64,000 bases of DNA from Sipunculus nudus. Its lineage: Eukaryota; Annelida; Sipuncula; Golfingiida; Sipunculidae. Shown piece after piece: positions 1 to 64,000 of the stretch. The notes beneath the pieces are model-generated. The model made no database searches and was not told the origin of the DNA. It worked only from the letters and a program-made list of their open reading frames with translations. A program made the position numbers and the translations under genes. The stretch is from NCBI GenBank assembly GCA_026874595.1, contig CM049309.1, positions 4,500,076-4,564,075 on the forward strand. Reading direction: 5' to 3'. Position 1 is the stretch's first letter, and each line of letters opens with the position of its first letter.

Positions 1-864
1 TATAACATTCACATGGAGACAATAAACACACAAGGGTTAGGATATAGTCACAGCTTATGGCAGTCAGCATGCCTATGTTACTGAGATAAGTACAACCGTG
101 GAAGAACTGTCACTTATATTAGTTTATTTTCATCAGTGTCTTTGTGGTTTCATAAATATTTTACATATCTATTGCCAGACATCTGAAGGAAAAGGAGTAC
201 AGCATGTGACAGAAGCTTCACCATATGTTTGTGTCATGAGCATTATCAGCTGTGTTAAGGGCCATCACAGCTGAGGATCAACGTTCTTTTGTTATGGGTT
301 TTACAACAGATGCATATAATTCCTTTGGGGCCTGGAACTGTTTAAAGTTATACAGTCATACTGCTCTGTTGTGTATTTTTATACCAGTATCCTGGTGACT
401 CAGGAAATATAAGCCTTACTGAATTAGTAGTCACATCCCCAGGAACGTTTGTGACCCTGACTGATGATCCTGTCCTTGCAACAAAGATGTTTAAATTATG
501 TGTTATTATATGGTTTGAAAGCCCTGTAATATTGACATATTAAAATGGGGACATGACATCTTGTTTTCCAGCTGACACAACTAAACATCCTTCCATCACA
601 ACTAGCTGTCTGTTCAGCACAACAGTTACACCTTTTTCACAAATCCCCATCCACTTATCATAACCAGCTATCCTCTAAATAATAGGGGTCCTCTCACACA
701 TATTTCTTTCTACATCACAAACATAGCTATCCACTGGACAAATCTAACTATATGCCACAAATAAGTATCAGCAAGACAGAACTGGTTGCCTCTTTAACAC
801 ACACAAAAAAAAAACATTTCAGCGAACACATTAGCCATCAAACCAATACCTCCTCTAGAACACA
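1..864. other. AT-rich non-coding DNA, no gene seen
   Basis: No exon, RNA gene or clear mobile element is visible. From about 570 onward, degenerate words such as ACAACTAGC and CATCC appear; they look like eroded copies of the minisatellite that follows, so the array probably once started further left. Confidence 0.5.
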
Positions 865-1215
865 ACTTAATATACACCTAACACAACTAGCCATCCAAGT
901 AATACCACTAGCCATACACCTAACACAACTAGCCATACACCTAACACAACTAGCCATACACCAAACACAACTAGCCATCCACCTAACACAACTAGCCATC
1001 CACCTAACACAACTAACTGTCCACCTAACACAAGTAGCCATACACCTAACATAAGTAGCCATACACCTAACACAAGTAGCCATACACCTAACACAAGTAG
1101 CCATACACCTAACACAAGTAGCCATACACCTAACACAACTAACCATCCACCTAACACAACTAACTGTCCACCTAACACAAGTAGCCATACACGTAACACT
1201 ACTACTAAGCCATCC
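865..1215. repeat. 21-bp minisatellite, about 16 copies
   Basis: Tandem units close to CACAACTAGCCATCCACCTAA, with CCATAC/CCATCC and ACAACT/ACAAGT variants. Because 21 is a multiple of three, it produces long open frames on both strands (repeating 7-residue motifs) that are artefacts. It runs straight into the 44-bp array and shares the CTAGCCATCCACCT core with it, so the two arrays have a common origin. Confidence 0.9.
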
Positions 1216-1694
1216 ATCCAATACAACTAGTTATCTATCTTATACAACTAGCAATAAACCTGTATAAAACTAGCCATCCACCTGTATACAACTAGCAATA
1301 AACCTGTATACAACTAGCCATCCACCTGTATAAAACTAGCAATAAACCTGTATAAAACTAGTGATCCACCTGTATACAACTGGCAATAAACCTGTATAAA
1401 ACTAGTGATCCACCTGTATACAACTAGCAATAAACCTGTATAAAACTAGCCATCCACCTGTATAAAACTAGCAATAAACCTGTATAAAACTAGCCATCCA
1501 CCTGTATACAACTAGCAATAAACCTGTATAAAACTAGCCATCCACCTGTATACAACTAGCAATAAACTTGTATAAAACTAGCCATCCACCTGTATACAAC
1601 TAGCAATAAACCTGTATATGACTAGTGATCCACCTGTATACAACTAGCAATAAACCTGTATAAAACTAGTGATCCACCTGTATACAACTAGCAA
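1216..1694. repeat. 44-bp dimeric minisatellite, left part (about 11 units)
   Basis: Alternating 22-mers: one with CTAGCAATAAACCTGTATA and one with CTAGCCATCCACCTGTATA (or CTAGTGATCC...). Together they form a 44-bp higher-order unit. The array stops at 1694 in mid-unit (CTAGCAA) and resumes at 6066 with TAAACCTG, so one array has been split by an insertion. Confidence 0.92.
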
Positions 1695-4600
1695 CTAGAA
1701 AACGGGTAGTCGACAAGCGACTACGTGTATCCGCCTAAATCAGAGTGGAACGGGAGAAGTGAGGCATGGATTTAGTGGCAAGGGGAAATAGAGTGAAGTG
1801 TTGCATATTAGCAGGGATGTCTGCAGCCAAATTGTGTATGAAGGTTGCCCCCCCCCTCCACAAAATCCAGAAAGCCGTCCCAGTTGTATACATATGCAAA
1901 ATTTAAGGCAGATAAGTCAAACCACTACATGTATATGAGTGATTATAGCCCGTGGCAGACAATCAGATGGACGCTGAGCAAAAATGGTTGCAGGTGAGGG
2001 CACCAGTTTTGCGTATGATAAAGAGCTATGTGAGAACTATACACATGCAAAACTTTGGCCCAATCGGTCAAACGGTTCCCAAGATATGAGCTTGGATGTC
2101 TGCTGCATAAACTAGCATGCAGGTGGCTCCACCTGTCATAAAATCAAGAGAGCTGTCAGGGATGTATAAACCTGCAAAATTTTAGCCAGATATGTCATAC
2201 TACTGCCGAGATATGAGTGATTTTATCCCATGGCAGACAAACAGACAGGAGCTGTGCACAAATGGCTGCAGGTGGCGCCACCAGTTTTGCGTATGTTAAA
2301 AAGCTCTCCAAGGGCTACATTTGTGCAAAAAAATTTTCCTGATCGGTCAAACGGTTCCCGAGATATGAGCTTGGTTGTCTGCAGCGTGAACGTGATGTAG
2401 GTGGCGCCACCTGTCACAAAATCAGAAAAGCTAACCAGGATGTATACGCATGCCAAATTTCAGGTGAATTAGTCAAGTCACTGCAGGGATATGAGTGATT
2501 TTAACCCAAGGCAGACAAACAGATGGACACTGTGCAAACATGGTTGCAGGTGGCGCCACCATTTTTAGCTCAGCTGACTATAAGTCATCTGAGCTATAGT
2601 CGTGGTCCATTGTCCGTCGTCCGTCCGTCTGTCCGTCCGTCCGTCCGTCCGTCCGTCCGTCCGTAGATGTGGCACGTTTTGAAACCGTAAGACCTAGGAA
2701 TCCAAAATTCAGCATAATGTTAGATGTCCCCAAGATCTCCTACCAAGCCGAAAACTGGGTCTTTGCGACTTCATTCCTTTGAGAAATTAAGGAAAAACCT
2801 CAATTTTTTATTAAAAACCTATTTTCACACTTTAGGACTGCCTAATATCAAAACCACTCATCTGTTTTTCCTCATATTTCCTATAAATAATCCTCTGTAT
2901 AATTCCTATGTACATGACAGAAATTAGGTCTGTATTATTTAATTTAAAAAAGTTATGGGCCGAAACATAATGCATTTTGTAAATAATCAGGAGAGAAATT
3001 TTATCACTTAACACAAAACTTCTTAAAGCTAAGCACTTTTTTCCAGTAATATTACTTTTATTAATCAAAATTAAATTGTATACCCAAAATTAGATCAAAA
3101 TCTTTTAAATTTTTAAAAATATTAGCAAAAATAAAAAATTGGTACCTTAAATTTTGCCCAACTTTGACCATGGCACGTTTTTTTGCTGTAACTGCTGTGG
3201 ATTTAATTTTCACAGCATGTTTTTGTAAGCATTTCATCTGTTAACACCAAAAATTTGAAACCAGTTGATCAAAAACTGTAGATTTTATTCAAGTTTTCAA
3301 GCACCATGTCACATATTGCTAGTGTTATGCAGTTTGCTAGAGCTCAGCTCCCTAGCTTCAGCTCTAAGTTCCTTAAATTTGGCATACAGTTAGATTTCTC
3401 CAAAATCCCCTACCATGCCAAGAATTTGGTCACTAGGACTTAATTCCTTTGAGATATCAATGAAAAACTTCATTTTTCCATTAAAGACCCAATGTTACAC
3501 TTTAAGACTGCCTAATATCAAAACCACTGATCTGACTTTGATCATATATAATATACATATTTTTCTATACATTCTCTATGCACATGCCAGAATGATGTCA
3601 GTATTGCGTAATTGTTTTAAGTTATGGGCCCAAACATAATGCACTTTGTAAAAAATCAAGAAATATATTTACTCCCTTAACAAGGGCATTGCTGAAGCTA
3701 GAGATCTTTTTTGTCAGGGATGTAACATTATTTAATCAAGATTCAATTGAATACCCAAAATTAGTTCTGAATTTTTCAAATTTTATAAGTTATTAGTTTA
3801 AATATAAAATTAGTACCTTAAATTTTGCCCAACTGTGACCATGGCACGTTTGTTTCCCGTGAGCACTGTTGATATAATTTTCATATCATGCACACATAAG
3901 GATTTCAGCTTTTTAGTTTAGAAAGCTGAAAGAAATTTGCCAAATATTGTAGCTTTTATTAATGTTTTTTATGAGACCCTGTCAGACTTTGGCTCTCTCC
4001 AGCCCCTCTTGAGTCACCTGTATGTTGACCTTGTTGACCTTTCATCAAATTATGCACGCTTGAGGGGAGAATCCAGGCAGCTTATGGCCAGCCACAGTTG
4101 ATCCAGGTGTTCAACCCAACTCATCTAGTAGTTTTAACTAACAACATAACAATAAACAATAAATTAATAAATTTTTATTGGTTTTTAATAACAATTTAAA
4201 GAAAAATAGAAAAGGAATTTGTTAGTTTATAATAACAGGAAATTAACTTGCAGTTACTGATGATATAAGAATCTTGTATCGATGGGTAGAATGTCACATA
4301 TTCCAAATAACACCATGCAGTCACCTATGGCATTTTTCAGTTCATTTTTAATGATAAAGAAGTAAATCATATTATCCATTACTAATCATTAAGGATTATA
4401 TGAAGGAAATTAATGATAGACAAAGATGCAGTTGATAATATTAATCTAGATTCCTACTGTGTCTAGTGTGTACATTGATGTGAAATTAGTCCAAAATGAA
4501 TTTTTTACAGTTATTTTTTAATATAAATAAAAGCCATAAAACCAGGTACTTATGATCATTATTTAAATGTGTGAATTTTGTATATTCTGGATTCTCAACT

Positions 4601-6065
4601 TCATTGTTTGGTGAAAACTGAATAAATACCAGACATGGTGCGAATACTTGGTAATTGTATTTAAATACCAATATGATTATGTACTCCATTATAAAATTTC
4701 TTGCATAAAGAATGGGAATTCAGGTAAAAATGAAAGTATATGAATACTCGTGCAAATACTTTCAAAATGTATTCATGAATGCATTCATGAATATATTCTT
4801 TAATATTATTTTAATAATCATTTCAGTTATATTTCATTTGAAAAAATCATATGATTCTCTTATTATTTTTTATAAAAATTATATTTGGGACAATATTTGT
4901 AATTTTTTTAATAAATAGTTAAACTCTTATATTATATGTTCTGCTTATAAGTTATATGGCCAAGTCAAAATCTGTGTGACAGTAGTACTCCATTTGTTAG
5001 TAAAATAAATGAAATCAATCCTCTTCCCTGTCTCCAAAGGTACTATCAAAATCATACATAAGCTAAACAACAACAACTCATAATACAGCTTATATTTATT
5101 ACCACACAAAACCAGCATGTGCCTCATTTCTAAATAATATTTTTTTATCATATATAACAGCTGAGCGTCGTGACCCATAGGTCCCTTGTTTGTGTATGTT
5201 ATAAAGCTCTCCAAGGGCTACATTTGTGCAAAAAAATTTCCTGATCGGTCAAACGGTTCCCGAGATATGAGCTTGGATGTCTGCAGCGTAAACGTGAATG
5301 TAGGTGGCGCCACCTGTCACAAAATCAGAAAAGCTAACCAGGATGCATACGCATGCCAAATTTCAGGTGAATTAGTCAAGTCACTGCAGAGATATGAGTG
5401 ATTTTATCCTAAGGCAGACGAACAGATGGACACTGTGCAAACATGGTTGCAGGTGGTGCCACCATTTTTGTATATGTTATAAAGCTCTCCAAGGGCTACA
5501 TTTGTGCAAAAAAATTTTCCTGATCGGTCAAACGGTTCCCGAGATATGAGCTTGGATGTCTGCAGCGTAAACATGAATGTAGGTGGCGCCACCTGTCACA
5601 AAATCAGAAAAGCTATCCAGGATGTATACGCATGCCAAATTTCAGGTGAATTAGTCAAGTCACTGCAGAGATATGAGTGATTTTATCCTAAGGCAGACGA
5701 ACAGATGGACACTGTGCAAACATGGTTGCAGGTGGCGCCACCTTTTTTTGTGTATGTTATAAAGCTCTCCAAGGGCTACATTTGTGCAAAAAAATTTTCC
5801 TGATCCGTCAAACGGTTCCCGAGATATGTGGGTTTATGTGTGGAAACAGACGCACAAACGGACTCAGAGCGCAGAGGAAAGGTCAGAGGTCAAAACAAAA
5901 TCGGGGCGCAGCAGTTCACATGTGACCCGAACATAATCCCGGGTTTCGTAAAATTCCGCCCAGCGGTTACGGAGGAGTTCTCCGGAAACCTACGCCGCGG
6001 CGGCGGCGGCGGCGGCGTGCAGCTGAAAACATAGTATCCGCAAAACTCTGTTTTGGCGGATACAA
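1695..6065 (-). mobile_element. Helentron-like non-autonomous element, family B copy 1, interrupted by a nested element
   Basis: Read on the - strand it begins TTGTATCCGCC at 6065. The first bases fold into a hairpin (TATCCGC...GCGGATA), followed by ACTATG and a CCG-rich tract (5997-6016). It ends with a 7-bp-stem hairpin (1706-1724, GTAGTCG/CGACTAC) and CTAG at 1695-1698. It splits the 44-bp minisatellite between CAA and TAAACC with no clear target duplication. The inside holds about 279-bp tandem modules, each with two copies of GGTGGCGCCACC or close variants. About 2.6 kb of its length is the family D element at 2562-5190. No transposase or Rep/helicase frame is visible. The Helentron/Helitron2 assignment is inferred from the ends. 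Confidence 0.75.
2562..5190 (+). mobile_element. Family D element, copy 1 (nested inside family B)
   Basis: It starts TTTTTAGCTCAGCTGAC, and its first bases fold back (TAGCTCAG...CTGAGCTA, inner TGAC/GTCA). A (CCGT)n tract follows at about 2612-2663. It ends AGCTGAGCG, then the near-palindrome GACCCATAGGTC, then CCTTGTT. The host element's tandem units provide empty sites (GCCACCATTTTTG at about 5457), showing insertion into a T run. The interior is AT-rich and non-coding, with two diverged halves that each begin near an AGCTCAGCTC word. It closely resembles 23498-27692. Confidence 0.8.
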
Positions 6066-8960
6066 TAAACCTGTATAAACTAGTGATCCACCTGTATACA
6101 ACTAGCAATAAACCTGTATAAAACTATCCATCCACCTGTATACAACTAGCAATAAACCTGTATAAAACTAGTGATCCACCTGTATACAACTAGCAATAAA
6201 CCTGTATAAAACTAGCCATCCACCTGTATACAACTAGCAATAAACCTGTATAAAACTAGCCATCCACCTGTATACAACTAGCAATAAACCTGTATAAAAC
6301 TAGTGATCCACCTGTATAAAACTAGCAATAAACCTGTATAAAACTAGCCATCCACCTGTATACAACTAGCAATAAACCTGTATAAAACTAGTGATCCACC
6401 TGTATACAACTAGCAATAAACCTGTATAAAACTAGCCATCCACCTGCATACAACTAGCAATAAACCTGTATAAAACTAGCCATCCACCTGCATACAACTA
6501 GCAATAAACCTGTATAAAACTAGCCATCCACCTGTATACAACTAGCAATAAACCTGTATAAAACTAGCCATCCACCTGTATACAACTAGCAATAAACCTG
6601 TATAAAACTAGTGATCCACCTGTATACAACTAGCAATAAACCTGTATAAAACTAGCCATCCACCTGTATACAACTAGCAATAAACCTGTATAAAACTAGC
6701 CATCCACCTGTATACAACTAGCAATAAACCTGTATAAAACTAGCCATCCACCTGTATACAACTAGCAATAAACCTGTATAAAACTAGCCATCCACCTGTA
6801 TACAACTAGCAATAAACCTGTATAAAACTAGCCATCCACCTGTATAAAACTAGCCATCCACCTGTATAAAACTAGCAATAAACCTGTATAAAACTAGTGA
6901 TCCACCTGTATAAAACTAGCAATAAACCTGTATAAAACTAGTGATCCACCTGTATACAACTAGCAATAAACCTGTATAAAACTAGCCATCCACCTGTATA
7001 CAACTAGCAATAAACCTGTATAAAACTAGTGATCCACCTGTATACAACTAGCAATAAACCTGTATAAAACTAGCCATCCACCTGTATACAACTAGCAATA
7101 AACCTGTATAAAACTAGCCATCCACCTGTATACAACTAGCAATAAACCTGTATAAAACTAGCCATCCACCTGCATACAACTAGCAATAAACCTGTATAAA
7201 ACTAGCCATCCACCTGTATACAACTAGCAATAAACCTGTATAAAACTAGTGATCCACCTGTATACAACTAGCAATAAACCTGTATAAAACTAGCCATCCA
7301 CCTGTATACAACTAGCAATAAACCTGTATAAAACTAGCCATCCACCTGTATACAACTAGCAATAAACCTGTATAAAACTAGCCATCCACCTGTATACAAC
7401 TAGCAATAAACCTGTATAAAACTATTTATCCACCTGTATACAACTAGCAATAAACCTGTATAAAACTAGTGATCCACCTGTATACAACTAGCAATAAACC
7501 TGTATAAAACTAGCCATCCACCTGTATACAACTAGCAATAAACCTGTATAAAACTAGCCATCCACCTGTATAAAACTAGCAATAAACCTGTATAAAACTA
7601 GCCATCCACCTGTAAACAACTAGCAATAAACCTGTATAAAACTAGCCATCCACCTGTATAAAACTAGCAATAAACCTGTATAAAACTAGTGATCCACCTG
7701 TATACAACTAGCAATAAACCTGTATAAAACTAGTGATCCACCTGTAAACAACAAGCAAGAAACCTGTATAAAACTAGCCATCCACCTGCATACAACTAGC
7801 AATAAACCTGTATAAAACTAGCCATCCACCTGTATACAACTAGCATAAACCTGTATAAAACTAGCCATCCACCTGTATACAACTAGCAATAAACCTGTAT
7901 AAAACTAGCCATCCACCTGTATACAACTAGCAATAAACCTGTATAAAACTAGCCATACACCTGCATACAACTAGCAATAAACCTGTATAAAACTAGCCAT
8001 CCACCTGTATACAACTAGCATAAACCTGTATAAAACTAGCCATCCACCTGTATACAACTAGCAATTAACCTGTATAAAACTAGCCATCCACCTGTATACA
8101 ACTAGCAATAAACCTGTATAAAACTAGCCATACACCTGTATACAACTAGCAATAAACCTGTATAAAACTAGCCATCCACCTGTATACAACTAGCAATAAA
8201 CTTGTATACAACTAGCCATCCACCTGTATAAAACTAGCCATCCACCTGTATAAAACTAGCCATCCACCTGTATACAACTAGCCATCCACCTGTATACAAC
8301 TAGCCATCCACCTGTATACAACTAGCAATATACCTGTATAAAACTAGCCATCCACCTGTATACAACTAGCAATATACCTGTATAAAACTAGCCATCCACC
8401 TGTATACAACTAGCAATTAACCTGTATAAAACTAGCCATCCACCTGTATACAACTAGCAATAAACCTGTATAAAACTAGCCATACACCTGTATACAACTA
8501 GCATAAACCTGTATAAAACTAGCCATCCACCTGTATACAACTAGCAATAAACCTGTATAAAACTAGTGATCCACCTGCATACAACTAGCAATAAACCTGT
8601 ATAAAACTATTTATCCACCTGTATACAACTAGCAATAAACCTGTATAAAACTAGCCATCCACCTGTATACAACTAGCAATATACCTGTATAAAACTAGCC
8701 ATCCACCTGTATACAACTAGCAATAAACCTGTATAAAACTAGCCATACACCTGTATACAACTAGCAATAAACCTGTATAAAACTAGCCATCCACCTGTAT
8801 ACAACTAGCAATAAACCTGTATAAAACTAGCCATCCACCTGTATACAACTAGCCATCTACCTGTACACAACTAGTCATCCACCTGTACACAACTAGCCAT
8901 CCACCTGTACACAACTAGCCATCCATCTGTACACAGCTTGCCATCCACCTGTACACAGCT
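6066..8960. repeat. 44-bp dimeric minisatellite, right part (about 63 units)
   Basis: It continues the array interrupted at 1694. The alternation of CTAGCAATAAACCTGTATA and CTAGCCATCC/CTAGTGATCC monomers is regular. Around 8220-8330 and after about 8825 it decays to single 22-mers of the CCATCCACCTGTA(C/T)A type and ends near 8960. Occasional one-base deletions (CTAGCATAAACC) are shared by separated units, pointing to block duplication. There are no spacers, so it is not a CRISPR array. Confidence 0.93.
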
Positions 8961-11867
8961 AGCCTGGTGATCCACCTAACTTGTTGATTGTGATCATTAT
9001 GTTATACTTCCACAGATGATGATTTAGTTAGCAGAAAATATTTTAATAATTTATGAAGTATCACATCATAAATCATAATTACTCTCTGTAAAATTTTATG
9101 ATCAAAGTTTAATTTGTTTTGAATGTGTGTGGCTCAGTTGTGAAGCAATTTGTGTATTTCATCTCTCAAAATCTATAAACAAATGAGTAGCTGTTTGGGT
9201 CTTACACTGTTCATGCAGTTTAAGGAATGTTTATGTCTAGGTGGCCCGGGATTAATCTTACTTTTATGATAAAGAGCAGGTAGGTTTTTGATGACAGGTA
9301 GTGTCAGGTGTCCCGCCACATTAGTTACCACATTCATCAAGTCAGGTCACCATTCTGGTGCTTTAATTGGCTGTACACCATGTGAGTGGTGCTGATACTA
9401 TGTTACAAGAGTACATTCTGGGTGGTATGTTTACTGCTGTGTATAAGTGATACACTATTAACGCCAGATCATTATACTCAAGGTTTGTGTACTGCCCCTG
9501 TCTGTGGTAATCAACTGCCAAAGTATGATTTTATGGAGCACTTTATGTGTGTTGTTGATGGGGAGGCAGGAAACAAGGTGACAATATATGAACAGACCCC
9601 GGGAAGAATGTGGCTCCTTCTAACTTTACTTCTTTTTATTACACCAAGTGGTGATGTTATCATCCTGGTCTCTGTGGTAATGTGCTGGTGCGGTGATTAG
9701 ATTTGTCTTTTCAAACCTTAAACTCCACATCACGGATGCTTTATCCCAGTAACTCATGATTAAAGCAAATTCTTATGCCACAGCCCATGCTGAAGATATT
9801 AATTTTCACATCATATTTGCTATTAAAAATAGTTGACTTTTACTGTAATGGTCAGATTATGATGGAAAGTGTTAAATTCATTGACTTTATTGTGATCTTT
9901 TGGAGGCCTTGTCACATATTTTTGTTGTGTTAAACAGGACATTATGTTACTGTCAAACTAATTTAGCAAAGATTAATTAAAGCATTTTGTCAGTGTGAAA
10001 GTTTCACTGATGTTCAATTTCTTTAAGAAGGGCATCAGCTGTTTTCATAAATTCACATATATATATCATCCAGTGTTTGAGAAATTTTATTTTTGCATAA
10101 GCTATTTATTTACTTGAATACAAACACTTCCCATTTTAGAATGATTTTACTGGTGCATGTGCATACATTCATCAGGTCAAATGACATCTGATTGTTACCC
10201 CCCCCCCCCCCACCTCAAGAGAGCCAGGGGTGGGAAATGGGGAGGATATGTCATGGGGATCAGCCCCACTTAATGTCTGTGTATTTCCATTCCTATCGAC
10301 TTTTATTATTAAATTATTATTAATGCAGATGTATTTTTGGTCTTCCCGACAGATAAGGTTTTGATTATGTTTGATCAATATTTGACTTTTTATAAATATT
10401 TTAAATTTTGACCTTGACTTATCTTCACTGATCTTGTTGGCATCTCTGCACTGAACCTCTTTAAAATGTTAGATACATAACATACTAGATCCATAATATG
10501 AGCTAAACTTTCCTCTGTGCAACAGTTTCTAGTCTCTACATGGTATTTACTCATGATATTTAACATTTTCATCAATTATAGATAGAATAAATTCAGTAAT
10601 GATCAGCTGTACTTTGTGAATGACATTTATTCTGAATACCATGCTATTGAAAAATTGTGCAGGAGCAGTGACATTACATACAACAATTTACTGGTATTGA
10701 CCTCTTTTTTTCCAATTCTAAATCATGAGGATAGGATATATATTAGGATGATGATCAATTAACGGATCCAGTACTTGGCAGTTTTCATGGCAGCAGATAA
10801 TTCTTATATTTTGTTGTCTCTAAATGGGCCTCATGTCCAAAGTACTATCTTTGAAATCAAAGCCTAATGTCTTAAATTGTATTAATATTCTGTTTCTCCC
10901 TAGGGATTAGGACATCATCAAATGAAAAAACGGCAAATTGGGTAAAATAAATGCTGATGATTGCTAATATTAAGTCAGGGAGGGGAAAAATGATCAAGTG
11001 TTTAAGTATAAAAACCTCTGGACTATTGTAGTTTTTCTTAAGTTGTAGGTTATAGGTAAGGTTTGTGAATTGAAGTGGGGCTTACAAATGAATGAAAATA
11101 AGTTTGTGCTATGTTAGGGGGGAGGGGGTTATATGTCACTGGTCATTGAGAGTGGGTGGATGGATTGGTGTACATGACTGGTTTCTGTTTCCTGTACCCT
11201 GTGTAACATGCTGTTTTTAGACTGATGCAGCTAAATCAGAGGATAAATAGCATGCCTGAACTGGCCAGCTCTTCTATATTTATAAACACCTAGTCCTGTA
11301 TCAAAGGTCTATGATGTGCCCAGTTTAGTGCAGCATTTGGCAGCTGTCACTCTAAATGATGCCAGGTGACCAGAGCAGCCAATTATTAAGCATCAGTCAC
11401 CAGACAGTGTTTTTTATATTCAGTGAATCACATGAAATGAACATTTCATGCAGATTTCTGTCCTAGCACTGTTGTTTATGTGTTGGTATGTGTGTGCATG
11501 CAACATAACACAATGATGATCTTTTAAATCAGGTTGAAATGATTATACAGATCATGAAAATAATGACTATATGTAGAAACAATATGTTTACACAGTTTTA
11601 TGATTGCCAGGTTCATGAATAATTGCATTAGTGTTATGTTTAGAAAATATCCTGGCTTCTGGGTGATTCATGGTACAGTTAATTGTTTTGAGTGCTAGTA
11701 GTATTAGTACCTTTTTACAAGGTAACATAGCTGAATCTGCTAAAATAGCTGTATATAATCTGCTATAACCTGTTCTTGCTATATTGTTTTATACTTTAGT
11801 GTTTCCTTTTGACAGAAACAGTTATTTGCTGAGTCTTTATTCTGCAACAAATAGAAATAGAATAACA
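8961..11867. other. Unique AT-rich DNA, no gene recognised
   Basis: There is no exon with convincing splice sites or protein similarity. A 104-codon open frame at 9386-9700 (+) has hydrophobic stretches but no recognisable domain and is probably chance. A poly-C run lies at about 10199-10211. In a peroxidasin-type gene this could be intron upstream of the LRR-cap exon or 5' flank. Confidence 0.5.
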
Positions 11868-12020
11868 AGGTGTGTCTAAAAAGTAACGGGACTGGTGTCA
11901 TAAACAATTTATTTCAATGCCAAACAATAAACTATATGGTTGACCCTTTAAAATAAAAGGGTTCTTCTGGAATGCCCCTCTGTTGTTTCAGCCCTGTTGA
12001 TGGCTACTCCACCACTTCAA
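11868..12020. mobile_element. Possible mariner-like terminal remnant
   Basis: The word GGTGTGTCTAAAAAGTAACGG resembles the terminal inverted repeat of mariner-type elements (GGTnTGTCnAAAAGTnAC). I found no matching opposite end or transposase frame, so this is at best a solitary end. Confidence 0.25.
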
Positions 12021-15000
12021 ACAGGTCCATTGGATGACCCCCTTTAGCTCGAAAAAATAAAAGATAAGAAAAAAGTGCATTGTTGTATATTTCCAAAGAA
12101 ATTGGTGCAACTGGTATTCTGTATAATTCCCAGAAGAAATTTAAAAGTATTCTCTTCTCCTTGAACCATTCAAACGAGGAAACTGATTTCTAGGTATCTG
12201 GAGTGAAATTTCCTTCTTAACACATCAAAAAGACAAGTAATTTAAGTGAGAGTTGCTGTCCTCTCAAGGTCTTGAATAAATTTGTTTGCCCAGGGCTTGT
12301 CTAGTTTGACCAGCTGGCCTTTCGTCCATTTGTTTGTAGAGTCTACAGTTCATGGGAACTTGTTTCTGTCTGAACAGCTACTCCATACAGGCCTGTTAGC
12401 CACTGAACTAGAAATTACCAGATAGACATTTTCATTAAGTATGTTATGTGTGGTATGTTATCTAAAGATGACTGAACACTTTGTTCTGTTCAGGGGGACA
12501 TAGCCTTGATAGAACCAGTAAAAGCAATGATCATTGTATATGAAACAGGTAGTCAAGTCAATTCACGTGTCTATCAACTAGATTATTCAGCTTGTAGGCC
12601 ATGTGACCTGTGAACAGTTTGTCAGTCAGGCCTTGACCTTTTTGACAGTGGATCTATCAACCAAGGTATTTAACAAGGCCAGATACATCAACATGGTCAT
12701 TGCTGTGAAGGAGCTGCCAGTGCTTTCCAGGCTTCAGCAGCTTCACCTAAAAAATCAGAACATTTTAGGCAGCTTTATCAGAGGTTAAATCATCCATCCC
12801 CATGTGATATTTCCCATTCCCTAGCTTATCACATACTTGAACTCTTGGTTGTTGATAGTCCTTAAAGAACATACATGTGTCAGTTCATATGCTGCCCATC
12901 TGTTTATAGTCTATAGGTATTCATAATTTTCCCATTTGTATTACCTGTCTTGCACTGTTCATTGAAATTATTAAATATACCTTTTTACTCAAATGCATAA
13001 ATTAACCTATATACATATATCTTACTTTTTAATAAAGCTCAGTTTCAAAAATTATTTTTAAAAGTATTTTAAAATACGTTTTCTTTAATGTATTTTATAT
13101 AGGTAAAATAGAATTTTCTGTAGGGTTATTTATATAGTGTGGTTGATGTAAAATTTAACCATTGAGTAAAGTTACAAGTGATAGCAGCATTGAAGTACGA
13201 TCATAACTGTATTGGAAGATTGAAAAGGGTGATTGCGTAGGGTTTATATGCAGAGATGGAAGCTATCTGGTGCAGTGTTTATATGATAGGGTTCATATAT
13301 AAGCAACATGGCAGATAAAAAAGTGGCATCTTGTGAAGTTATGCATCAACCGGATAAAATCATGCTTGACTTTTGAACTTGTCACTTTTCATGTTTACAT
13401 CCCCCAGAAGTACACAGATATGCCATGAACTACTTAAGTACACACACATGTGTAGGCTTCCTGAAAAATAATTTAATTGTCACATAAACTAAAAATCATA
13501 AAATAACACCTTTCATGTCTGCTGTAACATTGCCTTTTAATTAGTTCCTTGTTTTATGTAAGGAAAATATCATAGAAGACAGAAATAGCCTGTCTTTAGA
13601 AATACTCTTTTGACATGACCTTTGACCCTTGCACTGTACATTTTTGCCCAATCAGATTATCCTTTTGTAGGGATTTTAGATGTGATTTCCTGAGGTGATG
13701 TGATCCAGATGGTTAGTTGAGCTGTATTTACAATGCCTGGATCAGCAAACAGACAGCTCCGCTGAGCTGGCTGTCAGTAACATAAACAGTGACACACATG
13801 GTGCCCACCTCCTCTTTCTCACCCCTGTTTGCCCTGCGTTGTCAATAACATATCAGTTGCATTTTTCCCCAAAATCTTAAGGAGGACAAAGTAGACCTTC
13901 TCGAAATGAAAAATGTGCATTAGTTTTGGTTGTTTCATTAAAGTTAACTTTGATTTGGCCTATTTTGTTATAATTTCTAGGCTTAAAAAAATTATCAGTG
14001 TATGTCATGCTTAGAAAATTTGATATTTGTAGCTATACATATATTAATATTATGTAAGTAAAATGAGTCATGTCAGGAGTTTTTTCCCAATATCTGAACT
14101 GGCATTTAAATTCAAAACCATTCAGTCTATTTAAGATTTTAAGGTTTCCGTTGATTAATAAAGAAATTTGTGCAGATATGTTTATATTTTATTTTAAAAT
14201 CCTGTGTTATATTCTTAACCAATAAGAGAATGGATTCATGAATTTTACTTCAATATTTCATGCATAGCACAAACCAAACTTGGACTAAAGAGTCTTCAGA
14301 CACCATACCCTCAACCCCTTCCCACCCATGCAGTTCCACACTCGCCACAGATTAAATCTTTCTCCTTTTGACCTCCAAGCCTCCCGTCAGTCTGTGGCAG
14401 GTCAGTATTTTATGTTCCAGTCATGAGCCAGCTGCTTCACAGATCCTTGCTAGCTGATAACTGCTGACTCAAATAGCCATGGGCGTCCTCAAAATTAGAT
14501 ATCTAATTCACGCTCAGCAGGGGGTTAATCTTATAAATTACTGTAGTTTTATATCCAGTGTAGGTTTCCTGTGTAAACACTCACAGCCCTCTGGGTTGGC
14601 ATCTGTCTGTCATGTTTTATTCAGCATCTATGCTGGTAAAGTCTTAAGACATATTAGGTTTATACTTTGATATCTTGGATCTCTACTGATTTTAGAATTG
14701 GAACTTTATGCTTTTACACAGTAAATATTTATAGTTTGAAAAACATTTCAACAAGTTTGAGTTGCTCTTATATAAAGAGTCTGAATATTGGATCTTATAG
14801 AGTATGTGGCTTAGTAATATAGTGTATCCTATGGATCATCTAATCAATTTAGGCAATATTGCAGGAGTAAATAAAATATCAATGACATTTGTGTTCAATA
14901 ACATTTAAACTTAAGGTTTGGCTGCTGTACTGGTAAAGTAGGGAAGAGGCCACAATTTAGTGCACAGGGATAAAGAGCAGGTAACATTGCTCTGTAAGTG

Positions 15001-15841
15001 GTGAATGGAGTGTATTTTGTTATGTGAGACTAGTGAAAATAATTTAAATGTGTTAGTCTTTGTGAATGTGACCCACTATTGATCATGTCACTGCGGTTAA
15101 TCATATAATTCATGAACATTATTTACAGCCATCACATACTGTAAATAATTATTAAAAGTTATCTTTTTTTTTGTATATTTTTCATACACTTGTTTGACAG
15201 TTTAATACATTTTCATTAAAGTATTCAGACTTTTTTTGAGAATCCATAATAAGTGGTGGCAGTACTGTGCAGGGAATAAAGTACATGTGAATATTTAATA
15301 TAATCAGATTATCATCTGAGTGTTATGAGAGAACAGAATTTTAAGTGACTGTATCAACTTATTTATGGGTGATTTTCATTTTAAAAGACACATTGTTAGA
15401 ATTGTTCTAATGAAAAAGGACCCATAGTTGTCATGTTTGGAGGGTGAACTGGGCTAGTATATCATCCTTATGTGTCTGAATCTTTAAAAAATGGCAACCA
15501 GGGACAACTGTTGATTTATATCTACGCTGTACACACAGCTCAGAGGATGTGATCGTGACTGTAGCAGGGAGCTGTACCGATGGTTACCCTTTGTGGGGAG
15601 CTGTCTGGAATGCAGCTGTAGGCTTCCACTTCCATATGTACTGAATTCTTCACTGGGTGTGGGTGAATGTGTGCACAGATAATATAAAAACATGTTTTCA
15701 TTTTCTGATTCATTATTGTCTTAGTTTTCCATGTGTTTCGAGATTTAAACAAGTCAAACAAAACACTTGAAATTGAATGAAATTATTGAGGCAGCTCATG
15801 CCTAGGCATCATTATGTGGATATACAGGATTATATGTCAGG
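12021..15841. other. Unique AT-rich DNA, no gene recognised
   Basis: No supported exon. The stretch at 12700-12785 can be read as LSRLQQLHLKNQNI, loosely LRR-like, but the spacing is off consensus and the flanking splice sites are not convincing. Short open frames at 14479-14670 and 15484-15761 show no family features. Confidence 0.5.
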
Positions 15842-18667
15842 TTACCGTAAAATCTCCACTTAAATCCGCACTTCCGATTAAAACCGCACCCAGACTTTGC
15901 CGAAATTCCAGGTGAGACATCGCGAGGGGCTCAAATACTAAGAACCCCCCTTTAAAACAGCACCAACTTTCGCTACGGAATGATTTTACAAAAGACACAA
16001 TCAAGCTATCATCTAGAAATGAACACGCGTAGGTTGCGACTTGGCCATTCCTGTCCACTTTTAAATTCCTTGGGCATTTTATTTAAACACATCATAACAC
16101 TTTTTTGCAGGGTCACTCAAGCATGAAGTTTGGGAAGACGTAAGGGCCGGTGAACCTCTGCCTGTTTATACAGATTTTATATTCCGTGCCGTATTCTTGT
16201 TTGCTACTGATTTGTCATAATATTTTGGAAAAAATATTCTGCTGATCCATTTCAAGTCACTGTGTATTTTAATTCTAAAAATGTTTGATGAAAATTCCAT
16301 TTTCTGGAATTACTCGGAAGATTCAAATCATATTCATACCGGTTACTTGGGTATTATCATCATCACATCGTACGTTGACATCGCTCCATGTCACAATTTG
16401 CTGGCCCGTTTGAAAACATCGCTGGTCAACTTAACAAAATATCAAAGTAATTGAAGTTACCTTGTCGAGATACGCACGTATAGGAAACATGACGCTTGAT
16501 AACGAGTGATTTTAAGGTAAAATTAAAGTGGCCAGTCGGGGTAAGCAAGTTTTTTTTTCCTGAAGAAAGTTTCCATGTGGGGAGCCATTTTGTCAAAGCA
16601 GTGTTCACGCAAGGCACGCTGGGACGAAATAGGTGGCTGTTCTGTTTACCACCCACCGTGTACAGCCGTTCAAAATATTCTTAGCAGAATACCGGGGCGT
16701 TTCAGCACATGGCGGCACTCAAACTTGATTTTAAAACGATCGTCTGCCATTGTGTGACTCCTTACGATGTCAGTTTTTTATTCATTTTACGTTTTAATTA
16801 AATAATCATTGCTAAATAATGCCGCAAATGGGTTTAAAGTAGGCTTTTATTGTATCCCCAGACAAAGTCGGGGGATACTATGTTTTCATACCGGTCCCGC
16901 CGCCGCCGCATATAAATCTTGTTGGCGCGATAACCCAAAAAATATTTCACGGAACTTTACCAAACTTGGTATATGTATAGATATGGGTGAGAGGACGACG
17001 CCTATTTAAAATGAGGTCATGGTCTTTACTAGGAGAGTGTCCTTGACCTTTGAATAGGTCCAATTTTGGGGAAAATCACACAAATTCTTTAATATCTCAA
17101 GAAATCTTGCATGGATTTATCCAAAAATCAAGTTGATGGAAGATCATGGATAGAGTTGTCATGGTCCAGAAACTGGTGGCGCCACCTATTATTCTTTACT
17201 TGTTTTCGTGCCGTTTAATACCCCCAAAATTGCCACCTTACAGTACTGTGAGCATTTTAAGTCAAAAACTAATGGACAGATTTCTTTTATATTATGCATA
17301 TACATAGGTATGGGTTATGGGATGATGTTTATTTAAATTGGGGTCATGACCTTTCCTATGATAGTGGCCTTGACCTTGAATATTGCCATATATGGTGAAA
17401 ATCACACACCTCTTATGATATCTCCAGTGTTGATAGCCATATGGATTTCAAACATGACTTATGTATGGCCCACCACTAAAGTAAGAACCCTATAGGTTCT
17501 AGGGTCATGAGTTCAAAGGTCAAGGTCACTGGACTGGCATTTTAAAAGATACTGTGGATGCATTTTAAGCCAAACTTTCATCCTAGGTCTTCCATCTTGA
17601 ATATATAGCTCACTTGCCAATAGTGGATGATCCATATCAATTTTGGGTCACAAGGTCAAAGGTCAAGGCCACAGGAGCTATCTGTCCATAAATTAGTTTC
17701 TGGATGATAATTCCTGCTTTTATTGATGTATTGATTTCAAACTTGACTTATATATGTCCCATTGAAAAAGCAAGACTCCAATTTATTTTAGGGGTCATGA
17801 GGTCACAGGACACATCTTTAAAAAGATTGTGGATGCATTTTCAGCCAAACATTTCATCTCAGACCTTTCATCTTGCACATGTAAGTCATCTGCCAATAGA
17901 GGAAGACCCCTATCAGTGTTGAGGTCACAAGGTCAAAGGTGAAGGTCACAGGAGCCGTCTGTCCAAAAATTAGTTTCTGGGTGATAATTCCTGCTTTATA
18001 GATTTCAAACTTAACTTGCATATGTCCCATTGGAAAAACAAGACCAGAATTGATTTTTGGGTCATGAGGTCAAAGGTCAAGGTCACAGGACACATCTTTA
18101 AAAAGATCAAGGTCACAGGACCAACATCTTCAACAAGATTGTGGATTGTTAGATGGAAGAAACAATAAATATGCCAAGTGTCAGTATATGCTGCTAAAAA
18201 GGGGGTCTATTTATAAAGGGGGGGTCTACTATGTCTGGGGATACTCTGGCACCTGCGGTGCCAAGAAATGTCTAGTTTCAATTTTGCTTGAGCATGCCCA
18301 ACGAAGTGGGCCGCTGTGTGTTGCAGCAGGGTTGTTGTAAACATATTATTTGGTGACAATTACCAAAATTTCATAACAAGTTATATATCACACAAAACTA
18401 TTCAGAAATATTTAATTTATAAATAACAAATAATCGTAAATAATACATTTACACACGGCTCCCATGCATGCGAGACTGCTGCTAAGAACGGCCTTCGAAA
18501 GTTGCAATATTATCGCCCACTCGCCGGCCCCAAAACGATGTCTGTCAGGAAGATATTCAGGAAACCCTTCTAGTATAAACCGCACAGTGCTTTCAGGAAA
18601 TCAACCTGATTTCAAGATTTTGAATTTCTTGATTAAACCGCAGTTTTAAGTTGAGATTTTACGGTAA
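15842..18667. mobile_element. Inverted-repeat DNA transposon remnant with a nested Helentron-like element
   Basis: The left end TTACCGTAAAATCTC plus CACTTAAA is matched in reverse complement by the right end (18636-18667: TTTAAGTTGAGATTTTACGGTAA). The repeat continues with a shared CCGC word. After removing the nested element at 16850-18275, about 1.4 kb remains, with no intact transposase. A - strand frame at 15837-16058 runs through the left end but has no recognised domain. No target duplication is obvious and I cannot name the superfamily. Confidence 0.7.
16850..18275 (+). mobile_element. Helentron-like element, family A copy 1
   Basis: It begins TTGTATCCCCAGAC with a 5' fold-back (TATCCCC-AGAC/GTC-GGGGGATA), then ACTATG and a CCG tract. 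It ends with the hairpin GGCACC-TGC-GGTGCC (18248-18262), 9 nt, and CTAG at 18272-18275. The 5' word TCCCCAGAC recurs inverted (GTCTGGGGA) just before the 3' hairpin. Inside are one module with GGTGGCGCCACC (17175-17186) and roughly three diverged copies of a 289-bp module containing AGGTCA words. It is nested in the transposon at 15842-18667. Confidence 0.78.
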
Positions 18668-18879
18668 TGTAATTTTATTCATAGTTTTATTTTTGGTATT
18701 TTGATATTTCATTGTACACATAATTTAGATACAAAAGCAAGATCTGTGTATCATTATTCTGTTAGCCTTTTACAACAGAGAGAATGTTTAATATCTAGCC
18801 TGGAGCTGTGTGGAATACCTTCTTACTGCCATATCACCCATGCATCTGATCAGCTGCCATATGCATGGCACGGAACATA

Positions 18880-19097
18880 AATATTAAAGGAGGAAAAACA
18901 AAAACTCAGAAAACAGATGTGGATATTATCTGTGCATTATACACCTGGCAACTGTTTATCTGTAAGTAGGTTTGTCTGTATTAAAAATATCTAACAAAAA
19001 ATGCAAGATGGATTTAATATGATTTTGTGGGGGAACACATCTTGGGTTTTGGAAATGTCAAAATCATCTGAGTGCCATGGCCCATGGGCTTCTTGTT
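18880..19097 (+). mobile_element. 3' end fragment of a family D-like element
   Basis: The sequence ends CATCTGAGTGCCATGGCCCATGGGCTTCTTGTT at about 19065-19097. The palindrome GCCCATGGGC followed by TTCTTG parallels the GACCCATGGGTC-CCTTG terminus of family D. No matching 5' end was found, so the left border given here is a guess. Confidence 0.4.
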
Positions 19098-19406
19098 TTA
19101 TTCATGTGAGAATGCAAATCTAATCTTAAGACTGCTCCCCCTTACTAATATATGATTTTTTTTCAATTTCTTATATCAGTTACATCCAAAAGCAATTTTC
19201 TAATTGTTTAAAACCATACATGTACATATTGTCAGGTATGTGCAATAGGTCAGCCTTTTGAAGTGGTAAATTACCAGAATTATTGTTGTTATTCAGAGTA
19301 GGGCCTGCATCAATGAATTACACATAATATTGTGAAGAACAGTTTTGTTACAGAACTCCAGACTCGGCTGCATCAGGTTAAATGAACAGTTTCATTTCTT
19401 CCCCAG

Positions 19407-19567
19407 GCGGCTGGACTCCAATGCATTGATATGTGACTGTGGGATAATGTGGCTAACTGAGCTACTGAAAGAGAAACAAGGAACTGAAGCTGCCGCCACC
19501 TGTCAGGAGCCACTGGAAATAGAAGGAAGACCAATTGTCAGCATGACAGGCAGTGATCTTCAGTGCA
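19407..19567 (+). CDS. PXDN: Peroxidasin exon: LRR C-terminal cap
   Basis: It starts after TTCCCCAG and reads [16 protein letters not shown], followed by [12 protein letters not shown] and DLQC. These are the four-cysteine LRRCT pattern (CDC, C, C) and the RLDSN...CDC entry typical of peroxidasin. The exon begins with one base completing a codon, so at least one upstream exon must exist. It ends before the donor GTGAGA in phase 1, and the next exon supplies AA to complete a Lys codon. The family D-like fragment and a Helentron-like element flank it closely on both sides. Confidence 0.93.
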
Positions 19568-22500
19568 GTGAGAACACATTTGAAAATCATATAATATATA
19601 GTGTAACCTGCCTTTTACAGATGTGGGCAGGACCTCAGTAATAGAGACAGGATGTGCTGCAATAGGGCAATGTTATGATTGACATGAATGAATGTGAAAA
19701 AGTAGATTTTTATGCCCCCGCCACAAAGTGGCCGGGGCATATAGATTTACCCATGTCCGTCATTCCGTCCTTCCGTCATTCCATCATTCCGAAATCAAAC
19801 AGTTGTGGGCAGATAATGACCAGTTACAGATCGAGTTCGCGTTACGTCCCGGTTGACCTACTTTTGAACGTTTTATGCCTCCTTAACTTAGAAAATTTCA
19901 TGAAAAATAGAAATTTTCATGACAAATACACATGTACAGACTTTTTTTCACAATGCCTGCAGATATTGGCCTGATTTTTGGTGTGTGGGCAGATAATGAC
20001 CAGTTACAGATTGAGTTCTTGTTTTGTCACAGTTGACCTACTTTTGACCATTTGACTGTTCCTGAACATAGAAAATTTCATGATAAATAGAAATTTTCTA
20101 AACAAATGCATATGTACAGACTTTTTTTCCTCAATGCCTGCAGATACCACCCTGATTTTTTATGTGTGGGCAGATAATGACAGTTACAGATCGAGTTCGC
20201 GTTTCCTCCCGGTGGACCTACTTTTGATTGTTTTATGGCTCCTGAACATAGAAAATTTCATGAAAGACAGAAATTTTTATGGAAAATGCACATGTATGGA
20301 CTTTTTTTCACAATGCCTGCAGATACTGGCCTGATTTTTGGTGTGTTGCTTGATAATGACCCGTTACAGATCGAGTTTGCATTTTGCCCTTGTTGACCTA
20401 CTTTTGACCATATGACACCTCTTGAACTTAAAAATTTTTTCAAAATTTAACAAATGTTTCTAATTTGCCCCAGGTGGGGGCATTCGTGTCGTTCCGACAC
20501 ATCTAGTCTTGAGTCACTTTCTCAAATGCCCTTACTAGCAGATACTTCATTAAAAAAGAAAGTAACAAGTTGCCACAGCCTTCTTCAAGATGCCAATCAG
20601 ACTTCGCTGTGTGGACAGCTTATCAGAAAAAATAATGTCAGAGTTCACCAAAGCTGATACCCTAATACCAATGAATAACTCAGGTCCTGAGCTTGGACAA
20701 AGAATTAAATTTCTCTCACATACTATGGTATAAAATCTTTAGAATTAAAATATATTAAGGTGAAAGAGATTATGATTTTCTCTAAGATTTAATGAATATC
20801 ACTTGTTTATAATCTTAACACATCTCGAATTTCATCAAAATATGTTTGAAACAAAGTTGTTGGCAGACCAGCCAAATAAAACATACTACCTCACCATCTG
20901 TTGGACGTATAATAAAGTGGCAGTAATATTAAGTGTTACACATGTATGACCTAGTGACAGGTGAGTTTTTTAAAAAAAACCCTACTTATTTGTGGTGTTT
21001 AACAATGTACCATCCAAACAAACTTTTTTGGTGAAAAGATGGTGCTATAATTGCAAAATACTTTAAGATAACATACCAAATAAGAATATTCGGGCAAGGA
21101 ACATGGTTAATTTAAAACATATTGATTTTGATCTGGGAATCTGATTACCTTGATGCTCTAAAATGATCACAGGATGCTCTTTCATAGATAGTTTCCATGC
21201 AATCATCCTGGAAATCAGGGAAAATTATTTTGAGAAAAATGCCACCATCAGATCATCAAGGAAAAGTCAGGAAAATTGATTGTCTTGTAAGAGTGAGTGC
21301 TCTGTGTCATAGATTTTTTTCTTATGATGATATCCACTTGATGAAAAGTTCTGATGGCTTTATGGCCACAGGTCACCTTAGCTAGGTGCAGTCAATATAG
21401 GTTCATTACTTACTAGAACCTTAATTTTAGCAAATGTTTTGCAGCTGCTGTTCTTTGCAGTGACAAATGTGCCAAAATAGAAAGATTGTGCACAAAAAAT
21501 ATACTGCACTTTGGAAAATCCAACAGGGAAATATCAGGAGAAAGTCAGGCAATTTTTTTTTGAATGAAAGGCTGGGAACCTTGTTGGAACAGATCAAGTG
21601 CAAGGTTGTGATTCATGTTGATGGCTTGTTTAAGCAGCTTTATCATGCTCTGTCATGTGTTTGTGATCTTCAGTATGGGCAGGCTGTTACTCACAGCAGG
21701 GGACAGCAGTCAAGTACCTACGTTACCATTCATAAGGGAAGCACATCCTGGGGTGAAGTTTAGTGTATATTTGTGAAGTGATAGGGTTGTTTTGCTGCAT
21801 TGTTGACATGTGTTTCTGGTTCTTGACGTGTCTCATCTGTCAATATGGTTTCACTTTGACTGGCCATACTCCTGAAGTTTCTTGGCATTGTAAAAAAGTC
21901 TTGGATTGAACATAAAACACCAGTTATCCGTGCAGCATTGCCGATCTAATTTGTAGGGACTTTTGTTTATAAGGCATTGTGAAAACGACACAGTAGCTAT
22001 AATAGATTTTTAAACAGATGATATACTACAGTGGCCATTAAAAACAGAATGACTTGTTTGTGCAAAACCAGCCTATAGATACTTTTCACAAGTCACTCAG
22101 GACAGATCTGGAGCACATCAACAGTTAATTTATATCTAGAGTGTGCCACTTTAGGAGTCATTAGCATAGCTTACTGTAACTCATCAGAGCTTTAGCAATA
22201 GCCCTTTGTCCAGTGCCCAGCCAGACGTTCATTAACATTGCTCAAAACAAAATTGTTAGAGGTTCAGACCTGATATTTTGCACTTAGCTGGTTAGAGGTA
22301 AAAACTATTACCATACCTAAAACTAGGTCACTGTGACTTCATGTTTTTGAGAAATAAAACAAAAACCTGTGTGTTGCATTGAAATCCTATTGTAAGCACT
22401 AAAATCTTATTATAACACTTCAAGACTGCCTGTCATAAAAAAACAATGGTGTAAAGCTTCCTCAGTATTTATTTTGGATGACTACATGCCAGAATTAGAT

Positions 22501-25500
22501 CAGTACCGGTATAGTGTAATTTGCTGATGTTGCTGACTAACATGATAAGTCACAACAAAAGAAAAGACATTTACTTCCTTAATATGTTAACTATTATTTA
22601 CTTACGCATAATAATACCCCATTAGATTTTGTCTTACTTTGACAATGGCACATATATTTGTGTATATACAGTAACATGCACAATGATCAAGTCGGAAAAG
22701 TAACAGCTGGTTTATCATAGTACAGCACCTGTTTCTTTTATCAAGGTCACCTTGGGTGAAGCATCAGAAGTGCCAGTAAATTACAACTGTTTCAACTGGC
22801 TCGAGTGTTTCAGAAGAAAAAAGCTACTCTGCCTCTTGCAGAGCAAATCATGTGGTGATAACAGTCTGCAATTCTCTACATTCTTTATGTTCAGAACTGA
22901 TGTTTTGTGTTATTCCATTCTCAGATCTTTTCTAGTGTTTGGCTGTAAACAATCATAAAAGGTAATCATCTTTGAAGATATCCCTAAATTGATGAAAGAA
23001 AACGTCTAATAGACTGTTAAACAGCTTCCATTTGTAGTATAAGTCTGCTGTTTATGATTATCTACATGGCAGCGTTTTCTTCTGTTAAGAAAGATGAAGA
23101 TTAAGACATCCATAAATGAAGGGAATAAAACATTTGTTAGGTCTTAAAAACAATGTACATTTTGAGTCTGCTGTGTGTGATTATGTACATTTGATGTAAA
23201 TTGGTTTGATCTTATTTGCAGAAAAACCTGAATTTACTGTCACTCCAGAGGATGTAGAGGTAACCGTGGGAACTCTGGCTACATTTTACTGCCAGGCAAG
23301 TGGGGATCCTAAACCAGAGATTCACTGGCTTAGAAACAAGTGAGTTATCTTCTCTCCAACTCAGTTTCACCGTCCTGTTTCTCTTTATCTGCTTTTCCTC
23401 TGCAGTGCTCTGTCTGACTCCCTAATTTTTCTAAGAAAATATTGTTTTCTATAATTTCCTGTATTTTATAGCCTTTAGACCATATTTATTTCCTATATTT
23501 TTAGCTCAGCTGACTATAAGTCATCTGAGCTATAGTCTTGGTCCATTGTCCGTCGTCCCTCCGTCTGTCCGTCCGTAGATGTGGCACGTTTTGAAACTGT
23601 AAGACCTAGGAATCCAAAATTCGGCATAATGTTAGATGTCCCCAAGATGTCACCAAGCCGAAAACTGGGTCTTTGTGACTTCGTTCCTTTGAGAAATTAA
23701 GGAAAAACCTCAATTTTTTATTAAAAACCTATTTTCACACTTCAGGAATGCCTAATATCAAAATCACTCATCTGTTTTTCCTCATATTTACCATAAATAT
23801 TCCTCTATATAGTTCCTATGTATGTGCCAGAAATTAGGTCTGTATTATATAATCTAAAAAAGTTATGGTCCCAAACATAATGCATTTTGTAAAAAATCAG
23901 AAAAGATATTTGATCACTTAACACAAAACATGTTAAAGCTATGGACTTTTTTTCCAGTAATATAACTTTGATTAATCAAAATTATATTGTATACCCAAAA
24001 TTAGATCAAAATCTTTTAAATTTTTTAAAATATTAACAAAAATAAAAAATTGGTTCCTTAAATTTTGCCCAACTTTGACCATGGCATGTTTTTTTCCTGT
24101 AAGTACTGTGGATTTAATTTTCACAGCGTGTTTTTGTAAGCATTTTGTCTGTTAACACCAAAAATTTGAAACCAGTTGATCAAAAACTGTAGATTTTATT
24201 CAAGTTTTCAAGCACCATGTAACATATTGTTTACATCAAGCTAGTGTTATGCAGTTTGCTAGAGCTCAGCTCCCCAGCTTCAGCTCTCCTAAAATTTGGC
24301 ATACAATTTGATGCCAAGAATTTGGTCTCTAGAACTCAATACCTTTGAGATATTAATTAAAAACTTCATTTTTCCATTAAGAACCCATTGTTACACTTTA
24401 AGACTGCCTAATATCAAAACCACTCATCTGACTTTACTCATATATAATATACATATTTTACTATACATTCTCTATGCACATGCCAGAAATGATGTCAGTA
24501 TTGCATTATTGTATCGCCAGACATAGTCTGGAGATACTATGGTTTAGGCACGGTCGCGCCGCCGCCGCCGCCGCAGAGATTTCTTTAGGACACAATAACT
24601 CAAAAAATATTTCACGGATCTTTACCAAACTTGGTATATGTATAGATATGGGTGAGAGGATGACGCCTATTTAAAATGAGGTCATGACCTCAACTAGGAG
24701 AGTGACCTTGACCTTGAATAGGTTCAATTTTGGGGAAAATCACACAAATTCTTAAATATCTCAAGAAAACTTGCATGGATTGATCCCAAAATCAAGTTGA
24801 TCGAAGATCATGGATAGGGTTGTCATGTTCCAGAAACTGGTGGCGCCACCTATTATTCTTTACTTGTTTTCATGCCGTTTAATATCCCCAAAATTGCTAC
24901 TTGACAGTACTGTGAGCATTATAAGTCAAAAACTAATGGACAGATTTCTTTCATATTATGCAAATACATAGATATGGGTTATGGGATGATGTTTATTTAA
25001 ATTGGGGTCATGACTTTTCCTATGAGAGTGGCCTTGACCTTGAATATTGCCATATATGGTAAAAATCACACAAAATCATTAATTTCTCAATAAGGGATGC
25101 ATGCATTGGTCCAAAAATCAACTTGACTGAAGATCTTGGATAGTAATGTCATGTACCGGAAACAGGTGGCGCCACCTGTTATTCTTTTACTTGTTTTCGT
25201 GCCATTTAATACCCCATCATTGCCATTTATCAGTACTGTGAGCATTATAAGTCAAAAACTAATGGGCAGATTTCTTTCATATTATGCATATACATAGACA
25301 TGGGTTATGGGATGATGTATATATAAATTGGGGTCATGACCTTTCCTATTAGAGTGGCCTTGACCTTGAATATTGCCATATATGGTGAAAATTACACAAA
25401 ATCATTAATATCTCAATAAGGGATGCATGCATTGGTCCAAAAATCAACATGTTCGAAGATCTTGAAAAGTATTGTCATGTACTGGAAACAGGTGGCGCCA

Positions 25501-28500
25501 CCTGTTATTCTTTTACTTGTTTTGTGCCGTTTAATACCCCATCATTGCCATTTATCAGTACTGTGAGCATTATAAGTCAAAAACTAATGGACAAATTTCT
25601 TTCATATTATGCATATACATGGATATGGGTTATAGGATAATGTTTATTTGAATAGGGGTCATGACCTATCCAATGAGTGGCCTTGACCTTGAATATTGCC
25701 ATATATGGTGAAAATCACACAAAATCACTAATTTCTCAATAAGGGATGCATTGATTTGTCCAAAAATCAACTTGAACAAAAATCTTGGATAGTGTTGTCA
25801 TGTACGGGAAACAGGTGATGCCACCTGTTATTCTTTTACTTGTTTTCGTGCCGTTTAATACCCCATCATTGCCACTTAACAGTATTGTGAGCATTATAAG
25901 TCAAAAACTAATGGACAGATTTCTTGCATATACATAGACATGGGTTAGGGGATGATGTATATTGAAATTTGGATCATGACCTTTTCTATGAGAATGACCT
26001 TTTCTATGAGTGTGGTCTGATATTAATTGTTGCTGAAAATGGGGGGCCTATTCTTAAAGGGGGGGGGGATTAATTGTCTGGGGATACTATGGCACCTGCG
26101 GTGCCAAGAAATATCTAGTTGTTTTAAGTTATGGGCCCAAACATAATGCACTTTGTAAAAAATCAAGAATTATATTTACTCCCTTAACAAGGGGATCGCT
26201 GAAGCTAGAGATTTTTTTGTCAGGGATGTAACATTATTTAATCAAGATTCAGTTGAATACCCAAAATTAGTTCTGAATTTTTCAAATTTTATAAGTTATT
26301 AGTATAAATATAAAATAAGTACCTTAAATTTTGCCCAACTTTGACCATGGCACATTTGTTTCCTGAGAGCACTGTTGATATAATTTTCTCATCATGCACA
26401 CATAAGGATTTCAGCTTTTTAGTTTAGAAAGCTGAAAGAAATTGGCCAAAAATTGTAGCTTTTGTTAGGCCTTGGCTCTCTCCAGCCCCTCCTGAGTCAC
26501 CTGTATGTTGACCTTGTTAAACTTTCAGCAAATTATGCATGCTTGAGGCAAGGCATACACTTGGGCAGCCAGGCAGCTTATAGCCAGCCACAGTTGATCC
26601 AGGTGTCCAACCCAACTCATCTAGTAGTTTTAACCAACAACATAACAATAAACAATAAATTAATAAATTTTTATTGGTTTTTAATAACAAATTAAAGAAA
26701 AATAGAAAAGGAATTTGTTAGTTTATAATAACAGGAAATTAACTTGCAGTTACTGATGATATAAGAATCTTGTATCAATGGATAGAATGTCATGTATTCC
26801 AAATAACACCACACAGTCACCTATGGTATTTTTCAGTTCAATTTTAATGATAAAAAAGTAAATCATATTATTCATAACTAATCATTAAGGATCATATGAA
26901 GGAAATTAGTGATAGACAAAGATGCAGTTGATAATATTAATCTAGATTCCTACTGTGTCTAGTGTGTACATTGATGTGAAATTAGTCCAAAATGAATATA
27001 TTACATTTATTTTTTAAAAATATAAATAAAAGCCATAAAACCAGGTACTTATGATCATTATTTAAATGTGTGAATTTTGTATATTCTGGATTCTCAACAT
27101 CATTGTTTGGTGAAAACTGAATAAATACCAGACATGGTGCGAATACTTTGCAATTGTTTTTAAATACAAATATGAATATGTACTCCATTATAAAATTTCT
27201 TGCATAAAGAATGGGAATTCAGGTAAAAATGAAAGTATGTATACGAATACCAGTGCAAATACTTTCAAAATGTATTCATGACTGCATTCATGAATGTATT
27301 CTTTAATATTATTTTAATAATCATTTCAGTTATATTTCATTTTAAGAAATCATATGATTCTCTTATTATTTTTAATAAAAATTATATTTGGGACAATATT
27401 TGTAATTTTTTTTAATAAATAGTTAAACTCTTATATTTTATGTTCTGCTTATAAGTTATATGGCCAAGTCAAAATCTGTGTGACAAAAATACTCCATTTG
27501 TTAATAAAATAAATGAAATCAATCCTCTTCCCTGTCTCCAAAGGTACTATCAAAATCATACATAAGATAAACAACTACAACTCATAATACAGCTTATATT
27601 TATTACCAAACAAAACCAGCATGTGCCTCTTTCTAAATCATATTTTTTATCATATATAACAGCTGAGCGCCGTGATCCATAGGTCCCTTGTTTCAATGCG
27701 TGATTGCATTTTCAATTGTCACCAGAGGACTGTTATTACATTATTGTGTGTTCAAGTAGGGAGTATAACCAGATGATTGTTTTTTAAATTTATTGTACAT
27801 TAATATGGAGTATCATGTTAAGATGTTGACATGAGCACTTAGGTTATAGAGCACAGGTGCCTCGTTTGATGTTAATTTCAGTACAGTTTAATTCTGTTGG
27901 AGCTGTCTCTGTCTAGATGGTCTCTATAGTAACGTTGTTTATTGTAGACTTCAACATACGTACATACATACATTTTATTTCTTATATAGCGCAACATATA
28001 AAACAGGCACAGCTTTTTCAAATGCGCTTCACATAAAAGGATACAAAAAAGTTTTGTAAAATACATATCATCCATTAAAATATAGTATAGTGTATAAATT
28101 AAGAATAGCAACACTTAGTAAATAGATATGTCTTCAGATAAGATTTAAAACAAGTTAAGCTGTTCTCTGACTTCAAATGATAAGGTAGATTGTTCCAGAC
28201 ACCTGCTTATTTTGCTGAACACCCGCTTATTTTGCTTTTTCTGAGGGTTTGATCTCTGGAAGTGTGTCCATTTTGATATTCATGTAATTAAAGACTGTTG
28301 GCAAAATAGAGTGAAATGATTAGCTAGAAGACAGTCAGCTAGGACTTATGACATCAGCAAGCACATATAAGCCATGGTTGAGAATGTCAGTTGCCTGTTC
28401 AGCACGCCAGTATGGTGTTGTCTGATGACTGACTGCAGTCTACAGGCAAGTCTGCATTCTCCTGAGTCTGGACAGCTGAGAGATGTCTGTAGGTGTAAAC

Positions 28501-31500
28501 AGTCAGTGCCTGAGGAGTGCCACGCTGATACCTCTATAACGGACTTCAGAGTGGATATCTCAATTGCAGACGTACTGGTAATCTGGAAAGTATGTATCTG
28601 TTGTTAGCACTTCCAGTTACAGGCCAAGGACATTATTTATATGCGAAACCTTAGAGGTTCTGAATATGATTGTATGGAGACATATTCAGTTACCTAGAAC
28701 TGGATGAATCCTGGAGACATCAGCTGTGAAAGACATTGATCCCAAGTTCATTTAGAATAGGCTGTTCACCTATCTGTCAGTGCTGTGTGAATTGTGCCTT
28801 GAGAGGCCAACTTGTACTACAGCAAGGAACTGTTGATTGTTGGATCCCTGTGTATTTACACAAGAACGAACAGACTGAGCAAGTAGCTAGACATTCCAAT
28901 GTCACGTGTGTGCAATGGTCCTGTGATCAGGAACTGTGTTAACAAAGATGACTTCCCTGTGCAGTAAACATAATGGACTTAGTGATTTTGTGTTTTTTAA
29001 GTGGACACTTGTGATCATCAGTGAATATATGTGTGGAGCGCCTCTCCAGTGAAATGTAAATGCACTTTTTAATATATTGATTTGTTTTATTAACTCAAGT
29101 CTTATTCATCTTTTTGAGTGTATGTACGAATTTCATACATTTAAAAGAACCTGGTCGTACATACTTTTGGGTAATTGTTATATTGAATAATTATTGTATC
29201 CCCAGACAAAGTCGGGGGATACTATGTTTTCATACCGGTCCCGCCGCCGCCGCCGCATATAAATCTTGTTGGCGCGATAACCCAAAAAATATTTCACGGA
29301 ACTTTACCAAACTTGGTATATGTATAGATATGGGTAAGAGGACGACGCCTATTTAAAATGAGGTCATGACCTTTACTAGGAGAGTGTCCTTGACCTTGAA
29401 TAGGTCCAATTTTGGGAAAAATCACACAAATTCTTTAATATCTCAAGAAATCTTGCATGAATTTATCCTAAAATCAAGTTGATGGAAGATCATGGATAGG
29501 GTTGTCATGTTCCAGAAACTGGTGGCGCCACCTATTATTCTTTACTTGTTTTCGTGCCGTTTAATACTCCCAAAATTGCCACCTTACAGTACTGTGAGCA
29601 TTATAAGTCAAAAACTTATGGACAGATTTCTTTTATATTATGCATATACATAGGTATGGGTTATGGGATGATGTTTATTTAAATTGGGGTCATGACCTTT
29701 CCTATGATAGTGGCCTTGACCTTGAATATTGCAATATACGGTGAAAATCACACACCTCTTATGATATCTCCAGTGTTGATAGCCATATGGATGTCAAACA
29801 TGACTTATGTATGGCCCACCACTAAAGTAAGAACCCTATAGGTTCTAGGGTCATGAGGTCAAAGGTCAAGGTCACAGGACTGGCATTTTAAAAGATACTG
29901 TGGATGCATTTTAAGCCAAACTTTCATCCCAGGTCTTCCATCTTGAATATATAGCTCACTTGCCAATAGTGGATGATCCTTATAAATTTTGGGGTCACAA
30001 GGTAAAAGGTCAAGGCCACAGGAGCTATCTGTCCAAAAATTAGTTTCTGGATGATAATTCCTGCTTTTATTGATGTATGGATTTCAAACTTGACTTGTAT
30101 ATGACCCATTGGAAAAGCAAGACCTGAATTGATTTTGGGGTCATGAGGTCAAAGGTCAAGGTCACAGGAAACCTCTTTAAAAAGATTGTGGATGCATTTT
30201 CAGCCAAACAATTCATCTCAGATCTTTCATCTTGCACATATAGTTCACCTGCCAAGAGTGGAAGACCCCTATCAATTTTGAGGTCAAAAGGTCAAAGGTG
30301 AAGGTAACAGGAGCCATCTGTCCAAAAATTAGTTTCTGGATGATAATTCCTGCTTTTATTTTTGTATGGATTTCAAACTTGACTTGTATATGTCCCATTG
30401 AAAAAGCAAGACCAAAATTGATTTTGGGGTCATGAGGTCAAAGGTCAAGGTCACAGGACACATCTTTAAAAAGATGTGGATGCATTTTCAGCCAAACAAT
30501 TCATCTCAGATATTTCATCTTGCACATATAGTTCACCTGCCAAGAGTGGAAGACCCCTATCAAATTTGATGTCACAAGGTCAAGGGTGAAGGTCACAGGA
30601 GCCATCTGTCCAAAAATTAGTTTCTGGATGTTAATTCCTGCTTTTATTGATGTATGGATTTCAAACTTGACTTGTATATGTCCCATTGGAAAAGCAAGAC
30701 CAAAATTGATTTTGGGGTCATGAGGTCAAAGGTCAAGGTCACAGGACACATCTTTAAAAAGATGTGGATGCATTTTCAGCCAAACATTTCATCTCAGATC
30801 TTTCATCTTGCAAATATAGTTCTCCTGCCAAGAGTGGAAGACCCCAATCAATTTTGAGGTTACAAAGGCCAAAGGTGAAGGTCACAGGAGCCATCTGTCC
30901 AAAAATTAGTTTCTGGATGATAATTCCTGCTTTTATTGATGTATGGATTTCAAACTTGATTTGTTTATGTCCCATTGGAAAAGCAAGACCAAAATTGATT
31001 TTGGGGTCATGAGGTCAAAGGTCAAGGTCACAGGACACATCTTTAAAAAGATGTGGATGCATTTTCAGCCAAACAATTCATCTCAGATATTTCATCTTGC
31101 ACATATAGTTCACCTGCTAAGAGTGGAAGACCTCTATCAATTTTGAGGTCACAAAGTCAAGAGTGAAGGTCACAGGAGCCATCTGTCCAAGAATTATTTT
31201 CTGGATGATAATTCCTGCTTTTATTGATGTGTGGATTTCAAACTTGACTTGTATATGTCCCATTGGAAAAGCAAGACCAAAATTGATTTTGGGGTCATGA
31301 GGTCAAAGGTCAAGGTCACAGGACACATCTTTAAAAAGATATGGATGCATTTTCAGCCAAACATTTCATCTCAGATCTTTCATCTTGCACATATAGTTCT
31401 CCTGCCAAGAGAGGAAGAACACTATCAATTTTGAGGTCACAAGGTCAAAGGTGAAGGTCACAGGAGCCATCTGTCCAAAAAAATTAGTTTCTGGATGATA

Positions 31501-34500
31501 ATTCCTGCTTTATTGATGTATAGATTTCAAACTTGACTTGCATATGTCCCATTGGAAAAGCAAGACCCAAATTGATTTTGGGGTCATGAGGTCAAAGGTC
31601 AAGGTCACAGGACACATCTTTAAAAAGATCAAGGTCACAGGACCAACATCTTCAACAAGATTGTGGATTGTTAGATTGAAGAAACAATAAATATGCCAAG
31701 TGTCAGTATATGCTGCTAAAAATGGGGGTCTATTCTTAAAGGGGGGGGGGCCACTATGTCTGGGGATACTCTGGCACCTGCGGTGCCAAGAAATGTCTAG
31801 TTCTTACATAAACCTGTTTTTATTGAAAACATGCAGTGATGCAGTGAAAACATATAAGTGATGCAGGCATACAAGTGCTGCCATCTACACTCATTAAATA
31901 GACTTTAGTAGCTGCTTGGAGGATAAATGGTCATGTTAATTTACAGTGAAAACCGCAACTGTGCATTGAAACTCCTAAATTTTTCCAGTATTTTGACTTC
32001 AAATTACAATAAATGCCTCTATTTTGTCTCAAGACCTCATATAAATTTTCTGTATTTATTCAGTAGCCTGGTGGGAATCCTCCCTCTGTTTTTGCATGTT
32101 TGATTACCACTTTACCACTTTGACTACTAACCTTTATTTTAGGTTTTATACACCTTTTTTTTTTGGCACGATCAATGTCAAGATTGTTACCTAGACTCAG
32201 TAACAAATGGTCTAACAGAAATCATCAGTTTTAGAGTGCAACCAGCAGTACTCTGGACGTGTAAATGTATATTTATCTGTACCTCTTGTGGGAGACACAG
32301 GTCAAATAAAAGTGTCCTTCAGCTATTCATTATCTGGTTTAAATGTAATTACAAAATAACACAGAATTCAGATAAGTATAATTTTGTTATGTGCCATATC
32401 TTGAAGTTATACAATGCAAATGCTTTGTGAATTTTTCTGTAATTATAATAGTTATAAGAGGTTTGAATTTCAGAGTGGATCTTGTTATATTAATGTGCTG
32501 TAATGTGCTTTTGTCAGTTGGTTACTGTTGTTTCATGTTTAACATTGTCACAGTTTGTTGCAGCGAGGAAATAAGTAAAAATGAAGTGGACAGTCGTATC
32601 AGCATAGAGGAGGATGGGACTCTGACTATTAGAGACACCCAGAATACGGACCAAGGCACGTACGAGTGTGTGGCCAAGAACGCAGTGGGCGAGTCCAAAA
32701 CACAAGGGGTCCAGCTCAAGTATCAGGGGGATCCAGGTAGGTAGTATGATACTCAAGGGGTCTAGATCAAATATTTATGGGACTGAAAACTTCTAACTTT
32801 GATTTTTTGTTTTATATAAAAGTTTTTTGGTGTGGGCTTTAACACTTTTACGCAGAATTTGAAATTTATTGATTATGCAAAATTATTAAAACCTTTTTTA
32901 ATAAAAAAATATTTCTTCCTATTTATATTTTTACTAATTTTTAGTCTTCTTGTTTCCTCTGATTTGGCTCGGAGTCACCTTCTAAACTTTTACACAGAAT
33001 TTTAAAAACACCTGTTAAGGGGCCTCCTGAGATTCAAACTATCTGTGATGAAAAGTTCATACCAAACACTTAGAGGAAATTGTATAATTTTATGTTGCAG
33101 GGGTGCCAGGTGAGTACTAAGTCATTGACATTCTGGTTTTTCAGTTTTCTCCTTGAAGATAGATGCTAAATGATATGTTTCAAGACATCTTTACAATATT
33201 TAAATATAAACTGTATTGTTCATATAATATGAATTCAATACATCCTGGTCAGAGCTATCTACCATATAGATAAATCATTAATAAATCGACTGCAAAGTAC
33301 ACAGAATGCTGTGGTGAGGTTTATTACAGGTGCTTCAAAATCAGATCATATTACACCAGTTTTGTATTCTCTGCATTGGCTGCCAATTGTGCAAAAGATT
33401 AAATTCAAAATGTTAATTCTTGTGTTTTAGGCAATAAATAATTTAGCTCCTCTTTAACTGCAAGAGATTATTCACAGTTATACTCCATTAAAAAGTCTTC
33501 AGTCAGCAGCTAAAATCTTACTGATTGTGCCTTTAACCAAATCATCCTGTATACAAAACCTGGCATTCAGTGTTGTCGGCCCGAAACTGTGGAATGACCT
33601 ACCAGATATCCTAAGAGAAGCTACCATTCTCTCAGAATTTAAAAGTAAATTAAAAACATATCTGTTCATGAACTTTTTTTGCCTGGTCATTTTTGTACAA
33701 TATTTTATATATTAATAGTGAAATGTTTGAACATTTTAGTGGAATTATGATAGTTTTAATTGATAATTGAAATATTGATTTTTATATGTCTAATTTAATA
33801 CTGTTACCTTCTGAATGTAATATTTTAGTCAGTTGGACTTTAATTTCATATTCTTATAATAATGTGTTTAATGATTGCTGATTGTATTTTAGTTATGTAA
33901 CAGCGTTTAAGAGCATGTATCATCATGGATTTTACGCTTTACAAAATAAATTATTATTACTATATAGGTGCTTTTATAATCAATTTATGTTCATTAGTTT
34001 AACTTTCTCATGGCTAAAAATTTAAGAAATGAGCATGTTTTAATTTAGATCAGTTAACTCCATGGTATACACACATGTATCATTGCAGTACCAACAGAGC
34101 TATTGAAGGCTCCATCAGATTTCACCGTGGTGGAAGGAGACACCATTGCACTTGAGTGCCAGGCATCAGGACACCCGAGGCCAGTGGTCACATGGTCAAG
34201 AAATGGACAGCCACTCCCAGAAGACCCCAGATTAACCATTTTAGCCTCAGGCACTCTCTTTATTGCTAATATCCAGTTTTCTGACAGAGGGCGCTATACA
34301 TGCCAAGCAGCAAATGAGCTAAGGACTGTGAGTGCTGTTGCTCGTGTTTTAGTTCAAGGTATGAACAACCTTGTCTGCTGCTATTTTGTACCTATATAAT
34401 TTAATACGAGGAAGTCATTTATCTAATCGCAGATAATTTATGTTACCACCTTATGGGAAGGTACTTGAGTTAGGAACAAGTTTTTGTAAAATAAGAGGGC

Positions 34501-37500
34501 CACTTCAACACAAATCATGTAACCATTTAATTATTTAATTACCAGTAATTCACCAAAGGAAAATGTTTTGTTGAGATAAAAGCAGTTTGAAAGTCACATT
34601 AAAAGCATGATGATCGTTGGTTTTACTATATGGTTTCAGTAAAGCCTACCTTCACAACAAGGCCCAGTGACCAGTCAAGCATAGCTGGAGGGGAGGTGTC
34701 ATTCTCATGCAGGGCTACAGGACAACCAAGGCCACTGATCCTTTGGTACAGAAATGGTCAGTGTTATTAACATTCTTCATGTAACCTCAGTATGCTTGGC
34801 AATCTCATCTTTAAAGAAACTAATCTCAAAGTAGAAAATAGTATTTCATAGATGAAACAAGGAAAAAGGTGCATTCAAAACTTTTCTTGGTGTAATGGGT
34901 GGGTTCATATACTCTGTCGTAATAATTTGATGACCTTTAACTGCTTCTAGTATTTTATTTTGCTGTGTTATTCTGTATCAAATTATGTTGGAGATAAATT
35001 ATGTGCAAATTATTTGAAATTTTATTCCTTCACCTGAGAAGCATGAAAAAGGTGCACCAGTATGTGCAGTGATGCATATGATCAACACAATTTTTTATCC
35101 ATTTTTAGCTCACCTGAGTGTAAGTTATCTGAACTATAGTTATGGTCCATTGTCTGTCATCCCTCAGTCTGTTAGACTGGCATGTTTTAAAAATGTAAGA
35201 CTTACAAAAAAACTTGCTAACAATTAGATGTTCATTAGTTCTCCTATCAAATCCAAAACTGACACTTCTTTAATCCTTTGTGATATTAAGGAAAAACCTC
35301 TATTTTACATTGAAAACCCTTTTTATACCTGAGCTAGGCCTGCCTTGTATCCAAACCTCTTGTGTGGTTTTGTTAGCTCAGCTGACTATAAGTCATCTGA
35401 GCTATAGTCATGGTCCTTTGTCCGTCGGCCGTCCGGCCGTTAACAGGCCACGTTTTGAAACTGTAGGACCTATGAATCCAAAATTTTACATACAGTAAGA
35501 TGTCCCCAAAATCTCCTACCATACCGAAAATTGGGTCACTAGGACTTCTTTCCACCGAAATATTAAAGAAAAACCTCCATTTTTCATAAAAAAGCCATTG
35601 TTACATTTTAAGGCTGCCCAATATCAAAACTGCTTGTTCCTTTTTGATTATATTTAGTATTCATTTTCTTCCATACATTTTCTATTATCATACCAAAAAT
35701 TAGGTCAATATTGAATATTGTTTTGAAGTTATAGGTCCAAATATAATGCAGTTTTTTAAAAATCAGGAAATATGTTCACTCACTTAACATGAGAATTGCT
35801 AAAGCTGGAGAATTTTTCTCTAGGAAATAATTTTATTAAATCAAGATTCAATTGTTATTCCAAAATTAGATCTGAATTGGGCAAATTTTTTAAGTTATTT
35901 GCATAAATAAAAAATCAATACCTTAAATTTTGACCAACTTTGGCTATGGCATGTTTTTCCCCTGTAAGCACTGTTGATTTAATTTTCACAGCATATATAC
36001 ATAAGGATTTAATCTTTTAAAATCTGAAATTTCAAAGGAATTGATTGAAAAGAGAAGCTTTTATTCAGGTTTCCATACACCATGTCAAGTGTTGTTTACG
36101 TCAGGCCCACCTAGTAGTACAGCCTTCACTTGTATTATGTAACCCTCTCCATGCAGCTTGCCTTGGCTCAGCTTGGCCACTACTAGCAGGCTTCCCCTCT
36201 GCCCTGCACTCCCCCCCCCCCCTCTAGCTGGTGCATAAACTAGATGAATGTTATAATTTTCTGTATTTGATTCATTATTCTTGGCTGTGCTACATTTTAG
36301 ATTTTGTATTGTACCACCAGGGTTACAATGATTAAAGTGCATATTTAATTTTGTCCACAAAGTGGTGTATTGCTATATGAAAGTGTGGATGTTCATCAGA
36401 TAAGTAATTCTTTACTTCAGAAGAGTAAAAACTTCACCAGGTGTGAAATTGACTATTAATTCCAGTAAAAAATTATAGCTGAGATAGTAATTAGCACAAT
36501 GATGATGTTTGTCCCTCATTCAAGTGACAGTGTGTATACTTTATTTGAAAAGTCTAAGATGGTTTCCTTTCATCAGATTTACTGAATCTTTTATTTCGGT
36601 GAATAAAATTAAGCATCTACTGAAAGCTCCAATGTACAAAACATTTCAATAGTGATTCAAGGAATAATCTTGAAGATGCCATGTTGTTAAATTATTTTCT
36701 TTTAAATTCACTTTAAACATTTGTGATTTAAAAATAATAAAATGTATGTGTATGCATAATATGACCCGATATGAGCTACACTCTGGATAAATAAATAATG
36801 ATTGTAACTTAGAATTCGGATATTTTTTACTTATATTTTCAGATTTTTTTTATTAAAAATGTATAAAACTTGTAAATAAATAAAAACTGAATCTGATAAA
36901 AACTGTTAATTGAAAAAGTAGATATGCTAAAAAAAATAGGCTTTAATATAAACTTAAATGCATTATTCCCTTGAAAGTGAAATAAAGGTATTAGTCCATT
37001 CTGCCCACTTGCCTGTCCATCTGTAAATTTTTCATATGCATCACAGTATCTCAAAACGTTTACTGTTTTTCTTCATGACAGTCTTGTCAGAGTATTATTT
37101 TTGCAATCATATATTTAAAACTTTGCTATAACCAAGTAGGAGTGTACAAATGAAAAACATTACAATAGAATAATTTGCATATTTTGCATTTGCTTCAGCT
37201 GAGCGCTGTGACCCATGGGTCCCTTGTTTGCATTTAGCATAAATATTCCTTTATATATTTCCTAGTAGATCAATATGAAATTATTCTGTATGCCCCCTTG
37301 ATATTCATTAACTTGATGTTTCTCTTGCAGGTACTCCTATTCGTAACAGTCGGTACAGCTTAAACAGAGATAGGACAATCTTGAAGGTTGCTGACATCCA
37401 GGAGAGTGATGTCGGTGAAGTGGAATGTCGAGCGGAAAACAGAGCAGGAAGAATCACTACTACAGCCAAGCTGTCCCTGAAACCTAAAAGTAATTAGTCT

Positions 37501-40500
37501 TTATAAAGTAAAAAAAAAAACAGAAAGCAGAGCAGGAAAAATCACTGCTACAGCCCAGCTGTCCTTGAAACCTAAAAGTAATTAGTCTTTATAAAGTAAA
37601 AAAAAAAAACAGAAAGTAGAGCAGGAAAAAGTAATTAGTCTTTATAAAGTAAAAAATCCTCAGGAAAGTTTATAATTGTTATAAAGAGTCCATAGTGATA
37701 GGGAGCAATTTCATACTGTTATATCTTGAAGAAGATATCCTTGGACCATTCTTTGTGGGTGATAATGTGTCTAAACACTCCATCCTGTATGATCCTTTCT
37801 GCATTTTAAAAGAAATCAATGATCATAATTGAATCAGCAATCGGTTATTTATAAAATGGACCAGTCCTTACAGCTGAGTGGTTTACATGTCTGACTACTG
37901 AGTCTCCATAATGGGAGGTACATGATCAAATCAGTTCAAAGTAGAGTCAGCCAGGGTGTTATAATAAATTAGTGGTGGGCCGATCATCGAGTTTTATTGA
38001 AAGTCAGTCGGTTTGCTGCCATTTTCAAGCGCTTGATTACCAAAGGCAACTATCGATTACATCATAATCATGATAACGAGTCTTTGTTCCCAAATAACTT
38101 CCGTATGTAACTGAGTTTACCATGGTAGATACTAGAATGGAGGACGTAATAAACCTCTGTGAACTGGCAGGGAGCTGCAGATTTAGCGGGGAGTTTTGTA
38201 ACGAGACGTACATTGCACAATATGGCCGGTATGGCATTAAAATTCTCCATAAATTCTCCAGGTCTATGCAGCAAGTAGCTTTCCTGGATTGTGGTATAAT
38301 TCTTGATTATTATAAATAATTAAAATGAAACTTTTAAAAAGATATTTTACTAATAATAGGAAAATATAAAAAGGCAAAATCTTTTTTTCTTAAGTTAGAA
38401 TTACTATGACATGCGGGCTTGGTTAAGAAAGTACAGTTTCACAGAAAACTGCATGTTTCTTTATATCTGCCTGAACCGATTATTAATTGATCATCGATCA
38501 GTTTGCTCAAACAGATGATCGATTATGAAAAAAGAACCGACTCCCACCACTATAATAAATTGAATAATATCTAGTGCGTGATTTCTAGTATCAGGCCCTG
38601 CCTAATGGGGGTTATGTTGAGTATGTCATGCATGAAATGGAGATGACAGGCTGTGGGATAAGCATGGCTGGTATTACCAAGGAGAAGCAGTGGTATGCGT
38701 GTTATCTGTGTATTCTAAAATCTAACAAGAAAGTGCCAGACTGGTTATCTGCTAGGATTATTGCCATAGAACAATGGGTTAAAAGTACTTATAAGGTGCA
38801 TTAAAATTAAAATTACCTTTACCAAAAAAGGTTCATTGAAGTGTTTTTAGCTCAGCTGACTTTCAGTCATGCTGGGCTATAGCGATGGGTCTTTGTCCGT
38901 CATCCTTCCGTCTGTCCGGCCGGCCGGCCTTCTGTTAGCAGGGCACAAATCGTAACCGTAGGGGCTAGGGCCATGAACCCTATGCAGTCTTAGAGGTTCT
39001 AAAATGATCTCCTTGCAAACCTGAAATTAGGTCATTGCGACCTAAATTCTCGAAGTTATGGGGTGTGTTTGCACCCCCAAGAAATAATTCTTTTAGCCAA
39101 AATTTTCATCCCAAACCTTCCATCTTTCACATACAGCTCACCTACCAACAGGGGAAGAACCATAATTATTTTTAGGTCACAAGGTCAAAGGTCAAGGTCA
39201 CAGAACCAACATCTTTGAAAAGCCTGTGGATGCATTTTAAGCCAAACCTTTCATCCCAATTCTTTGATCTTTCACATAAAGCTCACCTACTAAGTGGGAG
39301 AAGAATCCTTTAGATGTTGAGGTCACAAGGTAAAAGGTCAGGGTCACAGGATCCACTTCTTTGAAAAGGTTGTGGACACATTTCAAGCTAGACCTTTCAT
39401 TCCAAACCTTTCAGCACTGATATCGCTTCTCTGTCAACAGGGGAAAAGACCTGTTGATTTCGAGGTCAAAGGTCAAGTTCACAGCACCCTCTTCTTGCGT
39501 GGAGTCATTTTCAGGCAAACTTTTCAATCTATACTTTCCATCTGTTGTATATGGCTTACCTACCCATAGGGGAAGAAGCCTATTGATGTTGAGTTCAAAA
39601 GGTCAAAGGTTAAGGTCACAATATTGTTCTAAATGCTTGTGAACATATTTCAAGTGAAACTGTTCAACCCAAACCTTCAGTCTTTCACATATGCCACATC
39701 TATGCATCACTGAATGTGATTCAAACTTCATATTTATGGGTCTTTTTGCATGAAGAAATAACTAATTGATTTTGAGGTCAGCTGGTCAGGAGGTTAAAGG
39801 TTGCAGGTCTAAGTTATTCACTCATTGGTTGCCAAGTAATTACACCCGGCCAGTTGTTAGTGGTTAGTAGTTACCCATCATTTAGAAAGAATCCAGTTGA
39901 TATGTGGGCAAAAGGCCAAGGTCATAGGTCAGGGATGTTCACAATAACCTATTTTGTAGACCATCTCTATTTTTCTTGTTTTCTTGTATATATAATCATG
40001 GCACTCACAACTGGTACATGTCACTGTGTGCCCATAATTGTCAGTGACACTTGTGATATATGACTCCCTTTTGTATCAGCTCATGGAGTGATAAGGATAT
40101 ATCATTAGTGCATAACAAAAACACTATTGCCGGAATGCTTTGGCCAGGCATTAAGACTATGAGAGTTAAGTGTTAAGGTTTAGCTACTGATTTATAAAAT
40201 GATGGGAACATTTTGCAGTTTATATCATGGAATCATAGCAATAAACTTAGTTTTCTAGATATCTGAATGTTATTATACAAATCATCAGATATACCAGCAA
40301 GTGTTTGTTCTGATAATATGTGGGTCTGTACCTGGATTTAGGATGGCTTTATTTGATTACAAGACTCTTAGTGATGCTTTCTGCATTTCTTTTCTTTTAG
40401 GTTTTGCAGTTTACCTTCCCTGCTGACCCCATTGAATAGCAAGCTGATAATTAAAACAAATTGGACTTGCACTTTTTACATTTGCATGTTCATAAATCTG

Positions 40501-43500
40501 ATATGAGAGCTCTCCAACCTGATCATGCCTTTTGAATTGTTTTGGACATTCATAACTGTTACATTCTTTGGAGCAATTGCTACAAGTTTAGTGTCTTATT
40601 GGAGGATGTGTGATATCAAATGTCAGACTTGTCAGAAAACCATTTTGTCTGCCAGGTAGCCATTTTAGAAATCCTTTTGCCAGGGCAGTTTCTGTGATTT
40701 TTTATGATGTTTGGTCCCTTTTAGAGGATGTTTGTTGTTCAATTTCCGACCTGTCAGAAATCCAATATGGCCACCAGGAAGCCATCTTTAAATTCCTTTA
40801 GAACATGTTATCTCAAGAACTATTAATGTGAATGCAGTGGGATGTATATTAATGTAATCTTGCATTGGGTCAAAGTTTTCTTAATAAATATGACCATCAT
40901 TTATGAAAGCTCAGTACAGGTGGCTTGTATTGAATAAAAATTAATATGGAAGCACCCGTTTCACAATAATTCTTGCATGAATTTCCTTGATCTTTTGCTA
41001 TATTTTGATCTTATATGTGGCCTGTGTGGTATTCCTTTTGAGACTGACAGGTATCGAGCAAGTTGTGGTATTAGTTCCTGATAGCTCAACAACCATACAT
41101 TTTGCCTCAGACCATCATTCACTATGTTTTAACCAGACATATATGATAAGAATTTATGGCAACGTAGAAAGTTTAAACAAAATTGGCATATAGGTTCTGC
41201 AACAATTTTACTAGAAGTTGTGAATCGCAGCCCATGATGTTGCAGGTCATGCTTGGCAGCTGAGCGTCATGACCCATGGGTCACTTGTTATATCAGTCAA
41301 ACTTATTTATACAGTTTGAGTAGGGTGGAACCTGTCTGATCCTGTCTTATAAAACCACTTGTCTGTTCCGACCACCCGGGTACCCAAGAGTAAACCAAAA
41401 TCACGCACATTGATTATTTAACTGACCTGTTTTATAAAACCAGTGCATTAAGTGCATTAAGACCACTTTTTGTGTTGCCTAAACCAGGTATCACTGTATT
41501 GTTACAGCTGCTCCACAACTGACCACGTCTCCGACCAGTCAGCTCATCCCGGCTGGTATCAGTATTGAGTTGACATGCAGGGCAGAAGGTGCACCCACAC
41601 CTACAATACGCTGGCTGCACAACAACCAACCTGTACAGGCAGACGCAAGACATGCTATGTCTCCTCACCAGCTGGTGATCACCGAGATCAGACATGACGA
41701 GCAAGGCATCTACACGTGTGTGGCTGAGAATGAAGTCGGATCAGTACAGGCAACTGCTAATGTCACTGTACTAGGTGAGTGTTCTTACTGTTGTTTATGT
41801 TTAGTAACTAGAACTGACAGGATTCCTTAATATCAATGTATCAGTCAGTACAGAAAGACCAAATAAATTAAAGATAAATTAAAGGAGGACTGAAACAATG
41901 GCTCTGAAGGAGTTTATACCATAAATAGGTAAAATTCATGATAGTATTAGATACTAGAAAAATTTTCAAAAAGCCATGAAAAACACATTAAATTGATTGT
42001 AAATAGTATGGAAATTATTTTCTTTTCCTTTCTGTTCTAAATTCTAAATTTATCATAAGATTTCACAAAATTTCCCATGGAAGATTGTACAAACAGTATT
42101 TTCTTCTTGATTAATTAACAACAAAAAAGTAAACTTGTAGTGATAGTAAAAACTCATATCATGGACTTAACATTTTGTAAGTGTCACTTTAACTGTATTA
42201 CATGGTCATCATCAGTGGAATTGGGTACTTGACAACGGCTCAGAGATCTTCATTGAATCTCCTGGGACAAGATCCATCATACTTAACTTAAAGCCAGCTA
42301 TTCACTAACTTTTCTGTGGTATTTATGTTATTTCTGGCTTACTCTGGTTATATCTCCTTGAACTGTAGGAATTAAATTCCTCTTAAGAAAAATTCTTACA
42401 CCCCTCTGTAACATGTATGTGTTTGCTTATCTACAAACTGGTACATATGCTAGTGTTTACAAACAGAAAAATCATGTAACCTCAGTATGTAATGGATGCA
42501 TGTGTCTGGTATTGGAAGCATTGGTGAGACACAGAGCAGTCAATACATATATATATATATATCTTTAGGAAGTATTTAAAGCTTGTATTAGGATTTTACC
42601 TTTCACATTTAACTTATAGATGAGAGGAGAACATTTCCTGGTGACAGGTTCCTTAATAACTCTTTGGAAGAAGCTCGTAGGGAGGTTGATCAAGCCTTTA
42701 ATCAAACCCAGCGAAATCTACATGACCGTAACAGACGCAAAACACCGGAGGACCTGCTTGCACTATTCCGCTACCCCACCATCGACACCATTCCTTTATC
42801 ACGAGCATGGGAAGTGTTTGAGCGCACCCTGGAACTGATCGTGCAGCACACCCGGGAAGGAGAGATGGTCAATGTCACAGAAGGTCATTTCCTAGAATTT
42901 TCATTGTCCCATTATTCCTCAGAATGGGGGAATTGATTTGGGTTTGTCTGTCTGTCCATCTGTGTGTCTTCCATCCGTCCATCAGTATTTTTTTTAGTGC
43001 AATAATTTTCCTAAATATTATCCAATTTCATTCAAATTTGGGTCAGTGATGGCTCTCATACATACCTTGGTTGGGATTGGTTTTGGAGTGTTTGGCTGGA
43101 AATTTTTTCTCACCAGCTCAAAAAAAAATAAGAATTTGTTCCAAATTGACAATCAAATTATGACATGCAGAGACATCTTCAGGAGCAATGAAAACTAAAA
43201 CACAGCCACTATGACATGTGGAGACATCTTCAGGCAAAAATAAAAACTAAAACATATTGATAGGGCAAGCATGAAGGACAACAAGAGGCAGAAGCGGTGG
43301 ACATAAATTCCACAAATTTGCTTGTTTCCAGATAATATGAGTTAAAATTATAGCAATTGGTGCTGGATTTTGGTGCTGAAGAGGTGGTCTTCAGTATATA
43401 TCCTAGCCAGAGCCTTCAAGGTATTATCTCAAAAGAATTTCAGAAATCTTTAATGTTGCAACTACTGGTCATTGAGAAGGGTAGGATGTAGCCTAGTAGT

Positions 43501-46500
43501 TAAGGCCAATGGTACTTTTTGAGCAGAAGGTCCCTGGTTCAAACCCCACTGGTGCCTCAAATGCAAAATTTTGGAATCTCTATAGAACGTAAGATGTTCA
43601 CTCCTATGTCTTGATGTGTCATGACTTAGGGATAATTCCTAACCTTGTGCATATAAAATTTGAAGTCCAGAAGGCTTAAAAATGCAGTTTCATTCTTGGA
43701 TATACATACATGGACAAGACAGCCTCTCTCAATTGGTGTGAATAACTACCTGTGTTTTTAGAAAATTGTAAAAATTAATTATTATATTTGTTGTATTTTT
43801 TCATTGCTGTTAATAAATTTATTCAACAACTGTAAACTCAAAGAGGATCAAATCTTGAGACATTTTATGTATTTTATTTGTAGAGGTTGATTATAGAGAG
43901 CTGATTTCACCATCCCACCTTGCTGTACTTGCCAACCTGTCAGGCTGTGCTGCACACAGAAAACAGGTTAACTGTAACAACATGTGTTACCATCACAAAT
44001 ACCGCACTGTAGATGGAACGTGCAATAACCTACAACACCCAATGTGGGGAGCTTCTCTCACGCCACTCAAGCGCATGCTCCCACCAGTGTATGAAAATGG
44101 TTTTAATTCCCCAGTTGGTGAGTATTGATTTTATCTGCATATATAAACACAAGTATCTGAAAATGCAGCGTGTATGTTGCCTCTTGTAATAATTGTAAAC
44201 TGTTGAAAGACAGAGATCTTGTAACAGGTTTAAAAATACCTCTTGCAATATCTAAACTGTTGAAATACAGTGATCCTGTGATGGGTTTAAAAATACAACA
44301 CTTTGATCTATGTTCATCTTTCTTCTAGACGACTTTGCACTAAGCTTAATACATGTTTGACAGAAACTTTTGTTTTGATCAACTGTACTCACATTGTGGA
44401 GATTAAGTAATGAACAAGGGTTTATTCCTTGGTCTTTAAATCTGCGTCAATGACTCAATTAGTTTATTCCAAATTCTAATAATGTGGAGAAACCACCAAT
44501 CAATATTTATTTAACCTTCATACACCATCATCTGAAGCTGGAAAACTGTTAACAGTCAAACAGAATAGAGACAGAGTTACACATGGGCATGAAAATTAAG
44601 ATAAAGACTACAATTATTTTTACATAATTGCAAAGCACTTGGGAAATTTATAATTGTTTGATTTAAACCAAGTCATTATACACGGTTGACAAATTTTATC
44701 AATACATTGTGTTTCAGGATGGAATAGAAATAAACTATACAAAGGCTTCAGAAAGCCTAGTGCCCGGTCTGTGTCCCTGAATTTGATGTCGACAGGGAGC
44801 ATCACTCCAGATAAAGACTACACACACATGCTGATGCAGTGGGGACAGTTTGTGGACCACGATCTTGATTTTACACCTATGGCGATCAGTACAGCTAGGT
44901 TCAGTGATGGTCGGCTGTGTAATGAAACTTGTGATAATCAGGCTCCATGCTTCCCCATCCCAATTCCAAGTTACGATCCTAGAATTCGTCGTCACCAGTG
45001 TATAGGGGTCACAAGGTCCAGCGGTATATGTAATTCAGGGATGACATCTGTGTTTTACAAACAGCTACAGCCTAGGCAGCAAGTCAATCAGATTACTTCA
45101 TTTTTGGATGCTTCTAATGTTTATGGTAGTTCAGAAGAAGAACTCCGACATCTTCGTGATTCAAGTGATCGGAGAGGATTAATGCGTATTGGTCTTATTA
45201 TGCCATCAGGAAAAGGTTTGCTCCCACCTAATGATGTCGGTGCAGCCGTAGACTGCCAGATGGACCCTAATGCAGATCATGTACCATGTTTCTTAGCAGG
45301 TGATCATAGAGGAAATGAACAACTGGGACTGCTCGCGATGCATACAGTGTGGATGAGGGAGCACAACCGTATTGCTAAGACCCTGTTTAACCTAAATCCA
45401 CACTGGGATCAAGATATGCTGTTTCATGAAGCGAGAAAAATTGTCGGGGCAGAAATGCAGCATATCACATTCACAGAGTGGTTGCCTAAATTTATCGGTG
45501 CTAAAGGTATGGAGATGGTCGGCACATACAAAAATTATGATCCAAATGTTGACTCATCTGTAACAAATGCTTTTGCCACTGCTGCCTACAGAGTGGGTCA
45601 CACTTTAATTAATCCTATAATTTATCGACTAAATGCATCATTTCAACCTATTCCCCAAGGGAACTTGGCTTTACACAGAGCATTTTTTGCTCCATGGAGA
45701 TTAGTTGAGGAAGGTGGTGTTGATCCGTTACTCCGAGGTCTCATTGGAGTTTCTGCTAAACGGATGATGCCAGGGGAGTACTTGAATCTCGAACTCACTG
45801 AGAAGTTGTTTAAATTAGCACATGAGGTGGCCCTTGACCTGGCTGCCTTGAACATCCAAAGAGGCCGAGATCATGGCCTGCCCTCTTATAATGCTTACAG
45901 GAAATGGTGTGGCTTACCAGAGGCAGAAACCTTTGATGAACTGAGTGATGAAATAACAAGTGAGGAGGTTCGAGACAAGTTGCAACAGTTGTATGGTCAC
46001 CCAGGTGAGATATTTATCATTCGGACATTGGTTTATCTGTCAAAATGTTTATTTTTATAATCTAATTACATTATATAATAGGCCTGTGAATTTGTAAGGG
46101 GTCTTCAGTTCAAATTGATTATCATATTATGCCATATGATGCAATTCAAACATTATATTAATTCTATCAGAGACATACCTACTAAATTTTCTTATAATAT
46201 GGTGCTCAACTGAATATTATAATGTACTTAGCATTTATGTTGTAAAAAGATCAATCCCTGTAAGCATAACCAGGCCAAAATCTAATGTAGGACATACAAT
46301 GACTTTTCTTGTAAAACAGTAGTGCTTCCAGCATATATATAACAGTATTGTTTTTATTATATGCAACATCATATATACAGTAAAACCTCTAAATTACAAC
46401 CAGCAATTAGACCTCTAGAAGCAGTGACATTTTTAAGGGTGGTCATATAAAGTGCAAACAAGAATCAAGACCATGAGCAAAGTGGTGGTAATTTTGAGGT

Positions 46501-49500
46501 GGTTGCTAAAAAGAGGTGGTTAGGAGAGGATTTACTATATATTGTCTCAGTTACAACTTGCACCTTAAATATTGGTGTGCCTGATGACTAAATCCTCTTC
46601 TAATTGGATGATGATGCATCTTTCTCTTCAGACAACATAGACCTGTTTGTTGGGGGTGTGGCAGAGACACCAGTTGAAGATGCTAAGATGGGCCCAACAT
46701 TCCGTTGCATCATTGCAGACCAGTTTAAACGAATCCGTGATGGTGACAGGTCTGATCTTATTTCTAAAGTTTCAGGTTATTGAAAGTCATCTTCCTTATC
46801 TGTCTACATTGTTTTTTTCAGCAGACCACAAATTATAAGGGTTAAAAAACTAAAGATTTGGCTCACATATATTCCTAGGGAAGATTTTCTCTTGTCTCTT
46901 TGAGTTAATTTCTGTGAAACACATTGTGAAAAATAGACCTTTAGTACCTTCAAAGTCATGTTCATGGTTGATGAATAAATATGTTGCCTAGAATCATGAG
47001 ATTAAAGTTCCTGCCATTTGAAAGTGTATTTCTATTATTGTATAAATTAAGAAGGATAAAGTTTAACCAGATCAGATCTTTAAAATGTTAACCTTGATTA
47101 GCCTGATTTGAAGTAGAAATACATTTGACGATAATTCTCTCCAAAGGTTGCATAGGATGTTTTTAAGTACAAGTTTGTGTTAGATAGCTATAAAAGACTC
47201 AAGACTGGTGGCTATGGTATCTTATTTTTTAGAATGTATGTAAATATGGTTCTTCCATATCTAAATTATAAGATGTACATAGGATAAATATTATATGTGT
47301 TAGCCCTAGTTGATATGTGTTAATCCTTGGTGATTCATGCTTTATATTGTGCAGGTTTTGGTATGAGAATCCTGGAGTATTTGAGCCTGCTCAGTTAACA
47401 CAGATCAAGAGAACAACCTTGGGGCGCGTTATATGTGATAATTCAGACCACATTGAGGAAGTACAATATGATGTGTTCAGGACTGCATCATATCCACGAG
47501 ATATGGTTAAATGTGATAAACTGCCATTTGTGGACCTAAAAATATGGACACAGTGCTGTCATGGTAAGCTTTATTTTTATACACACATATTAAAATATGT
47601 CGCATTATGGTAGGGGAGTATCTGCTTTACCGTCTGTCCTTTAACTTTTGATGTCATTGGATAACTTTAAGAATTTGTAAGATTTTCATGAAAATGAAAC
47701 TTTCTCTCAATATTTATCAATAGGTATTACCAATAAGTATTTCCTCTTAGTTCTGTTCTTGAAAAATTCTGCACATTTTTAACAAGGTCTGAGGTTACAA
47801 GTCTTACAGTAGGCATATATTGCTTATTATGCATTGATATGACACTCTTCTTAAATTTTGTTGATGTTTCATCACAGGAAATTTTCAGAAATAAATTGCA
47901 TATACAAGGTGAATTTAAGGTGTGATATGATGAATTAAATCTACACCTGGAAATGGACCAGTTAAAAGACCATATGATACTTTATTAAATGTCATGATTA
48001 ATATCAATGGAATTTGTAGAACAGGGAAAGATGGGGCTGTACTTATATGATTCAGATATATGTGTATGTTACTTGCACTGTCTTCAAAACTTTTTCCTCA
48101 AATGATGTATCAGATGCTGTCAAATAAATAGAAATGGTTTCTTTCTCCGTTGTTTCAGTAATGCTGTGATGTAGGAACTGAAACATCTGAAACTGAAAGT
48201 GAGACCACTTGCAATATAACAAATTCTGTAACCAGTCTGATTATATTATCAGCACAGCCAGATTATCATTAAATTATATTTACTTTCTAAAGCACCATTA
48301 TAATTTGTTTGAAATTTTTCTCTAGATTGTAACAGGGCAGGAGAATTCAACTCCATCACCAGTCACTTTGGCCGCAGGCTAACAAACAGATTTTCATTCC
48401 TGAATGATCGAGGGGACCAGTCCTTAAACATAATCCAGCCAGCACCACAGCTGCCTTTACAGAATGACGACAGGCGGCCGGGTCCTCAGCCAACCAGACC
48501 ACATGGTTCAAGACAACCCACACTGCCTATCAATCAGACAATTGTTCCTGACAGTTCTGAAGAATCTGATGAGGATACAGGAGTCGAGATAAGGCAAGAC
48601 GAGCTGATGGGCCTCCGTCTAGACAGTATGGAAGAAGAACTGACTAACATGAAAAAGAATATGAAAAATCTAAAAAGAAAGGTGAGCGACATATTCTTCA
48701 CTTGTCCCAATAATTATCAAGTGAAAATACCTGATAAACTTGATGATAACCAGACGACTAATACTTAGGGAAAAGCTCTGCTCTTAAGTTCAGTCTTGGT
48801 CTCTTTGCTTCACTCTACCTTTTCCTGAATGGACGGACTCTCACAAGTGCACCTGGAAGAAATTTTGTTTCAGCTAGTACATATTGGTTACTGAAATAAA
48901 ACAGTATCATTTTGCTCACCCACTCTCCCTTTGTTGAAATATAAATATAACATTTATCTGCAGGTTTCAGTTAGTAATGTTACACATCTTTCATGTGTGA
49001 ATTTCACAGTACTTCCCTGGAATTTTGAGAAGTACTGGGATCCACCAACTCATGTGCACACACAAAACAATTAAGTCAGTTAGAGCTTTAAACAATAGGT
49101 ACATTAAACTTGTGTACTTACATGTAACCCCTAGCCATGACCATCTAATGAGGAACAATTATGTAACCTAATCCATTGAAACACAAACTGAGTCCACAAA
49201 ATAATTGTAATGATAATCCAGTCTTCATCCATGGGTTTATTATGGTTTACATGTACATCTAAAAACAAATTATTGTTTACACTGAAATATCTTCACATAA
49301 CGTTCATTATGTCCAGAAACCACTTGAGCACATGTCCATAAAGCTATTTTGATACAACAAAACCTTGATAGGTTGTGATGTCCTCACCATCACATGATCT
49401 TAGGCAAGCCACACTGGACATTACATAGGGGCTGAGTAAAATCTGGCTAACTATACTGATCATGATGCAGTGCTCTGCCCAATCAAACAATATGACTACA

Positions 49501-52500
49501 CAACTGTGTCTTTGGACAACACCTACAGAAAATGATCTTTCAGTCTCTGACCTCGTCAGCTAATCTTTCTGCTGGTGAGACAGCCACAGAACGTTTTCTT
49601 CTTGTAATGCCTCTCTCAGATGCAGAACACCCATTGAATGTCACAAGTATGATCTCACAGCGTTGTGTTATTCAGGGTCAAACAACTGTACTCCATACAA
49701 GTTGAGTTAGTGTCCACTGCCACACATTAATTCTAATCAGTCACCTCAAACAGAGACACAGCAGCATATAGGTGTACTGCACAAAACTGGTGCCTGGGTT
49801 ATACTCCACCTACATTTCCCCAGCCTTCAGTATACATAAAATCTGACAGAAAACAAATTCCAGCATCACCTGGAATCTTTTACCATGCACAGATCATACA
49901 AAACATGTGGGAGAGCCTGACCTAAACTGAACTTGTTAAACGTAAATATCAAATCTATGTAGAAATTGTACAAAACACTCCCTCTAAAAGGTATTTTTAT
50001 ATACATGTAACAATGTAACAGATTTTTCTTTTGGAAATCATAATTACAACTGAAGGAAATGAGATAAGTATTATGACTCATTCTTATTTTACAGATTAAA
50101 AGATTAGAAACCAAAATGGAGCTTTCAGTCAGAGGAAGTACAGATTGTGTGGATCAAGTTGGCAGTATCCACAAGGATGGAGAAAAATGGTCTGCAGGGA
50201 AGTGTAAAAAGTGTAAATGTGAGGTAGGTACAGAGTGAACTGGTCTGTGGGGAAGTGTAAAAAGTGTAAATGTGAGGTAGGTACAGAGTGAACTGGTCTG
50301 TGGGGAAGTGTAAAAAGTGTAAATGTGAGGTAGGTACAGAGTGAACTGGTCTGTGGGGAAGTGTAAAAAGTGTAAATGTGAGGTCGGTACATAGTGAACT
50401 GGTCTGTGGGGAAGTGTAAAAAGTGTAAATGTGAGGTAGGTACAGAGTGAACTGGTCTTTTGGGAAGTGTAAAAAGTGTAAATGTGAGGCAGGTACATAG
50501 TGAACTGGTCTGCAGGGAAGTGTAAAAAGTGTAAATGTGAGGTAGGTACAGAGTGAACTGGTCTTTGGGGAAGTGTAAAAAGTGTAAATGTGAGGTAGGT
50601 ACATAGTGAACTGGTCTGTGGGGAAGTGTAAAAAGTGTAAATGTGAGGTAGGTACATAGTGAACTGGTCTGCGGTGAAGTGTAAAAAGTGTAAATGTGAG
50701 GTAGGTACATAGTGAACTGGTCTGTTAGGAAGTGTAAAAAGTGTAAATGTGAGGTAGGTACATAGTGAACTGGTCTGTGGGGAAGTGTAAAAAGTGTAAA
50801 TGTGAGGTAGGTACATAGTGAACTGGTCTGTGGGGAAGTGTAAAAAGTGTAAATGTGAGGTAGGTACATAGTGAACTGGTCTGCGGTGAAGTGTAAAAAG
50901 TGTAAATGTGAGGTAGGTGCAGAGTGAACTGGTCTGTTAGGAAGTGTAAAAAGTGTAAATGTGAGGTAGGTACATAGTGAACTGGTCTGCGGTGAAGTGT
51001 AAAAAGTGTAAATGTGAGGTAGGTACATAGTGAACTGGTCTGTGGGGAAGTGTAAAAAGTGTAAATGTGAGGTCGGTACATAGTGAACTGGTCTGTGGGG
51101 AAGTGTAAAAAGTGTAAATGTGAGGTAGGTACATAGTGAACTGGTCTGTGGGGAAGTGTAAAAAGTGTAAATGTGAGGCAGGTACATAGTGAACTGGTCT
51201 GTGGGGAAGTGTAAAAAGTGTAAATGTGAGGCAGGTACATAGTGAACTGGTCTGTGGGGAAGTGTAATAGTGTAAATGCGAGGTAGGTACATAGTGAACT
51301 GGTCTGTGGGGAAGTGTAAAAAGTGTAAATGCGAGGCAGGTACATAGTGAACTGGTCTGTGGGGAAGTGTAATAGTGTAAATGCGAGGTAGGTACATAGT
51401 GAACTGGTCTGTGGGGAAGTGTAAAAAGTGTAAATGTGAGGCAGGTACATAGTGAACTGGTCTGTGGGGAAGTGTAATAGTGTAAATGCGAGGTAGGTAC
51501 ATAGTGAACTGGTCTGTGGGGAAGTGTAAAAAGTGTAAATGTGAGGCAGGTACATAGTGAACTGGTCTGTGGGGAAGTGTAATAGTGTAAATGCGAGGTA
51601 GGTACATAGTGAACTGGTCTGTGGGGAAGTGTAAAAAGTGTAAATGCGAGGCAGGTACATAGTGAACTGGTCTGTGGGGAAGTGAAAAAGTGTAAATGCA
51701 AGGCAGGTACATCGTGAACTGGTCTGTGGGGAAGTGTAAAGAGTGTAAATGTGAGGCAGGTACATAGTATACTGGTCTGTGGGGAAGTGTAAAAAGTGTA
51801 AATGTGAGGCAGGTACATAGTGAACTGGTCTGTGGGGAAGTGTAATAGTGTAAATGTGAGGTAGGTACATAGTGAACTGGTCTGCGGTGAAGTGTAAAAA
51901 GTGTAAATGTGAGGTAGGTACATAGTGAACTGGTCTTTTGGGAAGTGTAAAAAGTGTAAATGTGAGGTAGGTACATAGTGAACTGGTCTGCAGGGAAGTG
52001 TAAAAAGTGTAAATGTGAGGTAGGTACATAGTGAACTGGTCTGTGGGGAAGTGTAAAAAGTGTAAATGTGAGGTAGGTACATAGTGAACTGGTCTGTGGG
52101 GAAGTGTAAAAAGTGTAAATGTGAGGTAGGTACAGAGTGAACTGGTCTTTTGGGAAGTGTAAAAAGTGTAAATGTGAGGTAGGTACATAGTGAACTGGTC
52201 TGCAGGGAAGTGTAAAAAGTGTAAATGTGAGGTAGGTACATAGTGAACTGGTCTGTGGGGAAGTGTAAAAAGTGTAAATGTGAGGTAGGTACATAGTGAA
52301 CTGGTCTGTGGGGAAGTGTAAAAAGTGTAAATGTGAGGTAGGTACAGAGTGAACTGGTCTGTTAGGAAGTGTAAAAAGTGTAAATGTGAGGTAGGTACAT
52401 AGTGAACTGGTCTGTGGGGAAGTGTAAAAAATGTAAATGTGAGGTAGGTACATAGTGAACTGGTCTGTGGGGAAGTGTAAAAAATGTAAATATGAGGTAG

Positions 52501-54061
52501 GTACATAGTGAACTGGTCTGTGGGGAAGTGTAAAAAGTGTAAATGTGAGGTAGGTACATAGTGAACTGGTCTGCGGTGAAGTGTAAAAAGTGTAAATGTG
52601 AGGTAGGTACATAGTGAACTGGTCTGTGGGGAAGTGTAAAAAGTGTAAATGTGAGGTAGGTACATAGTGAACTGGTCTGTGGGGAAGTGTAAAAAGTGTA
52701 AATGTGAGGTCGGTACATAGTGAACTGGTCTGTGGGGAAGTGTAAAAAGTGTAAATGTGAGGTTGGTACATAGTGAACTGGTCTGTGGGGAAGTGTAAAA
52801 AGTGTAAATGTGAGGTAGGTACATAGTGAACTGGTCTGTGGGGAAGTGTAAAAAGTGTAAATGCGAGGCAGGTACATAGTAAAATAGTTTTAGGTTTGAA
52901 TTTGGTGTGAAAACTATAAATAAGTAACCCTTGAAAACTGCTGAAAACAAATTAAGCTATAAAAAGTCCCCAAAAAATTTTAACTCCACAATTGTCTAAA
53001 CAAAGCAACTGAGCATACTGCAATATCATATCTCTCCACTTTCACTTATTTTAACATACAGTTTTTGCCTTGAAATACTTCCTACTTGTGTATTCATGAA
53101 TCTGTATGGCTATGTCCAAAAGATTTATGGTATAATGAACTGAGAAATAACAAGATAAAAGAAGTGGCTTCCATGGTCCAGGGCTGGAGAACAGGGCTCA
53201 GAGCTAAGAGATAGTGAGTTGAAATCTCAGGCAAAGTCTTGAAATTTTTCACAGTTCAGGCTACACCCAGGGTGAGCACTCTGCAGACTTAATTGGAAGA
53301 CAGCTATGTCTCACAAACTACTTGGGCTTAATAAGGAGCGGTGACATTATGCTCAAGTATTCGCTACACTAACCTCTGAGGAAACTGCAGTTACAGGTCC
53401 AGGGCTGGAGACCAGGGGATGCTGTCTGTGGAATTCCCCATGCATAATATTTGACCAATCACAATGCAGGTATCACCAGCACAATCGGATGTTCTTTGAG
53501 GTGCCGGTCAATTTGCACTGCAGTTGAAAGTGCTTTATAGCTTAGAGTTTTTTCCACCCCCTGTGATTTTACCTTTCCTAGCACAAACTAACTGGGTGTT
53601 TGACAGCTTGCCTAACCTGAAGAATCCTTCAATTTCTCACAGCATGTGAGTGGAAGGTCCCTGGGAGGTCATGCGATGTGTACAGAGTGTACAAATGAGT
53701 GTGCCTTTTGAGGGTCCCTCAGTGTTATGACCTAGCAATGGGAATGACATACACACAGGACTAGCAGGAGTGGTAGTCCAAGCCTGGTTGACATCAGGAT
53801 TATTGCATGTAAGCCCAATGTCACCAAAAATGAAAATAATTGAGAGATATTTTTTAAAAAAGAGTTTTTAAATTTTTTAACTATTTGGAATTTATTATAG
53901 AATTTTTGTTATTAATGATATTATTATATTATATAAATGTAAGTCTGACATAACTATTTTCATTTCAGAATGGCCAGATAGAATGTGACAGAGAAGTGTG
54001 TCCTCCAGTTAACTGTCCTTCACCTCAAGTTGTTCCTGGTGAATGCTGTCCAGTTTGCTGA
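19407..54061 (+). CDS. PXDN: Peroxidasin (partial at the 5' side), 15 exons
   Basis: This is a secreted haem peroxidase of the extracellular matrix. In animals peroxidasin makes hypobromous acid, which forms sulfilimine cross-links in collagen IV of basement membranes. The exons encode, in order: LRR C-terminal cap, four Ig domains, peroxidase domain, coiled coil and VWC domain ending in CCPVC and a stop. All 15 exons have AG/GT borders and compatible phases, giving 3955 nt, or 1317 codons plus stop. The distal Asp-His, catalytic Arg and proximal His of animal haem peroxidases are present. Signal peptide, LRR N-cap and LRR repeats are missing and probably lie upstream or went unrecognised. 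Introns are loaded with Helentron-like, LINE and MITE insertions, and two exons have their donor ends tandemly amplified. The family call is firm; exact expression and isoforms are unknown. Confidence 0.95.
19707..20506 (+). mobile_element. Helentron-like element, family C (800 bp)
   Basis: It starts TTTTTATGCCCCCGCCAC and folds back on itself (TGCCCC..GCCAC-AAA-GTGGC..GGGGCA). It ends with GGTGGGGGCATTC, the perfect 6-bp-stem hairpin GTGTCG-TTC-CGACAC (20486-20500), then AT and CTAG (20503-20506). Inside are four diverged modules of about 180 bp, each with a GGGCAGATAATGACCAGTTA-type word and a GTTGACCTACTTTTGA word. It lies in the intron 140 bp after the LRR-cap exon. No coding capacity is seen. 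Confidence 0.75.
20507..23221. other. Intron sequence, nothing recognised
   Basis: This is the rest of the first visible peroxidasin intron. It is AT-rich with only short chance open frames (for example 21467-21763). About 22195-22700 has phrases such as TAAGACTGCC..AAAAACAA..GCACTAAAATC reminiscent of an old family D copy, but I could not define its ends. Confidence 0.5.
23222..23339 (+). CDS. PXDN: Peroxidasin exon: Ig domain 1, first half
   Basis: It encodes [20 protein letters not shown], then [18 protein letters not shown]. This is the B-strand Cys and C-strand Trp of an I-set Ig domain, with the GxPxPxIxW signature. The acceptor is TTATTTGCAG and the donor GTGAGT. The exon ends in phase 2 (AA), and the next exon supplies C to make Asn. 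Splitting an Ig domain after the C-strand Trp is normal for peroxidasin genes. Confidence 0.93.
23498..27692 (+). mobile_element. Family D element, copy 2, interrupted by family A copy 2
   Basis: The 5' end TTTTTAGCTCAGCTGAC has the same fold-back as 2562. The 3' end at 27661-27692 has AGCTGAGCG, the imperfect palindrome GATCCATAGGTC and CCTTG. Without the nested 24509-26118 segment it is about 2.59 kb and tracks copy 1 along its whole length, including the block around 26640-27640 that matches 4140-5150 nearly base for base. It lies in the intron splitting Ig domain 1, in gene orientation. Confidence 0.8.
24509..26118 (+). mobile_element. Helentron-like element, family A copy 2
   Basis: It begins TTGTATCGCCAGACATAGTC (5' fold-back, then ACTATG and a CCG tract at about 24557-24575). 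It ends with GTCTGGGGATACT, the hairpin GGCACC-TGC-GGTGCC and CTAG (26115-26118). The related empty site at about 3600-3625 (GTAATTGTTTTAAG) shows where it entered the family D host. The inside has four tandem modules of about 326 bp, each ending in GGTGGCGCCACC (24839, 25165, 25491) or a decayed version (about 25814). Confidence 0.8.
27960..28235 (-). mobile_element. 3' fragment of a CR1/L2-type LINE, pseudogenised
   Basis: On the - strand the segment near 28095-28225 reads as [20 protein letters not shown] followed by LKTYLF. This is the conserved tail found just after the reverse transcriptase in many CR1/L2-like LINEs (LWNxLPxxLRxxxSLxxFKxxLKTxLF). It is followed by AAATGCGC and a TTGCGCTATATAAG word near the 3' end, also typical. 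The rest of the element is missing. The reading is mine from the reverse complement. Confidence 0.55.
28236..29193. other. Intron sequence, nothing recognised
   Basis: There are two short + strand open frames (28374-28607, 28736-28942) with Cys residues but no domain and no fit to peroxidasin. They are probably chance. The region ends at the next Helentron-like element. Confidence 0.5.
29194..31800 (+). mobile_element. Helentron-like element, family A copy 3, with expanded 289-bp array
   Basis: It begins TTGTATCCCCAGAC with the same 5' fold-back, ACTATG and CCG tract as copy 1. It ends GTCTGGGGATACT, hairpin GGCACC-TGC-GGTGCC (about 31773-31787) and CTAG at 31797-31800. After one GGTGGCGCCACC module (29521-29532) it carries about seven tandem 289-bp modules. 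Each contains the perfect word AGGTCAAAGGTCAAGGTCA, starting at 29856, 30146, 30435, 30723, 31012, 31300 and 31589. Copy 1 has only about three decayed modules. Open frames of about 67 codons recurring every 288-289 bp are by-products of the array. Confidence 0.82.
31801..32563. other. Intron sequence, nothing recognised
   Basis: AT-rich and unique, ending in the acceptor CAGTTTGTTGCAG of the next peroxidasin exon. The open frame at 32391-32744 begins here but is only real from 32564. Confidence 0.5.
32564..32736 (+). CDS. PXDN: Peroxidasin exon: Ig domain 1, second half
   Basis: It encodes [17 protein letters not shown], then [20 protein letters not shown] and ending YQGDP. The DxGxYxC motif supplies the second Ig cysteine. 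The exon starts with C, completing the Asn codon of the previous exon, and ends in phase 1 before GTAGGT. It is the partner half of 23222-23339, although 9.2 kb of intron filled with mobile elements separates them. Confidence 0.94.
33101..33109 (+). CDS. PXDN: Candidate 9-nt microexon of peroxidasin
   Basis: The nine bases GGGTGCCAG are flanked by a good acceptor (TATGTTGCAG) and a strong donor (GTGAGT). Both neighbouring exon junctions are phase 1 and nine is a multiple of three, so inclusion keeps the frame and adds Gly-Val-Pro in the hinge between Ig1 and Ig2. The main exon ends YQGDP and the next starts VPTELL, so the insert would double a VP motif. Without transcripts this could be coincidence. 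Confidence 0.35.
33268..33965 (+). pseudogene. 5'-truncated CR1/L2-like LINE
   Basis: It encodes, with in-frame stops, [32 protein letters not shown] and [17 protein letters not shown] followed by [10 protein letters not shown]. These are the ordered C-terminal blocks downstream of the reverse transcriptase in CR1/L2-type LINEs. A TTACGCTTTACAAAATAAA word and a short ATT repeat at 33930-33965 form the 3' tail. Stops interrupt it near 33430 and 33460. It sits in the Ig1/Ig2 intron in gene orientation. Confidence 0.8.
34089..34358 (+). CDS. PXDN: Peroxidasin exon: Ig domain 2 (complete)
   Basis: It encodes a whole I-set Ig domain in one exon: [58 protein letters not shown] and AVARVLVQ. The two cysteines (LEC, YTC), the core Trp and DRGRYTC are all present. 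Acceptor CATTGCAG, donor GTATGA. Phase 1 at both ends, as expected for a shuffled Ig exon. Confidence 0.96.
34640..34756 (+). CDS. PXDN: Peroxidasin exon: Ig domain 3, first half
   Basis: It encodes [20 protein letters not shown], then [19 protein letters not shown], giving the first Cys and core Trp. The acceptor is GGTTTCAG and the donor the slightly weak GTCAGT. Phase 1 at both ends. It pairs with 37331-37489, 2.6 kb away. Confidence 0.93.
35102..37227 (+). mobile_element. Family D element, copy 3 (possibly a double 5' end)
   Basis: A diverged 5' end TTTTTAGCTCACCTGAGTG at 35102 is followed after 270 bp by a better one at 35372 (TTAGCTCAGCTGACTATAAG). The 3' end is AGCTGAGCG, the perfect palindrome GACCCATGGGTC and CCTTGTT at about 37200-37230. 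This is either one element with a duplicated head or a newer copy inside an older one. The inside is AT-rich and non-coding. It lies within the Ig3 intron in gene orientation, ending about 100 bp before the Ig3b exon. Confidence 0.7.
37331..37489 (+). CDS. PXDN: Peroxidasin exon: Ig domain 3, second half
   Basis: It encodes [20 protein letters not shown], then [14 protein letters not shown] and [10 protein letters not shown]. The second Ig Cys is present, but the usual Tyr two residues before it is Val (EVEC instead of YxC). Acceptor TCTCTTGCAG, donor GTAATT. Phase 1 at both ends. Its last 50 bases plus donor are duplicated downstream (see the repeat at 37437-37655). Confidence 0.94.
37437..37655 (+). 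repeat. Tandem duplication of Ig3b exon end plus splice donor (2.5 copies)
   Basis: The unit runs from the exonic AGAGCAGGA through the donor GTAATT to an intronic A run, with a period of 88-89 bp. Copy 1 is partly exonic (37441 on), copy 2 starts at 37529 and copy 3 at 37618. Copy 3 has lost about 35 internal bases but keeps the donor. Donor words lie at 37490, 37578 and 37631. Copies 1 and 2 differ by a few substitutions and a short insertion. Confidence 0.92.
37970..38552. mobile_element. hAT-like non-autonomous DNA element (583 bp)
   Basis: The ends are inverted: TAGTGGTGGG at the left, CCCACCACTA at the right, with further inner matches (GATCATCGA, GATGATCGAT, CCGACT/AGTCGG). The flanks are a perfect 8-bp target duplication, TAATAAAT (37962-37969 and 38553-38560). 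An 8-bp duplication and this type of end are features of hAT elements. No transposase is present. Confidence 0.85.
38844..41288 (+). mobile_element. Family D-like element, copy 4 (divergent subfamily)
   Basis: It starts TTTTTAGCTCAGCTGAC with the hairpin partly decayed (TTTCAGTCATGCTGGGCTATAG). It ends AGCTGAGCG, GACCCATGGGTC and ACTTGTT at about 41258-41288. Unlike copies 1-3 the interior has AAGGTCAAAGGTCAAGG words (perfect at 39182-39200) and modules of about 140 bp with ACATCTTTGAAAAG and TTTCACATA, like family A. It looks like a mosaic of D ends and A-type modules. It lies in the Ig3/Ig4 intron. Confidence 0.65.
41325..41493. mobile_element. Possible pogo-like MITE abutting the Ig4 splice acceptor
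   Basis: GGTGGAACCTGTCTGATCC at the left and AACCAGGTATCACTGTA at the right resemble the ends of pogo-type MITEs (TACAGTnnnACCT...). The internal TTATAAAACCACTTGTCTG and TTTATAAAACCAGTGCATTA repeat a phrase. The right end stops about 14 bases before the Ig4 exon. The ends are imperfect, so confidence is low. Confidence 0.35.
41508..41774 (+). CDS. PXDN: Peroxidasin exon: Ig domain 4 (complete)
   Basis: It encodes a whole I-set Ig domain: [55 protein letters not shown] and TANVTVL. Both cysteines, the core Trp and DEQGIYTC are in place. Acceptor ATTGTTACAG, donor GTGAGT. Phase 1 at both ends. Confidence 0.96.
41775..42619. other. Intron, nothing recognised apart from an AT repeat
   Basis: AT-rich unique sequence with a short (AT)n run at about 42546-42562. 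No mobile element ends were found. Confidence 0.5.
42620..42883 (+). CDS. PXDN: Peroxidasin exon: linker into the peroxidase domain
   Basis: It encodes [20 protein letters not shown], then [31 protein letters not shown] and MVNVTE. This helical segment between Ig4 and the catalytic domain is characteristic of peroxidasin (the [11 protein letters not shown] block). The acceptor is ACTTATAG. The donor GTCATT is weak but phase 1 fits the next exon exactly. Confidence 0.92.
43157..43260. repeat. Two-copy tandem repeat of about 51 bp in an intron
   Basis: TATGACATG(C/T)(A/G)GAGACATC followed by TTCAGG and AAAACTAAAACA occurs twice in a row. Simple local duplication. Confidence 0.7.
43488..43740 (+). 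mobile_element. tRNA-derived SINE, 5' part
   Basis: TAGCCTAGTAGTTAAGGC has an A-box pattern and GGTTCAAACCCC, about 45 bases later, is a good B box. Together they form the tRNA-like head of a SINE. It does not fold as a working tRNA (no clear acceptor stem). The 3' border is not defined. Confidence 0.6.
43884..44117 (+). CDS. PXDN: Peroxidasin exon: start of the haem peroxidase domain
   Basis: It encodes [47 protein letters not shown] and [20 protein letters not shown]. The C..YHxKYRxxDGxCNNLxxPxWG block is the conserved opening of animal haem peroxidases. Acceptor TTTTATTTGTAG, donor GTGAGT. Phase 1 at both ends. Confidence 0.96.
44170..44300. repeat. Two-copy tandem repeat of about 60 bp in an intron
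   Basis: The phrases CCTCTTG(T/C)AATA, TAAACTGTTGAAA and GGTTTAAAAATAC occur twice in the same order. A local duplication, not including any exon. Confidence 0.65.
44718..46004 (+). CDS. PXDN: Peroxidasin exon: catalytic core of the haem peroxidase
   Basis: This 1287-nt exon encodes most of the catalytic domain. [16 protein letters not shown] carries the distal Asp-His pair (Asp at 44855, His at 44858). [15 protein letters not shown] carries the catalytic Arg (45434-45436). [11 protein letters not shown] carries the proximal haem-ligand His (45599-45601). [18 protein letters not shown] is the family signature near the end. All residues needed for haem binding and peroxide cleavage appear intact. 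It begins [11 protein letters not shown] after GTTTCAG and ends in phase 1 at GTGAGA. The single large exon contrasts with the small exons around it. Confidence 0.97.
46377..46542. mobile_element. Short MITE with pogo/Tc1-like ends
   Basis: The left end ACAGTAAAACCTCTAAATTA is matched inverted by GAGAGGATTTACTATA at the right. The interior includes GGTGGTCATATAAAGTG and GAGGTGGTTGCTAAAAAGAG. About 165 bp, non-coding, in the intron after the catalytic exon. Confidence 0.6.
46632..46749 (+). CDS. PXDN: Peroxidasin exon: peroxidase domain, GGVAE block
   Basis: It encodes [20 protein letters not shown], then [18 protein letters not shown]. NIDLxVGGxxE...GPTFxCxxxxQFxRxRDGDRFW is highly conserved in animal haem peroxidases. 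The exon ends in phase 2 (AG) before GTCTGA, and the next exon supplies G to make Arg. Confidence 0.96.
47355..47563 (+). CDS. PXDN: Peroxidasin exon: end of the peroxidase domain
   Basis: It encodes [39 protein letters not shown] and [18 protein letters not shown]...QL..I......R.ICDN is the closing block of the domain. Acceptor ATTGTGCAG, strong donor GTAAGC. Phase 2 in, phase 1 out. Confidence 0.96.
48326..48681 (+). CDS. PXDN: Peroxidasin exon: linker and coiled-coil start
   Basis: It encodes [19 protein letters not shown], a low-complexity Pro/Gln/Asp-rich linker of about 60 residues, then [20 protein letters not shown]. The last part is a heptad-patterned coiled coil, the region that assembles peroxidasin into trimers in studied animals. 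FGRR corresponds to the place where vertebrate peroxidasin has a basic cleavage site; whether it is cut here is unknown. Ends in phase 0 before GTGAGC. Confidence 0.93.
48682..50094. other. Intron, nothing recognised
   Basis: 1.4 kb without mobile-element ends or tandem repeats, ending in the acceptor ATTTTACAG at 50094. Confidence 0.6.
50095..50223 (+). CDS. PXDN: Peroxidasin exon: coiled-coil end and first half of the VWC domain
   Basis: It encodes [10 protein letters not shown] (end of the coiled coil), [16 protein letters not shown], then [11 protein letters not shown], the CxxCxC centre of a von Willebrand factor C domain. Phase 0 at both ends. The donor is GAG|GTAGGT at 50224. The last 36 bases of the exon and the donor are the founder of the 53-bp array that fills the next 2.7 kb. 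Confidence 0.95.
50188..52880 (+). repeat. 53-bp minisatellite made of the VWC exon end plus its splice donor, 51 units
   Basis: Each unit has the form tggtctgtggggaagtgtaa, then aaagtgtaaatgtgag, then the donor gtaggtac and atagtgaac. Unit 1 is the genuine exon end (50188-50223) and donor; I count 50 further units, all intronic. Most carry GAG|GTAGGT. Others have GTCGGT, GTTGGT, or GC at the donor (GAG|GCAGGT). From about 51230 to 51660 units alternate between 51-bp (GTGTAATAGTG, donor GT) and 53-bp (donor mostly GC) forms. Because 53 is not a multiple of three and the reverse strand lacks stops, spurious frames of up to 880 codons appear on the - strand. Confidence 0.97.
52881..53968. other. 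Rest of the VWC intron
   Basis: Unique AT-rich DNA. The phrases AGGGCTGGAGA(A/C)CAGGG at about 53182 and 53402 suggest one old local duplication. It ends in the acceptor TTTTCATTTCAG at 53968. Confidence 0.6.
53969..54061 (+). CDS. PXDN: Peroxidasin last coding exon: second half of the VWC domain
   Basis: It encodes [16 protein letters not shown], then [10 protein letters not shown] and a TGA stop at 54059-54061. CPPxxC...GECCPVC is the standard VWC ending. Phase 0 entry fits the end of the exon at 50095. The protein ends directly after the domain, without the short basic tail seen in some relatives. Confidence 0.95.
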   Translation, partial: NGQIECDREVCPPVNCPSPQVVPGECCPVC

Positions 54062-54561
54062 TACAGAAGCTGTCGTAGCAGCTCTCAGTCCCAGCCAGCC
54101 AGTCACACTAGGAGAGTCAAAAGTGTAAACATGCAAAACTGAGACCCATCTCAGATGATACAGTCTTCACATGGGTGAATGTGTAATAGGGGTCAGTCAG
54201 TTTAAACATGAGAGGGTACTGGGTGTTAGCAGTCACATTTTATTGTGATGATATGACATTGAAAGATGTTCAATATATTGTTCTTTTCTCAAAATGCCAG
54301 TCTTGTGTTTTACTAAGTTGCAGGCTCACATTTTTACATGTTTCATATTTTCCTATGTCATTATAATATTGTACTTAGTTCATCAGTGAAACTAGGCAGT
54401 ATTTAGTATTTTCATGCATTCAGTTGTATGTAGCATGTTTGTGCAGATAACCTATGTAGGACCATGAGACTGTATGAATCTCTATTCAATGTTTAGATTT
54501 TCTTCCCAAATGTATGAATATGAGATTTAGTCAGCACTTAGTACTTGGTGTATCATCTTTT
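54062..54561 (+). other. PXDN: Peroxidasin 3' UTR (probable)
   Basis: Sequence directly after the stop. There is no AATAAA in this stretch. The first ATTAAA words occur inside the minisatellite that follows, so the transcript end is not determined. Confidence 0.5.
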
Positions 54562-55487
54562 TGTTATCTGATCAGTAGGAACTATTGAAATGTTATCTGA
54601 TCAGTAGGAACCATAAAATGTTATCTGATCAGTAGGAACTATTAAAATGTTATCTGATCAGTAGGAACCATACAATGTTATGTGATCAGTAGGAACTATT
54701 TAAATGTTATCTGATCAGTAGGAACCATACAATGTTATGTGATCAGTAGGAACTATTAAAATGTTATCTGATCAGTAGGAACCATAAAATGTTATGTAAT
54801 CAGTAGGAACTATTAAAATGTTATCTGATCAGTAGGAATCATAAAATGTTATCTGATCAGTAGGAACCATTAAAATGTTATCTGATCAGTAGGAACTATT
54901 AAAATGTTATCTGATCAGTAGGAACTATTAAAATGTTATCTGATCAGTAGAAACCATAAAATGTTATGTGATCAGTAGGAACTATTAAAATGTTATCTGA
55001 TCAGTAGGAACCATAAAATGTTATGTGATCAGTAGGAACCAGAAGCGGATCCAGGGGGGGGGGTCCAGGGGGTCCGGACCCCCCCCCCCTTTTTCACCCG
55101 AAGCAACCTTTTTTAAGGTGTTTTAGACGTAATTTTGCGGCCTGGACCCCCCCTTTTCCAGACGTGATGACCTTTTTTTTAGGATTTTCATTAGTCCTCC
55201 TGGGTTGGACCCCCCCTTTTCATAAATCCTGGATCCGCCCCTGGGAACTATTAAAATGTTATCTGATCAGTAGGAACCATGAAATGTTATGTGATCAGTA
55301 GGAACTATTAAAATGTTATCTGATCAGTAGGAACTATTAAAATGTTATCTGATCAGTAGGAACCATAAAATGTTATCTGATCAGTAGGAACCATAAAATG
55401 ATATGTGATCAGTAGGAACTATTAAAATGTTATCTGATCAGTAGGAACTATTAAAATGTTATCTGATCAGTTGGAACTATTCAAATG
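54562..55487. repeat. 28/29-bp minisatellite downstream of the peroxidasin stop, about 25 copies
   Basis: Units of the form ATGTTATCTGATCAGTAGG plus AACTATTAAA or AACCATAAA, often alternating. It is split at 55040-55243 by a small transposon. Each unit contains the palindrome CTGATCAG, and every AACTATTAAA unit carries the hexamer ATTAAA, a weak polyadenylation signal in animals. Confidence 0.93.
55040..55243. mobile_element. 204-bp MITE inside the minisatellite
   Basis: The inverted ends are CAGAAGCGGATCCAGG at the left and CCTGGATCCGCCCCTG at the right. The flanks share GGAAC (55035-55039 and 55244-55248), a possible 5-bp target duplication. The inside has several poly-C/poly-G runs and CCCCCCTTTT repeats. 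The ends resemble hAT-type MITEs, but an 8-bp duplication is not seen. Confidence 0.75.
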
Positions 55488-55620
55488 GTGTATACTTGAA
55501 TGGGACTGTAGACATAATATGTTCAAGATTGGTAGGGTCATATGATTTACATGCACAATTTTTTTATAGATATATACATTGACAAATTGTCACAGGTACC
55601 AATTTGGTAGAATTCTTTGG

Positions 55621-55895
55621 TACAGTGGAGTTTCGTATATCCAAAGATGGTTTATCTGAAATTGTTCATCCAAAATTTTAAAAAATTGAGAACCATTTAT
55701 CTGAAATCTGAACAATGACAAAATTGTAGAAAAAATGGTATAAAAAATCACCTAATTCAAAACATTCGTAGCCATTTAAGCAGTGATACCCATTGCGAAC
55801 TAATTAATGCACATAAGCGCTAGTATTTGATAATGTCCAGAACTTGGCGGTAATCAAGATGCAGTTCTATGTCAGATAAACGACACTCTACTGTA
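55621..55895. mobile_element. 275-bp pogo-like MITE
   Basis: The left end TACAGTGGAGTTTCGTATAT and the inverted right end (TACAGTAGAGTGTCGTTTAT in reverse complement) match. TA at both borders fits a TA target duplication. The interior has TTATCTGAAA repeats and no coding frame. Confidence 0.7.
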
Positions 55896-56326
55896 CTCGC
55901 ATATGTTGCTACCGGAAATCATGTTTGAAGAGTGAGACCCCACCAAGGAGATGAAAGTTCAGTGCAGCAGTGATTATCAGCAGGAGATTTATCAGAGCAA
56001 CATTTATGGGAAAGGAAATGTAAAACAGAACTGAAATTATTTACGTACTAGTATTTAATTAAATTTTGAAGTTTAATTAAGTAAATAGTTTTGAAGATCT
56101 GAAGCTTTCAGAACAGACATGATGTATGATGGACTGGCGGGTCTAGGTCTGTACCATGTCAAACTGACAATACAGGGTTTTAACATTGATCATTCACTGC
56201 AGTATTAATTACAGTATTTAGAATAAATCTAATTTATGACAAAATTCAGCTATTTGTATATTAGTCCTAAAGAATTATTCTAACAGAAAGAAGTGAAACA
56301 AGCCCACGGGGTGATTATGGGGCTAA

Positions 56327-57205
56327 TTGTATCCGCCAAAACAAAGTTTTGCAGATACTATGTTTTTGACCGGGTCTCACCACTGCTGTATTCGTTTTCG
56401 GAGAAATCCTCTGAGACTACTGGACAGAATTTTCCGAAATTTGCACCAATTATCAGGTCACATGTAAACTGGTACCTAACCATTCGGCATTGAACTCTGA
56501 CCTTTCCTGTCTCCAGTGCATCCATCTGTGCGTCTGTTTTGAGATATAAACCCACATATCTTCAGACTTGTTTGACCAATCAAGAAAAAAATTTTGTACA
56601 AATGTAGCCCTTGGATAGCTTTATAACAAAAACAAAAAATGATGGCGCCACCTGTAACCATTTTTGCACAGCATCCATCTGTTCTTCTGCCTTGGGTTAA
56701 AATCACTCTTATCTGCAGTGGTTTGGCTAATCACCAAAAATTCAGCTTGTATACATCCTGGATAGCTTTCTTGATTTTGACAGGTGGCGCCACCTACATT
56801 CACGTTCACACTGCAGACATCCATGCTTATATCTCCGGACTAGTTTGACGAATCTTCCGGTAAAATTTGTATGTGTTTAGATCTTATATAGCTCATAATC
56901 ATACAAGAAACTGGTGGCACCACCTGCAACCATTTTTGCACAGCATCCATCTATTCGTTTGAACTAGGCTAAAATCACTCATATCTCGGCAGTGGTTTGA
57001 CCTATTCACCTGAAATTTGGCATGCGTATACATCTTGAATAGTTTCTCCTCCAAATTACAGGTGGTGTTCAGTGGCAGACATCCATGCTAATATGTAACA
57101 CATCTAACTCTATTTCCCCTTGCCATTCAATCCATGCCTCACTTCCCCGTCCTACTCTGATTTTGGCGGATATATGTAGTCGCTTGTCGACTACCCAAAT
57201 TCTAG
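56327..57205 (+). mobile_element. Helentron-like element, family B copy 2 (879 bp)
   Basis: It begins TTGTATCCGCCAAAACAAAG with a 5' fold-back to TTTTGCAGATA, then ACTATG. It ends with GGCGGATATAT, the hairpin GTAGTCG-CTTGT-CGACTAC (57176-57194), 7 nt, and CTAG at 57202-57205. Internal modules include GGTGGCGCCACC (56783-56794) and decayed versions at about 56642 and 56911. It is a compact relative of 1695-6065, on the opposite strand. Confidence 0.8.
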
Positions 57206-58270
57206 TTATCTTTGTATGCTCATGTTTTACACAGCTTTGCATTTCTACCTCTAGAAATGCCTAGATATTTCTTTATCCTAAGCATATATAGTAAATAAGA
57301 ATCTGAGGTCTGGTTAAACCATAAAAAAAATTCATATTTATAAAAAATTTAGATGGAATAAATATATACAGAATCCTTACACATTGTCATGAAGTGAATT
57401 TTACATTTCCCAGGAACTGCCTCTTTAGCATGGTTCTGAGCTCTTTAATCTGAGGAGGGATCAGTTTTAATTAATATATTCAACATTCTAAGAATCTCAG
57501 TGTGTGTTACCTTTTTATGGTCATTTTTATCTGGATATCTTGGTCCAAAATTTATATTTCATGTACTTGCTTTTTCATACATTATTTCTGTAAATGTAGA
57601 GTATTTGGTTATTGCTGATTGATGTCAGTTTTACTTTTTATCTTTGCATTATTGTGCCCTATCATCAGCCAAGGGGTTTCTGCTCAATTTGCAAAGTTAC
57701 TTAAATCTTCTATCAGATACCTGTTTTCAAGAAGGGGCAAGTGGTTTGTCAAAAACACCCACTGCTGTCACATGCCAAATGCAAATTTTTTTTATTCAGT
57801 TTGTGCATTCATTTAGAGACCTATAGTATTTTCTGTTTTGGTTGAACAAACCATTTTTAAAACCTAATCAAGAAGGCGATTTCAAATCATTTTCATCAAA
57901 CAGTACAACTGTCCCAAACTGTTCAAACACAGTTCTTTCTGCATTTTGCAACACATGAAATTTACTAACTTTTCTTTAGAATAATTTACAAACATGTTAG
58001 TACTTATACCTTTGTGATGCATGAAACAATTTGAAACAGTTTATTTTTCAGCATTGGTCAAAAACTTTTGTTTGTTTTAGGGGTTAATGACACATCTTTG
58101 TATACCCCTAATGTCAATTTTTGATACTGCATAAAGGTAAGATGACAATACCCATTGTCTGTTGGAGTTAGATATTAAGATGTGTTGGTGTCAAACATAT
58201 ATCAATGTCCTTTACATCCTTTTTTAGAGTTTTATTACAGATTCATGCCAATTATCCACAAACTTTAGTC
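57206..58270. other. Intergenic AT-rich DNA, nothing recognised
   Basis: No exon or element ends are visible. Two overlapping short frames at 57619-57826 have no features. Confidence 0.5.
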
Positions 58271-58284
58271 ATATAAAGTGTGTA

Positions 58285-58528
58285 ATGTGAGGCCTGGACA
58301 GTCAAGTGGTAAAACGCCCAGCTCTCTCCGCTGGCGATCGGGTTCAATCCCTGGCGTAGCTATGAGAATGGGTTCTAGTGGCCCGTCCAAGGTTGGTGGT
58401 TTTCTCCAGGTTCTCCCATTTCCTTCACCTCTAGAAACTAACAAACGTCACCATCTGAGCCATGGGGAGTGCCGCAATTAGTGATAATAATGATTTGTAT
58501 AATCCATGTAAAATAAATAAAGCTTATA
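58285..58528 (+). mobile_element. tRNA-derived SINE
   Basis: The head has an A-box region (GTCAAGTGGTAAAACGC) and a perfect B box, GGTTCAATCC (58341-58350). It is followed by a conserved central domain (GGTGGTTTTCTCCAGG, CTCCCATTTCC) of the kind found in several metazoan SINE families, and an AATAAATAAAG tail. The head lacks a proper acceptor stem, so it is not a functional tRNA gene. Confidence 0.8.
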
Positions 58529-60407
58529 AAAACTTAATTCTCGTGTTCAAATAAATATTACCATTTACCCAAAAGGTTGACATTTGCTCAAAAGTGTAAA
58601 GATTGTTTTACTAAACCTGTTTTTAAAATGCCCATGTCATAAATATCAGCTGCAGCTGTTCTGTTTTAATTTGTTACCATATTTACACAAATATTGTACA
58701 TCTTACATTTTGTTGGTTTTACATCTGTATTTATCTCTTTTAATTATACTCTAGTACTGTTCCTTTCATCTTGTTAACTGCTTCACACACTGATCAGAGA
58801 AGCTGTGCCATTATTACCTCTGCCAAGGTGGTTGATTTTTGGCTGGCATTAGTTTGATAGCAACATTACTCCAAAAATTATTAACAAATTTTGATGAAAT
58901 CTTTAGGACAGAGCTCTTGCAAATAATAAAAGGAACAATTGATTAAAATCCAGGGGTGATGTGGATCACCATCTTGATCCAGGTATTTTTAAAGTAAAAA
59001 TGCTGCATTTCTAACAATGCCATGTGGTGGAGGTCTGCACTCTCTGAGTGCCTTTCTAGTTTGTACTTGAAGCCATACCATAGTTTACTTGGATGAGAAG
59101 TAGAACCTCTGTGTACTGTTCTTGTAGTCTTACCCATGCTGTTATGGGGTCTGTTACATCACTCTTTAGATTTAAGTCAAGAAGTTATATACAAGTGACT
59201 ATGGTAACCAGCATAATGTCACAGTTGCAACAATGTATTAAAGCCCTCTCATGGACTCTTGTCTGAAAAATTATGTTGCAGGAACAGTCCCTTGGACTTT
59301 AGAATTATGAGGTTAATGATATATTTGTTATGCTGTATCTTTCTTGCTAATATAACATTTCTGTCTATTATGAGGGAGATATATATTACAAAGTGACTGC
59401 TCAAAATACAGTACATGATGTGGTGTGATGATATAATGACCAACAGTCATCTTTATTGTTGTAATGATACACTGGTGAACCAGTGCATTGTGATACAAGT
59501 TGAAGAATGCTATTGGAATTTAAAGTGATCCTGATACTCTGACAATATTTAATCATTGTAAGGAGAGCCAAGCCCTCCATTAAAAAGTGGTTGGTCATTA
59601 GTCAGAAAAATATTGGACAGCATTTGATAAGCAGCTTTTTCTGATACAAACTTTAATTTTAATGTTTGAAAAAGATTCTATGAAAGGTCAGTTTATTTAA
59701 TTAAACTAGGGTTATGGATCAGATTTTAAACTGCAACATACTTTAAGTGTATTAATAAACCTTGTATGTATAGCAATCATGAGTGCAATATTGCATTATG
59801 TATTGGGGTGAGGGAGGGGGGATTGTTATAGCTGTCGTAGTCTGAGACTTTGAAGTATTTTATTCTACTTCTCACACATGTACATATATAAACAATAATT
59901 AGTGAACTTGTCAGGTGCTATTACCTCAGGTGCTGTTAACTGGAGTTTCATACCTGTCAGTGGTTAGTAGACGTACATAGATGATCATGACGTGTCATGT
60001 GACAGAGACCCAGTGGTGCTAGGCCAGAAAATTAGGTAAATCTTACCAGTCAGCAGATGATGGTCTAATAAAATTCTGCTATATAGATCATGACTTTGTG
60101 TTTTCTTTACATAGATTCAGATTTCAAATCAATTTTGCTTCTCTGCAAGTAATGAACATCCTGAACCAGAATCACAAACCATATGGATGTCTGTATACAG
60201 CAAATTCAAAATCATTTGTTTTAAAAGCACCCTACTTTTCTGTTGCCTCACTTCCAAAAATCAGTCCTATCATTTGTTTACTCCCAATCATCATTCACAA
60301 TCATAAAGCATACATACACAAACTCTTGAAGGCCTATATATCTTACAATCCTTTATTTATAAAGATTTATTTATATAATTATAATTATATATAATAACAT
60401 ATATATA

Positions 60408-60453
<46 letters not shown>

Positions 60454-62143
60454 CAAAATATTCATGAGGATTGGCACAGATGCCCATTTTAGGAATGGCT
60501 CTTTCAAGCCTGATGACTGATATATACAAATCATTAACATATTTGTTGACATTTAGTCATTTTATCAAGGGTAGCAGAAATTATTCATCTGATCACATGA
60601 TTTAAGAACAGCAGTGTAATGTCACAAAAATTTTATATGTTACGATTTACAAATTACCTTTTTAAACCAAGATCTTTATAGGTTCAGTCCATGGGCTACA
60701 GGTGGCACTGTCTGATGAATGAGAATAAAAGATAGTAATATGAAAAGAATGAATGGTAAGGAATAATTATTATAATTAAGCCTTATGGGTTTCTGTTCTC
60801 ATGGAGACAGGAATACTCTACATGTCATAACATGCAGTTAAGACATTACACTGAATATCTGAGGTTCTAAAGAGATTTAATCATTTGACTTGGCTTGCCC
60901 CACCAGGGATTGCATATGGAACCTTAGGCTTCCAAGTTCAAAGCTTAACAACGGGGCTATGTCTGATTATATCATCCACAATACTCAATTTACCACAGAT
61001 GACAAACCTGAATGTTAATGCAACAACTTTTACCACTTAGTATTCAATATCTCAGCATTGTTGGATTAACAAATGACTGGTATCATTTCAATCTGGTACT
61101 TCATGATTTTACCAAATAATGGATCTTATATACCACGTTACACATGCCAAATATTGACCAACAAACACTGGTGTGAAAGCCAGCCAGCTGACATGAAGAT
61201 GCCCTGTCACAGATCAGTGGCCTCGTACGAAAGTTAACCATTAACAATATCCAGCATATAACCAAGATTCCTGTGACTCTCTATTAAATTCATAACATGG
61301 CTTCTGATTCAGTGGCTATGGCTGATTGTCACAAATCAGCTGATTCAGGGTATGAAAATAGGTCTACACCAGATACTCCTGAAGTTTAAAATAATCCATA
61401 TGACAACTTCTAAATAATACCCTTTTCACATGGCAACTGGCAGAAACAGGTTTGGTGCTTTCACACAGTAAATGAGCCAAAATGGTTAAAGCAAAAGCTC
61501 TGGTGTTAAGTGCATGCAGGTCATGCTTTCTTAAATGTCATGTGAAACAAAAGACCACACTTGACGTCACTTCATGTAAGTTATATGGAAGAAGGGGCTG
61601 GCCAAATGGAATTGATTCACATTTTACTGCTGTGTGAAACCATTATCTGCACTGAAAAGGGGTTCAATCCACATTCAGATGTGGATTGAAAATTGTTTAA
61701 TGAAAATGGATTCAATACACGTTAGGCATATGAATGCTCAATGCAGATTGAATACTATTTGAAGCCTTTTAGAATTGCCATGTGAATGGGGTATTTTGTC
61801 TAAATACTCTGCTTATATATATTCATTTTTATCTATATCATTTAGTAAACTCCTTAATTTAAAGCCATATTGAATCTTGTTATCTGATATTTTATGTCAA
61901 CAAGACGACATTGTCAGTGTATGCATGTAGCAGTGACAGTAGAACAAATTCAGATGCTAAGAATTTATCAGAGTTCATAGACCCTAAAAAATTTATATTT
62001 TAATTTACTCAAAATACAAAATAAGAAAATATACCTAATGTTCACCTATGAAAAGATGTACATAATTTAAAACCATAGTAGAACCTGGCTCACCAACTGA
62101 AGCTTTAGTTCCTATGGCACATGCAATACACTGAAAAAGAAAA
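58529..62143. other. Intergenic region with simple repeats
   Basis: No gene is seen. An (AT)n/(TATATC)n tract lies at about 60355-60455. Around 58815-58990 a phrase CTCTGCCAAGGTGG...GATGAAATCTTTAGGACAGA looks like an old dispersed element. Around 60890-60965 on the - strand a degraded tRNA-like head (ATAGCCCCGTTGTTAAGC) suggests an old SINE. Confidence 0.5.
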
Positions 62144-62144
62144 T

Positions 62145-62435
62145 CTTAAGGCCAAAAAAATAAAAGGTATGGTTCTCAGGCACCCCCCCGCGTCAATTTT
62201 TACACCCCGCATCAAAACTTTTTATTTTGCTTTTATCTTTCAAGAAGATAAATAATAAAATTTATGTAGTGCTTTTACCTGTTTAGCAAAAAAATTGTTC
62301 ATTTAATGCTTTTTCCTGATCATATGTCATTTTTATCAAAACATTCAAAAAAGGTAAAAAATAAAATATCACCTGCAGCAAATTCTGAAAAAAAAAATGC
62401 CTGAGAACCATACCTTCTTTTTTTTTTGGCCTAAG
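62145..62435. mobile_element. MITE with long inverted ends
   Basis: The left arm TAAGGCCAAAAAAATAAAAG + GTATGGTTCTCAGGCA is repeated inverted at 62396-62435 (TGCCTGAGAACCATACCTTC + TTTTTTTTTGGCCTAAGA). The arms are about 37 bp and nearly identical, around a 215-bp AT-rich core. No transposase. Confidence 0.8.
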
Positions 62436-62959
62436 ATATTCTCCATAATGAAAACCATAAGAAGTATAAATTCTAACAACTTCAGGATCAGTTTAACATT
62501 CCTATAAACATTAGCAAACACACTGGCATGTGCTCTCACATCATTAAGGTAATGCATTGTGCAGGCTTTATATTAAGCTTTTAACATGACATAACTATCT
62601 TCTATTATGTTTAGCTCATGTAACATATGTTACATACTCAAGCCTCTCACTTAACTTGATAAATGGCTATGGAATGATTATTTGATAAGATTTGACACGG
62701 TGCATGAACCCCTCACAATCATGACTGTCAGTAGAGGACATGATAATGACAATACAGCCATACTTCAACTGTCAGCAACTCAGCATCCAAATTACAGGGA
62801 AAACTGTACTAGATGTACAAATGTTCTGGATCAACCTGACTGGTCAGCCAGCCATTTTTGCCGCGTGTACAGTCTCTTCTTAGTTGCCATGACTCGACTG
62901 CCTGCAGGCACCTTTTATTTAACCTGAATACTCCAGACAGCGCTGGTGCAGCCTCTGGT

Positions 62960-63073
62960 TTAGCTGCTGCCTTCCTGTGCTAGCTCTACATGCGTAGTCT
63001 GTTCCCCATCTGCATCCTCCACTTGCTGCTGCACAAACACCTGCTGTGGAACTTGCTGTACTTGGTACATGGG
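62960..63073 (-). CDS. NFYC: Last coding exon of a Gln-rich protein, probably NF-Y subunit gamma
   Basis: Read on the - strand after ATTTCAG it encodes PMYQVQQVPQQVFVQQQVED, then DGEQTTHVELAQEGSS and a TAA stop (62960-62962). The YQ(V/I)QQV motif and acidic, Gln-rich end resemble the C-terminus of NF-YC, the histone-fold subunit that with NF-YA and NF-YB binds CCAAT boxes. The histone fold itself lies outside the window, so the name rests only on the tail. Another Gln-rich activator is possible. An AATAAA lies 41-46 bases after the stop on the - strand (62914-62919) and could be the polyadenylation signal. Confidence 0.6.
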   Translation of the reverse strand, partial: PMYQVQQVPQQVFVQQQVEDADGEQTTHVELAQEGSS

Positions 63074-63149
63074 CTGAAATAATCACACTACAAGGTTATT
63101 TCACCCAGCATAACTGTGTATAATTGCTAACATGTTTAATTTAGACACT

Positions 63150-63563
63150 GTTTGCTGCTGGGTGTTATTACCTGCGTATTAGAGAACTGTTGCTGCTGGG
63201 TGTTATTACCTGAGTATATGAGAACTGTTGCTGTTGGGTGTTATTACCTGTGTATTTGAGAAATGTTGTTGCTGGGTGTTATTACCTGAGTATTTGAGAA
63301 CTGTTGTTGCTGGGTGTTATTACCTGTGTATTTGAGAACTGTTGCTGGGTGTAATTACCTGTGTATTTGAGAACTGTTGCTGGGTTTAATTACCTGTGTA
63401 TTTGAGAACTGTTGCTGGGTGTTATTACCTGTGTATTTGAGAACTGTTGCTGGGTGTTATTACCTGAATATTTGAGAACTGTTGTTGCTGGGTGTAATTA
63501 CCTGTGTATTTGAGAACTGTTGCTGGGTGTTATTACCTGAGTATTTGAGAACTGTTGTTGCTG
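63150..63563 (-). repeat. 35/38-bp minisatellite made of the NF-YC-like exon end plus its splice donor, 11 units
   Basis: On the - strand each unit is GTAATAACACCCAGCAACA (sometimes with one more CAA) followed by GTTCTCAAATAC(A/T)CAG. The second part is the end of the exon (QQFSNTQ) and the first part the donor and start of the intron. The donor nearest the exon is at 63536, and ten further donor copies follow to about 63169. The true acceptor is at 63074. Confidence 0.95.
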
Positions 63564-63686
63564 GGCTCCGTCCTGGTCTGACTGGTTGGATACGGGCATG
63601 CTTGTTTGGATGATGATGGGTTGGCCTGCCTGTTTACCCTGCAGCTGCTGTTGTATTGACTGCAGCTGTGCCTGGGGAAGCTGCAC
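63537..63686 (-). CDS. NFYC: Penultimate coding exon of the NF-YC-like gene
   Basis: This 150-nt exon (50 codons, phase 0 at both ends) encodes VQLPQAQLQSIQQQLQGKQ, GQPIIIQTSMPVSNQSDQDG and AQQQQFSNTQ. It is a Gln-rich activation-domain type sequence. The ending QQQFSNTQ-PMYQVQQV across the junction compares well with the QQQFSxFxxxxxxYQIQQV region of animal NF-YC. The acceptor on the - strand is TGTACTGACAG and the donor GTAATA. Its last 27 bases are the source of the adjacent array. Confidence 0.62.
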
Positions 63687-64000
63687 CTGTCAGTACATAA
63701 ACAGTAATTGTTCAAGGTTTCTGTCCTGTTTTCTTTTTGTTTTTTTCAAATTTGGGATATTGTACATTCCAATGTAAGTTCCCAAGGCCTATCAAAAAGA
63801 ATAAGTATCAAGTATACACTAAGTTACTGACTGGGTTATCTTATAGTTTATCTACATTTAAGTTACTACATGGCTTCTAGCAATATTCTATATTTCACTT
63901 GCCCAGATGCATATATTTTATACTTCTTTTACCAACCGAGGCATTTTGTACTTCTTTGTTTAGTGTGACTATGAAAGCTACTGGGACATTTTCTACTTCT
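63687..64000. other. Intron of the NF-YC-like gene, nothing recognised
   Basis: AT-rich sequence upstream (in gene sense) of the last two exons. No further exon is visible before the window ends. Confidence 0.5.

Follow-up and report, generated by a model that had tools for sequence, protein, structure and literature searches.

A peroxidasin gene with 51 tandem copies of an exon end and its splice donor: mirage anatomy in a probable protostome

Minisatellites that carry splice sites were reportedly described originally by Turri (1995) in the human gene IFI6 and, as 'mirages' of amphioxus, by Canestro (2002). Mirages are minisatellite-like tandem duplications of exon-intron boundaries, on the donor or the acceptor side, which the available part of one account places in Adh3 and in globins, with no interference with splicing reported and with an unstable copy number (PMC3087553). 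Among these globins, BflGb6 and BflGb9 carry mirages, and the BflGb6 array has six and three copies in two haplotypes (available part of PMC3087553); PGBD5 and troponin C are further hosts according to the available text of PMC3902484. In human IFI6 (6-16/G1P3), two downstream units of a donor minisatellite are used as donors and yield three mRNA species, as far as the available account goes (PMC4526556). Human segmental duplications hold internal tandem repeats at exon borders, on average four 30-bp units in recent paralogues, which are said to generate alternative splicing (PMC2812944, available part). For earthworm metallothionein, the available text describes intronic minisatellite-class repeats, with duplications of the fourth exon in one clone that are absent from the final transcript (PMC12783039).

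Here we describe an array in a peroxidasin gene, located within a stretch of 64,000 nucleotides that was analysed as a whole (the window). As in the amphioxus mirages, its unit spans an exon-intron boundary (36 exonic and 17 intronic nucleotides, the latter being the donor GTAGGT and 11 more), the authentic border is the copy beside the unique exon, and the copies carry AG/GT splice signals, with a GT donor in 40 of 51 copies and GC in 11; only copy 1 continues the VWC frame. In its anatomy the peroxidasin array is a mirage, and it belongs to a large set of such arrays in the genome of a probable protostome. Unlike BflGb6, for which six and three copies are given in the available text, it has 51 copies, and other sampled donor arrays have up to 44; its copy number exceeds those given for published mirages in the available part of PMC3087553. 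The host is a probable protostome and probably not a cephalochordate, and taxon does not enter into the definition of mirages. Unlike the IFI6 minisatellite, the unit is 53 or 52 bp long and every decoy donor leads to a stop codon. The array shares its position at an exon-intron border with the repeats of human segmental duplications, as far as these are described in the available text, but lies in an apparently single-copy gene and has 51 copies. It also shares the presence of intronic minisatellite-class repeats with earthworm metallothionein, whose account, in its available part, is without an exon-end-plus-donor array (PMC12783039). A literature search, weak in that subscription papers lay mostly outside it, found no description of such arrays at genome scale or in a protostome.

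The mir-2 family is known only from protostomes. A genome search for it gave five matches over the cut-off, four of them within 2.2 kb, while the control search gave a single match, below the cut-off, in Caulobacter; the mir-2 cluster marks the host as a probable protostome and probably not an amphioxus. As a separate observation, nine COX1-like frames of 577-578 codons without in-frame stops lie on contigs C60, C61, C62, C66, C72, C74, C75 and C89; C123 holds a further frame, of 489 codons, and C5 a fragment. No clear mitochondrial contig was seen, and these frames suggest that the assembly includes bacterial contigs, from a symbiont or a contaminant. Neither the molluscan haemocyanin domain nor its control gave a match.

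The array at the VWC exon of peroxidasin

The host gene is identified as a peroxidasin by an An_peroxidase match (E = 1.5e-140) at C4:4544807-4546087, corresponding to window positions 44732-46012; of the 15 matches listed, no other spans the greater part of the peroxidase domain in one piece. Joining the exon at 50095-50223 to position 53969 gives 73 residues followed by a stop codon, which by our own reading would form a complete VWC-like C-terminus. Neither AATAAA nor ATTAAA is present in the host intron (50224-53968). Among the listed matches of the peroxidasin VWC query, the only other place is C3:11515942-11522691, with four VWC-like matches. Other minisatellites occur in the window: two arrays with a common 29-bp unit (54562-55039 and 55244-55487) downstream of the peroxidasin stop codon, a separate 44-bp minisatellite at 6069-8964 with about 66 copies, 95% matches and strong negative GC skew on the plus strand, and a shorter array related to the latter at 1241-1694.

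Table 1. Features of the peroxidasin locus (window positions) and arrays elsewhere with homology-backed exon borders
Feature	Position	Strand	Description
Main peroxidase open frame, peroxidasin	44690..46060	+	456 codons; An_peroxidase 1.5e-140; from the ORF list
VWC exon (first part), peroxidasin	50095..50223	+	129 nt, 43 codons, phase 0; acceptor tttacag precedes 50095
Copy 1 of the 53-bp unit	50188..50240	+	36 exonic nt, true donor GTAGGT and 11 intronic nt; identical to copy 7 (53/53)
True 5' splice site GAG/GTAGGT	50224..50229	+	Sole donor of 51 that leaves the VWC frame intact
Host intron	50224..53968	+	3745 nt, 71% array; last 1088 nt beyond the array
50 intronic decoy copies	50241..52880	+	35 with the true 9-base donor, 4 weaker GT, 11 GC
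Final coding exon (remainder of VWC with stop codon)	53969..54061	+	Protein match at G000:C4:4554038-4554133
L009, donor array			PH domain protein 9.4e-4 (PDB only; Pfam rescan PH 0.018 and two unrelated families)
L011, donor array			ABC_membrane 4.5e-6 (Pfam); ABCC transporter 1.5e-7 (PDB sequence search)
L013, donor array			cNMP_binding 0.0016 (Pfam); PKA type I regulatory subunit 1.1e-25 (PDB)
L015, donor array			MIP 5.7e-13 (Pfam); aquaporin
L021, donor array			Arv1 0.0013 (Pfam)
L022, donor array			LRR 6e-18 (Pfam)
L030, donor array			TPR 5.9e-9 (Pfam)
L031, donor array			PI3_PI4_kinase 7.7e-9 (Pfam); PI4K2A 4.4e-32 (PDB)
L033, donor array			Alpha-catenin 0.0072 (PDB only; Pfam rescan Vinculin 0.084)
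L036, donor array			CRIP 9.9e-7 (PDB only)
L109, acceptor array			MMS19_N 4e-13 (Pfam); PDB 2.7e-10; match from first codon after last acceptor
L110, acceptor array			TPR_DOCK 7.7e-32 (Pfam); PDB 8.7e-20; match from first codon after last acceptor
L111, acceptor array			Lectin_C 1.9e-9 (Pfam), C-type lectin; match begins only at residue 19

Analysis with Tandem Repeats Finder places the array at 50188-52880, with a period of 53, 50.9 copies, 94% matches and a score of 4812. Cutting at the anchor TGGTCT yields 51 head-to-tail copies, 44 of 53 bp and six of 52 bp, the last one running out of register after 52880. This bears out the preliminary description of a unit made of the last 36 bases of the exon, GTAGGT and 11 more bases, repeated 51 times and beginning with the real exon end. 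The 44 full-length 53-bp units have a mean pairwise identity of 95.4%, and the exonic part of most copies differs by about two bases from that of copy 1. Because copy 1 is exonic, the intronic copies number 50 and not 51. The same description spoke of about 50 near-identical donors, which is right for their number but not for their sameness, since the 50 decoys comprise 35 sites of the true type, four weaker GT sites and 11 GC sites. Over all 51 copies, the donors are GAG/GTAGGT (36), GAG/GCAGGT (10), AAG/GCAGGT (1), GAG/GTCGGT (3) and GAG/GTTGGT (1). The computed pairing with the 5' end of U1 amounts to -10.1 kcal/mol for the GTAGGT type, -6.3 for the GTC and GTT types and -5.5 for the GC types, relative to -11.8 for a perfect site.

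Splicing from donor 1 carries the frame through 73 residues to the end of the protein and is the only option that gives an intact VWC domain. With any of the 50 later donors, translation would end after residue 47 of the exon frame, at a stop four codons past the true exon end, so that the earlier statement that any later donor truncates the protein in mid-VWC holds for 50 of 50. The stop is always that of GTA GGT ACA GAG TGA because reading past the true exon end crosses the tail of copy 1 itself; of the TAG or TGA previously announced within 15 bases, the TGA is found and the TAG variant does not arise there. The array strand is strongly G-rich, with a GC skew of 0.635 over 50001-52000. In the ORF list, the minus strand of the array (50129-52951) is open for 940 codons, and for 743 in another frame. 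An antisense gene was considered and rejected, the long opening probably being a by-product of the C-poor unit and not a sign of coding.

Copy 1 is 98.1% identical to copies 35 and 39, and the other full-length copies apart from copy 7 are at most 98% identical to it. The string of variants along the array contains repeated blocks, the longest of seven copies, a length reached by one of 2000 shuffles. These blocks suggest turnover of the array, and repeated duplication of multi-copy blocks, the exonic copy included, could be the source of the variant map. A DNA search of the genome with two units gave 25 matches, all in C4:4550260-4552958 and thus at this locus only, which speaks against a dispersed or mobile origin of the unit; the search tool skips very common words, and this outcome is no proof of rarity.

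Donor and acceptor arrays elsewhere in the genome

The 1.43-Gb genome was searched for three perfect AGGTRAGT motifs in tandem, with the reversed pattern as a control. At spacings of 12-42, 1074 matches (585+489) were obtained versus 535 (231+304) for the reversed pattern, and at spacings of 43-73, 2014 (1000+1014) versus 1418 (612+806), where the counts represent copies and not arrays. The matches listed, roughly the first hundred of each search, include at least 36 distinct donor arrays, 26 with short and 10 with long spacing, from about 267 and about 118 Mb of C1-C3, respectively. For all 36, the upstream side was taken, the piece for L028 stopping short of the start of its array. Open frames of 60 nt or more that end at the first consensus donor number 42 and occur at 29 of the 36 loci, and 41 of these frames were covered by the Pfam scan, L038:823-891 being left out.

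A Pfam match with E ≤ 0.01 is found at the exon end in seven of 36 arrays. Among the 29 arrays that lacked an accepted Pfam match, four (L009, L019, L033 and L036) were put through PDB searches, which add three at E < 0.01; ten of the 36 arrays thus start at an exon end backed by homology (Table 1), with L009 and L033 as the weakest. The PDB search with L019 gave no match, and a Pfam rescan of ten trimmed candidate exons at E ≤ 1 gave nothing for L003, L007, L012, L016, L019, L027, L032 and L036. Two Pfam matches in L038 were dropped as a repeat artefact before counting. By eye, seven more arrays look like exon ends (L003, L007, L012, L016, L019, L027 and L032). In the PKA type I regulatory subunit gene (L013), the homology reaches the last codon before the first donor, and the next exon, 2131 nt past this donor and behind TTTTCAG, carries the protein on. 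Scaling the six short-unit and four long-unit cases by the bases surveyed gives a crude estimate of about 80 homology-backed donor-array cases genome-wide, which leaves out arrays like that of peroxidasin, whose donor does not fit AGGTRAGT. In the ABCC transporter gene (L011/L082, C2:8512622 onward), the 42-bp unit is in frame and open and ends in a pyrimidine tract-CAG/GTAAGT, acceptor-like and donor-like together; a leak there would add 14-residue repeats.

On the acceptor side, searches for three TTTYCAGG motifs gave 510+526 matches versus 145+114 for the control in the first search, and 375+703 (1078) versus 255+1403 (1658) in the second, which is below its control. About 32 or more distinct acceptor arrays are present among the matches listed, and 20 of them, hand-picked and in part for an exon-like look, were taken downstream. 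Eight candidate exons were scanned with Pfam, which yielded homology-backed exon starts for three of the 20 arrays (Table 1) and no match for L112, L104, L114, L105 and L098. In these three, the real acceptor is, as predicted from the matches, the last copy of the array. Across the homology-backed donor and acceptor arrays, the copy predicted to keep the known protein is the exon-proximal one.

The MMS19 array (L109) extends over C1:8484928-8488090 and beyond, with 3.2 kb of listed 44-bp copies of acceptor plus exon start, about 70 by length. Compared with the listed copies, TTTTTCAG, which were selected by the search pattern, the authentic acceptor at the end of the array, TTTTTTAG, looks weaker. 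At a TPR exon (L030/L091; C1, about 2457923-2463922, minus strand), arrays seem to flank both sides, with a 40-bp array of about 48 copies (counted from the edge of the retrieved piece) at its 5' part and a 62-bp array of about 36 copies at its 3' end. Because the exon is apparently flanked by two arrays, both of its splice sites would stand amid dozens of copies.

Proposed origin of the arrays and their probable tolerance by splicing

The reading that we consider very probable is blind growth of a minisatellite over an exon border, tolerated since the exon-proximal site wins; the array has the anatomy of a mirage and is most likely neutral. At peroxidasin, ordinary minisatellite turnover would have brought the array to 51 copies after a tandem duplication of a 53-bp segment (the last 36 nt of the exon plus the adjoining 17 nt of intron); the observed anatomy and the shared variants point to this process. 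Copies 2-51 are intron because copy 1 adjoins the unique exon body and copy 51 the unique intron. Whenever a unit that straddles an exon end is duplicated in tandem, the array comes to lie between unique exon and unique intron, and its exon-proximal copy thus preserves the message. Under exon definition, splicing pairs the two ends of an exon by nearness. Here splicing would pair the acceptor at 50094/50095 with the nearest donor, that of copy 1, to define the exon, and the decoys, silent if exon definition holds, would leave together with the intron. We infer from the sequence that donor 1 is used. Low-rate use of decoys would be unsurprising, since 35 of them match the true donor in all nine bases and are preceded by almost identical exonic sequence.

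The fate of the decoys was analysed in 17 arrays (peroxidasin, the 10 homology-backed ones, L003, L007, L012, L016, L027 and L032). Decoy donor cores do not differ in conservation from flanking columns (mean difference -0.005, Wilcoxon p = 0.61, in the 16 of 17 arrays with at least six copies; +0.005, p = 0.92, in the 11 homology-backed arrays including peroxidasin), in a comparison where copies had been aligned on the very columns then compared, which could mask differences. The decoy donors are neither preserved nor eroded, and no selection on them is detectable. Multiples of three account for five of 17 unit lengths and seven of 17 first spacings, and harmless lengths are not clearly preferred. 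With donor 2, the outcome would be a stop in eight of the 17 arrays, a frameshift in six and an open in-frame insert in three (six, four and one in the 11 best-supported arrays). A functional or regulatory role of the arrays found no support in this set, which showed neither preserved donor cores nor a clear preference for multiples of three.

The preliminary description left the choice between a first donor that always wins and an array that regulates the C-terminus. The former is favoured by the recurrence of the design in conserved families, by the shift of frame or stop with donor 2 in 14 of 17 arrays, by the mirror design at acceptors, where the final copy is the real one, by decoy cores that are neither kept nor eroded, and by the available account of amphioxus mirages as harmless to splicing (PMC3087553); no result here shows the latter. 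Two published accounts count against a purely neutral view, namely PMC4039745, whose available text ties minisatellites within introns to alternative splicing in C. elegans, and that of the exon-border repeats in human segmental duplications (PMC2812944). Against blind growth, the loose by-eye count given below hints that arrays lie at exon ends more frequently than blind placement would put them there.

It is quite unlikely that exon borders are preferred birthplaces of minisatellites here, for example through a DNA process coupled to transcription or splicing, and not random targets. The baseline consisted of 40 single CAGGTRAGT sites with 39 open frames, taken in order from about 100 listed, clustered sites being left out. 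Gp5_trimer_C matches on repeats (L039, L062) were dropped before counting, and Pfam matches were found at five of the 40 sites (L067, L070, L072, L073 and L076). By Pfam only, arrays and baseline do not differ (7/36 versus 5/40, Fisher p = 0.53). An excess appears in loose calls made by eye and not blind (17/36 versus 8/40, p = 0.015), which comprise the ten homology-backed and seven by-eye arrays on one side and the five baseline sites plus L065, L066 and L069 on the other; part of the baseline itself belongs to degenerate arrays, and its motif is one base longer than that of the arrays. The excess of triple-donor patterns over the reversed control and the strong G-richness of the array strand also point towards such birthplaces. 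Against them, the match counts tally copies and not arrays, real donors alone make CAGGTRAGT commoner than its reversal (26382 versus 19426), and one of the two acceptor searches falls below its control. Our conclusion goes no further than that arrays show no visible avoidance of exon ends, and we claim no enrichment.

Regulation of the C-terminus by the array, through decoy donors that lead to the stop four codons past the exon end, is very unlikely, and the chances are as slim for the outcome it would have, a secreted peroxidasin with truncated VWC or transcript decay in proportion to array length. The uniform stop at residue 47 would suit such a role, as would its distance to the exon junction, 38 nt with donor 2 and 91 nt with donor 3. 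According to the 50-55 nt rule for transcript decay, the products of donors 3-51 would be subject to decay, whereas that of donor 2 would escape it. Mammalian peroxidasin loses its C-terminal part to furin cleavage, and the matrix receives the protein only in its processed form (PMC8533639, available part), so a truncated peroxidasin could be viable and a leak through decoys might be tolerated; human IFI6, in its available account, does employ downstream repeat units as donors (PMC4526556). However, the decoy donor cores are not preserved, the same arrangement is found in unrelated genes, and published mirages are said in the available texts to yield no aberrant mRNAs (PMC3087553, PMC3902484).

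That the intron itself arose when an AGGT-bearing piece of exon was duplicated in tandem is hardly credible: the locus shares with the described route a tandem duplication spanning or close to a splice site and the AG/GT at the junction of the unit, but there the duplicated segment supplies both the GT and the AG sites (PMC4974935, available part), whereas no new intron is seen at peroxidasin and the acceptor at 53968/53969 sits 1088 nt past the array, outside the duplicated segment. An assembly artefact, or a collapsed or expanded repeat, is just as improbable. Near-perfect tandem arrays are a typical place for assembler errors and one published mirage was misassembled in a genome draft (PMC3087553, available part), but the blocks of up to seven copies in the variant map (1/2000 shuffles), the six 52-bp copies, the graded donor variants and the comparable arrays elsewhere in the assembly all speak for a genuine array.

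Meaning of the arrays for splicing

Arrays of this kind may be a hazard for gene prediction. Splice-site choice is usually studied with built minigenes that hold few sites. The natural genes found here offer dozens of sites in nearly identical contexts that differ mainly in their distance from the exon body, on the donor as well as the acceptor side. If RNA confirms that the exon-proximal copy alone is used, this would be a very strong form of exon definition; if leak through the decoys occurs, the arrays would provide a natural dose series.

That exon borders are minisatellite hot spots, with on the order of 100 genes carrying up to 50 or more near-identical competing donors or acceptors, we regard as conceivable but unlikely. 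If true, exon definition and the tolerance of splicing to decoys could be tested on this genome as it stands, and new protein repeats might arise from units that are in frame. Mirages are apparently common in this probable protostome, which suggests that minisatellite growth may quite generally give rise to them as a by-product.
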